Below are positions 1 through 64,000 of a DNA stretch of 64,000 bases, piece by piece. The stretch comes from Candidatus Margulisiibacteriota bacterium. Its GTDB lineage: Bacteria; Margulisbacteria; Riflemargulisbacteria; GWF2-39-127. The position numbers and the translations under genes were made by a program. The notes under the pieces were generated by a model, which was not told the DNA's origin, did not search any database, and saw nothing but the letters and a program-made list of their open reading frames with translations. The DNA is taken from assembly GCA_003242895.1 (NCBI GenBank), contig QKMY01000024.1:1-64000 (forward strand). Direction: 5' to 3'. Within the stretch, counting starts at the first letter, position 1. Each line of letters begins with the position of its first letter.

Positions 1-1629
1 AATATTGATAATTAAATTTTTGTAAAAGTCAGTAACTGAATGCTGGCGAAAATGAGTGGAAATAAAACCTATTTTTATTTTTCTGCAAGTTTTATTTTGA
101 TCGTAAATCTGCAAGTTTTTTTTAGTTTTTTTTTGTTCAGTTTCAATTACTGTGTTTGGTGTTGATAGACTTAACATTCTAGCAATACATGCATTGATCT
201 TTATGTTGTTGTAACCTTGGTAAACCAGGTAAAATGTTCCTAAAACACTATTTAGCATTGAATGAGGAATTTTCCAGTTATCATTAATTCCTTTCTGTAC
301 GTTTTTGTGAAGACGCTTTCTCCAGTGAAGCAAGTCTTGTTTGTTATTATAAATAGGCGGCAATAATAAAGCGTTGTTTATTTTGAGGAGGTCTTTTAGC
401 TTTGGAAGTTGTTTATTTCGAAATAAATGAATGACGTCTTTAATATAGTTATTATTTTGTAAAAAATTGCCAAGATTATACACCGCTTGGTGATAATCAG
501 GTTTTAAGGAGAGGGCCTTCCGGTAGTTTTCAATAGCTGCTTGGTGATTTCCTTGCTCTTTAAGCGCGTTGCCCAGATTATTTAAAGCTTCACAATAATC
601 AGGTTTTAAGTCTATAACCTTTTGAAACTGTTCTATTGCTTCTGAGAGGTTGCCTTGTTCTTTAAGCGCGTTGCCCAGATTATTTAAAGCTTCACAGTAA
701 TCAGGTTTTAAGTCTATAGCCTTCTGGAAATGATATATAGCTTCTGAGAGGTTGCCTTGTTCTTTGAGTATGTTGCCAAGATTGTAGAAAGCTTCACAGT
801 AATCAGGTTTTATGGAGATTGCTTTCTTGTAATTCTTTATAGCTTCTGAGCGGTTACCTTGATCCTTAATGGCGATGCCAAGATTATTATATGCCTGATA
901 ATAATCAGGTTTTACGGAGATAGCCTTATGGTAATGCTCTATGGCTTCGGAGAGTTTTCCTTGTTCTTGGAGAACAATGCCCAGATTGTAGAAAGCTTGA
1001 TGATAATTAGGTTTTATGGCAATCGTTTTTTTGTAATTTTCAATAGCTTTTTGAAGGTCGCCGTGTTCCTTTAGTGCATTGCCCAGATTGTAGAGAGCTT
1101 GATGATAATCCGGTTTTATGGCAATCGCTTTTTTGTAATTTTCGATAGCTTCTCGGAAGTCACCCTGTTCTTGGAGTGAGATGCCAAGATTGTAAAAAGC
1201 TTGATGGTTTTCAGGTTTTAAAGTAATAGCCTTATAATAGCTTTTAATAGCTTCTTGGATGTTCCCCTGTTCTTGTAGAGCGACACCAAGATTGTAGATA
1301 GCTTGATGGTTTTCAGGCTTTAAGGAGATAGCCTTATGGTAATTTTCTATAGCAGCTGAGAGATTGCCTTGTTCCTGGAAAATTATAGCTAACTTCAAAT
1401 AGGCATCAGGAAATTCAGGAATTATTTGAATAACTTTTGATATTAATTCCTGTGCTTTCTCATTATTATTTGTATTGCCATAGATTGTCCCCAATAAATA
1501 TAGCCCGGTTGCGTTTTCAGGGTCTACTTCAAGAATTTTATGACATAGTTCCTTTGCTTGCTGCATTTGCCCTGCGTTATAGCATTTTATGGATTCATTT
1601 AAGCTGGTTTGGATATCGATATTTGTCAT
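1..1629 (-). CDS. TPR / GT41 (O-GlcNAc transferase-like) protein, partial at left window edge
   Basis: I read this frame directly: it starts at an ATG (1627-1629) and stays open for 543 codons to the first base of the window, so the C terminus lies outside. An AAGGAG ribosome site sits 11 bases before the start. After two divergent N-terminal repeats come about ten 34-residue TPR units of the type YNLGxxLxEQGxxxEAIxxYxKAIxxKPDYxxA, then a linker and the beginning of the catalytic half, with the motif FISTHFRQHSV that opens the GT41 (SPINDLY/OGT) domain. It is a close tandem paralogue of the complete gene at 1864-4194: the N-terminal 80 codons and the linker are nearly identical, while the TPR array has about three more units. 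The family transfers a sugar, usually GlcNAc, to Ser/Thr (or to Asn in HMW1C) of proteins in the cytoplasm. The substrate is unknown. Confidence 0.85.
   Translation of the reverse strand, partial: MTNIDIQTSLNESIKCYNAGQMQQAKELCHKILEVDPENATGLYLLGTIYGNTNNNEKAQELISKVIQIIPEFPDAYLKLAIIFQEQGNLSAAIENYHKAISLKPENHQAIYNLGVALQEQGNIQEAIKSYYKAITLKPENHQAFYNLGISLQEQGDFREAIENYKKAIAIKPDYHQALYNLGNALKEHGDLQKAIENYKKTIAIKPNYHQAFYNLGIVLQEQGKLSEAIEHYHKAISVKPDYYQAYNNLGIAIKDQGNRSEAIKNYKKAISIKPDYCEAFYNLGNILKEQGNLSEAIYHFQKAIDLKPDYCEALNNLGNALKEQGNLSEAIEQFQKVIDLKPDYCEALNNLGNALKEQGNHQAAIENYRKALSLKPDYHQAVYNLGNFLQNNNYIKDVIHLFRNKQLPKLKDLLKINNALLLPPIYNNKQDLLHWRKRLHKNVQKGINDNWKIPHSMLNSVLGTFYLVYQGYNNIKINACIARMLSLSTPNTVIETEQKKTKKNLQIYDQNKTCRKIKIGFISTHFRQHSVTDFYKNLIINI
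481..1400. repeat. Tandem 102-bp TPR-coding repeats
   Basis: About nine consecutive units of 102 bases, each coding one 34-residue TPR, are similar at the DNA level. Some neighbours are nearly identical, for example the units around 541-640 and 643-742. A shorter array of the same kind lies in the paralogous gene at about 3340-3960. Such arrays gain and lose units by unequal recombination, which explains the different repeat numbers in the two genes. Confidence 0.75.
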
Positions 1630-1753
1630 TAGCTTTTCTGCTCCTTTTTTGTTTTATCTCCATAGATAGCTTCGAGCGTGGTTTTAAGACTTGGCATGGT
1701 TTTTAAGCACAAAGGACATCTATACATTTTTATACACCTGCTTGACTAGTTAG

Positions 1754-1773
1754 TAGCCCGTGATTCCGGGCTA
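1754..1773. other. Hairpin between the two GT41 genes
   Basis: A perfect 7-bp stem (TAGCCCG/CGGGCTA, loop of 6) lies downstream of the stop of the 1864-4194 gene and upstream of the next gene. No clear T-run follows on the minus strand, so it is only a weak candidate terminator or attenuator. Confidence 0.3.
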
Positions 1774-1863
1774 TTATAATTTATTGAACTGATAACTATG
1801 ATATCAGATTTTTTTATATATCCTTCTGGGGGACTGAATTTTTTAGCCAGAATGGGGACGCGA

Positions 1864-4194
1864 TCAAATTTGTCTTTGAGTTACAACCTCTTTGAAGAAT
1901 TCGATAGTTTCCCTAACTCCTTCGTCATTGTTAAATAAGATAGCGTTTCTTTCCAGAATTGTTTTTTTAATTTTTTGACGAAAAAGTTTGTTTGTTCCGA
2001 GTTTAACAGCCAAGCGGATATACTCGGTATTATTCTTTGCGATACAATCGGGTAATCCCATGAGCTGGTAATAGCCGTATGTCCAGCGGGCCCGTAAATA
2101 CCGCGATGGAAGCGTTACAATCGGCGTGCCGCAGGCCAGAGCCAGCAGACTGGTGTTGCCGCCTCCGAAATGATAGGTATCCAATACCACAGCTGAATGC
2201 CTAATAATTTGTAAGAAATCATCTTTATTTGCTTGAGGCAAAAAGCGAATTCGGTTAAGGACGGCAGCAGGCATAGTTTTTGCAAATCTTTCATTTATAT
2301 TAAGATTAAAATTATTTTTTATATGAAAAAAATAGATTATTCCTTGTGGGTCCTGTTCTAAAATGCCTGCTACAGCTTCATCAAAATCCGGATGTAATTT
2401 AATCGGGTTCATAGGACATACATAAATATTGCCTGTAGGGTCAAGTCCTAATGTTTTTTTTGTTTTTAATTTCACCGGAAAGGCTGGCTTATCGTACATG
2501 ATAGGCATTCCTTTTATGCGTATGAGCTTTTCGGTATAATGCTTTTGTGCTGTAGGAATTTCAAAGATTTGTCCCGAGATATAATAATCTAGGGTAGGAA
2601 TTCCTGTGGTATCAGGGTGTCCCATTAAGACACATTGTATGGTTGCCAGGCGAGTAAACGCGAGAAAATAAGTAATGTTACTCATCCCGATATCCAAATA
2701 AACTAAGATATCTAACTGATGACCAGCAATGAGTTGTTGGTTATAAATAATATTATCCGAATTTAACAGGGAAAAATTGTCTGCGTATTCTTTTATAGTT
2801 TCATGTACCGGATCTATTTTATTGTTAGTACCATAAACATGAATTTGAAAGCCATCTTTTGGAATATTGATAATTAAATTTTTGTAAAAATTAGTAACTG
2901 AATGCTGGCGAAAATGAGTGGAAATAAAACCTATTTTTATTTTTTTGCAAGTTTTATTTTGATCGAAAGGGTCGTAAACCGGAGCTTCACTGCCGATTTT
3001 TGGTTGTTTATGGTTATCAACTACGTATCGTATAGATGGTTTCAACATTTTAGCAATATGAGCGTTGATTTTTACGTTATTGTATCCTTGGTAAACCAGA
3101 TAAAAAGTTCCTAAAACACTATGGAGCTGAGAATCTGGTATTTCCCAGTTATCATTAATTCCTTTCTGTACGTTTTTGTGAAGACGTTTTCTCCAGTGAA
3201 GCAAGTCTTGTTTGTTATTATAAATAGGTGGCAATAATAAGGCATTGTTAATTTTAATGAGGTCCTTTAGCTGTCGAAATTGTTTATTTCGATGTAACTG
3301 CATGGCATCTTTTATATAATTATTATTCTGGAGAATATTACAAATATTATAAAAAGCTTGATGGAAATCAGGTTTTAAGAAAATAGCCCTTTTGTAATTT
3401 TCAATAGCGTTTGGGAGATTTCCTTGCTCTACAAGTGCGTTGCCAAGATTATTGTAAGTTTGCTGGCAAGCAGGGTTTAAGGCAATAGCTTTCTTGTAGT
3501 TTTCAATAGCTCCTTCAAGGTTCCCTTGTTCTTGGAGAACACTACCCAGATTATTGAAAGCTTCATGATAATCTGGTTTTACGGCGATAGCCTTCTGATA
3601 ATTTTCAATAGATTCCTCAAGGTTCCCTTGTTCTTTAAGTGCAATGCCCAGATTATAGAAAGCTTCGGGGCAAGCAGGGTTTAGCGCGATAGTTTTTTTG
3701 TAATTTTCAATAGCTCCTTCAAGATTCCCTAGTTCTTTAAGTGCGACCCCCAGGTTGTAGAAAGCTTCGGGGTAATCAGCGTTTAAGGAAATAGTCTTTT
3801 TATAATTCTTAATTGCTTCCTCCAGATTTCCTTGTTCTTGAAATGTGCTGCCCAGATTATAGAAAACTTCGTGGCAATCAGGATTTAAAGCAATGGTCTT
3901 ATAATAATTTTCAATAGCTCCCTCAAAGTTACCTTGGTTTTTCAAAATTATTGCTAATGTTAAATATGCATCAGGAAATTCAGGAATTATTTGAATAACT
4001 TTTGATATTAATTCCTGTGCTTTCTCATTATTATTAGTATTACCATAGATTGTTCCCAACAAATATAGCCCTGTTACGTTTTCAGGGTCTACTTCAAGAA
4101 TTTTATGACATAGTTCTTTTGCTTGCTGCATTTGCCCTGTGTTATAGCTTTCTATGCACTCATTTAAGCTTGTTTGGATGTCGATATTTGTCAT
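1864..4194 (-). CDS. TPR / GT41 (O-GlcNAc transferase-like) protein glycosyltransferase
   Basis: This 776-residue protein has about nine N-terminal TPR units (residues 1-300) and a C-terminal GT41 catalytic region (about 410-770). Visible signatures are the HFRQHSV segment near residue 428, which aligns with the active-site histidine region of OGT/SPINDLY. Next comes the GHPDTTGIPTLDYYISG segment, equivalent to GYPGTSG...DYIITD in OGT, and then GGGNTSLLALACGTPIVTLP near 680, the nucleotide-sugar binding loop. There is no signal peptide or membrane segment, so it should act in the cytoplasm. TPRs in this family hold the acceptor protein. It is the intact copy of the tandem pair and is divergent from a large sequon-rich protein at 4627. 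The exact sugar and acceptor cannot be told from sequence. Confidence 0.85.
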   Translation of the reverse strand: MTNIDIQTSLNECIESYNTGQMQQAKELCHKILEVDPENVTGLYLLGTIYGNTNNNEKAQELISKVIQIIPEFPDAYLTLAIILKNQGNFEGAIENYYKTIALNPDCHEVFYNLGSTFQEQGNLEEAIKNYKKTISLNADYPEAFYNLGVALKELGNLEGAIENYKKTIALNPACPEAFYNLGIALKEQGNLEESIENYQKAIAVKPDYHEAFNNLGSVLQEQGNLEGAIENYKKAIALNPACQQTYNNLGNALVEQGNLPNAIENYKRAIFLKPDFHQAFYNICNILQNNNYIKDAMQLHRNKQFRQLKDLIKINNALLLPPIYNNKQDLLHWRKRLHKNVQKGINDNWEIPDSQLHSVLGTFYLVYQGYNNVKINAHIAKMLKPSIRYVVDNHKQPKIGSEAPVYDPFDQNKTCKKIKIGFISTHFRQHSVTNFYKNLIINIPKDGFQIHVYGTNNKIDPVHETIKEYADNFSLLNSDNIIYNQQLIAGHQLDILVYLDIGMSNITYFLAFTRLATIQCVLMGHPDTTGIPTLDYYISGQIFEIPTAQKHYTEKLIRIKGMPIMYDKPAFPVKLKTKKTLGLDPTGNIYVCPMNPIKLHPDFDEAVAGILEQDPQGIIYFFHIKNNFNLNINERFAKTMPAAVLNRIRFLPQANKDDFLQIIRHSAVVLDTYHFGGGNTSLLALACGTPIVTLPSRYLRARWTYGYYQLMGLPDCIAKNNTEYIRLAVKLGTNKLFRQKIKKTILERNAILFNNDEGVRETIEFFKEVVTQRQI

Positions 4195-4626
4195 GATTTC
4201 TCTGCTGATACATTATTTTAATTCTTTTATAGTATCATTCCTATACCGAAGGGGCAACCAATCAATCTTTTCACTCCGGTCATTGTTTTTCGCATTTCTA
4301 ATGAGAATATTTTAACTATGAGTACTGTGTTTTTTCTTACGATCCGTTGCCAAAATTGATTCTTATTGAAAACGCAAAGGAATTATCTGGGTTTAAGATA
4401 AGTTAAATTAGGGCATAACGCTATTAGCGTGGCAGATGTTTTATGATAAAACAGAAAAAATCGATACAATTTTTTTAAATAAAAACCAGATATATAGGTA
4501 ATCAGTCAATGCTTTGGAGGTGATAAGTACTAAAAAATGCCAAACTCAAACAATTAAAAGGATTATATTCTTAATTATTTAGAGCCTTATTGTGCTTCTA
4601 GATTAACTTTGAAAGGAAGAAAAAAT
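4195..4626. other. Divergent intergenic region
   Basis: This 430-base AT-rich gap separates the minus-strand GT41 gene from the plus-strand sequon-rich gene. It holds the candidate minus promoter at 4229-4257, a small ACGCT/AGCGT palindrome at 4418-4430, and an orphan strong ribosome-binding sequence GGAGGTGAT at 4516-4524. The orphan site is followed by a six-codon frame (ATG 4537 to TAA 4557). No gene of normal length fits here. Confidence 0.5.
4229..4257 (-). promoter_or_regulatory. Candidate promoter for the GT41 gene
   Basis: Read on the minus strand, TTGCCC and TACTAT are separated by 17 bases and lie 35-63 bases upstream of the start codon at 4194. The spacing is ideal and the boxes are moderate matches to the vegetative consensus. 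Confidence 0.4.
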
Positions 4627-7152
4627 ATGGCCGAGATACAGGGTGCATCATATAATGAAGCTACTAAAACCATCACAATCGGGAATGATTTCGATTGGGG
4701 TAATTTGTCTACGGACTCAGATACAGAACTCATCGATCAGATGGGGATAACAGATACTGAAAATCTAACAATAGTGTTCAACGATGACGATGGTGTTAAT
4801 TCTACTAATAAGTTTACTGTTAGTGAAGCAGGAAATGTTGTTATAGATAACGACGGAACGAATAGTGTTAAAGCCCAAGCTAACCTACGAGTTCAAAAAG
4901 GAGGTTACGGGAGTGTTACTATTCATGATACCATGGATGCCGGAACTGCCGGGATGAGCGAGAACCTTGAAATCGGAGAGGGGCTTAGTGCAACGGTTGA
5001 CAGAAATCAAGTACATACTATAGGGAATGCTTCTACTACAATCGATAGAAATATTTCAGGGCAATTTAGCTACAGCGCTAACAATACAACAGTCCAAGGC
5101 AATATTACTGCACAGAATATGGATGCCAGCGGAGAGGCTGTTGTCAGTTCTGCTTATACCCTCAATGATAATGATGAAGGAGGGACAGGGTCAACAAATA
5201 TTAATTTCAATGTATCCCAGACCTATAATATGGGTGCAAGTACAGAGAATGCCGCGGAACTAAATGCGGTTAATGCTATGGAAATCAATATTACCGGGGC
5301 CGCCAACAGGACATACAATGTTAGCGGTGATATTAACCAGAATCTGAACTTCAGCGTTGGAGAAGCATTGACTGATAGGGATATTATGATGAATGAATTG
5401 AAAGTTAAGTTTTTGGAATTGTTTAATAATTTCTCCTTAGGCAGCGAAACCTCAGGCGGAGGAACTCCTACCGGTTATATTGACAAAAATAATCAGTATA
5501 ACGCGTTCACCCAAGAAGAGCTTAGCCAATTGAGCAATGGCAAGATATCGGATGAGCTGATGAACAAGATGGCTGTTGAGAAAAATGGTTCAATTTCTGT
5601 ATCGTACGCAACAGAAAAACCTGAAATACCACATGACTTTTTTGGGTTTGAAAACGGTAAAATTCAGCTAGGTTCTGATTTTTTTAATTCAGATGGTACG
5701 CTCAATAGTGAAAAATTCATGCAGGCATATTTCCCGCTAACTACACAAACAGGTAACGCGCAAAATCAAGATCTACTGGCCCAGGTCACCGTAGGGTCAG
5801 ACGGGACAATCCAACTAAATGCTACTTCACAGGTGGTCACCGGTGCTGACGCAAATGTAAATGTAAATACAATTCTCAATAATTGTTCTTCCCGCCAGGT
5901 ATGGCATGATGATGTTGCTATGCAGACTTATTATTCAGTTACCTTAGAGGCCCTCAAAGCCGGTGGAGTCGATACAAGTAAGATCCCTGGAAAGAGTGAT
6001 ACCGAGAAGAGCCAGTGGGTCTCGCAAAATATTGGTGAAGTTAATGGTCAGTTTGGGCTGCAGCAAGCACTCGCCAGACATGGTCTAAATGTAGGCGGTG
6101 TAAGTAATTCGGCGTATGCATCTACTACTTTTGGTGCCTTGAGAGCCGATCACGTGATAACTTCCGTAGCGGAGCAAAGAACCGTGAATGGGATATCCTG
6201 GAATGCAGTCGCCGCATCATCCGATAGCAATGCCGGACAATGGACAACTACGGGTGGGAATGGTCGTGGTGCAAATGCATTAATGATTACCGGACCTGAT
6301 GGCAAGGACCTTGGAATGGCTATACTGTCCTGGAATGGGCGAGAGTTTTTGACAGAGAGTACCCAGAATAATTTTAATGTAGGGAGGGGGGACCGCCTAC
6401 AAGAAGCCACGGTTACCTCAAATATCGCGGTTTCCACGCTTACCGTAAATATTAACGATATTAGTTCCAGCTCTACAGGTGATACAAGCGATACCGGCGA
6501 TTCAGGGAACAGTATCCCTAGTGTTGACGGTAACCAGCGCGAGATATCCTCTGAGACTGATACTTCTACCATGGCAGTTAAAACCTATTCTAAACTAACC
6601 TCGCTTGAGCATGATCCGGTAAATCATCTTAGTATAAATATAAAAGATAAAAACGGTAATGATGCTTCTGTTAATTCTACTTTGAGTGTTAATCAGAATA
6701 CGCAGGGGACTGCAGGGACGTCATTGGCCGGAGGATCATTTGTTGCCGGAAACAAACTGATGAGTAATATCAATATGACAGCCAGCCAGAATACAAAGGT
6801 TACGGTTGACGGTGATAGTGTTGATAACTTGCAGGTGCGAGCTGCAAATGTAACGAATGTCAGCGGTACAACACAATCAATTCAAAGAGAGAATACCGGC
6901 AAAGCAGTTACCGGAACTGAGCAGTACAATCTTACAACAAAGGCTAGTTCCAGATATGCGGGGGCTTCAGACAAAAACTGGATTAATCAGGCTCAATTTG
7001 AATCTAATTTAATAATAAATGATTCATTTGACTTTGAGGGAGCTGCCGCCAGCCTGGCAAATCAAGATTTGATAAGGACACTTAAAGAGAACCAATATGG
7101 TTCGGAAGATACCGGTATTATCCCATTAGGAGGAGCAGGCGGTAAGGTATAG
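4627..7152 (+). CDS. Large Ser/Thr/Asn-rich repetitive protein, adhesin-like, unknown function
   Basis: The protein has 841 residues from ATG 4627, preceded by AAAGGAAG at good spacing; an in-frame TTG at 4609 would overlap that site and is less likely. It has no classical signal peptide or membrane segment. Residues 1-260 and 600-790 are low-complexity beta-type sequence rich in S, T, N, G, D and V. Between them (about 270-590) lies a more globular part with the only cysteine (NNCSSRQVWHDD), aromatic residues and several conserved-looking motifs. I count about 22 NX(S/T) sequons. I do not recognise the family. Composition resembles surface adhesins or structural fibres, but export would need a non-Sec route. 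Its divergent neighbours are two GT41-type glycosyltransferases, which suggests it could be their substrate (inference). A strong terminator follows. Confidence 0.7.
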   Translation: MAEIQGASYNEATKTITIGNDFDWGNLSTDSDTELIDQMGITDTENLTIVFNDDDGVNSTNKFTVSEAGNVVIDNDGTNSVKAQANLRVQKGGYGSVTIHDTMDAGTAGMSENLEIGEGLSATVDRNQVHTIGNASTTIDRNISGQFSYSANNTTVQGNITAQNMDASGEAVVSSAYTLNDNDEGGTGSTNINFNVSQTYNMGASTENAAELNAVNAMEINITGAANRTYNVSGDINQNLNFSVGEALTDRDIMMNELKVKFLELFNNFSLGSETSGGGTPTGYIDKNNQYNAFTQEELSQLSNGKISDELMNKMAVEKNGSISVSYATEKPEIPHDFFGFENGKIQLGSDFFNSDGTLNSEKFMQAYFPLTTQTGNAQNQDLLAQVTVGSDGTIQLNATSQVVTGADANVNVNTILNNCSSRQVWHDDVAMQTYYSVTLEALKAGGVDTSKIPGKSDTEKSQWVSQNIGEVNGQFGLQQALARHGLNVGGVSNSAYASTTFGALRADHVITSVAEQRTVNGISWNAVAASSDSNAGQWTTTGGNGRGANALMITGPDGKDLGMAILSWNGREFLTESTQNNFNVGRGDRLQEATVTSNIAVSTLTVNINDISSSSTGDTSDTGDSGNSIPSVDGNQREISSETDTSTMAVKTYSKLTSLEHDPVNHLSINIKDKNGNDASVNSTLSVNQNTQGTAGTSLAGGSFVAGNKLMSNINMTASQNTKVTVDGDSVDNLQVRAANVTNVSGTTQSIQRENTGKAVTGTEQYNLTTKASSRYAGASDKNWINQAQFESNLIINDSFDFEGAAASLANQDLIRTLKENQYGSEDTGIIPLGGAGGKV

Positions 7153-7177
7153 AAATCTAGACTGGTAACGTTATTTG

Positions 7178-7221
7178 GAGCTGCACGGTTTCGCTTAGCG
7201 AAACCGTGCAGCTCTTTTTTT
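7178..7221 (+). terminator. Strong rho-independent terminator
   Basis: A perfect 15-bp stem (7179-7193 with 7199-7213, loop CTTAG) is followed by seven T residues. It lies 26 bases after the stop of the 4627 gene and ends that transcript. Confidence 0.95.
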
Positions 7222-7355
7222 GTTTGATTTTGATAATTCTATAACCGCAAAATATATGTTATAATCTTTTCAATTTGAGTCAAATATACTCGTCTTGGAT
7301 GTTCAAGGGATAGCTGCTAATCGCAAGGCTGCTACTATCAATAAACTGGAGTTAT

Positions 7356-8105
7356 ATGCCCATGCAAAAAGTTTGTGATTATTCTGATACCGATTATAAA
7401 AAGGATTTTTGGGGTAACGGGATACGGGACTATGAAGATCTCGTTGAACGGCATGCTGTCCGAAGGCTTTTGCCTGCTTATGGCGAAAAATTCCTTGAAA
7501 TCGGTGGCGGGTTTGGCCGGCTGATGGAGGAATATGTCTCTAGATTTAAGGAATCCAGGATGATGGACTATGCTGCTAATCTGGTAGCTCAAGCGCAGCA
7601 AAAGGTTGCTGAGTTGCAGCTTACACAGGTTAAAGTATGCCAGGGAAACGTGTATGACCTTTCTGAAATAGGCAACAATTATGACTGCTGTATGATGATC
7701 CGGGTGATGCATCATCTAGAGGATGTTCCGGCAGCGTTTAATCAGATTAACAAAATATTAAAAAAAGATGGGACCTTTATTCTGGAATATGCGAATAAAC
7801 GAAATGTGCTGGAGATACTCCGCATGGTTTTTGGTAAACAGCATATTAATCCTTTTAGTTATGAACCGACGCGTCGAGGTGAGGGATTGTTCTATAATTT
7901 CCATCCGGCATTCATTAAGGATGCTTTGGAACGGAATGGTTTTATTATAGAACAAGAGCTAATGGTTTCATTGTTCAGAAGTGATTTTTTGAAAAAAAGG
8001 ATTAATTACAAACTCCTTAGTGCTGCTGAAAAGATTGTTCAAGCGCCTCTGGGCTTTTTGAAAATAAGTCCGAGTGTTTTCATTAAAGCGAGAAAAATAA
8101 AATAA
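7356..8105 (+). CDS. Class I SAM-dependent methyltransferase
   Basis: This 249-residue protein has a Rossmann-type methyltransferase core. The glycine-rich SAM loop LEIGGGFGRL lies at about 47-56. The segment QGNVYDL precedes the strand NYDCCMMIRVMHHLEDV (post-motif III region of type-11 methyltransferases), followed by an ILKKDGTFILEYANK strand. The C-terminal 100 residues are less conserved. The start is ambiguous: GGAG at 7348-7351 is 4 bases before ATG 7356 and 10 before ATG 7362, and the latter spacing is better. The substrate is unknown. It stands alone between two terminators, so it is a single-gene transcript. Confidence 0.85.
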   Translation: MPMQKVCDYSDTDYKKDFWGNGIRDYEDLVERHAVRRLLPAYGEKFLEIGGGFGRLMEEYVSRFKESRMMDYAANLVAQAQQKVAELQLTQVKVCQGNVYDLSEIGNNYDCCMMIRVMHHLEDVPAAFNQINKILKKDGTFILEYANKRNVLEILRMVFGKQHINPFSYEPTRRGEGLFYNFHPAFIKDALERNGFIIEQELMVSLFRSDFLKKRINYKLLSAAEKIVQAPLGFLKISPSVFIKARKIK

Positions 8106-8112
8106 TTACCGG

Positions 8113-8134
8113 CCCCCTTTTTAAGGGGGTTTTT
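8113..8134 (+). terminator. Rho-independent terminator after the methyltransferase gene
   Basis: The stem CCCCCTT/AAGGGGG with a TTT loop is followed by five T residues, 8 bases after the stop codon. Confidence 0.85.
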
Positions 8135-8244
8135 ACGGAACTAGCTGGAAGCTTTTCCTGAGTTAATAGAGATGATATCTCTGATCTCCTTATCAGAAGG
8201 GGACTAAGTCACAACGTGACGGAAGAATTTTAAAGGAGCAAACT

Positions 8245-11200
8245 ATGCCGAAGAGGACAGATATTAAGAAAATACTCATTATTGGTTCCGGACCAATTAT
8301 CATCGGGCAGGCATGTGAATTTGATTATTCAGGGACGCAGGCCTGTAAGGCATTGAAAGAAGAAGGGTATGAAGTTGTCCTGGTTAATAGTAATCCGGCT
8401 TCAATTATGACTGATCCTGAGTTTGCCGACAGAACATATATTGAACCGATAAATCCTGAAATGATAGAGAAGATTATCGAAAAAGAACGTCCTGATGCTT
8501 TGCTTCCTACAATCGGAGGGCAAACTGCACTCAACAATGCCGTTGCGCTGGCAGATAAGGGTGTCCTTGATAAATATGGAGTGGAGTTGATCGGAGCAAA
8601 GCTTGGGCCTATCAAGAAAGCCGAAGACCGGGAACTTTTTAAGAAGGCCATGCAAAAAATCGGGATCGGCGTTCCGGAGAGTGCTTTTGCTTATACTGTT
8701 GATGATGCGGTAAAAATATCTGAAACTATAGGCTTTCCGTTGATTATTCGTCCTGCTTTTACGCTTGGAGGCACAGGCGGTGGTGTTGCCTATAATCTTG
8801 CGGAGTTAAAGGAAATCGTCCACTTAGGTTTGAGCGAGAGCCCTATTAGTCAGGTCCTCGTTGAGCAATCAGTGCTCGGCTGGAAAGAATACGAGCTAGA
8901 GGTTATGCGAGACCTGAAAGATAATGTTGTTATTGTCTGTTCTATCGAGAACTTTGATCCGATGGGGATTCATACCGGAGATAGTATAACAGTTGCTCCG
9001 GCGCAAACCCTAACTGACAAAGAGTACCAGCAGCTTCGAGATTATTCTCTCGCGGTTATCCGTGAGATCGGTGTTGATACCGGAGGATCGAATATCCAGT
9101 TTGCAGTTAATCCTGATGATGGAAAAGTTATCATTATCGAGATGAACCCTCGAGTGTCGCGCAGCTCGGCACTTGCCTCAAAAGCTACAGGGTTCCCTAT
9201 TGCAAAAATTGCTGCCAAACTGGCGGTCGGCTATACGCTTGATGAAATATCAAATGATATCACGGAGAAGACCCCGGCCTGTTTTGAGCCGACTATTGAC
9301 TACGTCGTTACCAAAATACCCCGTTTTGCCTTCGAAAAGTTCCCACAAGCTGATGCGACATTAAATACGACAATGAAATCTGTTGGTGAAACGATGGCAA
9401 TTGGTCGTACCTTTAAGGAATCTTTGCAGAAAGCTTTACGGTCACTGGAAATCGGGGTCAATGGGTTCGATTATCCCAAAGACCGTAATTATCACAATCT
9501 AGACGAAAAACTGAGTATCCCGAATGCGGAACGTATTTTTTTTATTAAAGAAGCTTTTTATCAAGGATATTCAATTGAGGACGTTTTTAACAAAACAAAA
9601 ATAGACCGTTGGTTCCTTGATAACTTATTCCAACTTTTTGAGGTGGAGAAGGAAATGGATGAGGCCAAAGAATGTCCGATCATCGACCGAATGGAATTGT
9701 TGAAGAAATTAAAGAAACTAGGATTTAGCGATAAACAAATTGCCAAATCCTGGGGATTCTCTGAACTTGAAATCAGAAGAATGAGAATGGACAATAATAT
9801 TATCCCGGTATACAAGACCGTGGATACCTGCGCAGCTGAGTTTGAAGCCTTTACTCCCTATTATTATTCAACCTACGAAGAAGAAGATGAAGTAATACCT
9901 TCCGAAAGAGAAAAAATAATGATCCTTGGCGGGGGTCCTAATCGAATCGGGCAAGGGATTGAGTTTGATTATTGTTGTGTTCATGCTTCGTTTGCGCTTC
10001 GAGAAGATGGCTATGAGACGATCATGGTTAACTCTAACCCTGAGACAGTCAGTACTGATTATGATACCTCGGATAGATTGTATTTTGAGCCGGTTACTTA
10101 CGAGGATGTTCTTACCATAGTGGAAAAAGAAAAACCGAAAGGTGTTATTGTGCAGTTCGGTGGACAGACCCCGCTTAAACTCGCAATTGCCCTAAAAAAA
10201 GCCGGAGTTCCTATTATTGGGACAGATCCGGATGACATTGATGTTGCCGAAGACCGGGAACGGTTCGGAGCACTTCTCAAAGAGCTGCAGATATTGCAGC
10301 CATATAACGGGACTGCGCGTTCTTTCGAAGACGCAAGAGCGATCGCTCATGAAATCGGTTACCCTGTTATGGTTAGACCCTCGTACGTTCTTGGAGGCAG
10401 AGCTATGGAAATAGTTTTTGATGAAAGAGATCTTGAACGTTATATTAAGACGGCCGTGGAAGTTTCTCCTGAGCATCCGATATTGATTGATAAGTTCCTG
10501 GAAGATGCTATTGAGATAGATGTTGACGCAGTATCAGATGGAAAGCGTTGTGTTATTGCGGGAATTATGGAGCACATTGAGGAGGCGGGTATCCATAGCG
10601 GGGATAGTGCCTGTGTTCTTCCTACATTCTCAATTGGAGAAGAGATTGAAGCAACAATCAAAGCAAATACCTATAAACTGGCGCAAGCCTTGAGGGTTGT
10701 TGGACTTATGAATATTCAGTACGCTATTAAGAATGACAAAGTGTTTGTCCTTGAAGTCAATCCCCGGGCATCACGAACGGTTCCTTTTGTAAGTAAAGCC
10801 ACAGGAGTTCAGTGGGCAAAAATTGCGGCGAGGGTTATGGCTGGCAAAACGCTTGACGAACTTGGCGTTACTGAAGTGGTTGTTGACCATGTCAGTGTCA
10901 AAGAAGCGGTGTTGCCGTTCTCGAAGTTTTCACGTCAGGACACAATTCTTGGCCCGGAAATGAAGTCAACCGGAGAAGTGATGGGGATCGCATCCAGTCT
11001 CGGAAACGCTTTTGCGAAAGCGCAGATAGCCGCCGGGGCAAGCTTGCCGGGTTCCGGATGTGTGTTCATTAGTGTTCGAGAAAAAGACAAACGCAATGTC
11101 GTTAACATCGGAAAACGGTTCGAAAACCTTGGCTACAAAATATTTGCAACGAGAGGGACGGCGAAAGTCCTTAAAAATAATGGTATCGATGTTATTCCTG

Positions 11201-11454
11201 TGCTAAAAGTTCATGAAGGCAGGCCTAATATCGACGATGTTATGAAAAACGGCGAAATTGATATTATCGTGAATACGCCGCAGGGGAAGGGTTCTCGTAT
11301 TGATGATAAGATCATTCGAGGAACGGCTCTGCTTTATAAGATATTTTCAATTACTACCCTTTCGGGGGCTAATGCAGTCCTTAATGCGCTGGAATCTATA
11401 AAGAAATATCCCCTTGAGGTTCAAGCGTTGCAGGATTATTATAAAAAATCTTAG
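8245..11454 (+). CDS. carB: Carbamoyl-phosphate synthase large subunit
   Basis: At 1069 residues this is the normal length for CarB, which makes carbamoyl phosphate from bicarbonate, ammonia and two ATP for pyrimidine and arginine synthesis. Both ATP-grasp halves are present. The N-terminal half has [24 protein letters not shown] and [18 protein letters not shown]. The C-terminal half has [29 protein letters not shown] and [18 protein letters not shown]. The last 130 residues form the MGS-like allosteric domain, with [11 protein letters not shown] and NTPQGKGS. Start ATG 8245 has AAAGGAG six bases upstream. The small subunit gene carA is not in the window. The 110-base leader holds two short hairpins (8180-8197 and around 8206-8220) but nothing that I can call a known attenuator. 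Confidence 0.98.
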
Positions 11455-11476
11455 ATTTATAGAAAAAACGTTTGAT

Positions 11477-11516
11477 AAAAAAGAAGCTGAACCAAATCTG
11501 GAACAGCTCTTTTTTC
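11477..11516. terminator. Bidirectional terminator between carB and a small minus-strand gene
   Basis: AAAAAAGAAGCTG (11477-11489) and CAGCTCTTTTTTC (11504-11516) form a stem flanked by A and T tracts, so it can work for carB on the plus strand and for the convergent gene ending at 11542. Confidence 0.75.
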
Positions 11517-11541
11517 TTCGGGTATAGAAGTTTGTTAAGAA

Positions 11542-11799
11542 TTACACGATCAAATTATCGAGGTTTCCTATTATATGTTTATTGAAGCAAGATCCTTCTT
11601 TTACTGCATTTAACTTATAAAGTTTTCCGGTTTCTATATCGTCAAAAGAAAATTTCTTACCCGCAGGCTCTTCAATGCTGGAGTTGTTTGTAAGTAAGTT
11701 CTCATTAAATATTTCTGCAAAGTTGGTATTTGCCTTGGTGAAAGCAGGGCTGTCGATATGCGCATTATTATTAGTGTTAAAATTACTGTTGATATACAT
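11542..11799 (-). CDS. Small hypothetical protein
   Basis: This 85-residue frame starts at ATG 11799, with AAGGGAAG nine bases upstream, and ends just before a bidirectional terminator, so it is probably a real single-gene unit. The first half is rich in Asn, Ser and Thr with no signal peptide; the second half (KKFSFDDIETGKLYKL, then a lone Cys) looks folded. I do not recognise the family. Confidence 0.55.
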   Translation of the reverse strand: MYINSNFNTNNNAHIDSPAFTKANTNFAEIFNENLLTNNSSIEEPAGKKFSFDDIETGKLYKLNAVKEGSCFNKHIIGNLDNLIV

Positions 11800-12081
11800 T
11801 GTACGCTACTTCCCTTATTTTTCAGGACATACATTAATGAATACTATATTGATTAATATTATGCCCTGCTTTCATATCTATGTATCGGAAACTCACTGAG
11901 TTATCTTGCATCGATATAATTTGTTTCGAGTGGATGCAAAATTTGCCGGTTTTTTTTGGAAAAGGGATATCAACCAAAGCGTTTTTTGTGTTAAAATAAT
12001 AATAATTTTTGAGTACAATAATTTCCTCTAATTTAATAAGCCAAGAATAATATAATTAATAATCAGAGATTTAAGGTCCAT

Positions 12082-15000
12082 ATGTCAACAATACCGTCAT
12101 TCGTTCATTTGCATAATCATACTGAATTCAGCTTGTTGGATGGGGCTTGCAGAATAAAGGATATCATCAATAGAGCGAAGGAATTCGGTATGGATTCTAT
12201 TGCTTTGACTGATCACGGCGTAATGTTTGCTACCATTATTTTTTATAATTACGCACGATCGGTAGGAATTAAACCAATTATTGGTTGTGAAGTTTATCTT
12301 TCTCCCCGGCGTATGCATCAAAAAGAAGGCAAGCAAGATGCCAGAAACCGACATCTTATCCTGCTTGCCAAGAACGATCAAGGGTACAAAAACCTATTGA
12401 AGATAGTGTCTCTGGGACATACGGAAGGATTCTATTATAAGCCGAGGGTTGATTATGAGGTGCTCGCGGACCACCATGAAGGTTTGATCGCGCTTAGCGG
12501 CTGTATGGCTGGTCCTATCGCCGTCAAAATTCTGGATGAGGATTTTGAGGGAGCATGTCAGGAAGCGGATAAACTTCAGGCTATTTTTGGTAACGATCTG
12601 TACCTGGAGATACAAGACCATGGAATTAAGGGTCAGGCAGAGATTATTGCCGGTCTGGTAAAAATCAATAAAGAGAAGGGTATTCCGTTAGTCGCAACCA
12701 ACGACACCCATTACTTAAGAAAAGAAGATGCCTATGCACAGGATGTGTTGCTCTGTATATCAACCGGCAAGACCATAAACGATTCGAACCGATTAAGTTT
12801 TAGTTCGAAAGAGTTCTATCTTAAGACTCCGCAGGAAATGTCCGATATCTTTTCTTATCTGCCGGAAGCGCTCGAAAATACGGTTAAAATTGCAGCGCAA
12901 TGTAATCTGGAGATAGAGCAAGGGGTTAATTATTTGCCGTCCTTTCCTTTGCCGGAAGGGTATACGGAATCCAGTTATTTGCGTACTCTAGCCTGGGACG
13001 GCATTAAAGCCCGGTATCCTGAAATCACAGAAACTATAAAAAAACGAGCTGAATATGAGTTGGAAGTTATTGAAAAAATGAAATTTCCGGCGTACTTTTT
13101 AATAGTTGCGGATTTCATCGCGTTTGCCCGACAGCAGGGTATCCCCGTAGGGCCTGGAAGAGGATCTGCTGCCGGAAGTATTGTAGCTTATTCCTTAGGG
13201 ATTACGAATATTGATCCGCTCAAATATCATCTGCTTTTTGAGCGGTTTCTTAATCCTGAAAGAATATCGATGCCTGATATTGATATCGATTTTTGCATTG
13301 ACCGCCGACAGGAGATTATCGAATATGTAGGTAAAAAATATGGACAAGACAAAGTAGCTCAGATAGCCACATTCGGTACTATGGCAGCACGCGGCGTTAT
13401 TCGTGATGTCGGCAGGGCCCTGGGCATTCCCCTTTCTGAAGTCGATAGAATTGCCAAGCTAATTCCAGCAGGGCCGAAGGTAACGATTGAGCAGGCTTTG
13501 CAAGAAGTTCCTGAGTTCAAAGCCTATGTTACCAATAACGAAACCATTAATAACCTTGTCAAAACCTCTCTTACGCTTGAAGGTGTTGCGCGTCACGCAT
13601 CAACGCATGCTGCCGGTGTGGTTATTTCTGCCTTCCCTTTAACCGATAAAGCTCCGGTTATGACGAATGATGGACAGCTTGTCACTCAGTACGCAAAGGA
13701 TGATCTTGAGGCAATCGGCTTGTTGAAAATGGATTTTCTGGGCCTGCGAAACCTTACTATGATTGATAACACATTGAAAATTATTAAGATGAAAAGGAAT
13801 GTCGACTTAGATATAAATGATTTGCCTCTGGAGGACGCTCCGACGTATGAATTGTTGACCAGAGGAGATACTCCTGGGGTATTCCAACTGGAAAGTAAAG
13901 GGATGAAATCTATCCTGAAGGACCTTAAACCGTCAGTTTTTGAGGATATTATTGCATTGTTAGCTTTGTATCGGCCTGGTCCGATTGAAAGCGGGATGAT
14001 CGACGATTTCATTAAGCGAAAGCATGGAAGGGCTAAGATTGTCTATTCATTGCCGGAACTTGAGCCTATACTCAAAGAAACGTATGGAACTATTCTTTAC
14101 CAGGAGCAGATCATGCAAATCGCTTCTGTTCTTGGCGGTTTTTCTCTTGGTGAAGCCGATGTTCTCCGTAAAGCCATGGGAAAAAAGAAAATGGACGTTA
14201 TGGAGAAGCAGAAAGAAAAGTTTGTTAAGGGAGCAAAGGACAAAGGTCTTAATCCCAAGAAGGCGGAAGAAATCTTTGAATTGTGTGCTAAGTTTGCTAA
14301 TTATGGGTTTAATAAGTCTCATAGTGCTGCATACGCTGTTATTTCATATCAAACTGCTTATCTCAAGACCCACTATCCTGTCGAATTCATGGCGGCAGTT
14401 ATTTCAAGCATGGTTGGCGATATCGAGAAAGTAGCGTCATATATACAAGACTGCCGGGCTATGGGAATTGATGTGCTTATTCCGGATGTTAATGAAAGCC
14501 TGAAGGATTTTACCGTTGTCGGCGGGAGTATCCGGTTTGGCCTTGGCGCAATCAGAAATGTTGGAGACAGCGCGGTTGATTGTATTTTGCAAACGAGAGA
14601 AACTAAAGGGATATTTACTTCTCTTTATGACTTATGCTCAAAGGTTGATCTCAGGACTGTTAACAAAAGGGTTTTTGAGAGCCTCATCAAAGCCGGGGCT
14701 ATGGATTCTTTCGGGAATCGGCGGCAAATGCTCGAAGCTATTGAGATGTATGTCCTGGGAATTTCGAAAGATCAGAAAGCCAAAGACAGCGGAATGATAT
14801 CCCTGTTTGGCGGGAGTTCGGAAGATGCGGCGAATGAGGTTAAGCAAGACAATTTCCCGAACGTTCGAGACTATTCTCAATCGGAGAAATTAAAAATGGA
14901 AAAAGAGATGCTGGGCCTTTATATTTCAGATCACCCGCTCAATCATCTTAATATTGACCTGGAAGACATCGCGCATGATACAACTGTTAGTATGAAAGAA

Positions 15001-15507
15001 AAAGAGGATGGGGAATCTGTAAGGCTAATCGGGCTTATAACCTCAAGTAAAAAGAAAATAACCAAAACTAAAAAACAAATGCTGATTGCAGAATTTGAAG
15101 ACCTCTGTGGACTTACCAATTTGCTCATTTTTCCAGGAAATAATTTTGAGAAATATGCTGACTTAATCTATCCGGATGCTTTTGTTATTGTTGATGGGAG
15201 GGTCAGTAAAAAAAATGACGAGACTCAGTTTATCTGTGAAAAAGTAGTTACTCTTGAGCAGAATAATAACGAGAGGATTCTTAATATCAATATTGAAGCA
15301 ATTGAGGATAAAGACGTTGGCATTAAGCTCCGGGATGTTTTACAAAAATATCCGGGATCGGCAAGGGTCATTATCAATACCGGGGAAAAACGGATTGAAG
15401 TCGGAGAGAAATATCGAATAAAAATATCTGCTGTGCTTCGTGAAGAGATAGGTGAGCTTATCGGGAGTCATCGCGTCTACGAAACTAATGTTGCGGTGCT
15501 AGATTAA
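12082..15507 (+). CDS. dnaE: DNA polymerase III alpha subunit
   Basis: The 1141-residue replicative polymerase subunit extends DNA chains within the PolIII holoenzyme. The N-terminal PHP domain keeps its metal-binding motifs (HLHNHTEFSLLDG, ALTDHG, and TNDTHY near 208), so it could still have nuclease activity. The C-family catalytic core follows: GPGRGSAAGSIVAY, the aspartates of PDIDIDF (D399, D401, D403) and the third aspartate at D551 in KMDFLGLRNL, matching E. coli D401/D403/D555. The segment NKSHSAAYAVISYQTAYLK precedes the helix-hairpin-helix and the OB fold (about 976-1050). Start ATG 12082 has a weak TAAGGT site upstream. Two histidine genes follow closely. Confidence 0.98.
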   Translation: MSTIPSFVHLHNHTEFSLLDGACRIKDIINRAKEFGMDSIALTDHGVMFATIIFYNYARSVGIKPIIGCEVYLSPRRMHQKEGKQDARNRHLILLAKNDQGYKNLLKIVSLGHTEGFYYKPRVDYEVLADHHEGLIALSGCMAGPIAVKILDEDFEGACQEADKLQAIFGNDLYLEIQDHGIKGQAEIIAGLVKINKEKGIPLVATNDTHYLRKEDAYAQDVLLCISTGKTINDSNRLSFSSKEFYLKTPQEMSDIFSYLPEALENTVKIAAQCNLEIEQGVNYLPSFPLPEGYTESSYLRTLAWDGIKARYPEITETIKKRAEYELEVIEKMKFPAYFLIVADFIAFARQQGIPVGPGRGSAAGSIVAYSLGITNIDPLKYHLLFERFLNPERISMPDIDIDFCIDRRQEIIEYVGKKYGQDKVAQIATFGTMAARGVIRDVGRALGIPLSEVDRIAKLIPAGPKVTIEQALQEVPEFKAYVTNNETINNLVKTSLTLEGVARHASTHAAGVVISAFPLTDKAPVMTNDGQLVTQYAKDDLEAIGLLKMDFLGLRNLTMIDNTLKIIKMKRNVDLDINDLPLEDAPTYELLTRGDTPGVFQLESKGMKSILKDLKPSVFEDIIALLALYRPGPIESGMIDDFIKRKHGRAKIVYSLPELEPILKETYGTILYQEQIMQIASVLGGFSLGEADVLRKAMGKKKMDVMEKQKEKFVKGAKDKGLNPKKAEEIFELCAKFANYGFNKSHSAAYAVISYQTAYLKTHYPVEFMAAVISSMVGDIEKVASYIQDCRAMGIDVLIPDVNESLKDFTVVGGSIRFGLGAIRNVGDSAVDCILQTRETKGIFTSLYDLCSKVDLRTVNKRVFESLIKAGAMDSFGNRRQMLEAIEMYVLGISKDQKAKDSGMISLFGGSSEDAANEVKQDNFPNVRDYSQSEKLKMEKEMLGLYISDHPLNHLNIDLEDIAHDTTVSMKEKEDGESVRLIGLITSSKKKITKTKKQMLIAEFEDLCGLTNLLIFPGNNFEKYADLIYPDAFVIVDGRVSKKNDETQFICEKVVTLEQNNNERILNINIEAIEDKDVGIKLRDVLQKYPGSARVIINTGEKRIEVGEKYRIKISAVLREEIGELIGSHRVYETNVAVLD

Positions 15508-15540
15508 TTAGTGGCTCTTTAGCCGGAAATGGTGGTAGTA

Positions 15541-15861
15541 ATGGAGATTCCCAATGAGATTAAATTTGATGAAAAAGGCCTGGTAGCTGCAGTTATCCAG
15601 GATAGTGCATCGAATGCCGTATTAATGCTGGGATATATGAATCGAGAATCACTTGAAATGACTATTAACTCTGGTCGGACATGGTTTTGGAGTAGAAGCC
15701 GAGGTAAGTTATGGAACAAAGGCGAGACGTCCGGTCATTTTCAGGAAGTAAAAGAATTATTTTTTGATTGTGATGGCGATGCGTTACTGGTTAAAGTTGA
15801 CCAAATTGGAGCTGTATGTCATACTGGGCATGGCTCGTGTTTTTTTAATAGAATAGTATAG
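15541..15861 (+). CDS. hisI: Phosphoribosyl-AMP cyclohydrolase
   Basis: The product opens the purine ring of phosphoribosyl-AMP, the third step of histidine synthesis. The 106-residue protein shows the whole family signature: [19 protein letters not shown], the metal-binding [11 protein letters not shown] and the C-terminal CHTGHGSCF zinc motif. An alternative ATG at 15529 would add four residues; neither start has a strong ribosome site. It lies 30 bases after dnaE and 20 before hisE. In many bacteria hisI and hisE are fused; here they are separate neighbours, and no other his gene is present. Confidence 0.93.
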
Positions 15862-15880
15862 AAAAGAAGAGTTTGAAATA

Positions 15881-16162
15881 ATGGGCATTATTCAAAAAGT
15901 TTATAGTATCATAGTTTATCGCAAGCTTAATCCTAAAGAAGGTTCGTACGTCAATTATCTCCAGCAGAAAGGCATTGATAAGATCTGTAAAAAGGTCGGA
16001 GAAGAAGCCTCTGAAGTAATTATAGCTGCAAAGAATAATAATAGAGATGAGATAATCTATGAAACTGCTGATCTGTGGTTTCATACGTTGGTTTTACTTT
16101 CAGAATCAGGAGTTACCCCCGATGACATATACCAAGAGTTGGAAAAGCGCTTTAAGCAATAA
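15881..16162 (+). CDS. hisE: Phosphoribosyl-ATP pyrophosphatase
   Basis: The 93-residue protein hydrolyses phosphoribosyl-ATP to phosphoribosyl-AMP, step two of histidine synthesis and the step just before HisI. The all-alpha NTP-pyrophosphohydrolase motifs are present: [16 protein letters not shown] with the metal-binding Glu residues, and [13 protein letters not shown] with the matching Glu/Asp. It is adjacent to hisI and shares its transcript; the next gene starts only 7 bases after its stop. Confidence 0.93.
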
Positions 16163-16169
16163 TAAAGGA

Positions 16170-17864
16170 ATGTCTCGGTTGCTTGTCATTGTACTGGCAA
16201 TGACTTTTACCTGTGTTGTTTGCTTGACTGGCGTTTATGCTGATAGTTTTTCGGTGGCGAAACCAACTGAAAAAGAACAGATTTATTCAATTAATGGGCA
16301 TTCGAAAGTAGCTGTGGAATGTTCATTAGACAATATTGATAAGCTTTTTATCAATGGGATTGAGGTTCCTCAGAGCAATGGCAAGGATGTACGGTTTCTC
16401 ATCGATGTTGAGGGGTTTGGCGAGAAAAGGATTAATATCCTTGCAGTTACAAAAGCGAAAGAAATCGAACAGCTAACTCGGTCTATAACCGTTATACGGA
16501 CTTACCCTGATATTAAGGACCATTGGGCAAAAAAAGAAATAGAGTATCTTTCGACACTAGGTTTTATTAATGATATTAACGGGGCAATAAATTTTTATCC
16601 GGAAAATCCTGTTTCCCGGATAGATTTAGCAAAGTTATTGCTGATTATTAAAGGGATTAATGTAGAAAAATATACCAAGAATGTTGCCCAAGATGTAATG
16701 CCTGGCTTTTGGGGGCAATTATATGTTAACGCGGCGATTAACCAGAATATCCTTAATCTTGATAATAATAATAATTTTTACCCTATGTCGCTGGTGTCAC
16801 GTACCGAAGCTATGGTTGCGGTGGTAAGAGCTTTTAACTTGCCTGTCTATCCTGCCCGAGAGGATTTTTTGCCTGATGTTCCTAACCGGTTCTGGGCGAA
16901 AGATGATGTTAATACTGCCATGATAAATAGGTTGTTCCCGGCGCACTGGAATCTGCGAAAAGGGTTTCTGCCGAATTACATCCTTACCCGTGGTGAGTTG
17001 GCTGCAATACTCGTTCGTGTTCCTTTTGTTAAAGAAAAAATCAGGAGTTTAGAAAAAAACGATATTACTTTTGATTATAGTTATTTTGAACCCGAGGAAA
17101 AAGCGAATAAACCGAATGTAAATAAAGGTTATTTGGAATTATCAAAATCTAAGATATCAGCCAATAATAAAGAGAGGGTTGATATAAAGCTGAATACAAA
17201 TCTGATTAAGTTGAATAAGCGGGTTAAGAAAGTTGAGATTGACTTGTCGGCTATAGGGAAGCTTTCACATACATCAATGATGGATGATGGTGGTTGGAAT
17301 GACATGTACTCGAATGACGGTATATATACTGTGTCTATTGTGCCCTCGCCAAATATAGCTCCAGGCGAAAAGGTGCTGCCTATTCATGTTACTGATATTA
17401 GTGGCTATTCTTTTGATGATAACGCTGTTATGGAGGTTCTGTTCTCGCCACCAGTTGAGCCGAAAATTACTGAGGAATCTCCGGCAAGTGCTCCTGAAAA
17501 ACAAGAAAGGCCTGCAAAGTCCAGTAATAATACACTCCCGCTAATGATAATTCCCCGGGTGGCTGTTCCAAAGGTAATTCCGATCGCAGCTGCGCAGAAA
17601 AAAGAAGAGCCTATGGCATTAACCGCAATAAAAAATGAGCTTTCACCTGATTCTTCCGAAAATATCTACATAGTCGTTCCTGGGGATACGCTGCTGGTGG
17701 TATCTTACAAGGTAACAGGCAGTGCATATAGATGGAAAGAAATTGCCCAACACAATAATATCCCTGTTGAAGAAAGCAAAGTCGACGATAAAATATCTTA
17801 TTTTGCTAATATATACGTTGGCCAAAAGATATTAATTCCAAAAGAAATGGTCAAAAAGAAATAA
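16170..17864 (+). CDS. Exported SLH-domain and LysM-domain cell-wall-binding protein
   Basis: From ATG 16170 the protein has 564 residues and opens with a signal peptide (MSRLLVIVLAMTFTCVVCL..., cleavage near 24). The upstream AAAGG nearly touches the ATG, so translation may depend on coupling to hisE. After a beta-rich segment come three SLH repeats at about 112-165, 175-228 and 235-288, with YPDIKDHWAKKEIEYL as the clearest. Then follows an Ig-like segment (about 320-430), a Pro/Ala/Glu linker and a C-terminal LysM (VVPGDTLLVVSYKVTG...GQKILIPKE). SLH domains bind pyruvylated wall polymers and LysM binds peptidoglycan, so it should sit in the periplasm, tethered to the wall. The two wall-binding modules in one protein are unusual. 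Confidence 0.85.
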   Translation: MSRLLVIVLAMTFTCVVCLTGVYADSFSVAKPTEKEQIYSINGHSKVAVECSLDNIDKLFINGIEVPQSNGKDVRFLIDVEGFGEKRINILAVTKAKEIEQLTRSITVIRTYPDIKDHWAKKEIEYLSTLGFINDINGAINFYPENPVSRIDLAKLLLIIKGINVEKYTKNVAQDVMPGFWGQLYVNAAINQNILNLDNNNNFYPMSLVSRTEAMVAVVRAFNLPVYPAREDFLPDVPNRFWAKDDVNTAMINRLFPAHWNLRKGFLPNYILTRGELAAILVRVPFVKEKIRSLEKNDITFDYSYFEPEEKANKPNVNKGYLELSKSKISANNKERVDIKLNTNLIKLNKRVKKVEIDLSAIGKLSHTSMMDDGGWNDMYSNDGIYTVSIVPSPNIAPGEKVLPIHVTDISGYSFDDNAVMEVLFSPPVEPKITEESPASAPEKQERPAKSSNNTLPLMIIPRVAVPKVIPIAAAQKKEEPMALTAIKNELSPDSSENIYIVVPGDTLLVVSYKVTGSAYRWKEIAQHNNIPVEESKVDDKISYFANIYVGQKILIPKEMVKKK

Positions 17865-17869
17865 TAAAA

Positions 17870-18376
17870 ATGAAGAAACTTATTTTTTTTATTTTTATTG
17901 TTTTAACCGTAATATTTTTAAGTGAATATAGTTTTTTTATGTCTTACGTGACCGGTGGGAATAAAGTATACCTGTTAAAGGGAAGTAATCTTTGTCCTGT
18001 TATGCGCCACATTAGCGAGCAAGATTCTAAGTATAAAGAAACTTTTGCCGCAATTATGCAGGGAGCCAGCTCTCTTGAGAAATTATTTGGCATAACTACT
18101 GCAATCCCTAAAGATTTGAAGATCATTGATATTAATGTAAAGACTGGTATAATTTATCTTGATTTTGTTGACGAGTTCGAGAATTGGCAGGGATCGGCAA
18201 CGGAGATTAGGCTGGCTGTCTCTCAATTGGTCTACACTTTTACAGAATTCAAAGAAATTAAGGCAGTAGCCTTTGTTGTAGAAGGTAAAAAAAAGATCCT
18301 GGTCCTTGGCGGTGATGGGTATATCATCGATAAACCTTTGTCGAGAAAAGATCTTAGTCAGAACAATAAAAATTAG
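17870..18376 (+). CDS. Membrane-anchored GerMN-domain protein
   Basis: The 168-residue protein starts with a hydrophobic N-terminal anchor or signal (residues 3-25) and then a GerMN-like domain. Its features are VYLLKGSNLCPVMRHI, the helix AAIMQGASSLEKLFGITTAIP and the strands KIIDINVKTGIIYLDF, VSQLVYTFTEFKEIKAVAFVVEG. The domain occurs in spore germination protein GerM and in many non-sporulating wall-associated proteins, often beside LysM or amidase genes. It starts 5 bases after the SLH/LysM gene, so the two are probably made together and act at the wall. Its biochemical role is not established. Confidence 0.75.
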   Translation: MKKLIFFIFIVLTVIFLSEYSFFMSYVTGGNKVYLLKGSNLCPVMRHISEQDSKYKETFAAIMQGASSLEKLFGITTAIPKDLKIIDINVKTGIIYLDFVDEFENWQGSATEIRLAVSQLVYTFTEFKEIKAVAFVVEGKKKILVLGGDGYIIDKPLSRKDLSQNNKN

Positions 18377-18455
18377 CTTGTTTCCTGGAAGATTTGCAGG
18401 CTGATAAGTTTGATATTATGTCTTGATAGCATGGTATCCCTGGAGGAAGAAGTTT

Positions 18456-18740
18456 ATGGCAATAACACAAGATGATGTTGTACGAGTTGCTAAGTTAGCA
18501 CGGTTAGCGCTAGTTGATGATGAGAAAGAAAGATTTACAGCACAGCTCGATAATATATTGTCATATGTTCAGAAATTAGATGAATTAGACACCAGTAAAA
18601 TATCCCCGACAGCTCATGCCCTTACCTGTCAAAATGTTTTACGAGAAGATATCGAGAGACCTTTTGAGTCGCCAGAAGCTATTATGGAAAATGGGCCTGA
18701 AATAGAAGCCAATGCCTTTGTAGTTCCGAAAATAGTATGA
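18456..18740 (+). CDS. gatC: Asp/Glu-tRNA amidotransferase subunit C
   Basis: The 94-residue GatC stabilises the GatCAB complex that amidates Glu-tRNA(Gln) and Asp-tRNA(Asn). Visible features are the N-terminal VVRVAKLARLAL helix, the LDNILSYVQKLDELDTSKISPTAHAL segment and the C-terminal NAFVVPKIV. Start ATG 18456 has GGAGGA 8 bases upstream. gatA follows 40 bases later. The full gatCAB operon implies that at least one amide aminoacyl-tRNA is made indirectly. Confidence 0.93.
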   Translation: MAITQDDVVRVAKLARLALVDDEKERFTAQLDNILSYVQKLDELDTSKISPTAHALTCQNVLREDIERPFESPEAIMENGPEIEANAFVVPKIV

Positions 18741-18780
18741 TATTCGGTCGTGAGATATTAATGGGGTGAAGGAGATTATT

Positions 18781-20241
18781 ATGGAACCAGCGCAATTATC
18801 TGCAAGCGAATTATCCAATTTGCTGAAAAACAAAGAGATTTCTGCGACTGATATTTTAGATTCGGTTTATAAGAAAATTGAGTCAAGTGAAAATAAAATA
18901 AATGCCTATATTTCTTTAACCAAAGAACAGGCATATGTACAAGCGAAGTCTGTAGATAAAAAGATTGCTTTAGGAGAGAAGCTTAATCCTTTAGAAGGAA
19001 TTCCTGTTGCGATAAAAGATAACCTTTGTATTAAAGGTGTCCAGACAACTTGTGCCTCGAAAATATTAAAGAATTTTATTGCACCATACAATGCTACAGT
19101 TATCGATAAGTTGCACGCTGAAGGTTGTATACCTATCGGAAAGACGAATCTTGATGAATTTGCTATGGGTTCCAGTACTGAGAACTCAGCTTTTGGTCCA
19201 AGTAGAAATCCATGGGATTATGCCTGTGTTCCTGGTGGGTCAAGTGGCGGGTCTGCTGCCTGTATTGCCGCAGATGAGGCAATTATTGCCTTGGGGTCTG
19301 ATACCGGAGGTTCTATCCGGCAGCCGGCGGCTTTTTGTGGCGTGGTTGGGTTGAAGCCAACTTATGGAAGAGTATCACGGTATGGGTTGGTTGCTTTCGC
19401 TTCATCCTTGGACCAAATTGGGCCTATCACTAAAAATGTTACTGACAGTGCTTTCTTGATGAATGTTATCTCTGGTTATGATAGCTATGACTCAACCTCC
19501 AACACAGTCCCTGTTCCTGATTACACCAAATCCTTGATCCCTGATATTAAAGGCCTGAAAATCGGAGTTATAAAGGAATTGATGGGGTCCGGTACGTCGA
19601 AAGGTGTTAGAGATGCGATACAAAAAAGTATTAATACCCTTACGTCGCTTGGTGCTTCTTGTGAAGAGGTATCGCTCCCTTCATTTGAATATGCTGTTGC
19701 AACCTATTATATTATTGCTCCGGCTGAAGCTTCTGCCAATCTTGCAAGGTTTGATGGCGTCCGCTATGGATATCGATCAAAAGAGAATGAAACCCTGGTT
19801 GAAATGTATGAAAAAACCAGAAGTGAAGGCTTTGGTCCGGAAGTGAAAAGACGTATTATGATTGGTACGTATGCCTTGAGTTCCGGGTATTACGACGCTT
19901 ACTATCTTAAAGCCCAGAAAGTTCGTACTATCATCCGGGACGATTTTAATAAGCAGTTTGAAAAATATGATGTAATTATTTCCCCGACTGCCCCGACGGT
20001 AGCCTTCAAATTCGGCGAAAAAACTAAAGATCCATTGAGTATGTACCTTTCAGATATCGCAACAATTTCGATTAATCTTGCTGGGATTCCTGCAATATCG
20101 ATACCTTGTGGTTTCTCTGAGGGATTGCCCGTTGGGCTACAAATAATTGGTAAACATTTTGCAGAAGAGACTATTCTTCGCTGTGCTTACGCCTTTGAGC
20201 AAAATACCGATTACCATAAACAAAGGCCAGCTTTAACTTAA
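18781..20241 (+). CDS. gatA: Asp/Glu-tRNA amidotransferase subunit A
   Basis: The 486-residue amidase releases ammonia from glutamine for the GatCAB complex. The amidase-signature catalytic triad is present: Lys in [11 protein letters not shown], and the serines in [12 protein letters not shown] and [14 protein letters not shown]. Start ATG 18781 is chosen because AAGGAG lies 6 bases upstream; a GTG at 18766 would place that site inside the gene. gatB starts 12 bases after the stop. Confidence 0.97.
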
Positions 20242-20253
20242 GGAGCGATTAAG

Positions 20254-21693
20254 ATGGGATATGAAGCTGTTATAGGACTGGAGATTCATTGCCAGCTAAA
20301 TACAAAAACTAAAATATTTTGCGGATGTTCAACGAAGTTTGGCGAGGCAACCAATAAAAATATTTGTCCAATATGCACCGGAATGCCAGGAGCTTTGCCA
20401 GTGCTTAATAAGAAGGCCGTCGAATATGGTATGCGAGCAGCTTTAGCCTTGCATTGCCAGATACAGGCTCAAAACGTGTTTGCTCGAAAAAATTATTTTT
20501 ATCCTGATCTCCCGAAAGGGTATCAGATTTCTCAGTTTGATAGGCCACTTGCCTTAAATGGCTGGTTGGATATTGAGTCACAACAAGGAAATCTGAGGGT
20601 CGGTATAACCCGAATCCATTTGGAGGAAGATGCCGGAAAGTTGATTCACCAAGGTGCCGACCGTATTCAGGGCTCTGACTATTCGCTTGTTAACTTGAAC
20701 CGCGCCTGTACCCCGCTTATTGAAATTGTATCAGAACCGGATATGCGGACTCCGGAACAGGCACGCTTATATGTAGAATCAATCAGGTCTATTGTCAGGT
20801 ACCTGGGAATATGTGATGGCAATATGGAAGAAGGAAGTTTGCGCTGTGACGCAAATATTTCTATTAGACCCGAAGGCAGCCAGAAACTTGGCACCAAAGT
20901 AGAAGTAAAAAATATGAATTCGTTCCGGTCTATTGAACGGGCGATAGCTATTGAGATTCAGCGTCAAATAGCTGCGGTAGATAATGGAGAAGTTATTCTT
21001 CAGGAGACAAGACATTTCGACGAAGCTACTGGGAAGACGAGTTCCATGAGAAGTAAAGAAGAGTCACATGATTATAGGTATTTTCCTGAGCCGGATCTAT
21101 TGCCTGTTCTTATTTCTGAGGAATGGATTCACGAGGTTGAGAAGGACATGCCGATGCTTCCGGCAGATCGAAAGAAAAAGTATGTCGGGGAATGGGGATT
21201 ATCAGATTATGATGCGGAAGTGCTTTTGCAAGATAAAGAGACTTCTGAGTTTTTTGAAAAAACAGTAGTATTAGGTGCTGATCCTAAGCTGGTTTGTAAT
21301 TGGCTTATGGGAGATATTGCAGCTTATCTAAAAAATAATAATCTAGCACTTTCTTCGGCTAAACTTACTCCGGAAAGTCTTAAACAGCTTCTTGAGCTTA
21401 TCGGTTCAGGAAAAATCAGTGGTAAAATTGGCAAGAGTATCTTAGACAAAATGATGGATACCGGAGATGCTCCGACGAAGATTATGGAGCTTGAAGGATT
21501 GACTCAAATTGAAAATATCGATGAAGTCAAAACTATAGTTCAGCGGATTATCGAAGCTAACCCTGGTCCTCGAGAACAATATCGAAATGGAAAGACAGCA
21601 ACTATAGGGTTTTTTGTCGGACAGATTATGAAAGAAACCAAAGGCCGGGCGAAACCCGAGCTTGTCAATAAACTGCTTCAGGAAATGTTATGA
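20254..21693 (+). CDS. gatB: Asp/Glu-tRNA amidotransferase subunit B
   Basis: The 479-residue GatB phosphorylates the misacylated tRNA and uses ammonia from GatA. Signatures are GLEIHCQLNTKTKIFC, the four-cysteine zinc knuckle (FCGC...CPIC), KNYFYPDLPKGYQISQ, the segment HLEEDAGK and VEVKNMNSFRSIERAI. The C terminus is the GatB/YqeY tRNA-binding tail domain (GFFVGQIMKETKGRAKPELVNKLL). AAGGAG precedes the start. Its stop overlaps the next ATG (ATGA). Confidence 0.97.
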   Translation: MGYEAVIGLEIHCQLNTKTKIFCGCSTKFGEATNKNICPICTGMPGALPVLNKKAVEYGMRAALALHCQIQAQNVFARKNYFYPDLPKGYQISQFDRPLALNGWLDIESQQGNLRVGITRIHLEEDAGKLIHQGADRIQGSDYSLVNLNRACTPLIEIVSEPDMRTPEQARLYVESIRSIVRYLGICDGNMEEGSLRCDANISIRPEGSQKLGTKVEVKNMNSFRSIERAIAIEIQRQIAAVDNGEVILQETRHFDEATGKTSSMRSKEESHDYRYFPEPDLLPVLISEEWIHEVEKDMPMLPADRKKKYVGEWGLSDYDAEVLLQDKETSEFFEKTVVLGADPKLVCNWLMGDIAAYLKNNNLALSSAKLTPESLKQLLELIGSGKISGKIGKSILDKMMDTGDAPTKIMELEGLTQIENIDEVKTIVQRIIEANPGPREQYRNGKTATIGFFVGQIMKETKGRAKPELVNKLLQEML

Positions 21694-22133
21694 AAAACCT
21701 TAAGATGCTTTATGCTTTCATCTGTGATGATGTGCGACATGAATTAGGTGGTAAGATGACCTATGTTGGACAGACCGAGGTATTACAGGTTCAGAAGTTT
21801 CCTGTAATTTTCCCCAAAATATGCGTTGTTTATTCTTGTATGGGGGAAAAAGGGAAGTATAAAGTATCCAGCCGTGTTACAGAAAAAGACAGCCAATCAA
21901 TTGTTATTCAAATTCCTGAACATGACATAGAGATTATCAGCCTTGAGCAAAAGATCCGGGAAGTAATTCAAATCCATAACTTAAAAATTGAGAAACCTGG
22001 TAATTATTTGGTAGAAGTTTTTTATAATGGGGAATTGCTAACAGATTTCTATTTCAATGTAGCATTGCAAGCTTTAACAACCAAAAATGATAATACTTTT
22101 AATATTCCTATTATTATGTCATCAAAAAATTAG
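21690..22133 (+). CDS. Small conserved-looking protein, possibly DUF6941-type
   Basis: The 147-residue frame overlaps the gatB stop by 4 bases (ATGA), a sign of translational coupling. It is soluble, has no signal peptide and looks like an all-beta domain. The N-terminal pattern YAFICDDVRHELGGKMTYVGQTE and the C-terminal PGNYLVEVFYNGELLTDFYF recall the DUF6941 family of unknown function; this is recalled from memory, not searched. Nothing ties it to amidotransferase activity beyond position. Confidence 0.65.
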   Translation: MKNLKMLYAFICDDVRHELGGKMTYVGQTEVLQVQKFPVIFPKICVVYSCMGEKGKYKVSSRVTEKDSQSIVIQIPEHDIEIISLEQKIREVIQIHNLKIEKPGNYLVEVFYNGELLTDFYFNVALQALTTKNDNTFNIPIIMSSKN

Positions 22134-22134
22134 A

Positions 22135-22932
22135 CTAGAAGTGCATGGAACTTTTTCTGAATTTTTCTCTTAATTTATTGATTTTTGCAGGATGAATCGG
22201 CGCTTCAAGCTTTCCTGAAAATATGGTAACCGGTGACTTTTTCTGCTCTATCAGCTCTTTTTGTTTTTCTTCGGCGATCTCTTTGCCTTTACTCTCCTGG
22301 TTTGAATTTGAGTAGTTCATTTCCATGGAGAGTTCTAGTTTTTCTTCTTTTTGGGCTTTTTTTATTTGTGAATTATTTATTTCAGTTTGCTCTTTATCCT
22401 GGTTCTTATTCGATGTCTGCTGTTTAATTCCGACCTCTTCCGACACTTTTATTGTTTTCAGATTGAATCTTTCTTCTTCCGAGAGTGCTTGTGAAGCGGC
22501 AGCAAGATGTTCCGCTGAGGAATTCGTTTTGGTAATAGGGGTAGGTTCGGTTTTGTTGGTTTGTGTGATATCATCGATTTGTTTTGAATAGTTCTGGGGC
22601 TTTATGTTCATAGCCTCCTGACTTATTTTAACCATATGCTCGGCTTCTTTTATCGCCTCATTGAGAACGGTTTTCATCCTGTTCTCTGCGTTAATATAGT
22701 TGTTTGGTTTAGTATCTAAGGCAATATCTTTTAAATGTTTTACTTCGTGTTCAATTTCTCGATGGTAGTTTTGTTTTTCTTCACTGATTCTATTTTGAAA
22801 ACGGAGGTCTTTTTGTAATATGTCATCGAGTTTGGTGAAAAGGTTTTTTTGGGTTTGCCTGCTTTCCTCTGCATCTTTAAGCAGTGTTTTTTCTGTTTCT
22901 AATTGACTTTTAATTCGCATTTCTTTATCCAT
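22135..22932 (-). CDS. Coiled-coil hypothetical protein
   Basis: The 265-residue frame is highly charged (Lys, Glu, Gln) with long predicted coiled coils: residues 1-60, with many heptad-like Leu/Lys/Glu repeats, and 180-265. It has no signal peptide, membrane segment or known motif. It is convergent with the preceding gene, with one base between the stops. No good ribosome site precedes ATG 22932, which lowers confidence. Function unknown. Confidence 0.5.
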   Translation of the reverse strand: MDKEMRIKSQLETEKTLLKDAEESRQTQKNLFTKLDDILQKDLRFQNRISEEKQNYHREIEHEVKHLKDIALDTKPNNYINAENRMKTVLNEAIKEAEHMVKISQEAMNIKPQNYSKQIDDITQTNKTEPTPITKTNSSAEHLAAASQALSEEERFNLKTIKVSEEVGIKQQTSNKNQDKEQTEINNSQIKKAQKEEKLELSMEMNYSNSNQESKGKEIAEEKQKELIEQKKSPVTIFSGKLEAPIHPAKINKLREKFRKSSMHF

Positions 22933-23106
22933 AAATTAATTTTACCAACAATACTTTAAATTCAAACCTAAAACGGGTTTATAATTTGATAAGATATTAA
23001 TTAAAATATTTAGTATGAGATTGATCTGCGGCGCCCGATATCATGTTGATAATATATCGGATTGATATTAAAATGGAATGAACATTACTCTAAGGGGGGT
23101 TATTTG

Positions 23107-23907
23107 ATGCAAAAAAAAGCGGATATTGGAATATTTGGCGGTTCAGGCCTCTATAAATTATTGGATAATGTTACTGAAGTTAAGATTGAAACTCCTTATG
23201 GTCAACCAAGTGATAAAGTCGCAATAGCAGAAATAGCGGGGAAAAAAGTTGCTTTTCTCCCACGACATGGTAAAAGTCATTCAATACCTCCACATATGAT
23301 TAATTATAAGGCTAACATTTGGGCAATGAAGTCGCTTGGTGTTTCGTGCATTATTGGCCCAAATGCCGCAGGAAGCCTTCAGGAGCATATTAAGCCTGGA
23401 GATTTTGTTGTTGTTGATCAGTTTGTGGATAGAACTAAATTGAGAAAAGACACCTATTATGATGGTCCAATTGCTACTCACGTCAGCCCTGCAGATTGTT
23501 ATTGCCCGGATTTACGGCAGGTAGCGGTTACATCGTCCAGAAAATCAGGTATTACAGTTCACGATAAAGGCACGGTTGTGGTAATTGAGGGGCCGAGATT
23601 TTCTACGAAAGCTGAGAGCCAATGGTTTACCTCAATGGGCTGGGAAGTTATTAATATGACGCAGTATCCGGAAGGTTATCTTGCCCGGGAACAGGAAATG
23701 TGTTATGTCTGTATCTCGCTTATAACTGATTATGATGCTGGGCTGATTGGTAACAGGATTGCTCCGGTATCTTCACATGAAGTAATGGAAGTTTTTAACC
23801 AAAATCTTGCTAAGATTAGGACTGTCTTGTTTGATATGATTGCTGCAATTGACCTTAATAGACCTTGTCTTTGCCATCAATCTAATACAACTGCCAGATT
23901 TGAATAA
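23107..23907 (+). CDS. mtnP: S-methyl-5'-thioadenosine phosphorylase
   Basis: The 266-residue enzyme of the PNP family cleaves methylthioadenosine with phosphate to adenine and methylthioribose phosphate, a salvage step after polyamine synthesis. Motifs are GIFGGSGLY, the phosphate-binding LPRHGKSHSIPPH and VIEGPRFSTKAE, INMTQYPEGYLARE, and ITDYDAG. The aspartates of TDYD fit adenine recognition and argue against the methylthioinosine-specific relatives, although GPNAAGSL is a variant of the MTAP sequence TACGSL. Start ATG 23107 has TAAGGGGGG upstream. It stands alone before the envelope cluster. Confidence 0.9.
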   Translation: MQKKADIGIFGGSGLYKLLDNVTEVKIETPYGQPSDKVAIAEIAGKKVAFLPRHGKSHSIPPHMINYKANIWAMKSLGVSCIIGPNAAGSLQEHIKPGDFVVVDQFVDRTKLRKDTYYDGPIATHVSPADCYCPDLRQVAVTSSRKSGITVHDKGTVVVIEGPRFSTKAESQWFTSMGWEVINMTQYPEGYLAREQEMCYVCISLITDYDAGLIGNRIAPVSSHEVMEVFNQNLAKIRTVLFDMIAAIDLNRPCLCHQSNTTARFE

Positions 23908-24049
23908 TAGTATAATTCCTGTAGCGGTACAGTGTAAGCTATGGCAAAATAATTATTGGTATAATAAAGAAAAAGACATAATTATAAAATATTAGTGGCT
24001 GGTGTCTTAGCTTAGGTTTCGGCATAGTGCCATCGTGGGTATTTTTTGG

Positions 24050-27000
24050 ATGAAGAATAAAGTATTTAAGATAACAATTGCTGTCCTCGGTGCAATTGTT
24101 CTATTTGTAATTTTTACTGTTGTTACAATAGTTTCAAGTGGGGTTGTCCAGACCTATATTAAGCGGGTTATTGTAAATGAGCTGCAGAATACTTTTGTTT
24201 ATCCCACGGTGGTTGGAAGTGTTGAGGGTAATTTAGTAACAGGGGTCGAAATTAATAATCTAGTGATTGGCAATGATAACAATCAGGGCGTAGCGAAGGA
24301 ATTGCTGCGGGCCGAAAAAATTGTTGTAAACTACAATTTCTTAAATTTGCTCACTGGGAATAAGTTAATTAAAAAACGACTGGATATCACAGTTGTTAAT
24401 CCCTCGATAAATATTGAGCACTATCGTGATGACACCTTTAATGTTTTAAAGGCTTTAATAAAACAACCGGAACAAAAAGGCCAAACATTTCCATATCATA
24501 TTATTGCACATATCAGAGGAGGGACCGTTTCGTACCTCGATTTCAGAGGATTTTCAAGTAGCCCCTTAAATAAGCCGGTACTGAACAAAGCCAAAAATGT
24601 TACTGCTCAGGTAGTATTTGATGGAAAAAATGCAAAAATCCTGACTGAAGGTAAATTGAATGATCTCCTCGGGTATAAACCATTTAAAATCCTAGGAAAT
24701 ATTAACACTAAGACGAATAAATTCTCATTGGATGTAGATGCCCGAAAAGTTGATTTTGCTAAATGGGGAAATTATGTCGTACCAATTGATGGATTAAAAT
24801 TTGTTAGTGGTCTTGGAAATGTCTCAATAAAGCTCTCCGACAAAAAAGAATCAACTACTAAAGACAATTTGCCGTTTACTATTGCAATCGCTATAAAGGC
24901 GAGAGATGTTTCTCTCAAAGTTCCGTGGATAAAGCCCCAAATCCAAGACGCAAAGGGGCTCATCGAAGTTACAAATGACGGTGTTATCTTTCGCGAAGTT
25001 AAGGGAATTGCTGCTGGGAACGCTTTTGGCATGGAAGGCAATCTGCATAATTTCCAAAAATTAAAAACCGATTTGACTATCAAATCTGATAGTTTTGATA
25101 TTTCACATTCCAAGGAGTTTTATCCTTTTCTTGAGAAATGGCGTTTGCTCGGCAAGGCAAGTCTTGCTATTGCAGTAAAATCTGAGGATGAAGTGGTTCC
25201 TATCGTATCCGGTACGATTACTGTTCCCAGCGGAAATGTCTATTCTCATCCACTGAGCGGAGTCCTAGCGAACTTTAATTTGAAAAATAGTAAATTATAC
25301 TTTGCCGTCGATAAAAGCGAGTTTTATCGAGGCGATCTGCAGGTGAGCGCGGATGTTGATCTTATTCCGAAAGTACCTGTTATTGCTGCACGAGGTCACG
25401 TTAGTCATTTAGATGTTAAAACGTTGTTTAAGGGTAGTAACTATATCCAAGGAGTGGCAGATGCAGATTTCGTTGTCGATGGAGCGCCGGATAACCTTGA
25501 TATTAAAACCGAGATACATCCTGTAAATGTCTTGTTCCTTGGCCAGCCGTTAAAAAAAGGAACGGTTTTAACAAAGTCGCTTGACGGGGTTCTGGATTTT
25601 TATGATGCTATGTTTGTTACCCACTATGATGATATTATTGCCGGAAATGGCAAGCTTTTTGCGAACAGATCCTTTGTTGCAAACTTAAAACTAAATAATG
25701 TTTATTTCAATAATGTAAACTTGCGTAATGGAAAGCCTGGCCTTATCGCCGGCAGCCTTTCAGGGGAAGCTGCTATTAAAGGCATATGGAATGACTATTT
25801 GACGAAAGATCCCCTTCATTGGCTAACGGTATCCGGGAAGCTAACGGTTGCAAACCTTAACCTTCAAGGACAAAAGATAGAGAGGATTGATTCTTCTGTT
25901 GATATAGTGAACGATACATTGTCGCTAAATAATATAAAAGCTACCGATAAAGAATCGACAGTTGTCTCTGATCTTGTATTTGATAAGCATGGCCTGATAT
26001 CCGGTGGAGTCAAAGGCCGCGCCTTTGATATCCAGAAACTTAACATTATTAAGAGCTATTTGCCTGAAAATTTTAGGGATGTTCAGGGGATTACTGATTT
26101 TCAAGCAAAACTTATGCGGAAGTTACCGCGCGAGACAGCTGCGGGAGCAAAATATTTTACCATGATAGAAGCTGTTGGGGACGTGAATGTTCGATCGGCT
26201 TATTATAACGGACAACCGGTAAAATTATTTCGTATGGATTATTCTTGGGATGGTAAGACGTTTTCAATGAATAACGTTAAAATTCAAGAGAATTATTCTT
26301 CAGTAGAAGGCAGCGGGTTTGTCAATCTGAACAAAGTTTTTAATTTCCGTTTTAAGAGCAGTTATTTTGTTTTAGATGAGATTAAGCAGTTAACGCGTAA
26401 GATAGGTGAAATCGGAGGAAACGGAAGTGGTGAAGGCGAAGTATACGGAACAATTCCTTCCTGGGATATTAAAGCCAAATTCGACATTTCAGCGTTTCGA
26501 TATAACTCAATAATTTTTGATCGGACAAAAGGGGAAATAACCAAGAAGGGAAAGAATTTCACGGTTTCTCCTCTTCTTGTAACGTATAGAAAAAATAATT
26601 ATAACGTTATCGGAGATTTTGTATTAAGTACTCCGTTTATTTATGACCTGTCATTTGATGTTCAAAAGGGTGATATAAAGGATATTGCTGTTTTAGTTAA
26701 TAAGATTAAGACGGAATACCAGAAACGAGGCCAGCAAGAGGTAGCTACCGAAGGAACCCAGAATGTGATTGAACTAGATCAATATCTGGAAATTGCCCAA
26801 CCTACCGAGCTTAAGGATACAGTGCTTCTTTATAGCAGTAATGATAATCAGGAAAATATTATAAGTAGTTTTAATGAATACAAGGAAATTGCAAAAAAAC
26901 CATTAAATGAAGAGCTTGGATTCCAGGAGAACTTTGGGGGAATTGTTTCCGGGAAACTAAATGTCAGCAATAAAACCGGAGAATTGCGAGTTAATGCTGA

Positions 27001-28987
27001 TATAGAAATCGATAAGGGGCATGTGAGCTCGATTAGTTTTAATCATTTAAAGTCGCAAATATCAACTAAAGAAAATCAAATTAATGTTGCCATTCTTGTC
27101 CGGGAAGGTCTCATCGGAGATGCAAATTATGACCAGATCGATGGCGAGTTTATTGTTGACAGTAAAAGGACCCTCAATATTAATAAGTTTTCTATGGCGG
27201 CAATGGGACAGTCCCCGCGCCAGGTAATTACGGGAAAAATTCCATTAGGTGAATTCCTGGGAGAGAAGAATTATGGTGAGATTGATATAAATGTTAGCCT
27301 TAATCAAGATGATATCAATTTGCTCTCGATTTTTAATAAAAACATTAAATGGCTTAAGAATGATGGCTATGTAGGACTTCATATCGGAGGAACCCTTCGC
27401 CGTCCATTTATTAATGCGAAAGAGATTAAGATAATCAATGGCGAAATCAAACTGGCAGATGATCTCTTTATTAAATCGCCTCTTCAAATTACGAAGGCGG
27501 ATATTTCCCTAAAAAATAATATCATTATGCTCAATGAATTCAATGTGCGCTGGAGAGGTAAGGATACCAATGGAAACACCAACCAATTTGAGGGTTACGG
27601 GAAGCTCTCTTTTCAGGATTTGACATTTTTAAGGCCTCAAGATATTGTTTTGGATTTCGATGTCTCGATGAAAGATACTAAGGTCAAAATAAATTTCCCG
27701 GAATTGTACATTGGGGAAATGAATATTTCGAATGCTACATTTAAAGGTCCTTTGATACTGCCTTTATCGAAGAGAGCGAAAAATGAAGCAGCAGCAAGAA
27801 TTACTAACGAAAATGAGGTAGGCCCGGTACTTAAAGCGGATCTCTCCATGTTTAATGGCGAGATCCCTTTGCCTGATAATGGGAAAAGAAATCTTAAACC
27901 ATCAGTTTTACTCAATGCCAGGACCTACATCAGTAAAGACGTTCGCATTTCCGGGGGAGATTTTGCAAAAGGAGCAATTTCTAGTTTAGTTAATAACATT
28001 GATATCTATTTGAAAGAAAATAAGAATCCGTTACTCATTAAGGGAAGTCTTAATACTGTAATTATTGATGGAAATCTTGAATTTCAGTCCGGGGAGATTG
28101 TCTTTTTGAATAAAAGCTTTCTTCTTATGGACCAAGCTCAGCAAGAAAAGTATTTTGAGAAAGGAAATATTAAAAGAAATAATGTCGAATTTGTATCCGA
28201 ATTTGATGAAGAGCAAAATAGAAGAAGAGTCAAACCGGTCTTTCATATGGTCGCGATAACCGATGTTGATAGGACCGAGGTCGAGGTTACTGCAAATGAG
28301 TCTATCGATACCCAACCCACCTCAAAACAAAATGAGCCCTATAGTATGATATTTATGCTTGACGGGTCAGTAATGGACCCTATGGGAATGAGCCTGTATT
28401 TTTACAAGGATACAGCTCCAAGCCCGGAGCTGGAGCCTGGATATCCTTACGTTATCGGTAAGCTGACATATGAGCAATTACAAGAAATTACACGATATCT
28501 TTTCCCTGTGTTAGATCCTAAGTTTTATGAAGAACTTTTTACTTCCGGGTTTGAGGGTGCGAAAACGAAACAGGTGCTCAGCAGCATATCCGAAATGCAA
28601 ATTAATACCTTGCTGGCCAGGCAGTTGAGACCGCTAGAGCGTGAACTGGCAGAGAATATCGGATTATATGATCTTAAATTTAACTACAATTTAGGAAAAA
28701 ACCTTAATAAGGCAATTTTTGGTAAAACGGATACTGCTCCTGAAGAAAAAGATACGGCTACCGGGGTCGGCGTTGACTTTGCTTTTAAGCTGTTTTTCGA
28801 TAGATTATTCGTAAAGATTAAAACCCAGCTTGATCAGGTTAAGACAACGGAGGATGTAGTGAAAGAATATGAGTTAACGCTCGCGATTTTAGAGTGGCTT
28901 TCACTCAATTATAATAATCGTTTGATACTTAACGAAAATGGAACGTATAGAGGTGGTTATTCACTTGAAGCTCAATATGGTTTTTAA
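24050..28987 (+). CDS. tamB: TamB-family translocation and assembly protein
   Basis: This 1645-residue protein has an N-terminal membrane anchor (about 6-32) followed by a very long, repetitive beta-rich region of the AsmA/TamB type. It ends in the C-terminal TamB (DUF490) domain, about 1300-1645, which closes with GVGVDFAFKLFFDRLFVKIKT and LNENGTYRGGYSLEAQYGF. Proteins of this class span the periplasm as a beta-helical groove and move phospholipids or assist barrel assembly at the outer membrane. A GTG at 24035 is an alternative start; neither start has a good ribosome site. It overlaps the start of a BamA-type gene, the classic tamB-bamA/tamA arrangement. Confidence 0.9.
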   Translation: MKNKVFKITIAVLGAIVLFVIFTVVTIVSSGVVQTYIKRVIVNELQNTFVYPTVVGSVEGNLVTGVEINNLVIGNDNNQGVAKELLRAEKIVVNYNFLNLLTGNKLIKKRLDITVVNPSINIEHYRDDTFNVLKALIKQPEQKGQTFPYHIIAHIRGGTVSYLDFRGFSSSPLNKPVLNKAKNVTAQVVFDGKNAKILTEGKLNDLLGYKPFKILGNINTKTNKFSLDVDARKVDFAKWGNYVVPIDGLKFVSGLGNVSIKLSDKKESTTKDNLPFTIAIAIKARDVSLKVPWIKPQIQDAKGLIEVTNDGVIFREVKGIAAGNAFGMEGNLHNFQKLKTDLTIKSDSFDISHSKEFYPFLEKWRLLGKASLAIAVKSEDEVVPIVSGTITVPSGNVYSHPLSGVLANFNLKNSKLYFAVDKSEFYRGDLQVSADVDLIPKVPVIAARGHVSHLDVKTLFKGSNYIQGVADADFVVDGAPDNLDIKTEIHPVNVLFLGQPLKKGTVLTKSLDGVLDFYDAMFVTHYDDIIAGNGKLFANRSFVANLKLNNVYFNNVNLRNGKPGLIAGSLSGEAAIKGIWNDYLTKDPLHWLTVSGKLTVANLNLQGQKIERIDSSVDIVNDTLSLNNIKATDKESTVVSDLVFDKHGLISGGVKGRAFDIQKLNIIKSYLPENFRDVQGITDFQAKLMRKLPRETAAGAKYFTMIEAVGDVNVRSAYYNGQPVKLFRMDYSWDGKTFSMNNVKIQENYSSVEGSGFVNLNKVFNFRFKSSYFVLDEIKQLTRKIGEIGGNGSGEGEVYGTIPSWDIKAKFDISAFRYNSIIFDRTKGEITKKGKNFTVSPLLVTYRKNNYNVIGDFVLSTPFIYDLSFDVQKGDIKDIAVLVNKIKTEYQKRGQQEVATEGTQNVIELDQYLEIAQPTELKDTVLLYSSNDNQENIISSFNEYKEIAKKPLNEELGFQENFGGIVSGKLNVSNKTGELRVNADIEIDKGHVSSISFNHLKSQISTKENQINVAILVREGLIGDANYDQIDGEFIVDSKRTLNINKFSMAAMGQSPRQVITGKIPLGEFLGEKNYGEIDINVSLNQDDINLLSIFNKNIKWLKNDGYVGLHIGGTLRRPFINAKEIKIINGEIKLADDLFIKSPLQITKADISLKNNIIMLNEFNVRWRGKDTNGNTNQFEGYGKLSFQDLTFLRPQDIVLDFDVSMKDTKVKINFPELYIGEMNISNATFKGPLILPLSKRAKNEAAARITNENEVGPVLKADLSMFNGEIPLPDNGKRNLKPSVLLNARTYISKDVRISGGDFAKGAISSLVNNIDIYLKENKNPLLIKGSLNTVIIDGNLEFQSGEIVFLNKSFLLMDQAQQEKYFEKGNIKRNNVEFVSEFDEEQNRRRVKPVFHMVAITDVDRTEVEVTANESIDTQPTSKQNEPYSMIFMLDGSVMDPMGMSLYFYKDTAPSPELEPGYPYVIGKLTYEQLQEITRYLFPVLDPKFYEELFTSGFEGAKTKQVLSSISEMQINTLLARQLRPLERELAENIGLYDLKFNYNLGKNLNKAIFGKTDTAPEEKDTATGVGVDFAFKLFFDRLFVKIKTQLDQVKTTEDVVKEYELTLAILEWLSLNYNNRLILNENGTYRGGYSLEAQYGF

Positions 28988-30662
28988 ACTTTTATTTATA
29001 ATAACGGTGCTTTTCACTTCTGTGGCCCTCAATGCGGTGGAGCTTCCTCTTTCAGAGATAGACAAACGAGTTGTAGAAGGGATTCGATTTGAAGGGAATT
29101 CCCATATTTCTACGCAGGAAATCCTGTCTTCGGTAACGTTGAATGTTATTCCGAATAATAAGGTGTCAGTTCAAGAGGTGCGACAAGATGTACAGGTAAT
29201 TTATTTCTTGGGATATTTTAAAAAGGTTGATGTTTCATTGGATTCCGGACCGTTGGGGATGATTGTGGTGTTCCATGTCATTGAGAACCCTTTGGTCCAA
29301 AATGTTTTCTTTGAAGGTAATCAGGTTTTTCAGAGTGACAAGCTTACTTCTTTGATCAGGACAAAAAAAAATGTGCTGCTGTCATATAAGGTAATTGACG
29401 AGGACATCGCTGCAATTGAGGCCTATTATAAAGACCGAGGTTATTCGCTTGTAAAAGTAAAGGAAGTCAAGTTTGATGCTGAAAACAATACGGTTACTTT
29501 TACTCTTAGTGAAGGAACTATAAACAACATTGTCTTGTCAGGAAATAAAAATGTTAGTGACAAAATAATATTACGGGAAATGGAATCGAAAAGAGGGGAG
29601 GTCTTTAATTCTTTTGTGTTGCGCAAAGACCGAGAACGGATTGTGCGTTTAGGATATTTTTCTACAGTGTCAGCTCCACGGCTTATCCCTGCTTCTGAAG
29701 GTAATAGTGTTGATGTCGCGTTTGATCTTGTAGAAAGAAAGATTAATGCTGTCGGATTGGCACTGGAAGAAGGTTTGCATGGTATTAATGCCGTAGCTAA
29801 TTTGAAGATAAATAATGTTTTGGGAATTGGGGAAGCTTTTACCGGCCGGTTACAGTGGGGGCGAGAGTCAGCCTATAGTGCCCATTATTTCCAGCCATGG
29901 ATTGGAGATGCTAAGGTTTCTTTAGGTCTGGACAGTTGGGTATTGAAAAATGCCAAAGTAAGCGAGTCAAAGGGATGGGATGTGGTTTTTGGCGTGCCTT
30001 TTGATGATTATATTCAGACTTTTTATTCATATAAATCAGAGAGGGTGACAGACCTGTCCTCTGATCCTACTCCACCATTTACTAAAAATAGTCTTGGATT
30101 TTCATTCTCGTTAGATAACAGAAATGATTATAAAAATACGAAGACAGGCGAACGGCTTTCTGCCGAAATTAATAGAGGCGGTGATTTCAACCTATTCAAT
30201 TTAGGTGGGATCAATTTTTATCGGATAGTTGTCGATTACTCTAAGTTTCACTCGTTTTTTAATAATAAGCATACGCTGGCTTTCCATACGGCGATCGGGA
30301 CATATAAAACTTCTATCCAGGTCCCTGATTCGGAGAAGTTCTTAGTCGGAGGGACGTATACTGTCAGAGGGTATATTGATGCCGTCGATTCTGTCAGAGG
30401 ATTGCGTGAAGTGCTGGCTAATATTGAATATCGGATAGAGTTGTCGGATTATATTCGCTGGGTCTTTTTTTATGACGTCGGGTCTGCTTTCGATGATGAT
30501 TTCAATGCTAAGGAATTACTTGCCGGCAGCGGAACCGGTCTGCGTTTCGCAACTCCGCTGGGAGCTCTTCGTTTTGACCTTGGGTTCTCCGGTGAACATT
30601 ATAAAGTATGGTCGCCTAAAAACAATTTTGTTTTTCATTTTGGCTTGGGTGAGCTGTTTTAA
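28965..30662 (+). CDS. BamA/TamA-family outer membrane assembly protein (copy 1)
   Basis: A signal peptide (about 1-24) is followed by three POTRA domains: VEGIRFEGNSHIS..., VQNVFFEGNQVFQ... and INNIVLSGNKNVS.... The C-terminal Omp85 barrel (about 270-565) includes the VRGYIDAV motif, equivalent to VRGF in BamA, and ends in Phe. The TTG at 28965 has AGGTGG 8 bases upstream and gives a lysine-bearing signal peptide; ATG 28977 is the alternative. It overlaps the end of tamB, so it may be the TamA partner. A second paralogue follows. With only three POTRAs, either copy could be BamA or TamA. Confidence 0.88.
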   Translation: MKLNMVFKLLFIITVLFTSVALNAVELPLSEIDKRVVEGIRFEGNSHISTQEILSSVTLNVIPNNKVSVQEVRQDVQVIYFLGYFKKVDVSLDSGPLGMIVVFHVIENPLVQNVFFEGNQVFQSDKLTSLIRTKKNVLLSYKVIDEDIAAIEAYYKDRGYSLVKVKEVKFDAENNTVTFTLSEGTINNIVLSGNKNVSDKIILREMESKRGEVFNSFVLRKDRERIVRLGYFSTVSAPRLIPASEGNSVDVAFDLVERKINAVGLALEEGLHGINAVANLKINNVLGIGEAFTGRLQWGRESAYSAHYFQPWIGDAKVSLGLDSWVLKNAKVSESKGWDVVFGVPFDDYIQTFYSYKSERVTDLSSDPTPPFTKNSLGFSFSLDNRNDYKNTKTGERLSAEINRGGDFNLFNLGGINFYRIVVDYSKFHSFFNNKHTLAFHTAIGTYKTSIQVPDSEKFLVGGTYTVRGYIDAVDSVRGLREVLANIEYRIELSDYIRWVFFYDVGSAFDDDFNAKELLAGSGTGLRFATPLGALRFDLGFSGEHYKVWSPKNNFVFHFGLGELF

Positions 30663-30758
30663 TTTCTTAATTTCTTGTTTGTGCTACCGGTCTACATATG
30701 ATAAAATAAATAGGAATTATGCAATGGTGTATGCGTTGGGGGAGAAAGTAAAATATTT

Positions 30759-32585
30759 ATGAAGAGAAAAATTTGCTTAATATTATTTGTTTTGTTTGTT
30801 TCTACTTCTTTTTCCGTGAGTTCCGCAGATAATAATCCACAACAAAGCTTAACTGTCAATGCAATTGGCGCAATTGCTCCAACAGATATAACTAGTTCTA
30901 ATGAAACTGAAAAAACAACTGAAAAGTTACCTCCGGTAGAGAAAAGTTCACTTGTTAAAGAAGTAAAAATAATGGGCAATAAGCTGCTCTCACGAGAAAA
31001 GATTGCAGCCTACATATCTACCTGTCCTGGAGAGCCAATTAATGAGATTAAACTGCAAAAAGATGTGCAGGTTATTAAAGATACGGGATATTTTCAGGAA
31101 GTTATTGTAAAACAGCATAAAACGCCTGAAGGGATAGTTGTTGATTTTGCAGTAGAAGAAAATCCTGTCGTTAAAAAAATCGAATTTGAAGGAAATACTC
31201 TTTTTTCCAGCAAAGATCTTAGTCGGCTAATGTCGACCAAAGAAAATGAGATCCTTAATTATAATGATGTCAGAGATGACATGAAAACCATTGAAAGCTA
31301 CTATCATGACAAAGGCTTCTCGATCATGAAGGTAGTCAATATAACGACGCCAGTCCCTGGAGAAAGCAATTCGGTTGTTTTTACCATCGTTGAAGGGGTC
31401 ATAGAAAAGGTTCTTTTAGAAGGTAACAACAATACTCATGATAATGTTATTCTTCGAGAGTTGAAGATGAAGCCTGGAGATGTTTTTAATCAGGAAATGC
31501 TTATGGCAGACGGTCGGAGAATATTTAACCTGAATTATTTCACTAATGTTGTTCCCAAGCCTTTTCCTGGGTCGGACTCTAATTCGATAGTTATTGTATG
31601 GAGTGTTGAAGAAAAGAAAACCAGTGCCATTAATCTTGGTGGTTCTTTCGGCAGTTCACAAGAGTTTAGTTTTTTTGTTGACCTTAATCTTGATAATTTT
31701 AACGGGAATGCAGAACTTATTTCCCTGAAGGGTGAATGGGGTAAAAAAATTACCTCTTATCAGCTCAAATATCATAATCCCTGGATTGGAAAAGAAAGAA
31801 CTTCTTTTACTGCAAGGTTGTGGAATACGGATAGTCAGTTCGATGATTACGATTATGGAAAAGCGTTACGTCGAGGCGGCGATCTTGTGTTTGGGCGTGA
31901 GTTGTCAGAGGCATGGGATGCTTCTGTTAAGACAAAATTAGAGCGTGTTGAGCCTAAAGACACTAACAGTAATTACAATATTTTTATGCTTGGCGGGTCG
32001 CTTAGCTATGATACGAGGGATTATTGGATGAACCCGTCAAAGGGGGATTATTACTCGTTCAGTCTTGAGAATAATAATAACCTGTTTGGTGTAGTACCTA
32101 ATGCAGTTAATATGACAAAATATTTTATTAATATCCAGAACTTTTTCCCGGTGGTTGATAAACAGGTTATTGCGACCAGATTGTCCTGGGGCGAAATTTA
32201 CGGGGACATCAAAGACAAAGATCCCGAACGTTTATTTATTGGCGGAGGTACGACCGTACGGGGCTTTACAGATACCAAGCCGTTTGCACGAGGGTCAAGA
32301 CGATTGTTGGGAAGTGCGGAATACCGCATAACGTTTAATGATATGTTTCAAGGTGTATTGTTTTACGATTTTGGTAAAATGGGTGAAGTAGACTCGAAAA
32401 ATGTTAATTTCGAAGGCGATAACAGCTGGCATTCAGGGTTTGGTTTCGGATTCAGGATCAATTCTCCCTTAGGGCCGATTCGATTGGATTTTGGGTGGAC
32501 GGATCCAAAGGGGAACTTGGTTGATACTGAAACGAATGAAAGAGAATATAGCGCAATCCATTTTAATATTGGGCACGCGTTCTGA
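30759..32585 (+). CDS. bamA: BamA-family outer membrane assembly protein (copy 2)
   Basis: The 608-residue Omp85 protein has a signal peptide (about 1-23) and an Asn/Thr/Glu-rich linker. Three POTRA domains start at VKEVKIMGNKLLSREK, VKKIEFEGNTLFS and IEKVLLEGNNNTH. The barrel carries the VRGFTDTKPF motif and the typical last strand IHFNIGHAF. It inserts beta-barrel proteins into the outer membrane. The direct link to skp and lpxD downstream is the usual bamA neighbourhood, so this copy is the better candidate for the housekeeping BamA. It lies 96 bases after copy 1 and is clearly paralogous to it. Confidence 0.92.
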   Translation: MKRKICLILFVLFVSTSFSVSSADNNPQQSLTVNAIGAIAPTDITSSNETEKTTEKLPPVEKSSLVKEVKIMGNKLLSREKIAAYISTCPGEPINEIKLQKDVQVIKDTGYFQEVIVKQHKTPEGIVVDFAVEENPVVKKIEFEGNTLFSSKDLSRLMSTKENEILNYNDVRDDMKTIESYYHDKGFSIMKVVNITTPVPGESNSVVFTIVEGVIEKVLLEGNNNTHDNVILRELKMKPGDVFNQEMLMADGRRIFNLNYFTNVVPKPFPGSDSNSIVIVWSVEEKKTSAINLGGSFGSSQEFSFFVDLNLDNFNGNAELISLKGEWGKKITSYQLKYHNPWIGKERTSFTARLWNTDSQFDDYDYGKALRRGGDLVFGRELSEAWDASVKTKLERVEPKDTNSNYNIFMLGGSLSYDTRDYWMNPSKGDYYSFSLENNNNLFGVVPNAVNMTKYFINIQNFFPVVDKQVIATRLSWGEIYGDIKDKDPERLFIGGGTTVRGFTDTKPFARGSRRLLGSAEYRITFNDMFQGVLFYDFGKMGEVDSKNVNFEGDNSWHSGFGFGFRINSPLGPIRLDFGWTDPKGNLVDTETNEREYSAIHFNIGHAF

Positions 32586-32665
32586 ACCGATTAGGATAGA
32601 GGAAAATTTGCCTTGGGGTAAATAAATGCATAAAAAGTAGCAAACAATATGAAAGGGGTCCGGTG

Positions 32666-33133
32666 ATGAATAAGGCAGTAAAGAGTATGGCAGTAAGTAT
32701 CTTGTTTGTAGGCTTAGCAGCGAGCGTTTCGCTTGCACAGTCAATAGGTTATATTGATGTACAGCAGGTTTTTAACTCCTATGAAAAAACGAAAGCGGCT
32801 CAGGCTGATGTGAAAGAAAAAGAGTTAGCCTTACAACAGGAAATTGAAAAGAAGCAAAAAGAAATTGAAGCAGCAAAGAAGAAGAATACAAATGAAGAAA
32901 GTATTCAGAAAATGATAGAAAAATATGAAAAGGAACTCGAGCCAAAACGTAAAGAGCTGATGGAAATCAGAGAAAAATTAACAACGGAGATTCAAGCGGA
33001 TATTGTTAAATCAACAAAAGCCGCTGCAAAGGAAGTTGGGCTTGATGTTGTTCTTGATAAACAGGTATTTATAACCGGGGGAATCGATATTACTAATTTG
33101 GTTATTAAAAAACTTAGTAGCAGCAAAAAATAA
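32666..33133 (+). CDS. skp: Skp/OmpH-family periplasmic chaperone
   Basis: The 155-residue protein has a signal peptide (to about residue 25, SLA-QS) and the Skp start SIGYIDVQQVFNSYEKTK. Long charged helices (about 45-110) form the tentacle arms, and a C-terminal DVVLDKQVFITGGIDIT segment returns to the trimer body. Skp carries unfolded outer-membrane proteins to BamA, and it sits between bamA and lpxD as in many diderms. AAAGGGG lies 7 bases before ATG 32666. Confidence 0.9.
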   Translation: MNKAVKSMAVSILFVGLAASVSLAQSIGYIDVQQVFNSYEKTKAAQADVKEKELALQQEIEKKQKEIEAAKKKNTNEESIQKMIEKYEKELEPKRKELMEIREKLTTEIQADIVKSTKAAAKEVGLDVVLDKQVFITGGIDITNLVIKKLSSSKK

Positions 33134-33165
33134 TATATATAATAGCATAGGTTAACCTCGTAACT

Positions 33166-33183
33166 GCGGGCAGAGATGCCCGC
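33166..33183. other. GC-rich hairpin after skp
   Basis: A perfect GCGGGC/GCCCGC stem with a 6-base loop lies 32 bases after the skp stop. It has no T-run, so it is a possible pause, processing or weak termination site before lpxD. Confidence 0.3.
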
Positions 33184-33300
33184 TGTTATGATATTATAAG
33201 ATAATCGCAATTGTCTGGTATTTGTAACTGTATTATTGATGGTAAGCTAACTGGGATTACTTTTCTCGGATAACATATAAACATAATGGGAAGATGTTTA

Positions 33301-34329
33301 ATGCAATTAACAATAAGTGAATTATCGCAACAGGTTTCCGGGAGTATCATCGGTAATGGAGATTTATTAATTTCTTCGGTGGGTACGATTGAAGAGGCCG
33401 TATCCGGACAGGTTGCTCTTCTATTAGATAAGAATAAAAAAGAGGCGGCACTTTCATCTCAAGCAGATGTTATTATTGCGGCCGAAGATTATATAAACGA
33501 TAAACAAAATATAATTCATGTTAAGAATCCCCGGCAGGTGTTGCCGATTATTCTTTCGTTATTTGAGCCAATAGATACTACTGTTAGCTCTACAATCCAT
33601 GAAACAGCCGTAATTTCAAAGAGTGCTGTTATTGGGAGTAATGTCGCAATAGGCCCTTATTGCGTTATTGCGGAGAACTGTGAAATTGGTGCAGGATCAA
33701 TCCTTTACCCCCATGTCGTTGTTGGATCGAATACGAGAATCGGGACAAATGCCAGAATATATGCTGGAGTATCTCTCTATCATCATTGTATAATAGGGAA
33801 TAATGTCATAATTCATAGCGGAGCCGTGATCGGGAGTGATGGATTTGGCTATGTGCCCGAGAATAAGACCTGGAAAAAAGTTGTTCAGATAGGGCGTGTA
33901 GTCATCGAAGATGACGTTGAGATCGGAGCAAATACTGCAATCGATCGTGGTGCTATTGGTGACACGGTTATCGGATGGGGAACAAAGATTGATAATTTGG
34001 TACATGTAGCCCATAATATAAAAATTGGAAAATCGTGTGCCATCGCCGGACAAGTAGGATTTGCCGGAAGTACGACCCTTGGTGATAACGTTTCTGTTGC
34101 GGGGCAAGCAGGATTTAGCGGGCATATCAAAATCGGTAACGGCTGTACAATTCTTGGGAAAGCCGGTGTTACCAAAGACTTAGCAGAGAACCAACTGGTT
34201 TCAGGATTTCCAGCTCGCGACCATAGAGAAGAGATAGCTTTCGTTTCGCGATTAAGAAGACTGCCGGAAACAGTGAAAATAATTAAGAAAATATTAAAAG
34301 ATAAAGGAATTCTTGATGATACAGAATAG
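33301..34329 (+). CDS. lpxD: UDP-3-O-acylglucosamine N-acyltransferase
   Basis: The 342-residue enzyme adds the N-linked acyl chain to UDP-3-O-acyl-glucosamine, the third step of lipid A synthesis. An N-terminal uridine-binding domain (1-100) precedes a left-handed beta-helix of hexapeptide repeats (about 105-310, such as [13 protein letters not shown]). It has the catalytic histidine segment [15 protein letters not shown] and a C-terminal helical tail. Start ATG 33301 has GGAAGA 6 bases upstream. Its end overlaps the next gene by 14 bases. Confidence 0.95.
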
Positions 34330-34984
34330 CGTTATTGTTGCAATTATTCTGGCGTTAGCAGCTTCTTTGGCTTATGCTGAACCGACTGTCGGCGGCAGCT
34401 CCGGTATTATTGAAATGCCAACTGCTCAGGCTTTGCAATATAAAGAATGGAATATGGGCTTAAGCATTCATCAGCTGAGCAGTGCTAATTCATCAGTAAA
34501 ATATCTTCTTAACCTTGGAACATTTCAAGGGCTTGAGGTGGGATTTGTCGGTAATAATACGAGTGAAGGTGTTTTTATCAATGCAAAGTTTTATTTGCTG
34601 ACTGATAATACCAAGTATCCGCTTTCAATGGCCTTAGGTATTAGAAATCTTACCTCGTTTGCTGAAACTAATGTCTATCTTGTCGCCTCCAAAAAATTTC
34701 AACAATTTAATGCGCATCTTGGTTTCTCAGCAGATTTAAATAAAAAAGTTCAATCAAAACTTATGGCTGGGACGGAAGTCTTTTTTAGTAAGAATGTGTC
34801 GCTCTTAGCTGATGTGACTGGTACGGATGATCTCTGGCGACTGAATGCCGGAAGTCGTTTTTATTTGTCATCTCAACTTGCATTTGGGGTGTTTTTTCTT
34901 GATATTCTCGAATCCTCTAAAGATAAAAATGAGTCGGGCAGCATAAATATAGTGGGACAAATCAGTTGGACGGATTTTCTATAG
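34316..34984 (+). CDS. Exported outer-membrane-type protein of unknown function (YjbH-like start)
   Basis: The 222-residue protein begins with a signal peptide (to about 21, AYA-EP). Next comes [20 protein letters not shown], a pattern resembling the first strand of YjbH-type barrel proteins (GxxGLIxMPTA). The rest alternates hydrophobic and polar residues like a barrel of perhaps eight or ten strands. ATG 34316 has AAAGGA 7 bases upstream. It overlaps lpxD by 14 bases and lpxC by about 19, so it is locked into lipid A synthesis translationally, yet it is not a standard member of lpx operons. Its role is unknown. Confidence 0.8.
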
Positions 34985-35814
34985 TACAGAAAACTATTAC
35001 GAAAGCTTTTACATTTACAGGAATAGGAATTCACTCTGGTAAAGAAGTATCGGCTACTGTGAGCCCTGCACCTGAAGATTCCGGTATACTATTTACTCGG
35101 CTTGACCTTATTTCTAATAATAAAATTATTGTAAAACCGGAAAATATCCGGTCTTTTTATCTGGGAAGTTGTCTGGCTGCAAATAATGAGGCACGAATTA
35201 TTACCTTGGAACATTTTATGGCAGCCCTTTCTGCCTTCGGTATTACCAATCTCACTATTGATATGACCGGAGAAGAGATGCCTATTCTCGATGGTAGTGC
35301 CTCTGGGTACATTGACCTGTTTAATAAGGTGGGAATCGTATCTCAAACCAAACAGATTGCTGCAATTGTGCTCGACCGAGAGGTCTGGGTAACTCATAAT
35401 GACGGACACCTTGTCTATCTTCCTGCAGATAATTTTGAGATAAGTTATTTTGTCGATTACGGCGATCCGATGATCGGCAAGCAGCAATATAGTTATTGTC
35501 ATAGTAAAGATGCGTTTATGCGCGAGATTATGAATGCCAGGACGTTTGGTTTTTTTAAGGATGTAGAAGCTATGTGGAGTCGCGGATTGGCGCTCGGAGG
35601 GTCTTTCGATAACGCTTTAGTCGTTTATGAGGATCATTATTCTTCTGAACTTCGCTATCCTGATGAACCGGTTAAACATAAAATATTAGATTTGGTTGGC
35701 GACCTTTATCTATTAGGAAGACCCATGAATGGACATATCATTGCTATTAAATCGAGTCATGCACTTAATGGTAAATTCGCACAGTGTATTTCAGATGCGT
35801 ATAACCTAAATTAG
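34966..35814 (+). CDS. lpxC: UDP-3-O-acyl-N-acetylglucosamine deacetylase
   Basis: The 282-residue zinc deacetylase carries out the committed step of lipid A synthesis. Zinc ligands are visible as H83 (TLEHFMAAL), H238 and D242 ([11 protein letters not shown]), and the substrate segment [15 protein letters not shown] is present. The C-terminal SSHALN carries the usual active-site histidine. The start is a TTG at 34966 overlapping the previous gene; no ATG or GTG fits without losing the conserved [18 protein letters not shown] terminus. Regulation of LpxC level is often post-translational, and FtsH, its protease in enterobacteria, is encoded at 50750. Confidence 0.95.
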
Positions 35815-35860
35815 TATCAACTATTCAATTTTACTTGGATTACTGAAAAGGAGTTGTTTA

Positions 35861-37123
35861 ATGATAGATGCACACCAAATATTTGAATATTTGCCACACC
35901 GGTATCCTTTTTTGTTGGTTGACAAAGTTGTTGAACTGGAGCCGCATAAGAGGGCAGTTGGAATAAAAAATGTTACAATTAATGAGCCGTTTTTTGTCGG
36001 ACATTTTCCTAATCATCCGGTGATGCCTGGTGTGCTTATTATTGAGGCAATGACACAGGTCGGTGGAATTATGATGCTGTCTTCCGACGGTTTAAAAGGA
36101 AGGCTAGCCTATTTCGCAGCTATAGATAATGTAAGATTCCGTAAGCCTGTACTTCCTGGCGACCAGTTAAGGATGGAAGTGGAAATTGTGAAGTTCAGGG
36201 GTAGCATCGGGAAAATATACGGAAGAGCGCTGGTTGATGGGCAGGTTGTTGCGGAGGGCGAGTTCACGATCTCTCTGGTTGAGAAACAAAATAAAGTTCA
36301 GATTGATCCTACTGCGACTATCCATCCGTCCGCTGATCTCGGGAAAGATGTGAAGATCGGGGCCAATGTTATCATCGGGCCTGACGTGAAGATCGGGAAC
36401 GGAACAATTATCGAAGCTAATTCTGTTGTCGAGAAGTGGACAACGATAGGAGAGAACTGTCATCTGCATTATGGATCTATCGTTGGCAGTGCTACACAAG
36501 ATAAGAAGTATCAAGGTGAACGAAGCTTTGTGGAAATTGGAGACCGAAATATTATTCGTGAGTACGTCACCATAAACCGTGCCACCGGAAAAGACCAAAA
36601 AACGATTATCGGAAACGATAACTTGTTTTTAACCAATGTTCATATCGGACATAATTGTGAATTAGGAAATGGAATTATTATCTCGAATGCCACCGGACTT
36701 TCTGGTCATGTAATTGTTGATGATGAGGCGGTCATCGCAGGAATGGTCGGCGTTACACAGTTTTGCCGCATTGGGAGATTGGTAATGGTTGGCGGGTATT
36801 CGAAAGTCAATCAGGATGTTCCGCCGTTTGTACTTGTTGAGGGCAATCCAGCCAATGTACGAAGTATTAATATTGTTGGTATTCAACGAAAAAATGTTGA
36901 AGAGAACTCTATTTCAGCTATAAAAAAGGCTTTTCGATACCTTTATCGAAGCAAATTGAATCTTACTCAAGCGTTAACTGAAATCGAAAACAACTTGGAG
37001 CGGACAATAGAAGTCCAACAGCTAATAGATTTTCTTAAGGTCCCGACTGAGAGAGGGATTGCTCGCCGGGCGGTGAATCCAAGGAGAGCCGGGCATACAC
37101 AAGAAGAGGATAAAGATGAATAA
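35861..37123 (+). CDS. fabZ-lpxA: Fusion of 3-hydroxyacyl-ACP dehydratase and UDP-GlcNAc acyltransferase
   Basis: This single 420-residue frame joins two enzymes. Residues 1-140 are FabZ ([13 protein letters not shown], active-site H48 in [12 protein letters not shown]62 in EAMTQVGG). Residues 147-405 are LpxA, with hexapeptide repeats from [20 protein letters not shown]. The LpxA part also has the catalytic histidine region [37 protein letters not shown] and a C-terminal helical bundle. FabZ consumes and LpxA uses 3-hydroxyacyl-ACP, so the fusion may channel or balance acyl chains between phospholipid and lipid A. There is no stop or frameshift at the junction. AAGGAG precedes the ATG; lpxB overlaps its end by 8 bases. 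Confidence 0.95.
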
Positions 37124-38249
37124 GAAAATTATGTTGATGGCCGGAGAGTTGTCCGGCGATATGCACGGTGCTTATCTTGTCCAGGCTATCAAGAAAGCTT
37201 GCCCGGATTGTACTTTTTATGGAGTCGGCGGATCGAGAATGCGAGAAGCCGGAGTGGATATCATTACGGATATTGTAAGAAAGAGTACGATAGGCTTTCT
37301 GGGTAATCTGGCTGTTATCATCGCTAATCTTCCATTGTTACTAAAGCTTATAAAAAAAATAAAGAATATTTTTATTTTCTATAAACCAGATGTTCTGGTT
37401 TTGATCGATAATCAGGGTCTCAATATGTATTTTGCGGCCATGGCAAAAAAATATAATATAAAAACCGTTTACTACATACCTCCGCAAGAATGGTTGTGGG
37501 GTACAAAAGAAGGAGCTATTCGAGTAGTTACGACTGTGGACAAAGTTATTACTATCCTTGAAAAGGAATATGTTTATTATAAGGGGCTGCGCAATAATGT
37601 AGAGTATTTTGGGCATCCGCTCCTTGATATTATTCCCCGGTATTATCAGGATGGCTTCGCAAATCATAAAGAAGCCAAAACTATTGGTTTATTCCCTGGA
37701 AGCAGAAAGCAGGAGATCGAAAAACTTACACCGCTCTTAAAAGAAATTGCTCAAGTTCTTTATTCGAGGGATAATGAATTGAGATTTTTGGTCGCTATTT
37801 CCGATAAATCATACATTGAGACCATTCAAAAATCATTTTCTATGGCTTCTATTCCCATTGAATTTGTTGAGGCAGATAGTTATAGTGTTATTTCTCGGAG
37901 TCAGGTTGTAGTTGGTGCCTCCGGTACTTTGGCGTTAGAATGTGTTATTATGCAAACCCCAATGGTTGTCCTTTATCGGTTACCTAAACTTGATTATTTT
38001 TTTGCTAAGAAAATATTGAAAATAAAGGTTGAATATATCAGTTTGCCTAATATTATAATGGATGAAATGATCCTACCTGAATTTATTCAAGAGCAAATTG
38101 ATAATCAAAAAATAGCGGATGTCATATTGGAGATGCTTAATAATAAGCAATTCTATACTGCTTTTCTCGAAAAAGTTAAAAATGTACGAGCTAAATTAGG
38201 TGAACCGGGAGTTCTTGAGAGCGTAGCACAATCGGTTCTTTCATGTTAA
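37116..38249 (+). CDS. lpxB: Lipid-A-disaccharide synthase
   Basis: The 377-residue glycosyltransferase (GT19) joins UDP-diacylglucosamine with lipid X. Family motifs are [29 protein letters not shown]-type segment [44 protein letters not shown] and [23 protein letters not shown]. It starts inside the end of fabZ-lpxA (8-base overlap). lpxH/lpxI and lpxK, needed before and after it, are not in the window. Confidence 0.96.
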
Positions 38250-38326
38250 ACTCACTACGTTCACTTCTCCTTAGTGAATTGAGACTGCCGGTCCAGGCTG
38301 AAGGCCTGGATGTTAAGTAAGGAACC

Positions 38327-39376
38327 ATGATGATTTCAATTCTGGCTTTTTTATTTGTATTTGCAACAGTAGTTTTTGTCCATGAATTAGGCCATTTTGG
38401 TGTTGCAAAGCTGATGGGTGTGAGAGTTTTTGAGTTCGGATTAGGATTTGGCCCAAAACTTATTAAGTTTAAAAGAAACGGCACGATCTATAGTGTCAAT
38501 GCTATTCCTTTGGGTGGGTTTGTAAAAATAGCCGGATTGGATGATGAAGAAGTAAAAAGTCCTGATTATGAACCTGGCGAAAGTTATAATTCCAAAAAAT
38601 TGTGGCAGAGAATTCTGATTATCTTAGCTGGACCGGTTATGAACGTTGTTCTGGCTTTTGCTGTGTTTTCTGCAATAAACTTTTTTGTCGGCGTTCCAGG
38701 GAGTGTGACGAATACTATTGAGAAAATAATTCCTTCTTCTCCTGCCAGCATATCCGGATTGCGTAGCGGAGATAAGATTCTTAAAGTAAATAATTATACC
38801 GTAACTAACATGGAGCAAGCTATCAGGATAATCAATGACTCGAAGGGTGAGCTGTTGAACCTGGTTATTTTGCGGAGTGGCCAGAGCAAAATAATTCAAC
38901 TGAGAGCCTTCTATGATAAGACAATAAACCGGTATATCCTCGGAATTAACCTTGCTTCCGGACCTAACATAAGGTATAATCCTTTTGTTTCCCTGAAATT
39001 CGGCGTGCTGGAAACCTATCAGTTAAGTAGAATGATAATTGTGGGTATGGTAGCTTTTTTTACGGGACACATTCCGCTTGAACAAGTAGCCGGACCAATC
39101 GGTATAGCACAGATGTCATCGCAAGTAGCAAAAGAAGGTTTTTTGATATTGCTCAGATTTCTGTCTTTTTTGAGCATAAATTTAGGCATTTTGAATCTAA
39201 TACCGTTTCCTGCTCTCGATGGAGGCAGAATCCTGTTTTTGCTGTTTGAAGGTATAGCCGGTAAGAATGTTGTTACGGTCAAAAGAGAGAACTTTGTTCA
39301 TTATATAGGTTTTGTCATACTTATATTATTTATTATATTTGTCACATATCATGATATAGTGAGGATTTTTAAATAA
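38327..39376 (+). CDS. rseP: RIP metalloprotease (site-2 protease)
   Basis: The 349-residue inner-membrane zinc protease cleaves membrane-embedded regulators such as anti-sigma factors. Catalytic H19-E20-x-x-H23 (HELGH) lies in the first membrane segment. One PDZ-like domain (about 115-200, with SGLRSGDKILKVNNYTV) and the C-terminal LNLIPFPALDGGRI with the third zinc ligand are present. GGAACC precedes the start weakly; ATG 38330 is an alternative. Its stop and the next start overlap as TAATG. The 77-base leader holds two hairpins (one at 38292-38310). Confidence 0.93.
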   Translation: MMISILAFLFVFATVVFVHELGHFGVAKLMGVRVFEFGLGFGPKLIKFKRNGTIYSVNAIPLGGFVKIAGLDDEEVKSPDYEPGESYNSKKLWQRILIILAGPVMNVVLAFAVFSAINFFVGVPGSVTNTIEKIIPSSPASISGLRSGDKILKVNNYTVTNMEQAIRIINDSKGELLNLVILRSGQSKIIQLRAFYDKTINRYILGINLASGPNIRYNPFVSLKFGVLETYQLSRMIIVGMVAFFTGHIPLEQVAGPIGIAQMSSQVAKEGFLILLRFLSFLSINLGILNLIPFPALDGGRILFLLFEGIAGKNVVTVKRENFVHYIGFVILILFIIFVTYHDIVRIFK

Positions 39377-40230
39377 TGGAATTAAAAGTTAGCGAAGAAG
39401 TTACTAATTTACTTGCAGATCGAGTTGAGCATGTGAGGCAAAAGGCTTTAAATATAAGAAAGCATATTTGCAAAATGATAAATAATTCGGGATCAGGGCA
39501 TCCCGGTGGATCTCTTTCTGTTACTGATATTATGGCAACCTTATATTTTGGCGGTATTCTGAAATATGATCCTAAAAAGCCGCAGCTTAATGAAAGAGAT
39601 TATCTCATCCTCAGCAAAGGACATGCTGCCCCGGCACTTTATGCTGTGTTGGCTGAAGCAGGTTTTTTTCCAGTCCAACATCTTAATTCTTTGAGAAAAC
39701 TAGGCTCGCCTTTGCAGGGACATCCTGACAAACGAAGTCTGCCGGGAATTGAGATGTCGACAGGATCTCTTGGGCAGGGCTTGTCGGCAAGTGTGGGCTT
39801 AACAGCAGCACTTCGGCTTGATAATAAATCTAATAGAGTTGTATGTGTTATGGGGGATGGTGAGCTTCAGGAAGGTCAGATATGGGAAGCTGCCATGAGT
39901 GCTGCGCATTATAAATTAGGGAATCTTACTGCGGTCATTGATAGGAATTGTTTGCAGATTGACGGTACAACTGAAGAGGTAATGGCACTTGGTGATGTGG
40001 CCAAAAAGTTCGAAGCTTTTGGCTGGAAAGTCATTAAAGTCGATGGTCATAACTGTGAGCAATTATTACATGCATTCGATAAAGATCAGATAGAACCGAC
40101 GAAGCCTTTATTGGTACTAGCAAATACGGTGAAAGGCAAGGGAGTTTCGTTTATGGAACATAATCTGAAGTTTCATGGTACGGCTCCAACCTGCGAGGAA
40201 TGCGAAAGAGCGCTTCAAGAGCTTGTTTAA
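39376..40230 (+). CDS. Transketolase, N-terminal (thiamine diphosphate-binding) subunit
   Basis: This 284-residue subunit of a split transketolase moves two-carbon units in the pentose phosphate pathway. The TPP-binding half is complete: SGSGHPGGSLS, SKGHAAPALY, LGQGLSASVG and the GDGELQEGQIWEAAMSAAHYKL...DRN motif for thiamine diphosphate and metal. Split two-gene transketolases are known in archaea and several bacteria. It overlaps rseP by one base and is followed by the other subunit after 29 bases. Confidence 0.93.
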   Translation: MELKVSEEVTNLLADRVEHVRQKALNIRKHICKMINNSGSGHPGGSLSVTDIMATLYFGGILKYDPKKPQLNERDYLILSKGHAAPALYAVLAEAGFFPVQHLNSLRKLGSPLQGHPDKRSLPGIEMSTGSLGQGLSASVGLTAALRLDNKSNRVVCVMGDGELQEGQIWEAAMSAAHYKLGNLTAVIDRNCLQIDGTTEEVMALGDVAKKFEAFGWKVIKVDGHNCEQLLHAFDKDQIEPTKPLLVLANTVKGKGVSFMEHNLKFHGTAPTCEECERALQELV

Positions 40231-40259
40231 ATGAATAGAAGGGATCAATAATTACTACT

Positions 40260-41225
40260 ATGTTCAAAATGGCCGCAACAAGAGATGCTTATGGTAAAAC
40301 GCTGGTTGATCTTGGAAAAAAAAATAAAGATATTGTTGTGCTTGATGCAGATTTGTCTTGTTCAACGAGGACTTCATGGTTTGCGAAAGAATTTCCTGAC
40401 AGATTTTTTAATGTCGGTATTGCTGAACAAAATCTCATGGGGATTGCTGCCGGGTTAGCTTTGGGCGGCAAGATACCTTTTGTTAGTACGTTTGCTATGT
40501 TTGCATCCGGAAGATGCTGGGAACAGATCAGAAATTCAATTGCTTATCCCTGTTTAAATGTTAAAATCGCTGCAACACATGCGGGAATAACTGTTGGTGA
40601 AGACGGGGCTACACACCAGGCCCTCGAAGATATTGCAATAATGCGAGCAATACCTTATATGAGTGTTATTGTTCCCGCGGATGCTATTGCAGCAGAGCTG
40701 ACTATTCGGGAGGTTGCTCGAACCCATGGTCCTTGTTATGTAAGGATGAGCAGAGGTAATACCCCGGTTGTTTATGATACTTATGCGTTGGATTTTAAAA
40801 TAGGTAAAAACAATACCCTTAAAAAAGGAAAAGATGTTACGATAATTGCATGCGGACTTATGGTCAGTCATTCAATCATGGCGGCTGAGGAACTTGAAAA
40901 AGAAAATATTAGTGTTGCTGTCGTTGATATGCATACCATAAAGCCTGTCGATAAAGATTCTATTATTAGTGCGGCTGAACGTACCGGTGCTATTGTTACA
41001 GCAGAGGAACATTCCGTAATAGGTGGGCTAGGAAGTACCGTGGCTGAAGTGCTGTCTCAGAATAAGCCGGTTCCGATGGAGATGGTAGGGATCCCTGGAG
41101 TTTTCGGCGAATCCGGCGCTCCTGATGAATTGTTAGAAAAGTATCATTTAATGCCAAAAGATATTGTCAAAGCAGTGAAAAAAGTGCTGATTAAAAAAGA
41201 GAAATTTCTTCGGGTAAAAGTATAA
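40260..41225 (+). CDS. Transketolase, C-terminal subunit
   Basis: The 321-residue partner holds the pyrimidine-binding domain, with the activating glutamate in GIAEQNLMGIAAGLALGG. Its FVSTFAMFAS, EDGATHQALEDIA and C-terminal transketolase domain (ITAEEHSVIGGLGSTVAE) are typical. The two subunits together equal one full-length transketolase. An AAGGGA site lies rather far (16 bases) from ATG 40260; ATG 40269 is a possible alternative. Confidence 0.93.
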   Translation: MFKMAATRDAYGKTLVDLGKKNKDIVVLDADLSCSTRTSWFAKEFPDRFFNVGIAEQNLMGIAAGLALGGKIPFVSTFAMFASGRCWEQIRNSIAYPCLNVKIAATHAGITVGEDGATHQALEDIAIMRAIPYMSVIVPADAIAAELTIREVARTHGPCYVRMSRGNTPVVYDTYALDFKIGKNNTLKKGKDVTIIACGLMVSHSIMAAEELEKENISVAVVDMHTIKPVDKDSIISAAERTGAIVTAEEHSVIGGLGSTVAEVLSQNKPVPMEMVGIPGVFGESGAPDELLEKYHLMPKDIVKAVKKVLIKKEKFLRVKV

Positions 41226-41264
41226 TAGTTTGTACCGCCCGATTACTAGTTGACGGATAAAATC

Positions 41265-41951
41265 ATGATAAAGCTCCAGAATGTTACTAAAGTATTTCCA
41301 AACGGCTATAAAGCATTAGCGGATATTAATTTGCATATCGGTGTAGATGAGTTTGTTTTTTTGGTTGGTAGCAGCGGGGCGGGAAAATCGACGCTCATGA
41401 AGCTTCTGTTAAGGGAAGATGTCCCTTCTGCCGGAAATGTTTATATAGACAGCATTAATATTAATAAGCTTCATATCAAGCAAGTTCCTATGTTGCGCAG
41501 AAGTATAGGTGTCATATTTCAGGATTATAAACTTCTGCCTCGAAGAACCGTCTATGAAAATGTGGCGTTTGCTCTTGAGGTTGTTGGCCGATCGAGAATG
41601 CATATCCGACGTCAGGTTGCCCAAGTTCTGGATCTTGTCGGGTTGCTGCCAAAACAAAAAAATTATCCTGCGGAATTATCCGGCGGTGAGCAGCAACGCG
41701 TTTGCATTGCCAGAGCCATTGCCAATAACCCTACAATTTTGCTGGCTGATGAGCCAACTGGAAACCTTGATCCGAACACCTCGTGGGAGATTATGTTATT
41801 ACTTCAAAAGATTAATAAAAGGAAGACTACTGTTCTTGTAGCAACCCATAATAAGTCAATAGTTGATACGATGAGAAAACGCGTTATTGCCATAGAAAAT
41901 GGAAAAATTGTCCGGGATCAGCAATTAGGAGCTTACGGATATGAATTTTAA
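41265..41951 (+). CDS. ftsE: Cell division ATP-binding protein
   Basis: The 228-residue ABC ATPase pairs with FtsX to activate wall hydrolases at the division site. Walker A GSSGAGKST, signature LSGGEQQRVCIARAI, Walker B ILLADEPTGNLD and the switch histidine (VATHNK) are intact, and VFPNGYKAL is FtsE-like. ATG 41265 is preferred over an upstream TTG at 41250. It overlaps ftsX by 11 bases. Confidence 0.95.
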   Translation: MIKLQNVTKVFPNGYKALADINLHIGVDEFVFLVGSSGAGKSTLMKLLLREDVPSAGNVYIDSININKLHIKQVPMLRRSIGVIFQDYKLLPRRTVYENVAFALEVVGRSRMHIRRQVAQVLDLVGLLPKQKNYPAELSGGEQQRVCIARAIANNPTILLADEPTGNLDPNTSWEIMLLLQKINKRKTTVLVATHNKSIVDTMRKRVIAIENGKIVRDQQLGAYGYEF

Positions 41952-42834
41952 AAATTTAGAGTTTTTTTTAAAAGAAGCTTTTTTTGGATTGAGCAGAAAC
42001 CAATTAATGAGTTTAGTTGCTGTTATTACGATAACAATATCTCTTGTTATTTATGGAACATTTATTTTGGGGCTCTATAATATATTTTCTATGACGGCCT
42101 CTTTGCAAAATAAAGTTGAGGTTATGGTTTATGTTAAAGATAATGTAGATGATTCCAGCCTCGACAAAATAAAGACAGAAATTACGTCTCTTGTGGGAGT
42201 GAAACAAGCTGATTTTATTTCTAAAGCGGAGGCCTGGGAAAAGTTCAAAAGCAAATTTGCGTTAAGCCTTGAGTTAATTGGTGATGATAGGAAAAATCCG
42301 CTACCGCATACTTTTAAAGTACAGGTAACTGATGTTAAGTATATTGATAGTGTAGCTCAGAGTGTTAAGGGAATCGAGGATGTTGAAGAAGTCCGATATG
42401 GTAATATCATTGCTCAGAAATTAAAAAAATTAATTCGGGCAATTCAAATCGGGGGGACTATTCTTGTGGTTCTTCTCGTTATTGCAACACTTTTGATTAT
42501 TGTTAATACTATAAGGTTAACGGTAATTGCACGGCAGAATGAGATCACAATTATGCAGCTAGTGGGAGCGACTGATAATTTTATAAAATGGCCGTTTATT
42601 ATTGAAGGTATTATCCTTGGACTTTTTGGAGCTGTAACAGCGACACTTATGCTACGTTTCATTTATAATGCGTTAATCAGCAAAGTTTCCCAGAGTTTGC
42701 CTTTTCTTGCTATGGTGACTGGGAAAGAAATCTTAACATTTATCTATATATCTGTTATAGTAATTGGAACATTTTTGGGTATGGTTGGGGGTTATATTTC
42801 AGTTTCGAGAACGTTAAAGATGTCATACAAATAA
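41941..42834 (+). CDS. ftsX: Cell division protein FtsX
   Basis: The 297-residue membrane protein has the FtsX layout: cytoplasmic N terminus ([17 protein letters not shown]), TM1 (about 22-46), an extracytoplasmic domain (about 50-165) and three C-terminal TMs (about 175-200, 220-245, 265-290). It transmits FtsE ATPase cycles to periplasmic hydrolases. AGGAG lies about 9 bases upstream, inside ftsE. Confidence 0.94.
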
Positions 42835-42851
42835 AGAGGAGGAAATTATTT

Positions 42852-44354
42852 ATGTTGAAATTTATGAGAAAATATTCTCAGCAAATATTGATAGGAATTT
42901 TAGTGGCCTTTGTCGGGTCAATTGTTATTTTTGGATTATCGTCGACTTTTTTTATGGGTCCAAAAATGAATAATACTGCTCAGCAGCCACAGTTCACTGA
43001 GTTTGCTACGCTTAACGGAGAACCATTGGATTATTTTAAATATGCACAACTCATGAAGCGTGCTTTGATGAGGTTCAATGGAAGTGATCTTGATCCTACT
43101 ATTGTCGAGTATCTAAAGTATAATGTATTTCAGGAATATCTTAATTATTCAATATTGCTTAAACAGGCTGATGATAACAATATTAAAGTAACCAGAAAAG
43201 AAATTAATGATCAAACAAATAATATTATTTCTGCATATAAGCTTAAAGGGAAAAGTGAGTTAAAAGATTTGCTTGAGCAGAATGGCCTGGAGTACAAAAA
43301 ATTTGTTAGTGACTTGGAAAATGACATAAAGGTAGCGAAGCTTAGAAATGGTATTGCTGCCAGTATTCAAGTTACCAATCAGGATTTGAACAATTATTAC
43401 AAGGAAGTTAAAGCTCGTCATATACTGATCAAGTTTCCTGAGGTAAAAGATGCTACAAGCATCAAAGAGAAAGAAGCTGCGACGGAAGTTGCTAGAAAAA
43501 ATGCAGAAGATCTGCTTGCCCGAGCTAAGACCGGGGAGGACTTTGCAAAATTAGCAAGTGAGTACTCATCTGATTCTTCCTCTAAAGCTGGTGGTGATTT
43601 GGGCTGGTTTGGTGTCGGTATGATGGTGCCGGAATTCGAAGCGGCAGCGTTTAGCCTTGCACCTGGTGAGATTACCGGACCTGTAAAGACTCAATTTGGC
43701 TTCCATATCATTAAAGTAGATGATGTAAAATACAAAGATCGACCAGAGAATAAAACAGACGAAGATCTAAAAAATGAATTACTCGAAAGAAAGAGACAAG
43801 AAGCTTTTGAGACCTTTATTTCACCTCTTAGAAAAAATATAAAAATTGATATTTTTGATCCGGAGCTTCTTGCTTATCAATACAAGATGCAAGGCAAACT
43901 TGATGATGCAATTAGCCAGTATCAAAGAATAATATCAAAAAATCCGGCATCCCCGATTCCGCATATTTATATCGGACAAGTATATGAGTCTCGTAACGAA
44001 TACGATAAAGCCCTTAGTGAGCTTGAGAAGGGAACAATTAAAGAGGAATTGAATACTTCATTGAAAAGCCCATATTTACATATAGCAATTGCTGATGTGT
44101 ATAAAAAGATGAAAAACAATTCCACGGCAGTGAAAGAATTAAAAACAAGTTCTGAAATGGCTGGCGATAACTTGATGTTGAGAGAACAGTTGTCTTCTAG
44201 TTTTAAGGAACTTAATGAATCGGCATTGCAAAGAAATGAAGAAGAAGAAATTGCCCGGATTAAAAAAGCATTGGAAGCAAAGAATGCTGCTAATTTGCCA
44301 ACTGGTAATACAGGTGCCGCTGTAAATCCAACTCCAGCGGAAACTATAAAATAG
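42852..44354 (+). CDS. Membrane-anchored parvulin-type peptidyl-prolyl isomerase with C-terminal TPRs
   Basis: The 500-residue protein has an N-terminal membrane segment (about 12-34). A SurA/PpiD-type N domain (about 50-175) precedes a parvulin domain (about 185-300) with [52 protein letters not shown] and QFGFHIIKV. The C terminus (340-470) carries about three TPR-like repeats starting at [20 protein letters not shown], not part of standard PpiD or SurA. It should fold outer-membrane proteins at the periplasmic face of the inner membrane, which fits the cluster. AGGAGG precedes the start. Confidence 0.9.
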
Positions 44355-44376
44355 TAGATTTATTTTTGAGAATAGA

Positions 44377-44414
44377 AAAACAAATACCCTGCTTTTTTGC
44401 AGGGTATTTGTTTT
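44377..44414. terminator. Strong bidirectional terminator
   Basis: CAAATACCCTGC (44381-44392) pairs with GCAGGGTATTTG (44399-44410) over a T6 loop, flanked by A4 and T4. It ends the envelope cluster and also the convergent response-regulator gene whose stop lies at 44413. Confidence 0.93.
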
Positions 44415-44793
44415 ACATAGGGCCCGATATTTTTTTGAGATATTTTTTGATTACTTTAAAGACAGCTTCTACTGTAAGCGGTTTTGTAAGTATTTCCGTT
44501 ACTCCTGCTTCATTGGCCTGTGCCAGATGAATTGAATCAACGTAACCGGTATAGGCAATAATCGGTAATTTTTTGTGGTTTGGATTGCTTCTGATCTTTC
44601 TTGTCATTTCAAAGCCGTCCATATTTGGCATGTTGAGATCTGTTAGAATAACATCAATAGGGTTGTTTTCGAGAATGTCGAGTGCATTTTGACCATCATA
44701 GGCAGAATGAATGTTAAGACCCTTTTGGGTCAGAACAAATTTAAGACTTTCAATTATATAACTAGCATCATCGATTATTAAAATATTTTTCAT
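44413..44793 (-). CDS. Single-domain response regulator (CheY-like)
   Basis: The 126-residue receiver domain has the acidic pair (IDDA), phospho-acceptor Asp near 52 in VILTDLNMPNMDGFEM, Thr in AYTGY and Lys in LTKPL. There is no output domain, so it signals through protein contact. AAAGGTGG precedes ATG 44793. The last codons overlap the terminator. No histidine kinase is nearby. Confidence 0.92.
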   Translation of the reverse strand: MKNILIIDDASYIIESLKFVLTQKGLNIHSAYDGQNALDILENNPIDVILTDLNMPNMDGFEMTRKIRSNPNHKKLPIIAYTGYVDSIHLAQANEAGVTEILTKPLTVEAVFKVIKKYLKKISGPM

Positions 44794-44845
44794 TTTCTTT
44801 TAGTTGCCACCTTTATTAATAGTTTTGTAGATAGCATAAGTATAC

Positions 44846-44886
44846 TATAATATAGTTGTTATATTATTGCCTAAATAACAACTATA
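44846..44886 (+). promoter_or_regulatory. Putative promoter with 12-bp inverted repeat (operator candidate)
   Basis: A TATAAT at 44846-44851 (weak TTGTAG 15 bases upstream) is followed at once by a perfect 12-bp inverted repeat, TATAGTTGTTAT (44851-44862) and ATAACAACTATA (44875-44886), with a 12-base spacer. It lies between the divergent response-regulator and M16 peptidase genes. Arm length and position suit a dimeric repressor or an mRNA 5' stem. Confidence 0.4.
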
Positions 44887-44933
44887 GTTATTAAAGTATA
44901 AAATATAAAATATTTCAAGCGGAGAATAACCGA

Positions 44934-47546
44934 ATGTTAAAAAAAGTTTTTTTCACTATTCTTGTTTTATATATAGCTTTACCATTATATGCATTTGAAA
45001 CATCAAAACTTGATAATGGGCTTACTATCATAACTGAGCAGCAAAAATCAGCTTCTGTAGTTTCTTTGCAACTGTTCGTTAATGTTGGCTCAAATAATGA
45101 GAAATATAGTGAGCGAGGCATCTCTCATGTTATTGAGCATATGGTATTCAAAGGGTCAAAACGAATGTCTGCCGGGCAGATCTCTAGGGCAATTCAAGCA
45201 TTAGGTGGGAATATAAATGCCTTTACCAGCTTTAGCATGACTTCCTATTATGTGACTGTGCCAAAGGAAAATATTTTGACTGCCCTCGATATACTGGCTG
45301 ATATGGTTTTTTATCCGGAATTCAATAAAAAAGAGCTGGAAAAAGAAAAAAAAGTTATTCTTGAAGAGATAAATATGCGTTATGATAATCCATCTTCCAG
45401 AGTTCATGAACTGTTGTTTTCGGAAGTTTACCCTTCCTGCAATATAGGGAATCCGATTATTGGAGAGAAAGAGACTGTTTCTAGTTTTACCCAAGAGAAC
45501 CTCAAAAATTATTATCGCGATTTTTATACCCCTAACAATATGGTTATAGTCGCTGCCGGGGATTTTGATGAGGAAAAATTTATAAAGAAAGTAAAGGCAT
45601 TAACTTCTATAATCCAACCAAATCCAGTCCGGCAAGTATGGTCCTCTGGAATCCATCGGAATGCCGTTGCTACAGTTAACACTATCGCAATTCAAGGTAA
45701 TATTGAGCAGGCATATTTTGCCGTAGGCTTTAAGATTCCTGACTTTCTTAATTATGATACAGCAAAGTTGGATGTTCTCTCAACAATTCTTGGTAGTGGT
45801 GCCAGTTCTCGGCTGTACCAAGTATTAAGAGAAGATAAACGATTGGTGAGAGGTATTTCTGCAGGAATCTTTTCCGGCAATTATCCTGGTGTGTTTATTG
45901 TTTCCGGGGTGGCTCGATCAACAGACGTCACCGCAGCCCTTGATGAAATAATCAAACAGTTTGCCTTGCTCAAGGAGAAACCTATCAGTGAACAAGAGTT
46001 GTCCAGGGTTATTACACAAGTTAAAGCGGCAAAAGTTTTTGAGAAAGAAGATGTCGGTTCACTTACAGGCCAGTTAGGATATTATCAACTGCTTCATGAT
46101 GCTTCGCTTAAAGATGAATATGAGGACCAGTTGAGCAACGTGAGCACCCAAGATGTTATTGAAACAGCCAATAAATATTTTGTCGCTAATAATATGTACG
46201 CAGCCATTTATTACCCCAAAAAAGACAAAGCAATACTTCGTAATGTTAATTTTAATAAATCGTTGGCGGTGTTAGCAAATGCTGGGGAAAAAAATAACGT
46301 TTTAAACCTTCAGTCCAAAAAGCCTGTAGCAAGGGATATTGTGCTCCCGAATGGTGTGAAAGTTATTCTAAAGGAAGATCATTCTCTTCCAATAGTCAGT
46401 TTTGGTGCTTATAATAGGAGTCCGTTTTTATCCGAAAGTGTTACAGACAATGGCATTACTGATCTTGCTTTTCGAGTAGCAATGAAAGGGACTAAGAACT
46501 ATAAATTTGATAGGATTTCGGAAATTATTGATTATAATGCAATTTCGCTGTCACCCTATATAGACAAAAATGTTGCTGGATTTTCAGGAAGTTCGCTTTC
46601 TGAAAAATTCCCTGTGCTTTTTGATCTTTTTAAAGAAATAGTTCAATCTTCTACCTTTGAAAAGGAAGAGGTCGAAAAAGAAAAGAGATTACAGTTATCA
46701 TCAATACAATCAAGAAAGGAAGATAGTTTAGGGTATGCTTCGTATATGGCGGATAAATATTTATTTACCAAGCTGGCCTATAGGATGTCTCTCAATGGGG
46801 AAGAGACCTCTGTGAAAAATCTTCAGGCTGAAGATGTAAAAAAATGGTTTAAACGTTATGTGAAACCTAATCAAATGATATATGTTTTTGTTGGTGATAT
46901 ATCGGAAGATCAGATCAGAAAACTTTTAGTGACTTATCTTTCTGAAAAGGGTGAAGGGCAACCAGTTGTTCCAAATAAAATCAATGAAAAAGAGTTAACT
47001 GGAAAGATCAAACAGAAGCTATTGTTAGAAAAAGCGCAAACAGCAGTTGTTATCAAATATCGCGCACCTAAAGTCGGCTCAAAAGACTATTACAGTATGA
47101 AGGTACTTAATAGTATATTGTCCGGTATGGGTTCACGACTGTTTGACAAATTAAGAGAACAAGAACATTTGGTTTATTCCGCCGACATTTATCTTTCGAG
47201 TGGAGACCCATACAGCACCTTAACTGCATATGCGCTGGTAAGTCCTGGTAATGAAACAAAAGCAATCAACCTTATGCAGCATGAATTCGATCGCTTGAAG
47301 ACTGAAGCTGTTAATGAGACCGAACTTAAAAAAGCTAAAATGGTTATAAAAGGTGGATTTGCTCATCAGATGCAACAGCGGAGTGACCAAGCCGAGAGCT
47401 ATGGCCGATTTGAAGTTCTTGGTATGGGATATAGAGAGGTCGATAATTATCTTCTTCACATTGACGAAGTAACAGTTCAGGACATTAAGAAAGTTGCTGA
47501 AAAATATTTTTCGCCGCGATATGTTCAAATTGTGGTAGGGAAATAA
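44934..47546 (+). CDS. Exported M16 zinc metallopeptidase
   Basis: The 870-residue protein has a signal peptide (to about 21, LYA-FE) and a tandem pair of M16 units. The first holds the inverted zinc motif H65-V-I-E68-H69 and the distal ligand near E145 (ILEEINMRYDNP). The second half starts near 465 and has ITDLAFRVAMKG where the motif should be, so it is the non-catalytic partner, as in PqqL/pitrilysin-type proteins. It also keeps the RLFDKLREQEHLVYSADIYLS segment of the C-terminal M16 domain. It should degrade peptides in the periplasm. A terminator overlaps the stop. Confidence 0.92.
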   Translation: MLKKVFFTILVLYIALPLYAFETSKLDNGLTIITEQQKSASVVSLQLFVNVGSNNEKYSERGISHVIEHMVFKGSKRMSAGQISRAIQALGGNINAFTSFSMTSYYVTVPKENILTALDILADMVFYPEFNKKELEKEKKVILEEINMRYDNPSSRVHELLFSEVYPSCNIGNPIIGEKETVSSFTQENLKNYYRDFYTPNNMVIVAAGDFDEEKFIKKVKALTSIIQPNPVRQVWSSGIHRNAVATVNTIAIQGNIEQAYFAVGFKIPDFLNYDTAKLDVLSTILGSGASSRLYQVLREDKRLVRGISAGIFSGNYPGVFIVSGVARSTDVTAALDEIIKQFALLKEKPISEQELSRVITQVKAAKVFEKEDVGSLTGQLGYYQLLHDASLKDEYEDQLSNVSTQDVIETANKYFVANNMYAAIYYPKKDKAILRNVNFNKSLAVLANAGEKNNVLNLQSKKPVARDIVLPNGVKVILKEDHSLPIVSFGAYNRSPFLSESVTDNGITDLAFRVAMKGTKNYKFDRISEIIDYNAISLSPYIDKNVAGFSGSSLSEKFPVLFDLFKEIVQSSTFEKEEVEKEKRLQLSSIQSRKEDSLGYASYMADKYLFTKLAYRMSLNGEETSVKNLQAEDVKKWFKRYVKPNQMIYVFVGDISEDQIRKLLVTYLSEKGEGQPVVPNKINEKELTGKIKQKLLLEKAQTAVVIKYRAPKVGSKDYYSMKVLNSILSGMGSRLFDKLREQEHLVYSADIYLSSGDPYSTLTAYALVSPGNETKAINLMQHEFDRLKTEAVNETELKKAKMVIKGGFAHQMQQRSDQAESYGRFEVLGMGYREVDNYLLHIDEVTVQDIKKVAEKYFSPRYVQIVVGK

Positions 47547-47567
47547 TTTCTGGAATTATTTGTTTTT
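47541..47567. terminator. Terminator overlapping the M16 stop codon
   Basis: AAATAATT/AATTATTT stem with a 5-base loop, then GTTTTT. It starts at the M16 stop codon and runs into the last codons of the convergent response-regulator gene. Confidence 0.6.
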
Positions 47568-47924
47568 GAGCTGGTAATTAATTTTTTCTATTAATTGTTC
47601 ACGTTTGAATGGTTTAATTATAAAGTCATTAACGCCGCTTTTGATTGCTTTAACAATTTCTTCTTTCTGTCGTATAGAGGTCACCATGATTATTGGAATG
47701 TTTTTTGTGGCATCGTTGCTTTTTAGGTAATCTGTAGCCTGGACACCATCGATATCCGGCATAATGAAATCCATAATTATAAGGTCAGGTTTTCCTTCAA
47801 ATGCCATGGTAATCCCATCTTCACCTGTCGAAGCAAAGGTTAATCTATGATTTTCGTTTGCAAGAACAAGCGAAAACTTTTTTCTTTCAAGATTGCTGTC
47901 ATCAACGATTAGTATATGTGCCAT
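47556..47924 (-). CDS. Single-domain response regulator (CheY-like)
   Basis: This 122-residue receiver has VDDS, the phospho-acceptor in LIIMDFIMPDIDG (about D52), Thr in MVTSI and Lys in IKPFKRE. It differs clearly from the other receiver at 44413 (for example SGVNDFIIKPF). GTGAGGAT precedes the ATG. A chemoreceptor gene lies downstream on the other strand; no CheA is in the window, so the partner kinase is unknown. Confidence 0.93.
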   Translation of the reverse strand: MAHILIVDDSNLERKKFSLVLANENHRLTFASTGEDGITMAFEGKPDLIIMDFIMPDIDGVQATDYLKSNDATKNIPIIMVTSIRQKEEIVKAIKSGVNDFIIKPFKREQLIEKINYQLKNK

Positions 47925-48148
47925 AAATCCTCACGCTGTTTTTATTCCACATCTACAATTATACTTGATTTTACATGCATAGTGTAGCTTTTTATAAGGA
48001 ATTATTGAATCGAGATTAGAATTACACAAACAATTTAGTTTTCAGGGATGAACAATTAGTAATGTCTAATATCCTATGTGTTTAGTTGACTTTTTAGGGA
48101 TTGTGTCGCAGAGATAGACAGAAATAACTATCCATGAAAATAATGATG

Positions 48149-48177
48149 TTGAAAAAAGTAATAAAATACAGTAATAT
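48149..48177 (+). promoter_or_regulatory. Promoter of tRNA-Glu
   Basis: TTGAAA (48149-48154) and TAATAT (48172-48177) are separated by exactly 17 bases and end 11 bases before the tRNA, a near-consensus vegetative promoter. Confidence 0.7.
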
Positions 48178-48188
48178 TAATTTGTTGT

Positions 48189-48263
48189 GGCCCCATCGTC
48201 TAGCGGTTAGGACACCAGCCTCTCACGTTGGTGACGAGGGTTCGATTCCCTCTGGGGCTACCA
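48189..48263 (+). tRNA. tRNA-Glu (anticodon CUC)
   Basis: The sequence folds as a complete tRNA: acceptor stem GGCCCCA/TGGGGCT (one G-U), D arm with GTCTAGCGGTTAGGAC, anticodon stem CCAGC/GTTGG with loop CTCTCAC (anticodon CUC, reading GAG), and T arm GAGGG-TTCGATT-CCCTC. CCA is encoded. Presence of a CUC tRNA means a second, UUC tRNA-Glu should exist elsewhere. Confidence 0.96.
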
Positions 48264-48276
48264 CTCGAGAATCACC

Positions 48277-48298
48277 AGTTTTGAGCATCTCAAAAACT
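48277..48298 (+). terminator. Hairpin after tRNA-Glu, possible terminator
   Basis: AGTTTTGAG and CTCAAAAACT form a 9-bp stem with one bulge around a CAT loop, 13 bases after the tRNA. There is no long T-run, so the call is moderate. Confidence 0.4.
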
Positions 48299-48655
48299 TC
48301 ATAAATACGCGATAATTTGACGGTTCGAAAGGTTCATTTTTCATTCTGAGAATTTCCTTGCATAGATCATAATTTTGTGCCGGCGACTACATCAAGCATC
48401 TTATCACTGGTCTTCAAATCTCTTTTGACGGGTGTATTTTCCCTTCGTTATGGATTCGCTAGGTTGCTGATATTCTTGGGATCAAACTTGTCTGCCGTCA
48501 GCGATCCTTTCTTGCTGGGAATTGAAATCATTCTGCTTTTTCCGGGTTGGATTTTTGCTGGTTTTTTAAGTAATATTTTTTTTTATTATAAAAAAATGCT
48601 ATTATAAAAATTAAATTCCAATAAAATCTCGATTTAGTGTAGGAGGTTACAATTA
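48299..48655. other. Intergenic region between tRNA-Glu and the chemoreceptor gene
   Basis: There is no convincing intact gene. On the minus strand a frame from 48531 to 48367 codes 54 residues of protein-like composition, interrupted by one in-frame TAA at 48448-48450, and could be a decayed small gene. The antisense plus-strand frame at 48377 is very hydrophobic, starts with GTG and lacks a ribosome site. The end of the region is AT-rich and carries the AGGAGG of the chemoreceptor gene. Confidence 0.4.
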
Positions 48656-50374
48656 ATGCCACTAATGCAAATGAATTTCCGAAATAAGCTGATTATTACT
48701 GTTATTCCGTTAGTATTAATTGCAATACTTGTAACAACAACTATAACCTATGCTGTAGTTTCAAAAGTCATGATAACTCAGGAACAAGACAAACTGAAAA
48801 AATTGACTGATAAAGTCCATGCTGACATGGATGATTGGCTAGGAGAAAAATTAAGACAAGTATCTATTTATTCTGAAATTGAGGTATTGAAAGCGGCAGG
48901 GCAGGGCTTGCAGACTGATGCAGCAAATGCTTTCCTGAAAAGAGTACAGGAATATTCACCCTATTACGAGAACATTTTTGTTGCTGACAAAGAAGGCAGG
49001 ATTTTGGCAGACTCAATTGACGGCAAGTCAGTGGGAGTGGAATTTCAGAAAATTCCTGATTATGCAACAAATGCCGTTAAAGCAAAGCAAGGAGAATCCT
49101 GGATTAGTGACGTAGCCGTCTCTCCGGCAACAGGAAAGCATGTAGTTCTTATCACCGCGCCTATCAATAATAATGGCACGTTGGTGGGTATTGTTGGTAC
49201 TCCGGTTGATTTCGCTTATCTTGCTTATCACATCACTAACACAAGTCTCGGAAAAACAGGATCAATGGTGCTTGTAAATAGCAAAGGAATGACCCTGGCT
49301 CACAAAAACAAAGATTATGTTTTCAAATTAGATATTAGTCAGCAGGATTTTGGAAAAAAAATGCTGGCACAGAAAAATGGGTTCATATCGTATATGTTCC
49401 CAGGTGTCGTGAAAAAAGAAGCATATTTAAAAAGCGATGATAAAAGAGGATGGATATTGCTCGCGGTGATAGAGAAAGCCGAGTTAATAGGACCGCTGAA
49501 GAGAATTAAGTATTTATCATTAACAATAGGAATTGTTATTGTCATATTAATATCGATAATTATTTGGTTTGTTACCTCCTCTCTGGTAAAAGCAGTAATA
49601 GCTGCTACTGACAATTTAAAAGATAGCAGTGACCAGATCAATTCTGCTGTCTCACAGGTAGCGGCTTCCAGTCAGCAGGTTGCCAGTGGAGCGAGTGACC
49701 AGGCATCAACCCTTGAAGAGACTTCTGCAGCGCTGGAAGAAATCTCTTCCATGGTCTCTAAGAATACCAGCAGTATCAGACAGATCAATAATGAGATGCA
49801 TGAAACTAAAAACCGTGTTGAAAAAGGAAAAACGGCCATAAACAGTGTTAATCAATCAATTACCGAAATAAAAGTTGCATCAAATGAAACGGCCAAGATT
49901 ATCAAGACAATAGATGAGATAGCATTTCAGACTAACTTACTGGCACTGAATGCAGCAGTTGAAGCTGCTCGTGCAGGGGAAGCCGGGAAGGGGTTTGCTG
50001 TGGTTGCCGAAGAGGTTCGTAACCTGGCTCACCGCAGTGCAGAAGCAGCTAAGAATACAGCAAGCCTGATAGAGGAAGCACAGAAGTCAGCAGAAAAAGG
50101 TGTAAGTGTATCTTCGATTGCCTCAGGAACTATGGAAGCAATTATCGAGAGCGCTGAGAAAGTAGCGGTGCTTGTACAGGACGTAGCGACTGCTACCGAA
50201 GAACAAATGAAAGGTATCTCTCAGGTTAATAATGCGGTAGCGCAAATGAATACTGTCGTCCAGGCAAATGCCTCTAACTCGGAGGAAGCTGCGTCGGCAA
50301 ATGAGCAACTATCAGCCCAAGCCAAAGAATTAATTCACATAGTCCATTTATTGATCAAAACTGTGGAAGGATAA
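48656..50374 (+). CDS. Methyl-accepting chemotaxis protein
   Basis: This 572-residue chemoreceptor has TM1 (about 12-34), a periplasmic dCache-type sensor (about 40-280, with [16 protein letters not shown] and GYVGTP-like GIVGTPVDF), and TM2 (about 285-307). The cytoplasmic helical signalling domain has its hairpin tip at about 419-464 ([48 protein letters not shown]), binding CheA/CheW. Linker helices follow TM2 without a clear HAMP domain. Methylation-type QS/EE pairs are present ([13 protein letters not shown]). AGGAGG lies 9 bases before the ATG. No che or flagellar genes are near except the two receivers upstream. Confidence 0.95.
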
Positions 50375-50749
50375 TTTTGGCACTGCATTGTTAGGTTCCA
50401 TTGTAGAGGACTTGTAATTCTCAAATCAATTGACTGACTACTTGGACTGGTCCTTCCTGGTTGATAACGTTTTGGGCTGATTTTATGCCAGCATCCGGGG
50501 ATATTTCCTATTTTACTGATTTCCACTGCAAAGAACTGCTTTTTTCAACATTGTAAATAATAAAATATATATTACTTTGAGTGTAGCTGTCAGGTTCCGG
50601 TTATAGATTCATAAAGGGCTTGAGTTTCGTCTGGATTTTTGATATATCCTGTCCTAGTGTTTTCTTGTGTGTGATTTATTGGAATGGTCAATAATTGTCT
50701 ATAATGAAGGCTTTTACTGTGATTAACAGATAAATGAAAGAAGATTCAG
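50375..50749. other. Intergenic region before ftsH
   Basis: The 375 bases contain no supportable gene; a 63-residue minus-strand frame here begins with GTG, has no ribosome site and no family features. A TATAAT at 50700-50705, with TTGGAA 15 bases upstream, is a weak promoter candidate for ftsH. Confidence 0.4.
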
Positions 50750-52648
50750 ATGGACAATAAGTACCGGAGAAAACGTCGAGAGGTTGAAGGTACTGATGAT
50801 GGAGATGCTCCGCAGGGAAGCGGCTGGAGGTATCTCTTTTGGATCAGTCTTATTGCTTTAATCTGGTATTATCTTGGATATGGTATCAATAGCAACCAAG
50901 TTAAACTCACGTACAGCGAGTTCCGGGTACAGATTCAACAAAATAATGTCGAAAAAGTAACCTTTTCCGATCATCAGGTTACCGGATCATTTAATAAGCC
51001 TTATATCGTTCAAAGCGGCAAAGATAAGGCGTCGTATAAGTTTTTTTCCACTACTATTCCTCCTATTGAAGATCCAACCTTAATGCGAACTATGGAAGAC
51101 AAAGGCATAGTTGTGACTGCTGAATCAAAAAATAGTTCCTGGTTACTTTATTTGCTGATAAGTTTTCTGCCGCTTATTTTGTTTTTTGGGTATCTTATCT
51201 ATGCCAGTCAGAAAATGCAGGATCAAATGAAAGGTTCTTTTGGGGACCGGGGAATCTTCGGGTTTGGAAAATCGGGTGCCCGGCGGTACAATAAAACAGA
51301 TAGTGAAGTTCATTTTAGTGATGTTGCAGGGCTGGAAAATGCTAAAAAAGAGCTTATTGAGATCGTTGATTACCTCAAGGATCCGAAGAAATTTTCTAAG
51401 CTAGGCGCTGAAATCCCTAAAGGTATTCTCCTTGTCGGACCGCCAGGATGCGGAAAAACTTTGCTTGCCAAAGCAGTTGCCGGGGAAATCGGTATTCCAT
51501 TTTTTAGTATTAGCGGTTCTGAGTTTGTGGAAGTATTCGTTGGGGTAGGAGCATCCCGGGTACGCGATATGTTTGATAATGCGAAGAAAGATTCTCCATC
51601 GATTATTTTTATTGATGAAATTGATTCCATAGGCCGTGTGCGGGGTAGCGGCATTGGTGGGGGGCATGATGAACGGGAACAGACACTCAACCAGATATTA
51701 TCAGAAATGGATGGCTTTGCCCCGCATGAAGCAGTGGTGGTGGTTGCAGCAACGAATCGGCCTGATGTCCTTGATCCTGCTTTGACCAGACCCGGACGTT
51801 TTGACCGGCAGGTAGTCTTGGACCTTCCGCAAAAGGAAGCTCGAGAAAAAATCTTAAAAATCCATACTAAAAATGTTCCTCTTGCTGATGATGTTAATCT
51901 CGAAAATATCGCTGCACGAACTGTGGGTTTTTCCGGAGCTTTTCTTAAGAACCTTGTTAATGAGGCCGCGTTGTGGGCTGGCAGAAATAATAAAAAGAAA
52001 GTAGAAGCCCAGGATTTTGATTATGCTATAGATAAGATTCTTTTAGGACTGGAAAATGAAGAAAGAATCCAGGATAGGGAAAAAAAGCTTACTGCCTATC
52101 ATGAAAGCGGACATGCACTTGCTGCGAAGCTTTTGCCGGAAGCGGACCCCTTACAAAAAGTTACTATCATTCCTCATGGGCAGGCGTTAGGCGCCACGGA
52201 GCAGACCCCGGATACGGATCGACATAACTTTAGCCGGGCGTATTTATATGCGGTTATTGCGGTTCAGCTTGGCGGGCGAGCAGCGGAGAAATTGGTTTTT
52301 AATGACCTTACGAGCGGTGCTGCTAATGATTTGCGGCAGGCGACTCAACTGGCACGAAAGATGGTCTGCCAGTGGGGGATGAGTGATAAATTAGGGGCCT
52401 CAACATTTCGGCAGGGGGAAGAACATGTTTTTCTGGGACGAGAGATGACCCAGCCGAAAGATTTCAGTGAATACACGGCAGAGATCATCGACAAAGAAAT
52501 AAAAGGCATTCTGGATGACATGGAGAGCCGGGTATTTAATTTGCTCAAAGAGAATCGCGATAAATTGGATTCTATAGCAAATGCCCTTATTGAGCGTGAA
52601 ACCTTGGATAATAAAGATGTTGACGAAATTCTGAACCGGCTTGGATGA
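50750..52648 (+). CDS. ftsH: ATP-dependent membrane zinc metalloprotease FtsH
   Basis: The 632-residue hexameric inner-membrane protease degrades unfolded membrane proteins and selected regulators. Two TM segments (about 24-44 and 125-147) flank the periplasmic domain. The AAA module has Walker A G230PPGCGKT237, Walker B IIFIDEID and [22 protein letters not shown]. The zinc site is H451-E-S-G-H455 (HESGH in place of the common HEAGH), with the distal aspartate in [12 protein letters not shown]. FtsH tunes LpxC level in enterobacteria; whether it does so here is unknown. Confidence 0.97.
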
Positions 52649-52722
52649 GGTAAATTGGCTCTTCGTGTTATTGTTATCGTGTACTATAATATGCCCAGGT
52701 TAGCCTAGAATAGGATTGGAAT

Positions 52723-53628
52723 ATGGTTTATCAACCGACAACTAAAGGTAATTTTTTACTGATTCTCATATCGTTGCTTTCCGTCTATATAATCTGGGGA
52801 TCTACATATCTGGCAATTCGTGTTGCAGTAACGACGATGCCGCCTCTTTGTATGGCAGGGCTCCGGTTTGTTTTTGCCGGTGGAATAATGTATTTTATTC
52901 TTCGGCTTTATGGAGATTCTCGGCCGAGTGCGAGTCAGTGGTATGGCTCGGCAATTGTCGGAGCCTTTTTAATGGTGGGAGGGACCGGGTTCGTAGGTTG
53001 TGCCGAGAAATGGGTCGGTTCAGGGTTGGCTGCTATTGCTGTGACCTCAGTTCCTTTATGGGCATGTTTTTTTTCCGGCATTTTTGGCAAATGGCCGAAT
53101 CGATACGAGATTATTGGCTTAGCTATTGGTTTTGTCGGGATCATTATGTTTAACATGGATCGAGAAATACAGGCTAATTTTTTGGGCGCAATACTCTTGT
53201 TTGTAGCTCCTCTGTCATGGGCCTTTGGGTCAGTATTAAGCAAAAAAGTACCGTCGCCGGCCGGGCTTATGGCAAGCGCGCTTCAGATGATAACCGGGGG
53301 CGTTATTGCTGTTATTCTCGGTATTATTATCGGGGAGCGAATGAGTGTTTTTCCCTCACCTCAATCATTGTTGGCTTTTGTATATTTGATTATCTTTGGT
53401 TCTATGATAGCTTTTAGTGCGTATATGTACCTTTTTCGTTATGTCAGACCGGCGCTAGCTACCAGTTATGCTTTTGTGAACCCTATTGTTGCGGTGTTTC
53501 TGGGAGTCTTTCTGGCCGGGGAGAGAATTAACAGGGAAGGTATTATTGCGTTGGTTGTGGTACTCATCGGGGTAGTTTTTGTTGTGATTGGCAATAATAA
53601 AGAGAAACTCCTGGTTGATAACCCGTAG
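52723..53628 (+). CDS. EamA/DMT-family transporter
   Basis: The 301-residue membrane protein has ten predicted helices in two EamA halves (residues 14-143 and 153-293). It has the usual start (YIIWGSTYLAIRVAVTTMPPLCMAGLRF) and a second-half signature YLFRYVRPALATSYAFVNPIVAVFLGVFLAGERIN, close to the YedA/RarD exporters. Members export amino acids or metabolites; the substrate is not predictable. It lies 74 bases after ftsH and has TATAAT at 52685-52690 upstream. Confidence 0.9.
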   Translation: MVYQPTTKGNFLLILISLLSVYIIWGSTYLAIRVAVTTMPPLCMAGLRFVFAGGIMYFILRLYGDSRPSASQWYGSAIVGAFLMVGGTGFVGCAEKWVGSGLAAIAVTSVPLWACFFSGIFGKWPNRYEIIGLAIGFVGIIMFNMDREIQANFLGAILLFVAPLSWAFGSVLSKKVPSPAGLMASALQMITGGVIAVILGIIIGERMSVFPSPQSLLAFVYLIIFGSMIAFSAYMYLFRYVRPALATSYAFVNPIVAVFLGVFLAGERINREGIIALVVVLIGVVFVVIGNNKEKLLVDNP

Positions 53629-53689
53629 ATCCGCTAAGGATAATGATTTGCCTGAAATCAGTTAATAAGCTACACAATTACATGACGCA

Positions 53690-54739
53690 TTATCCGGCTT
53701 TTTTAACCGAATAGGGGGATTCTATTTCCCGCTGGTTTAGGGCTTCGTTAATGGCTATATGCAATTCATCTTCGATAATCCAGATATTATTATAATTATT
53801 TATCCAGCATTCGAGTATAAGCTTGAGACAATTTTCCGCAAATTTTCGAAAATATATCTGTGGTAACGGTTCCGGTAACACGCTGCTATTATTGGCAGCC
53901 AACATGGTAATGACTTCTTTTACTTTTTTTATATCGCTGCCGTATGCGATATCAATTGCGATATAAATTTTTATCTTAGTATCGGGATATGAGAAGTTAA
54001 TAACTTTGTTTTTCCCAAGGGACGAATTGGGAATAATCGCCATAGTGTTATCAAGCTTAAGTATTCTTGTAGAGCGTAATCCTATTTCCATGACATCACC
54101 GATAAGATCGTTATCATACTGTATCCTGTCACCAACACGAAAGGGCCTGTCAATCAATATAACGAATCCGGAAATCATGTTTGCCAGTGTTTCTTGCGCA
54201 GCTAGGCCGATTGCTAGGGAAGCAACCCCAAATGTTGCAATGAGGGATACTACATTGTATCCGAGATAGCTCATTATCGAAATGAGAGAAAGTGCCAGTA
54301 CGATAACTAGAACTCCCTTCCTTATTAACGGAAGGAATTCTTTGTCAAATCCGGTTGCTGTTTTTGCCGCGATATGACAGGCGTACCATTCCAGTGCGAC
54401 ATCTATAAAAATGTATATAATTTGTGCTATAAGGATAACATTCAAAACGAAAGAAATATTACTAACATAAAGCTTAAACTTTGGGATTTCCCTCAGTGCT
54501 GTGTTAAAGAAGGAGATCCTGAGTGCACTGACTGTGACCACCAGCATTCCTGATCTTTTCAGGACTTTTATGATCCTATCTGCTGAGGCGTTTGATCTAA
54601 AGTAGAGTATTTTTTTTGTTTTATTTCCTAGATAAGTAATAATAAGCTTACCGGCAATTAGTATAGGAAAGAATAAAAACGTAAATCGTATAACATCGCT
54701 TAAGTATTTATAAAGAATCGTTTCAATTAAATAGACCAT
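53690..54739 (-). CDS. MscS-family mechanosensitive channel
   Basis: The 349-residue protein has four N-terminal TM segments and the pore-lining TM3 of MscS (FGVASLAIGLAAQETLANMISGFVILIDRPFRVGDRIQ). After it come the beta domain (GDVMEIGLRSTRILKLDNTMAIIPNSSLGKNKVINFS) and the C-terminal alpha/beta domain (about 250-335). It releases solutes on hypo-osmotic shock. AAAGGAA precedes the ATG by 7 bases. It runs in the same direction as the permease and PBP1A genes upstream, about 100 bases away. Confidence 0.93.
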   Translation of the reverse strand: MVYLIETILYKYLSDVIRFTFLFFPILIAGKLIITYLGNKTKKILYFRSNASADRIIKVLKRSGMLVVTVSALRISFFNTALREIPKFKLYVSNISFVLNVILIAQIIYIFIDVALEWYACHIAAKTATGFDKEFLPLIRKGVLVIVLALSLISIMSYLGYNVVSLIATFGVASLAIGLAAQETLANMISGFVILIDRPFRVGDRIQYDNDLIGDVMEIGLRSTRILKLDNTMAIIPNSSLGKNKVINFSYPDTKIKIYIAIDIAYGSDIKKVKEVITMLAANNSSVLPEPLPQIYFRKFAENCLKLILECWINNYNNIWIIEDELHIAINEALNQREIESPYSVKKAG

Positions 54740-54840
54740 TCGTTATTCCTTTATTAAAGTAAGTAAGAATCAAGGGATTTGATCTTTGTGGCTAAGGGTA
54801 ATTTTCTTAAATAAATAACCATTTAGGGAAGAATAGTGAT

Positions 54841-55911
54841 TTATTCTGTTGCCAAGCCGGGCAGATATTTGGTGGCTTTTTTACTAAAGCTGATAACAAT
54901 GAGGAATATTAGTATGAGTGCAAAAATAATGTTCGTCTGATCAGGGATACTATGGCTATATGTACCGACAATGGCCTGTGGATTTATTTTCAACCACACA
55001 TATATCATATCTATGAGCATTCCAAAAACGAGAGCACAGATAATTATAGTCGTCAAATAAATACCTGTCAGTTTTTTTCCTAAGAATCGGGTTATCATGG
55101 TTATTGTCGTGATATTTGTGGCTGGTCCGGTAAGCAGGAAAACGAGCGCTGCCCCGGGAGAGATTCCTTTGAGAATAAGTGCTGCGGCAATTGGAGTAGA
55201 AGATGAGGCGCAAATGTACATTGGAATTCCTATTACGACCATCAATGGCATTGTTATAAGAGGATTCTCGCCGGCAAAAGCAAAAAAACTTTTAGGAATG
55301 AGTACAGAGATAATCCCGGCAAGAATAATTCCCAAGATGAGCCACCTGCCCATATCATGTAAAAGATCAAAAAGAATAAAGTGAATCGCTTTTTTTACGA
55401 GAAGTTTCAGGTTTCGGGTATGGTGTGTCGGATGCTCGGTATGGTCTGAACAGCAAGCTCCTTCGCAGCTGCTGGTTTCCGGTGCTAGCTGTGCTTTTTC
55501 TGGAATCAGGTTGCTCAATATGCCTGCGGTTATTGCGGTAATAAAGGCGATAACCGGGCGGGCGATGGTAAGTATGGGATCTAACAACGCGTAGCTGATA
55601 AGCATTGAATCTATGCCTGATTCCGGTGTAGAAATTAAAAACGCACTGGTTGCCCCTTTAGTTGCCCCTCGTTTTCTTAACGAGATAGCCATAGGAATTA
55701 CCCCGCAAGAACACAGCGGAAGTGGAACGCCTATTAGGGCAGCTAAAAATACCGATTTGATTTTTGATTTTCCTAAATGAGTAAGAATAAATTGTTTGGA
55801 AATAAATAGATGAAGGATGCCAGAGAGAGCGATCCCTAATAAGACAAAGGGAGCAGATTCCATGAAGATGTTCCAGGTTTCGGTCGCTATCGTAGTTAGT
55901 AAGTTAGTCAT
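54841..55911 (-). CDS. Permease of the SO_0444-type Cu/Zn efflux family (DUF318)
   Basis: From ATG 55911, with AGGGGAA about 9 bases upstream, the protein has 356 residues and eight or so membrane helices. Family motifs are PLPLCSCGVIPMAISLRKRGATKGATSAFLISTPE and ICASSSTPIAAALILKGISPGAALVFLLTGPATN. A central Cys/His-rich loop (ETSSCEGACCSDHTEHPTHH) suggests metal binding. A longer frame reaching 56028 is just PBP1A read in another frame. It overlaps the PBP1A stop by 8 bases (ATGACTAA), so the two are coupled. The metal specificity is inferred from the loop and family. Confidence 0.88.
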   Translation of the reverse strand: MTNLLTTIATETWNIFMESAPFVLLGIALSGILHLFISKQFILTHLGKSKIKSVFLAALIGVPLPLCSCGVIPMAISLRKRGATKGATSAFLISTPESGIDSMLISYALLDPILTIARPVIAFITAITAGILSNLIPEKAQLAPETSSCEGACCSDHTEHPTHHTRNLKLLVKKAIHFILFDLLHDMGRWLILGIILAGIISVLIPKSFFAFAGENPLITMPLMVVIGIPMYICASSSTPIAAALILKGISPGAALVFLLTGPATNITTITMITRFLGKKLTGIYLTTIIICALVFGMLIDMIYVWLKINPQAIVGTYSHSIPDQTNIIFALILIFLIVISFSKKATKYLPGLATE

Positions 55912-58138
55912 TGGGCCCATTTCCCCTATGTTCATTAAAATAATCGTTATTTCTTTGAAATGTTGAGGAATTAATAGGAGCGGTTGCGTTTTGGTTGTCT
56001 TCCTCGTTATTAATCTCAACGGGAGCATCTTCTAACTGGTTAGTAGCGTTAATTTCCTGTTGTTCTTTGGGGCTTAAAGGCACATTTTGTTTCTCAGCTT
56101 CAGGCTTGTGGAGAGTGCATTCTTTTGTCGGCATAAACTCTTTGACGAAATATTTTTCTTTAACCGATTCGGATGGACAATACTCTGCGGCAAGTTCTCC
56201 GGATAATTCACATATGTTAACTTTTTTTGCAGATTCAGCGAGTGGGAAATTCTTTACAGGAACTGTGCTGAGGGCTTTTTCCATGAAGCTTTTCCACATT
56301 TTTGCCGGATACGACCCTCCCGTGACCCTATTCATCCGGGAGTTATTATCATTACCTACCCAGGTAGCTACGACAAGCTGAGGAACGAAGCCCATAAACC
56401 AGGCATCGCGGTAATCAGACGTTGTTCCGGTTTTTCCAGCGACCGGACGATCAACCAGCCGGGCAGCTTTGGCGGTTCCATTCTCAACCACGTTCTGCAT
56501 CATATCAACAAGCTGGTTTACCGCTTCTTTGCTGAATTCCTGATGACGCCTGACTCGATTTACTTGAATGTTGATATGGTCATGGTATTGAACCTTTGTA
56601 ATCGAAATAGGGTCGGTTTTTATCCCTTGAGCAGCAAATACGCAATACGCAGATGTCAATTCGAGCATCGTCAGTTCGTTTGCTCCAAGGGTTAGAGGCA
56701 AGTAGGGCTGAAGCGGGCTTTTTATCCCTAATCTTCGTGCGGTATCGATCACTGCCTGCGGGCCTACTTTATAACAGAGCTTTACTGCCGGGATGTTTTG
56801 AGAAAGCTCGAGTGCCTTTTTTAGGCTTATGCTGCCTTTATAGTCGTGATTATAGTTTTGTGGGACATACGAACCATAGGAAACCGGAGCATCGACGATA
56901 ATTGAATCAGGAGTCATTCCCCTTTCGAGTGCCGTCAGATAAGTAATCGGCTTAAATGCCGAGCCTGGCTGGCGATAGGAGTGGACAGCCTTGTTGAATT
57001 GGCTTTTTGTGAAGTCATATCCGCCTACCATAGCTACGATATGTCCGGTTTCAGGGTCCATAACCAACATCGCTGCCTGATCGAAACCGGCTTTTCCTTC
57101 TTTTCCTGCTAGCACGGTTTCTTCAACAACGCGTTCAGCGATACGTTGTAACCTGTAGTCGAGTGTTGTATAGACCTTCATCCCTGTGACGTAGACTGAT
57201 GCCTCGCCGTAATCTTTGATGAGTTGTTCAATAATATAGGATACAAAATAGGGTGCTTTATAAGCACTGTTTGTATAGCCTTTTAATATTATAGGTTGCT
57301 TCAATGCCTCGTCATATTCTCTTTTGCTAATATATCCTAGCTGCAACATTCTTACCAGAACTATTTTTTCCCGCAAAATGGCTTGGTCATAGTTTTTGTA
57401 CGGGGAATATATCTCCGGTCCTCTAAGAATTCCTACTAATAGTGCACTTTCTGCAAGGGTAAGCGTCTGTGAGCTTTTACCGTAATACAGCTGTGATGCA
57501 GATTCTATTCCATAAGCATTATGGCCCCAGTATACCTCGTTGAGATACATTTCCAGGATTTCTTCTTTTGAGTGGTATCTTTCAATTTTTGTTGAGAGCA
57601 TGACCTCGGCAATTTTTCGTTTTATACTTTTTTCTTTGTAGAGAAAAACATTTTTAACGAGTTGCTGCGTTAAGGTGCTTGCTCCCTGTGACGGACTCCT
57701 ATCTTTTATGTCGATAGCAATGGCACGGAATATCCCTATCCAATCTACGCCATGATGTTTATAAAACCTTTTATCTTCTACTGCCACTATAGCTTTTTTG
57801 ATATTATCGGAAATTTTTGAGAGCGGAACAAGTGTTCTGTTTTCTTCACGGTGAAGTTTTGCCAGGACAACACCGTCTTTTGAAATGATCTGGGTGGCTT
57901 CGTTTGGGATATAAACATTCATTTTGCTGTCGATATCAGGTAAGTCCTGGTATATTTTGTAGGCATAAACGCTGATTGCCACTGCTACCAAAAAAACCAA
58001 AACGAATAATGCCAGAACAATCTTTTGAAGTATTTTTTGGATTTTTTCGTAAAACTGCCGCTTTTCCTGATGGATTGCACCATACGATTTCTTTTTTTTC
58101 TTTAAACCCTTAATGCCCCGCATTTTTTCAAAAACCAA
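55904..58138 (-). CDS. Penicillin-binding protein 1A (bifunctional glycosyltransferase/transpeptidase)
   Basis: The 744-residue enzyme polymerises and cross-links peptidoglycan at the inner-membrane outer face. An N-terminal cytoplasmic Lys-rich stretch, one TM (about 38-62), the GT51 domain (AVEDKRFYKHHGVDW with catalytic Glu, GASTLTQQLVKN, and EVYWGHNAYGIE) and the transpeptidase domain follow. Active-site serine is in PGSAFKP near 388, with LSQNIPA and the KTGTT box near 565. A C-terminal acidic/Asn/Gln-rich tail (680-744) is not conserved. Start TTG 58138 has AAAGGTG 7 bases upstream; ATG is six codons inside. Confidence 0.96.
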   Translation of the reverse strand: MVFEKMRGIKGLKKKKKSYGAIHQEKRQFYEKIQKILQKIVLALFVLVFLVAVAISVYAYKIYQDLPDIDSKMNVYIPNEATQIISKDGVVLAKLHREENRTLVPLSKISDNIKKAIVAVEDKRFYKHHGVDWIGIFRAIAIDIKDRSPSQGASTLTQQLVKNVFLYKEKSIKRKIAEVMLSTKIERYHSKEEILEMYLNEVYWGHNAYGIESASQLYYGKSSQTLTLAESALLVGILRGPEIYSPYKNYDQAILREKIVLVRMLQLGYISKREYDEALKQPIILKGYTNSAYKAPYFVSYIIEQLIKDYGEASVYVTGMKVYTTLDYRLQRIAERVVEETVLAGKEGKAGFDQAAMLVMDPETGHIVAMVGGYDFTKSQFNKAVHSYRQPGSAFKPITYLTALERGMTPDSIIVDAPVSYGSYVPQNYNHDYKGSISLKKALELSQNIPAVKLCYKVGPQAVIDTARRLGIKSPLQPYLPLTLGANELTMLELTSAYCVFAAQGIKTDPISITKVQYHDHINIQVNRVRRHQEFSKEAVNQLVDMMQNVVENGTAKAARLVDRPVAGKTGTTSDYRDAWFMGFVPQLVVATWVGNDNNSRMNRVTGGSYPAKMWKSFMEKALSTVPVKNFPLAESAKKVNICELSGELAAEYCPSESVKEKYFVKEFMPTKECTLHKPEAEKQNVPLSPKEQQEINATNQLEDAPVEINNEEDNQNATAPINSSTFQRNNDYFNEHRGNGPND

Positions 58139-58497
58139 TGTTTTACACCTTTACTGAGAAAGTTTATGCAAAATAATCCATGGAAATTACTTCAAGATTT
58201 AAATACATTATATTACATTGTATAGTCTTCGGTAAATTTTAATTTTTTATTTTGGCAACAGTAATTTGTTGTAGGTGCGCAATAATTTCTTTTGAGTGAA
58301 GAATTAATGATTATGGGGGGAAAAGTAATGTCCTGGTTTTATGATTAACCATGACTACGATGAAATTAACCCATCTTCGTTGATTTTATTGTTACTGTTT
58401 AGGAAAAACGTGTATTTTACATAGAAGGTTTTTGTAATACAATAACCACTAAGCAATTGATTGTTGTAAATGCATTAAAAAAATAGGAGGGAATTAT
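58139..58497. other. Divergent intergenic region
   Basis: The 359-base AT-rich gap separates PBP1A (minus) from the outer-membrane barrel gene (plus). It carries the AAAGGTG site of PBP1A at the left end and AGGAGGGA at the right end. I see no gene, RNA or strong promoter match. Confidence 0.4.
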
Positions 58498-59202
58498 ATG
58501 GATAGAAAAACATTTTTTATTATTGCATTTGTATTGATGCTGGTAATGGCGAGTTTAGGGTATAGTGAAACCCGTACGTATCAAAAAGTAACAAGAAAAG
58601 CTGTTGAAGTCGTTCCAAAACAAGGAACAGCCATTCGTCCGGCACCAGAGATAAAGGATTTGGATACGGAAGCAGCTCCAGCGAAGCCGCCGGTTCAGGA
58701 AGCTGCAAAACCGGCATCGCCTACAACCGAAGAGCAAATTGGGCAACAACAGCCGGCTGCTACGGCCCTGTCGACGAAGGTGCCTGTGTTTCAGGTTGAT
58801 GTTCGATTAGGATCTATTGCTCCTGGATTCGGGGTTATTAGCGACGCCTCCTTTCTCCCAATTGCTATTTCAAACACAGCCTACCTGACAACGCGGGCCG
58901 GACTAGGCTTTGCGTTAGATAACGATGACAGCGCTCTGGTTCTCTATGTGAATGAACTTCTTAATTTTAAAATGGAAAATTCGCCTTTCACATTTTATAC
59001 GGGAGCAGGAATTAATTCTCCGCTTAAATCTGATAGCAAATTAGGGTATAATTTAGTATTAGGTGCAGAATACCCAACGAAGCTTTCTGAGGGCTTCCGG
59101 AATGAAGCACTTTTTCTTGAGACCGGGATCAATAATTTTGCTGTTGGAGATAATAATAAAAATGTTTTTAATATCCTGCTTGGATATAAATTCACATTTT
59201 AA
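58498..59202 (+). CDS. Outer-membrane beta-barrel protein with Ala/Pro-rich linker
   Basis: The 234-residue protein has a signal peptide (to about residue 22-24, GYS-ET), then a linker of about 70 residues rich in Ala, Pro, Glu and Gln. The C-terminal region (about 95-234) has alternating strands (FQVDVRLGSIAPGFGVISD ... VFNILLGYKFTF) and ends in an aromatic, as expected for a small 8-stranded barrel. AGGAGGGA precedes the ATG. It is followed closely by two exported YkuD-like paralogues, so the linker may reach the peptidoglycan. No function can be assigned. Confidence 0.8.
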   Translation: MDRKTFFIIAFVLMLVMASLGYSETRTYQKVTRKAVEVVPKQGTAIRPAPEIKDLDTEAAPAKPPVQEAAKPASPTTEEQIGQQQPAATALSTKVPVFQVDVRLGSIAPGFGVISDASFLPIAISNTAYLTTRAGLGFALDNDDSALVLYVNELLNFKMENSPFTFYTGAGINSPLKSDSKLGYNLVLGAEYPTKLSEGFRNEALFLETGINNFAVGDNNKNVFNILLGYKFTF

Positions 59203-59216
59203 GTTTTGGTGCCGAT

Positions 59217-59249
59217 CAAGGGGGGAAGTATCCGTTACAACCCCTCTTG
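59217..59249 (+). promoter_or_regulatory. Stem-loop upstream of the first YkuD-like gene
   Basis: CAAGGGGGG (59217-59225) pairs with CCCCTCTTG (59241-59249) with one G-T, loop of 15, ending 10 bases before ATG 59260. No T-run follows. It covers the place where a ribosome site would be, so it may control translation. Confidence 0.35.
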
Positions 59250-59259
59250 CATATTACCT

Positions 59260-60684
59260 ATGAAAACAATCAAATATTTGATCTTATCATTTTTTTTTAC
59301 AACTACCTGTTTTTCTTCAGACTTTCTAACTCTTATTAATGAAATGAACTTTCCTAATATTTCTCAGGAAATACTAGGGCATCCGTATGATAGTCATGGG
59401 TGTTTTCACTTTTACCCTGCGGATATCTATATTCTTTACAGCATTGTTCCTGATCTTGCGGAACTTCAAGTCAAGGACTATACTTCAACTCCTGACGTTG
59501 CTGTTTCTGAGCTTCCCTGGGCGATCGAGGTAATAAAAAAGACTGCGGATATTAAATATTACAAAGAACTTCTGAATAATCCGTCGAACGCTTCTGTTGT
59601 TGCTTATCCGGGGAGCGAAGTATGGATTATCTATAATAAAAAAGTTCCTTTATTTAGAATGAAGGCACTCCCTGGTCCATCAAAAGCGTATTATCTTTCA
59701 TATACAAATCCTACATCATCCGAGTATACCTTTGATCCTTCCCTCTCAGAAGCAACTACCCCAGGTAAATACTATATTTTTGGCAGAAGTGATGACTTCT
59801 TTACGACGAGCTATAGATATACGACTATTGTCCCCATGTGGGCAAAAATTCAGAAAACAAGTGGAGGTTATGTCTATTATCGCAAAAACAAGGCTTATCC
59901 CGTTCCGGAAATCATTAGAATTGATCTCGAAAAAAATTATGCCGGTCGGTTAATCTATAATTATTTCGATATCAAAAGGGATGCTTCCGGAAAAATAGTA
60001 GAAGCAATGTGGGGGAGTCATGATTTTGGAAAGTATACTATATTCTGGAGCAGAGACAAAAGAAATGTCTCTAATGAGATGGGATATGCTACCGGAGAAG
60101 TATCATTTGAGCAGAAACAGTTTATCATGGATTTGGCCACGGCTCTTAGTGTTCCCAGCAGTAATAAATTAGAAAGTTTTCTTAATAATTTTTCAGGATA
60201 TCATGAGTATATTAATTTGCTCTATTTTCTGAAAGGCAATGACAGCTTTTATTTGAACAATCCTGTAGTTACAACATATCTTAGATTAATGTATAATCAG
60301 AATGTGACGTACAAAGAATGGCAGGGATTACCGCCGTATATTAGAGCAGCCTACAAATTGTACTATTTTCCGAAAGATTATACGTTAGATTCAGAAGAGA
60401 TTTATTCTTTAAATAAAATCGGTATCAATTCAAAGGATTATCGTAAAATCTATGGTATTGAGCGAGAATTGTATTTGTACAAGATAGCTGCTGACAAATT
60501 AATATTAAAATTTGCCTATTTAACAAAAAACTGGGATTACTTTAAGCAGATATATTCGCTAGGACAAACGGAATTTGCAAAGGCTCATATCGATTCATTG
60601 AAGACAAAAGAAGATGTTTTTTATAAAATTCTGCTCAAAAGGAATCAATTTGAGCAAATATCTATAAATGATCTGAAACCATGA
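59260..60684 (+). CDS. Exported YkuD-like protein with apparently permuted motif order (copy 1)
   Basis: The 474-residue protein starts at ATG 59260 with a signal peptide (to about 20); an in-frame TTG upstream at 59206 would destroy it. The motif SHGC (45-48) is followed by FHFYPADIYILYSIV, as in the C-terminal part of YkuD L,D-transpeptidases. Only after this come the strands VAYPGSEVWIIYNKKVPLFRM, TTPGKYYIFG (about 166-176) and WGSHDFGKYTIFWS (251-264), which in normal YkuD proteins precede SHGC. The position of the IHG histidine is Tyr here (GYATGE, 275-280). The C-terminal 180 residues are Tyr/Lys/Leu-rich helices without known motifs. It is a paralogue of the next gene. Assignment rests on motifs, not a search. 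Confidence 0.6.
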   Translation: MKTIKYLILSFFFTTTCFSSDFLTLINEMNFPNISQEILGHPYDSHGCFHFYPADIYILYSIVPDLAELQVKDYTSTPDVAVSELPWAIEVIKKTADIKYYKELLNNPSNASVVAYPGSEVWIIYNKKVPLFRMKALPGPSKAYYLSYTNPTSSEYTFDPSLSEATTPGKYYIFGRSDDFFTTSYRYTTIVPMWAKIQKTSGGYVYYRKNKAYPVPEIIRIDLEKNYAGRLIYNYFDIKRDASGKIVEAMWGSHDFGKYTIFWSRDKRNVSNEMGYATGEVSFEQKQFIMDLATALSVPSSNKLESFLNNFSGYHEYINLLYFLKGNDSFYLNNPVVTTYLRLMYNQNVTYKEWQGLPPYIRAAYKLYYFPKDYTLDSEEIYSLNKIGINSKDYRKIYGIERELYLYKIAADKLILKFAYLTKNWDYFKQIYSLGQTEFAKAHIDSLKTKEDVFYKILLKRNQFEQISINDLKP

Positions 60685-62216
60685 AAAGAAATGTAATATT
60701 TTTAGTATTCATAATTTTGCTTGTATTAGCGACGATATCTTTTGCCGCGAATTTTAATTATGTGGGAAAAGAAGAGTTGTATAGGTACTCAAAACTAAAC
60801 GATACTTATCCGCCGCTTCAGTACCAACTTATCAGAGAAATTAACGATTTCAAGGTAGCTTCGTATATCAATAATGGTATTGGGAATCTTTATATAAGCC
60901 ATGGATGTGTGCATATCTCGCCGGCTACGAGCTTCATATTGTATTCGATTTTACCTTTAAACGCTACTGTGTACATAAAAGGATATAACCTTAATCCGCC
61001 TGATAATCTCGCCGAGATTGCGGAATTGACGGACCTTGTTAATTCTAACGAAGATATTCAGAACTTGAAATATAAATGTAGTGATCCGACAGGGTTAAAG
61101 CTGGTACTCTATCCGCAGAAGGCGGGTATCTTGTTTCTGAATAACAAAGCTTTTGCTAAATTTAATGTGATGTCCGGCCCTGAGTTTTCAAATTATCCTC
61201 TACAAGGTAAAGATGAAAAAGGTCTGGTGTTCGACAAGAACTATGCAGAGCCGACACCGGAAGGAATGTTTAGGATCTTTAAGAAGACTGACTATTTCTA
61301 TGCCTCGCTTTATCCTGATACGTCACTGCTTAAACAAGACTGCCTGATGGTATATAAGGATAACAAATGGAAGTACTGGGATGAAGATAAGCAACTCTGG
61401 GCGAGTGTTCCGGTTAATATTGCCGAGGACCTGGCAAGAAAAGACGATAGCTTTACTATGCTTTTTTATGAAATCAAAAGGGATAAAGACAATAATATTA
61501 TCTCCGCCAGGTGGGGTGGACATCCTTTTGGCAAACATGCCTTGATGCTCATGGATGATAAAAATGTCATTACTTCTATTCTGATACACACTAATGGGCA
61601 GCTTTTGCTGGAAGAACAAGAGATGCTTTATTACATCACTGATATGATTATTTCGGATAAAGAAAAAACCTGGGATGAATTTGTTGAGTCTCATCAACCG
61701 CTTATTGAAATGAGATATATTAACGATTTCATTCAAAATCCCCAGAATTCTTCGTTTGCCGACAATAAATCGACGGCTTTTTTTAAGTTAGCGAATAATC
61801 TTTCGCTGAGTGCAGAAGAAAAACTGTATGTTCCTGATTATTATTATTTATCGCAGAGGGTCACTCGCGCTACAAAATACAAAATGACCTATGCGTTTTC
61901 GAGTGCAGACAAGCGGGTGTTGTCCGAATGGCGGATCTCTCAGGATAAAATGATATATCCGAAGTTTTATGGGATCTATTATGATATTTTCAGTTATGAC
62001 CTGAGTTTTCGGAAATCGGCTTCATGGTATAATTCTTTGCGAATAACGTGGGATTATGTTCAACCTCTAAAACAGGAATTTATGGTTTATTTCGATAAAA
62101 ACAATATTGAATCACCTATTGATCGGGGAAAGGTTTGTTTTTCTTTGTTATCAAACAGGCTTCGTTTCGGGACTGTCTCAAGCTTATATTTATGGCTGTT
62201 TTTAAAAGGTATGTAG
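60681..62216 (+). CDS. Exported YkuD-like protein with apparently permuted motif order (copy 2)
   Basis: The 511-residue protein has a signal peptide (to about 22) and begins on the ATGA overlap with copy 1, so the two are co-translated. Motifs in order are SHGC (73-76) with VHISPATSFILYSILPLNATVYIKG, then strands LVLYPQKAGILFLNNKAFAKFNVMSG, TPEGMFRIF (192-200), WGGHPFGKHALMLMDD (278-292) and ILIHTNG (300-306). The last aligns with the catalytic IHG histidine of L,D-transpeptidases. So all catalytic residues are present, with SHGC first instead of last. A C-terminal helical region (about 315-511) matches that of copy 1. Likely acts on peptidoglycan in the periplasm (inference). Confidence 0.65.
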   Translation: MKRNVIFLVFIILLVLATISFAANFNYVGKEELYRYSKLNDTYPPLQYQLIREINDFKVASYINNGIGNLYISHGCVHISPATSFILYSILPLNATVYIKGYNLNPPDNLAEIAELTDLVNSNEDIQNLKYKCSDPTGLKLVLYPQKAGILFLNNKAFAKFNVMSGPEFSNYPLQGKDEKGLVFDKNYAEPTPEGMFRIFKKTDYFYASLYPDTSLLKQDCLMVYKDNKWKYWDEDKQLWASVPVNIAEDLARKDDSFTMLFYEIKRDKDNNIISARWGGHPFGKHALMLMDDKNVITSILIHTNGQLLLEEQEMLYYITDMIISDKEKTWDEFVESHQPLIEMRYINDFIQNPQNSSFADNKSTAFFKLANNLSLSAEEKLYVPDYYYLSQRVTRATKYKMTYAFSSADKRVLSEWRISQDKMIYPKFYGIYYDIFSYDLSFRKSASWYNSLRITWDYVQPLKQEFMVYFDKNNIESPIDRGKVCFSLLSNRLRFGTVSSLYLWLFLKGM

Positions 62217-62217
62217 G

Positions 62218-62787
62218 CTACTTTTTCTTTTTTTTGACTGAATAGCCGAATGAGCCAACCTGGTTACCTAAAACATAATATTTTCCGTGAGAATAGCAAA
62301 TCGGATCCATTGCCCGAAGATTGAGCGCCTCGTTTGTGTTGATTAATATTTTATCGACGTGTACTCCGAGGACTTCTGCGAGGAACATATCGTGAGAGCC
62401 TAAAGAGATAATGGTTTTCACTCTGCATTCAATATTAAGCGGGCTTTCCAGGATGAGTGGAGCCGCAACATAGGCAGCTTTTGCCGGCGTCAGCTTGAGA
62501 TGAGTAAACTTATTGATATCCCTGCCGGACTTAACACCACAAAAATCAGTAGCAAAAGCCAGTTTTTGATTTGTCAGATTGACGACGAACTCTCCATTTT
62601 TTTTGATAATATCGTAAGAATAGCGGGACGGGCGAAGAGAAATTGAAAGCATTGGCGGGTCCGTACAGACGGTTCCTGCCCAGGCTATCGTTATAATATT
62701 ATGCTCTTCATTGCTGGTGCCGCATGATACCATTACTACCGGTAGAGGATACAGCATTGTCCCTGCTTTCCAGAGTTTTTTAGTCAT
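62218..62787 (-). CDS. Flavin reductase-like domain protein (FMN-binding split barrel)
   Basis: The 189-residue protein has the flavin reductase-like pattern: YPLPVVMVSCG at the N terminus, NIITIAWAGTVCTDPPMLSISLRPSRYSYDIIKKNGEFVVNL (FMN-binding), and FCGVKSGRDINKF. It continues with APLILESPLNIECRV and ISLGSHDMFLAEVLGVHV. Members bind FMN and either reduce flavin or transfer electrons; the partner is unknown. AAAGGATC precedes ATG 62787. Its stop is one base from the convergent YkuD-like gene. The C terminus is a run of lysines. Confidence 0.9.
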   Translation of the reverse strand: MTKKLWKAGTMLYPLPVVMVSCGTSNEEHNIITIAWAGTVCTDPPMLSISLRPSRYSYDIIKKNGEFVVNLTNQKLAFATDFCGVKSGRDINKFTHLKLTPAKAAYVAAPLILESPLNIECRVKTIISLGSHDMFLAEVLGVHVDKILINTNEALNLRAMDPICYSHGKYYVLGNQVGSFGYSVKKKKK

Positions 62788-63038
62788 TATAGTGATCCTT
62801 TATTTTTTCCATATTATGGCAATATTGCAGCAGAAAAGCAATATAGTCCCTTCGTCGATGCAACCTGCTGCTTTCCGCGAAATTATGTCTTGATGAATTA
62901 TGTACTATAACATAATATGTTGTTTTGGATGGTGCAATAATTTCAAAACATAAACTATCCATGCAAGAAAAAGAAGAAAAATCAAGATCTATATAGATAA
63001 AGATAATACGTGCTCGAAAGAAACAGGAAGGTAGAAAA

Positions 63039-64000
63039 TGATTTTTTCGTCAACAGAATCAATTCAACCAAAGGGTATACTCAATTCTCTTCTTAAACTT
63101 AAAACAGCCGTCGTTGAAGGGCCTGAAGCAACGAAAGCTGTGAAAATTAATACTGGGCCATATCTGAATCCGCAATCTTCACCCGAAAGCGCTAATGTAA
63201 TCAATGCCATGCAAAGTAATATCAATATAGTGAAGGTAGATCCGAAGGAAGTGAGTAAACAGGCAAATAAGGAAATAATGACCTTATTCCAGCGATGTAT
63301 TTTGATAAATCGGAACAGCAAAGGAATTAGCTATCAAGATGTTATGGAGATGTCCCAATCAGCTCAGAAACAATTTATTTCCAGATTATTTGGAATTACT
63401 GATGAAGTAATGCTTACCCAGGCTTTGGACTCTATGAACGAATCTACCTTTTCTAAAAAAGTCAGTGAACTTCAATGGAACTATTATAAACAGTACCATA
63501 GCCTTCTTGGCGAAGGGGTTGGGATCCGCAGCATTGTGGATGGCATTATGGGGATCAAAACCTTTACAGCTACTTTTACCGGAGCCGGATTTGAGGATGC
63601 TCAGGGTTATTGTGATGCAATCTTCAATTTAACCGGAAGAACCAAAGATCAGCTTCTTCCAAAAGTTGCTGGTGTTAACGCTCCATTATTTGCAGCCGGA
63701 GGTTTTTCCTGTGCTCTTTTTGCAGGACTTGATAATAGTAGTTCGTTTGAAATTACGGCTGAGGGTGTCACTTTTGAGCAGTTGGCAAAGCAGATATCGG
63801 AGTTTTATAAAGATTTTATCCCAGTATCAGGACAAGACAAAGAAAAACTTATAGCTCAGGCGTTACAATGGTATCATCAGGAGCTTAACGGGAAATCAAC
63901 CCTGAATAAAGGTGATAAACTGGAATTACTTCCTCAAGAGATCCTTGTGCAATTCGAGGTGCAGGGAAGTAACGGTTATTTTGATCCTGCTGCATTTGCA
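63039..64000 (+). CDS. Unknown protein, partial at right window edge
   Basis: I read this frame directly: ATG 63039 with AGGAAGG upstream, open for 320 codons to the window end without a stop. There is no signal peptide. Residues 1-100 are polar with Ser, Thr and Asn; 100-320 look like a mixed alpha/beta or helical domain with SIVDGIMGIKTFTATFTGAGFEDAQGYCDAIFNL and Gly-rich stretches. I do not recognise the family. Confidence 0.7.

Follow-up and report, generated by a model that had tools for sequence, protein, structure and literature searches.

A TPR-GT41 glycosyltransferase gene of a divergent clade lies head to head with a gene for its candidate substrate, an Asn/Ser/Thr-rich orphan protein, in a Candidatus Margulisiibacteriota genome

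Results and Discussion

A candidate enzyme-substrate pair

Two genes for putative TPR-GT41 protein glycosyltransferases, and a divergent gene for an 841-aa protein rich in Asn, Ser and Thr (N/S/T-rich), were found at the start of a 64,000-nucleotide stretch of Candidatus Margulisiibacteriota DNA (hereafter the window), which begins at base 1 of a 143.5-kb contig in a 3.35-Mb genome that is ~100% complete. Judged from the gene neighbourhood, the 841-aa protein is most likely the dedicated or principal substrate of the head-to-head GT41s. Given the precedents of FlmG, the GT41s of flagellin islands and HMW1C, together with the neighbourhoods of this GT41 branch, the most likely single reading, which we hold tentatively, is a cytoplasmic protein glycosyltransferase with a cis-encoded substrate that is exported independently of Sec and probably carries O-linked sugar. 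Features of the locus are listed in Table 1.

Table 1. Coordinates of the candidate pair and its parts within the window.
Feature	Position	Strand	Basis or remark
Putative TPR-GT41 protein glycosyltransferase, 776 aa, divergent GT41 clade	1864..4194	-	PF13844 and TPR families; PDB profile matches to TtOGT, SPINDLY, human OGT and NGT; tree
TPR array, ~residues 10-310 of the 776-aa GT41, likely substrate-binding	3264..4167	-	Pfam TPR matches; role by analogy with FlmG (PMC7591256)
GT-B catalytic region, ~residues 415-750 of the 776-aa GT41, with K599 and UDP-binding loop N680-T681	1945..2952	-	Alignment to human OGT K842
Second TPR-GT41 paralogue, 543 aa visible, cut by contig start	1..1629	-	73% identity to the 776-aa GT41 over the common part
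Intergenic stretch between the divergent GT41 and 841-aa genes, ~430 bases	4195..4626	.	Promoters expected; convincing consensus absent
841-aa orphan, candidate substrate; acidic (pI 4.35), Cys-poor (one Cys), 89 kDa, N+S+T 31%	4627..7152	+	No Sec signal; no family match
Residues 1-260 of the 841-aa protein	4627..5406	+	Beta-rich by low-confidence model; 13 of 23 sequons
Residues 421-600 of the 841-aa protein, probably a separate globular domain	5887..6426	+	Sequon-free; G+C higher
Strong intrinsic terminator, 25 bases past the 841-aa stop	7177..7215	+	18-pair stem and T run

The first-pass annotation, which had placed an 841-residue open reading frame at position 4627 beside two TPR-GT41 genes, was correct in both coordinates and content; the frame opens with an ATG preceded, at a distance of ~8 bases, by the ribosome-binding site AGGAAG. 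The 776-aa GT41 and 841-aa genes are not joined in an operon but lie head to head on opposite strands, which counts against their pairing. The terminator makes the 841-aa gene a single-gene unit, and a promoter scan of the intergenic stretch found nothing above chance. The neighbours of the pair are the second GT41 gene, the rest of which was not found elsewhere in the assembly, a methyltransferase gene and carB, as well as the housekeeping gene dnaE. At three other loci (L074, L075 and L078), two or three TPR-GT41 genes from two GT41 clades were also seen clustered, with alternating orientations.

The 776-aa protein is a GT41 enzyme of OGT/SPINDLY-type architecture

The GT41 assignment and divergent arrangement proposed by the first-pass annotation were upheld, as PF13844 matched the 776-aa protein with 83.7 bits (cut-off 25) and a TPR array is fused to the GT41 domain, as in OGT and SPINDLY. 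Residue K599 aligned with K842 of human OGT, the UDP-phosphate-binding Lys, and T681 with T921; the Lys, Asn and Thr of the UDP site were invariant across the clade of the window GT41. The TPR array and the UDP-site Lys and Thr are thus shared with OGT and SPINDLY, but the clade is divergent in that D554 of human OGT was not conserved in the alignment. When the clade profile was compared with PDB chains, it scored 111 bits with TtOGT (5djs, which we take to be this enzyme), 104-105 bits with SPINDLY, 95-102 bits with human OGT and 93 bits with NGT/HMW1C.

In the tree, the window GT41 grouped with those from G028, G025 and G012, three further genomes of the phylum, in one clade with support of 100/99. 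Three further GT41 genes of the window's own genome fell into another, canonical clade, and among the GT41s compared, the canonical ones of the same class were 22-26% identical to the window clade.

The 841-aa protein is an orphan with the composition of an exported protein

Asn, Ser and Thr make up 31.4% of the 841-aa protein, the highest value in a sample of 304 ORFs, each at least 300 aa long, from 745 kb of its own genome, and the next-highest ORFs were FliD, a Sec-type surface protein and flagellin. Inspection of the N-terminus agreed with the statement of the first-pass annotation that a Sec signal is absent. The protein had no match in Pfam (including the Flagellin_N and FliD_N domains), NCBIfam, PHROGs or PDB, and no homologue was found in its own genome, in the 54 further genomes of the phylum that were searched (55 in all), or in collections of genome contigs, viral contigs, phages and plasmids. 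This orphan status counts against a pairing with the GT41.

Structure prediction yielded unusable models, both for the whole protein from a single sequence (AlphaFold pLDDT 37.5) and for residues 390-610 folded without an alignment (pLDDT 39), and a PDB fold search with the latter returned no match. The middle region around the single Cys was also considered as a possible cysteine peptidase, but nothing was found to support this and the idea was dropped. By codon adaptation, the gene does not stand out as very highly expressed.

The genome encodes a type I exporter (a TolC-ABC-HlyD set) and an RTX protein as its substrate, as well as flagellin, FliD and FliS-like genes, so that Sec-independent routes exist or are likely, and export of the 841-aa protein can reasonably be inferred from its N/S/T-rich composition, which is typical of exported filament and surface proteins. 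The glycine-rich nonapeptide repeats of RTX proteins were not seen in the 841-aa protein, and C-terminal signals are unrecognisable from sequence alone. The genome's own flagellin and FliD genes are located elsewhere on the contig, apart from the 841-aa gene. It is very unlikely that the 841-aa protein is cytoplasmic, or a phage or mobile-element protein unrelated to the surface: the missing Sec signal and the lack of a homologue in any collection searched fit such a reading, but this lack extends to the phage and plasmid sets, the housekeeping genes carB and dnaE lie nearby, and the composition is that of exported filament proteins.

Another contig of the same genome (L140:16020-20000, contig C51) holds the first part of a large protein, whose N-terminus is LEPR-XLL-like; an HlyD-like gene and further genes, possibly for its exporter, precede it.

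Sequons follow composition, and Asn-linked modification is unlikely

The first-pass annotation had described the protein as sequon-rich, with about 22 NX(S/T) motifs. The count itself was close (23), but it was not above chance, as shuffled sequences of the same composition gave 18.8±3.6 (P=0.15), with the motif just as frequent in reverse ([ST]xN, n=24). Because the total is at the level of composition, the sequon argument has little weight, and sequon enrichment was dropped as evidence for an enzyme-substrate pair. Residues 1-260 were mildly enriched (13 sequons where 6.7 were expected), and the densest window of 260 residues had P=0.02 after correction for scanning; residues 421-600 contained none. 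Polar i,i+2 pairs ([NST]x[NST]) were generally raised in residues 1-260, as in beta strands, and the sequon excess there arises partly from beta-type alternation.

These counts bear on the possibility, for which the first-pass annotation had offered HMW1C as a parallel, that hexoses are transferred to Asn in the sequons of the 841-aa protein. This is unlikely, although the clade profile scored 93 bits with NGT/HMW1C structures (97-111 with OGT), the NCBIfam NGT model gave a match of 2.3e-18 to the 776-aa GT41, and residues 1-260 hold their excess of sequons. The sequons follow composition, the OGT and SPINDLY scores were slightly above those of NGT, a TPR array occupies the place of the AAD domain, and the NGT match reached 66 bits against a family cut-off of 1000. 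An adjacent adhesin with a Sec signal and a TpsB partner, as in HMW1C-like loci (the first category), was not found at the locus. By its sequence, with TPRs, no AAD and a score far below the NGT cut-off, the 776-aa GT41 is not an HMW1C.

Related GT41 genes of the phylum adjoin large N/S/T-rich proteins

GT41 was present in 6 of the 55 genomes of the phylum. The GT41 gene of G025 is divergent from a gene for a large N/S/T-rich surface protein with a Sec signal (1634 aa) and has mnmA on its opposite side; that of G028 has the same flanks, with a homologous Sec-signal surface protein that is cut by the contig end after 179 residues. The GT41 gene of G012 is cut at its 5' side and fell outside the count of upstream genes. 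A divergent large N/S/T-rich protein was thus found at 3/3 loci of the clade with a visible upstream gene, a count that includes the window and the partial G028 partner and in which two of the three arrangements are probably homologous, whereas 3/110 (~3%) of the other long ORFs of the window's own genome were equally N/S/T-rich. This neighbourhood gives moderate support to an enzyme-substrate relationship.

Two features of these loci count against a pairing in the window: no homology was found between the G025 and G028 surface proteins and the 841-aa protein, and both partners have Sec signals, unlike the 841-aa protein. Copies of the N-terminal domain family of these surface proteins occur elsewhere, including one on another contig of the window's own genome, near which no GT41 of the window type was found. 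Such surface proteins are confined to a few clusters per genome, so that adjacency to GT41 is unlikely to have come about twice by chance, unless one arrangement was inherited; the G025 and G028 loci may reflect a single ancestral arrangement.

At the G025 locus (L030:10374-20000), two consecutive giant surface proteins with Sec signals (1634 and at least 1574 aa) lie beside the GT41 gene and combine YadA-head-like regions with long repeats of the type ITSDKIADGAI.

Outside the phylum the association recurs in part, in Desulfobacterota with flagellar genes

Two comparison sets were named Pseudomonadota and Desulfobacterota after their centre loci (Kiloniella and Desulfobacterales). The branch of the window GT41 was found in 29/398 Pseudomonadota genomes, and among the 35 Pseudomonadota loci N/S/T-rich proteins made up 1/43 of the long ORFs adjoining GT41 and 2/145 of those not adjacent to it; the absence of a general adjacency rule for the branch in these loci counts against the pairing. 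The single N/S/T-rich neighbour was an autotransporter, with the GT41 gene 206 bases behind it. At another Pseudomonadota locus (L092:8877-11818, G208), a GT41 gene of the branch stands directly behind a type IV pilin gene and may encode a pilin glycosyltransferase.

The same branch occurred in 10/395 Desulfobacterota genomes, and at 4 of 10 loci the GT41 gene had flagellar filament genes (flagellin, FliD or FliS) around it. In L177 it directly follows flagellin, and FliD lies downstream; in L174 and L179 it is two genes away from flagellin; and in L178 it is beside a FliS-FliD-FlaG-flagellin series. Three of the remaining six loci are a single locus that recurs in related genomes. In G007, too, flagellin is preceded by a GT41 gene, there a canonical one. 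Exported N/S/T-rich proteins are recurrent but not universal neighbours of the GT41 branch; they belong to unrelated families, and some do not depend on Sec.

A serious possibility, almost as likely as the favoured reading, is that the neighbours in the window are coincidental. The 841-aa protein would then be unrelated, unmodified and lineage-specific, and the GT41 pair would act on other proteins, whether flagellar, cytosolic or at the surface. The orphan status of the protein, the lack of an operon, the lack of enrichment for N/S/T-rich neighbours in Pseudomonadota and the three further GT41 genes of the genome, two of which are near sugar or Maf-like genes, all point in this direction, whereas the arrangement shared by all three informative loci of the phylum, set against the rarity of such ORFs in the genome, argues for a connection. 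In favour of the enzyme-substrate reading, the flagellin locus of the same genome (contig C24) carries its own Maf-like gene, so that the GT41 pair may have a target other than flagellin.

Relation to known systems and proposed mechanism

FlmG of Caulobacter is a TPR flagellin glycosyltransferase whose TPR domain binds flagellin before export and whose donor is pseudaminic acid (PMC7591256). It resembles the window pair in combining a cytoplasmic TPR and GT domain with an N/S/T-rich substrate that lacks a Sec signal and is modified before export (in the window, a candidate), but the FlmG substrate is flagellin, whereas the candidate here is an orphan protein adjoining the enzyme. GT41 genes also occur in the flagellin glycosylation islands of Enterobacteriaceae (PMC4875605), where, as may hold for the window, a SPINDLY/OGT-type GT41 gene stands beside that of an exported substrate; those enzymes adjoin flagellin and mostly carry methyltransferase domains, whereas the window GT41 adjoins a non-flagellar orphan. 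HMW1C/ApNGT with the HMW1 adhesin (PMC3983070, PMC3012730) share with the window a GT41 gene beside that of a large N/S/T-rich protein and a related catalytic domain, but HMW1C lacks TPRs and contains an AAD, the HMW1 adhesin is made with a Sec signal and pairs with a TpsB protein, and the sequons of the 841-aa protein are not above chance. On the favoured reading, the window pair would be a new variation on GT41-substrate systems, not an unrecognised HMW1C system.

Under the favoured enzyme-substrate reading, the minus-strand genes would encode cytoplasmic TPR-GT41 protein glycosyltransferases, and the 841-aa product would be an acidic, N/S/T-rich, exported surface protein. Still unfolded in the cytoplasm, the 841-aa polypeptide would first be captured by the TPR array, and the GT-B domain would then add single sugars from a nucleotide sugar, with Ser/Thr more likely than Asn as the acceptor because of the OGT-type architecture. 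Export would follow glycosylation and bypass Sec, for example through type I secretion. We infer that the 841-aa protein is modified and reaches the surface by such a route, and likewise the linkage and the sugar. A broader scheme, which we consider quite unlikely, would place this TPR-GT41 clade between OGT and NGT, with multi-site glycosylation (Asn sequons included) of cis-encoded giant surface proteins that would form a Sec-independent glycosylated coat.

GT41 enzymes connect eukaryotic O-GlcNAc and SPINDLY signalling with the glycosylation of bacterial adhesins and flagellins, and to our knowledge the substrate is not known for most bacterial TPR-GT41 proteins. In this little-studied phylum, the clade and its cis-encoded candidate substrates offer pairs suited to direct co-expression, which could reveal how TPR arrays recognise substrates bound for export and where O-linkage gave way to N-linkage.

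Other observations

On a stretch of the window's own genome (C45:133000-171000, loci L035 and L015), NeuB/NeuA-like nonulosonic acid genes accompany three Maf-like genes, and the stretch also carries a TPR-GT41 gene of the canonical kind. FliD proteins of unusual length were seen in the same genome (L193:5692-9231, contig C24; 1180 aa) and in G007 (L032:12331-15405; 1024 aa); the former gave a sub-cut-off match to a galactose-binding domain of the F5/F8 type, and an F5/F8-like stretch is visible by eye in the latter.
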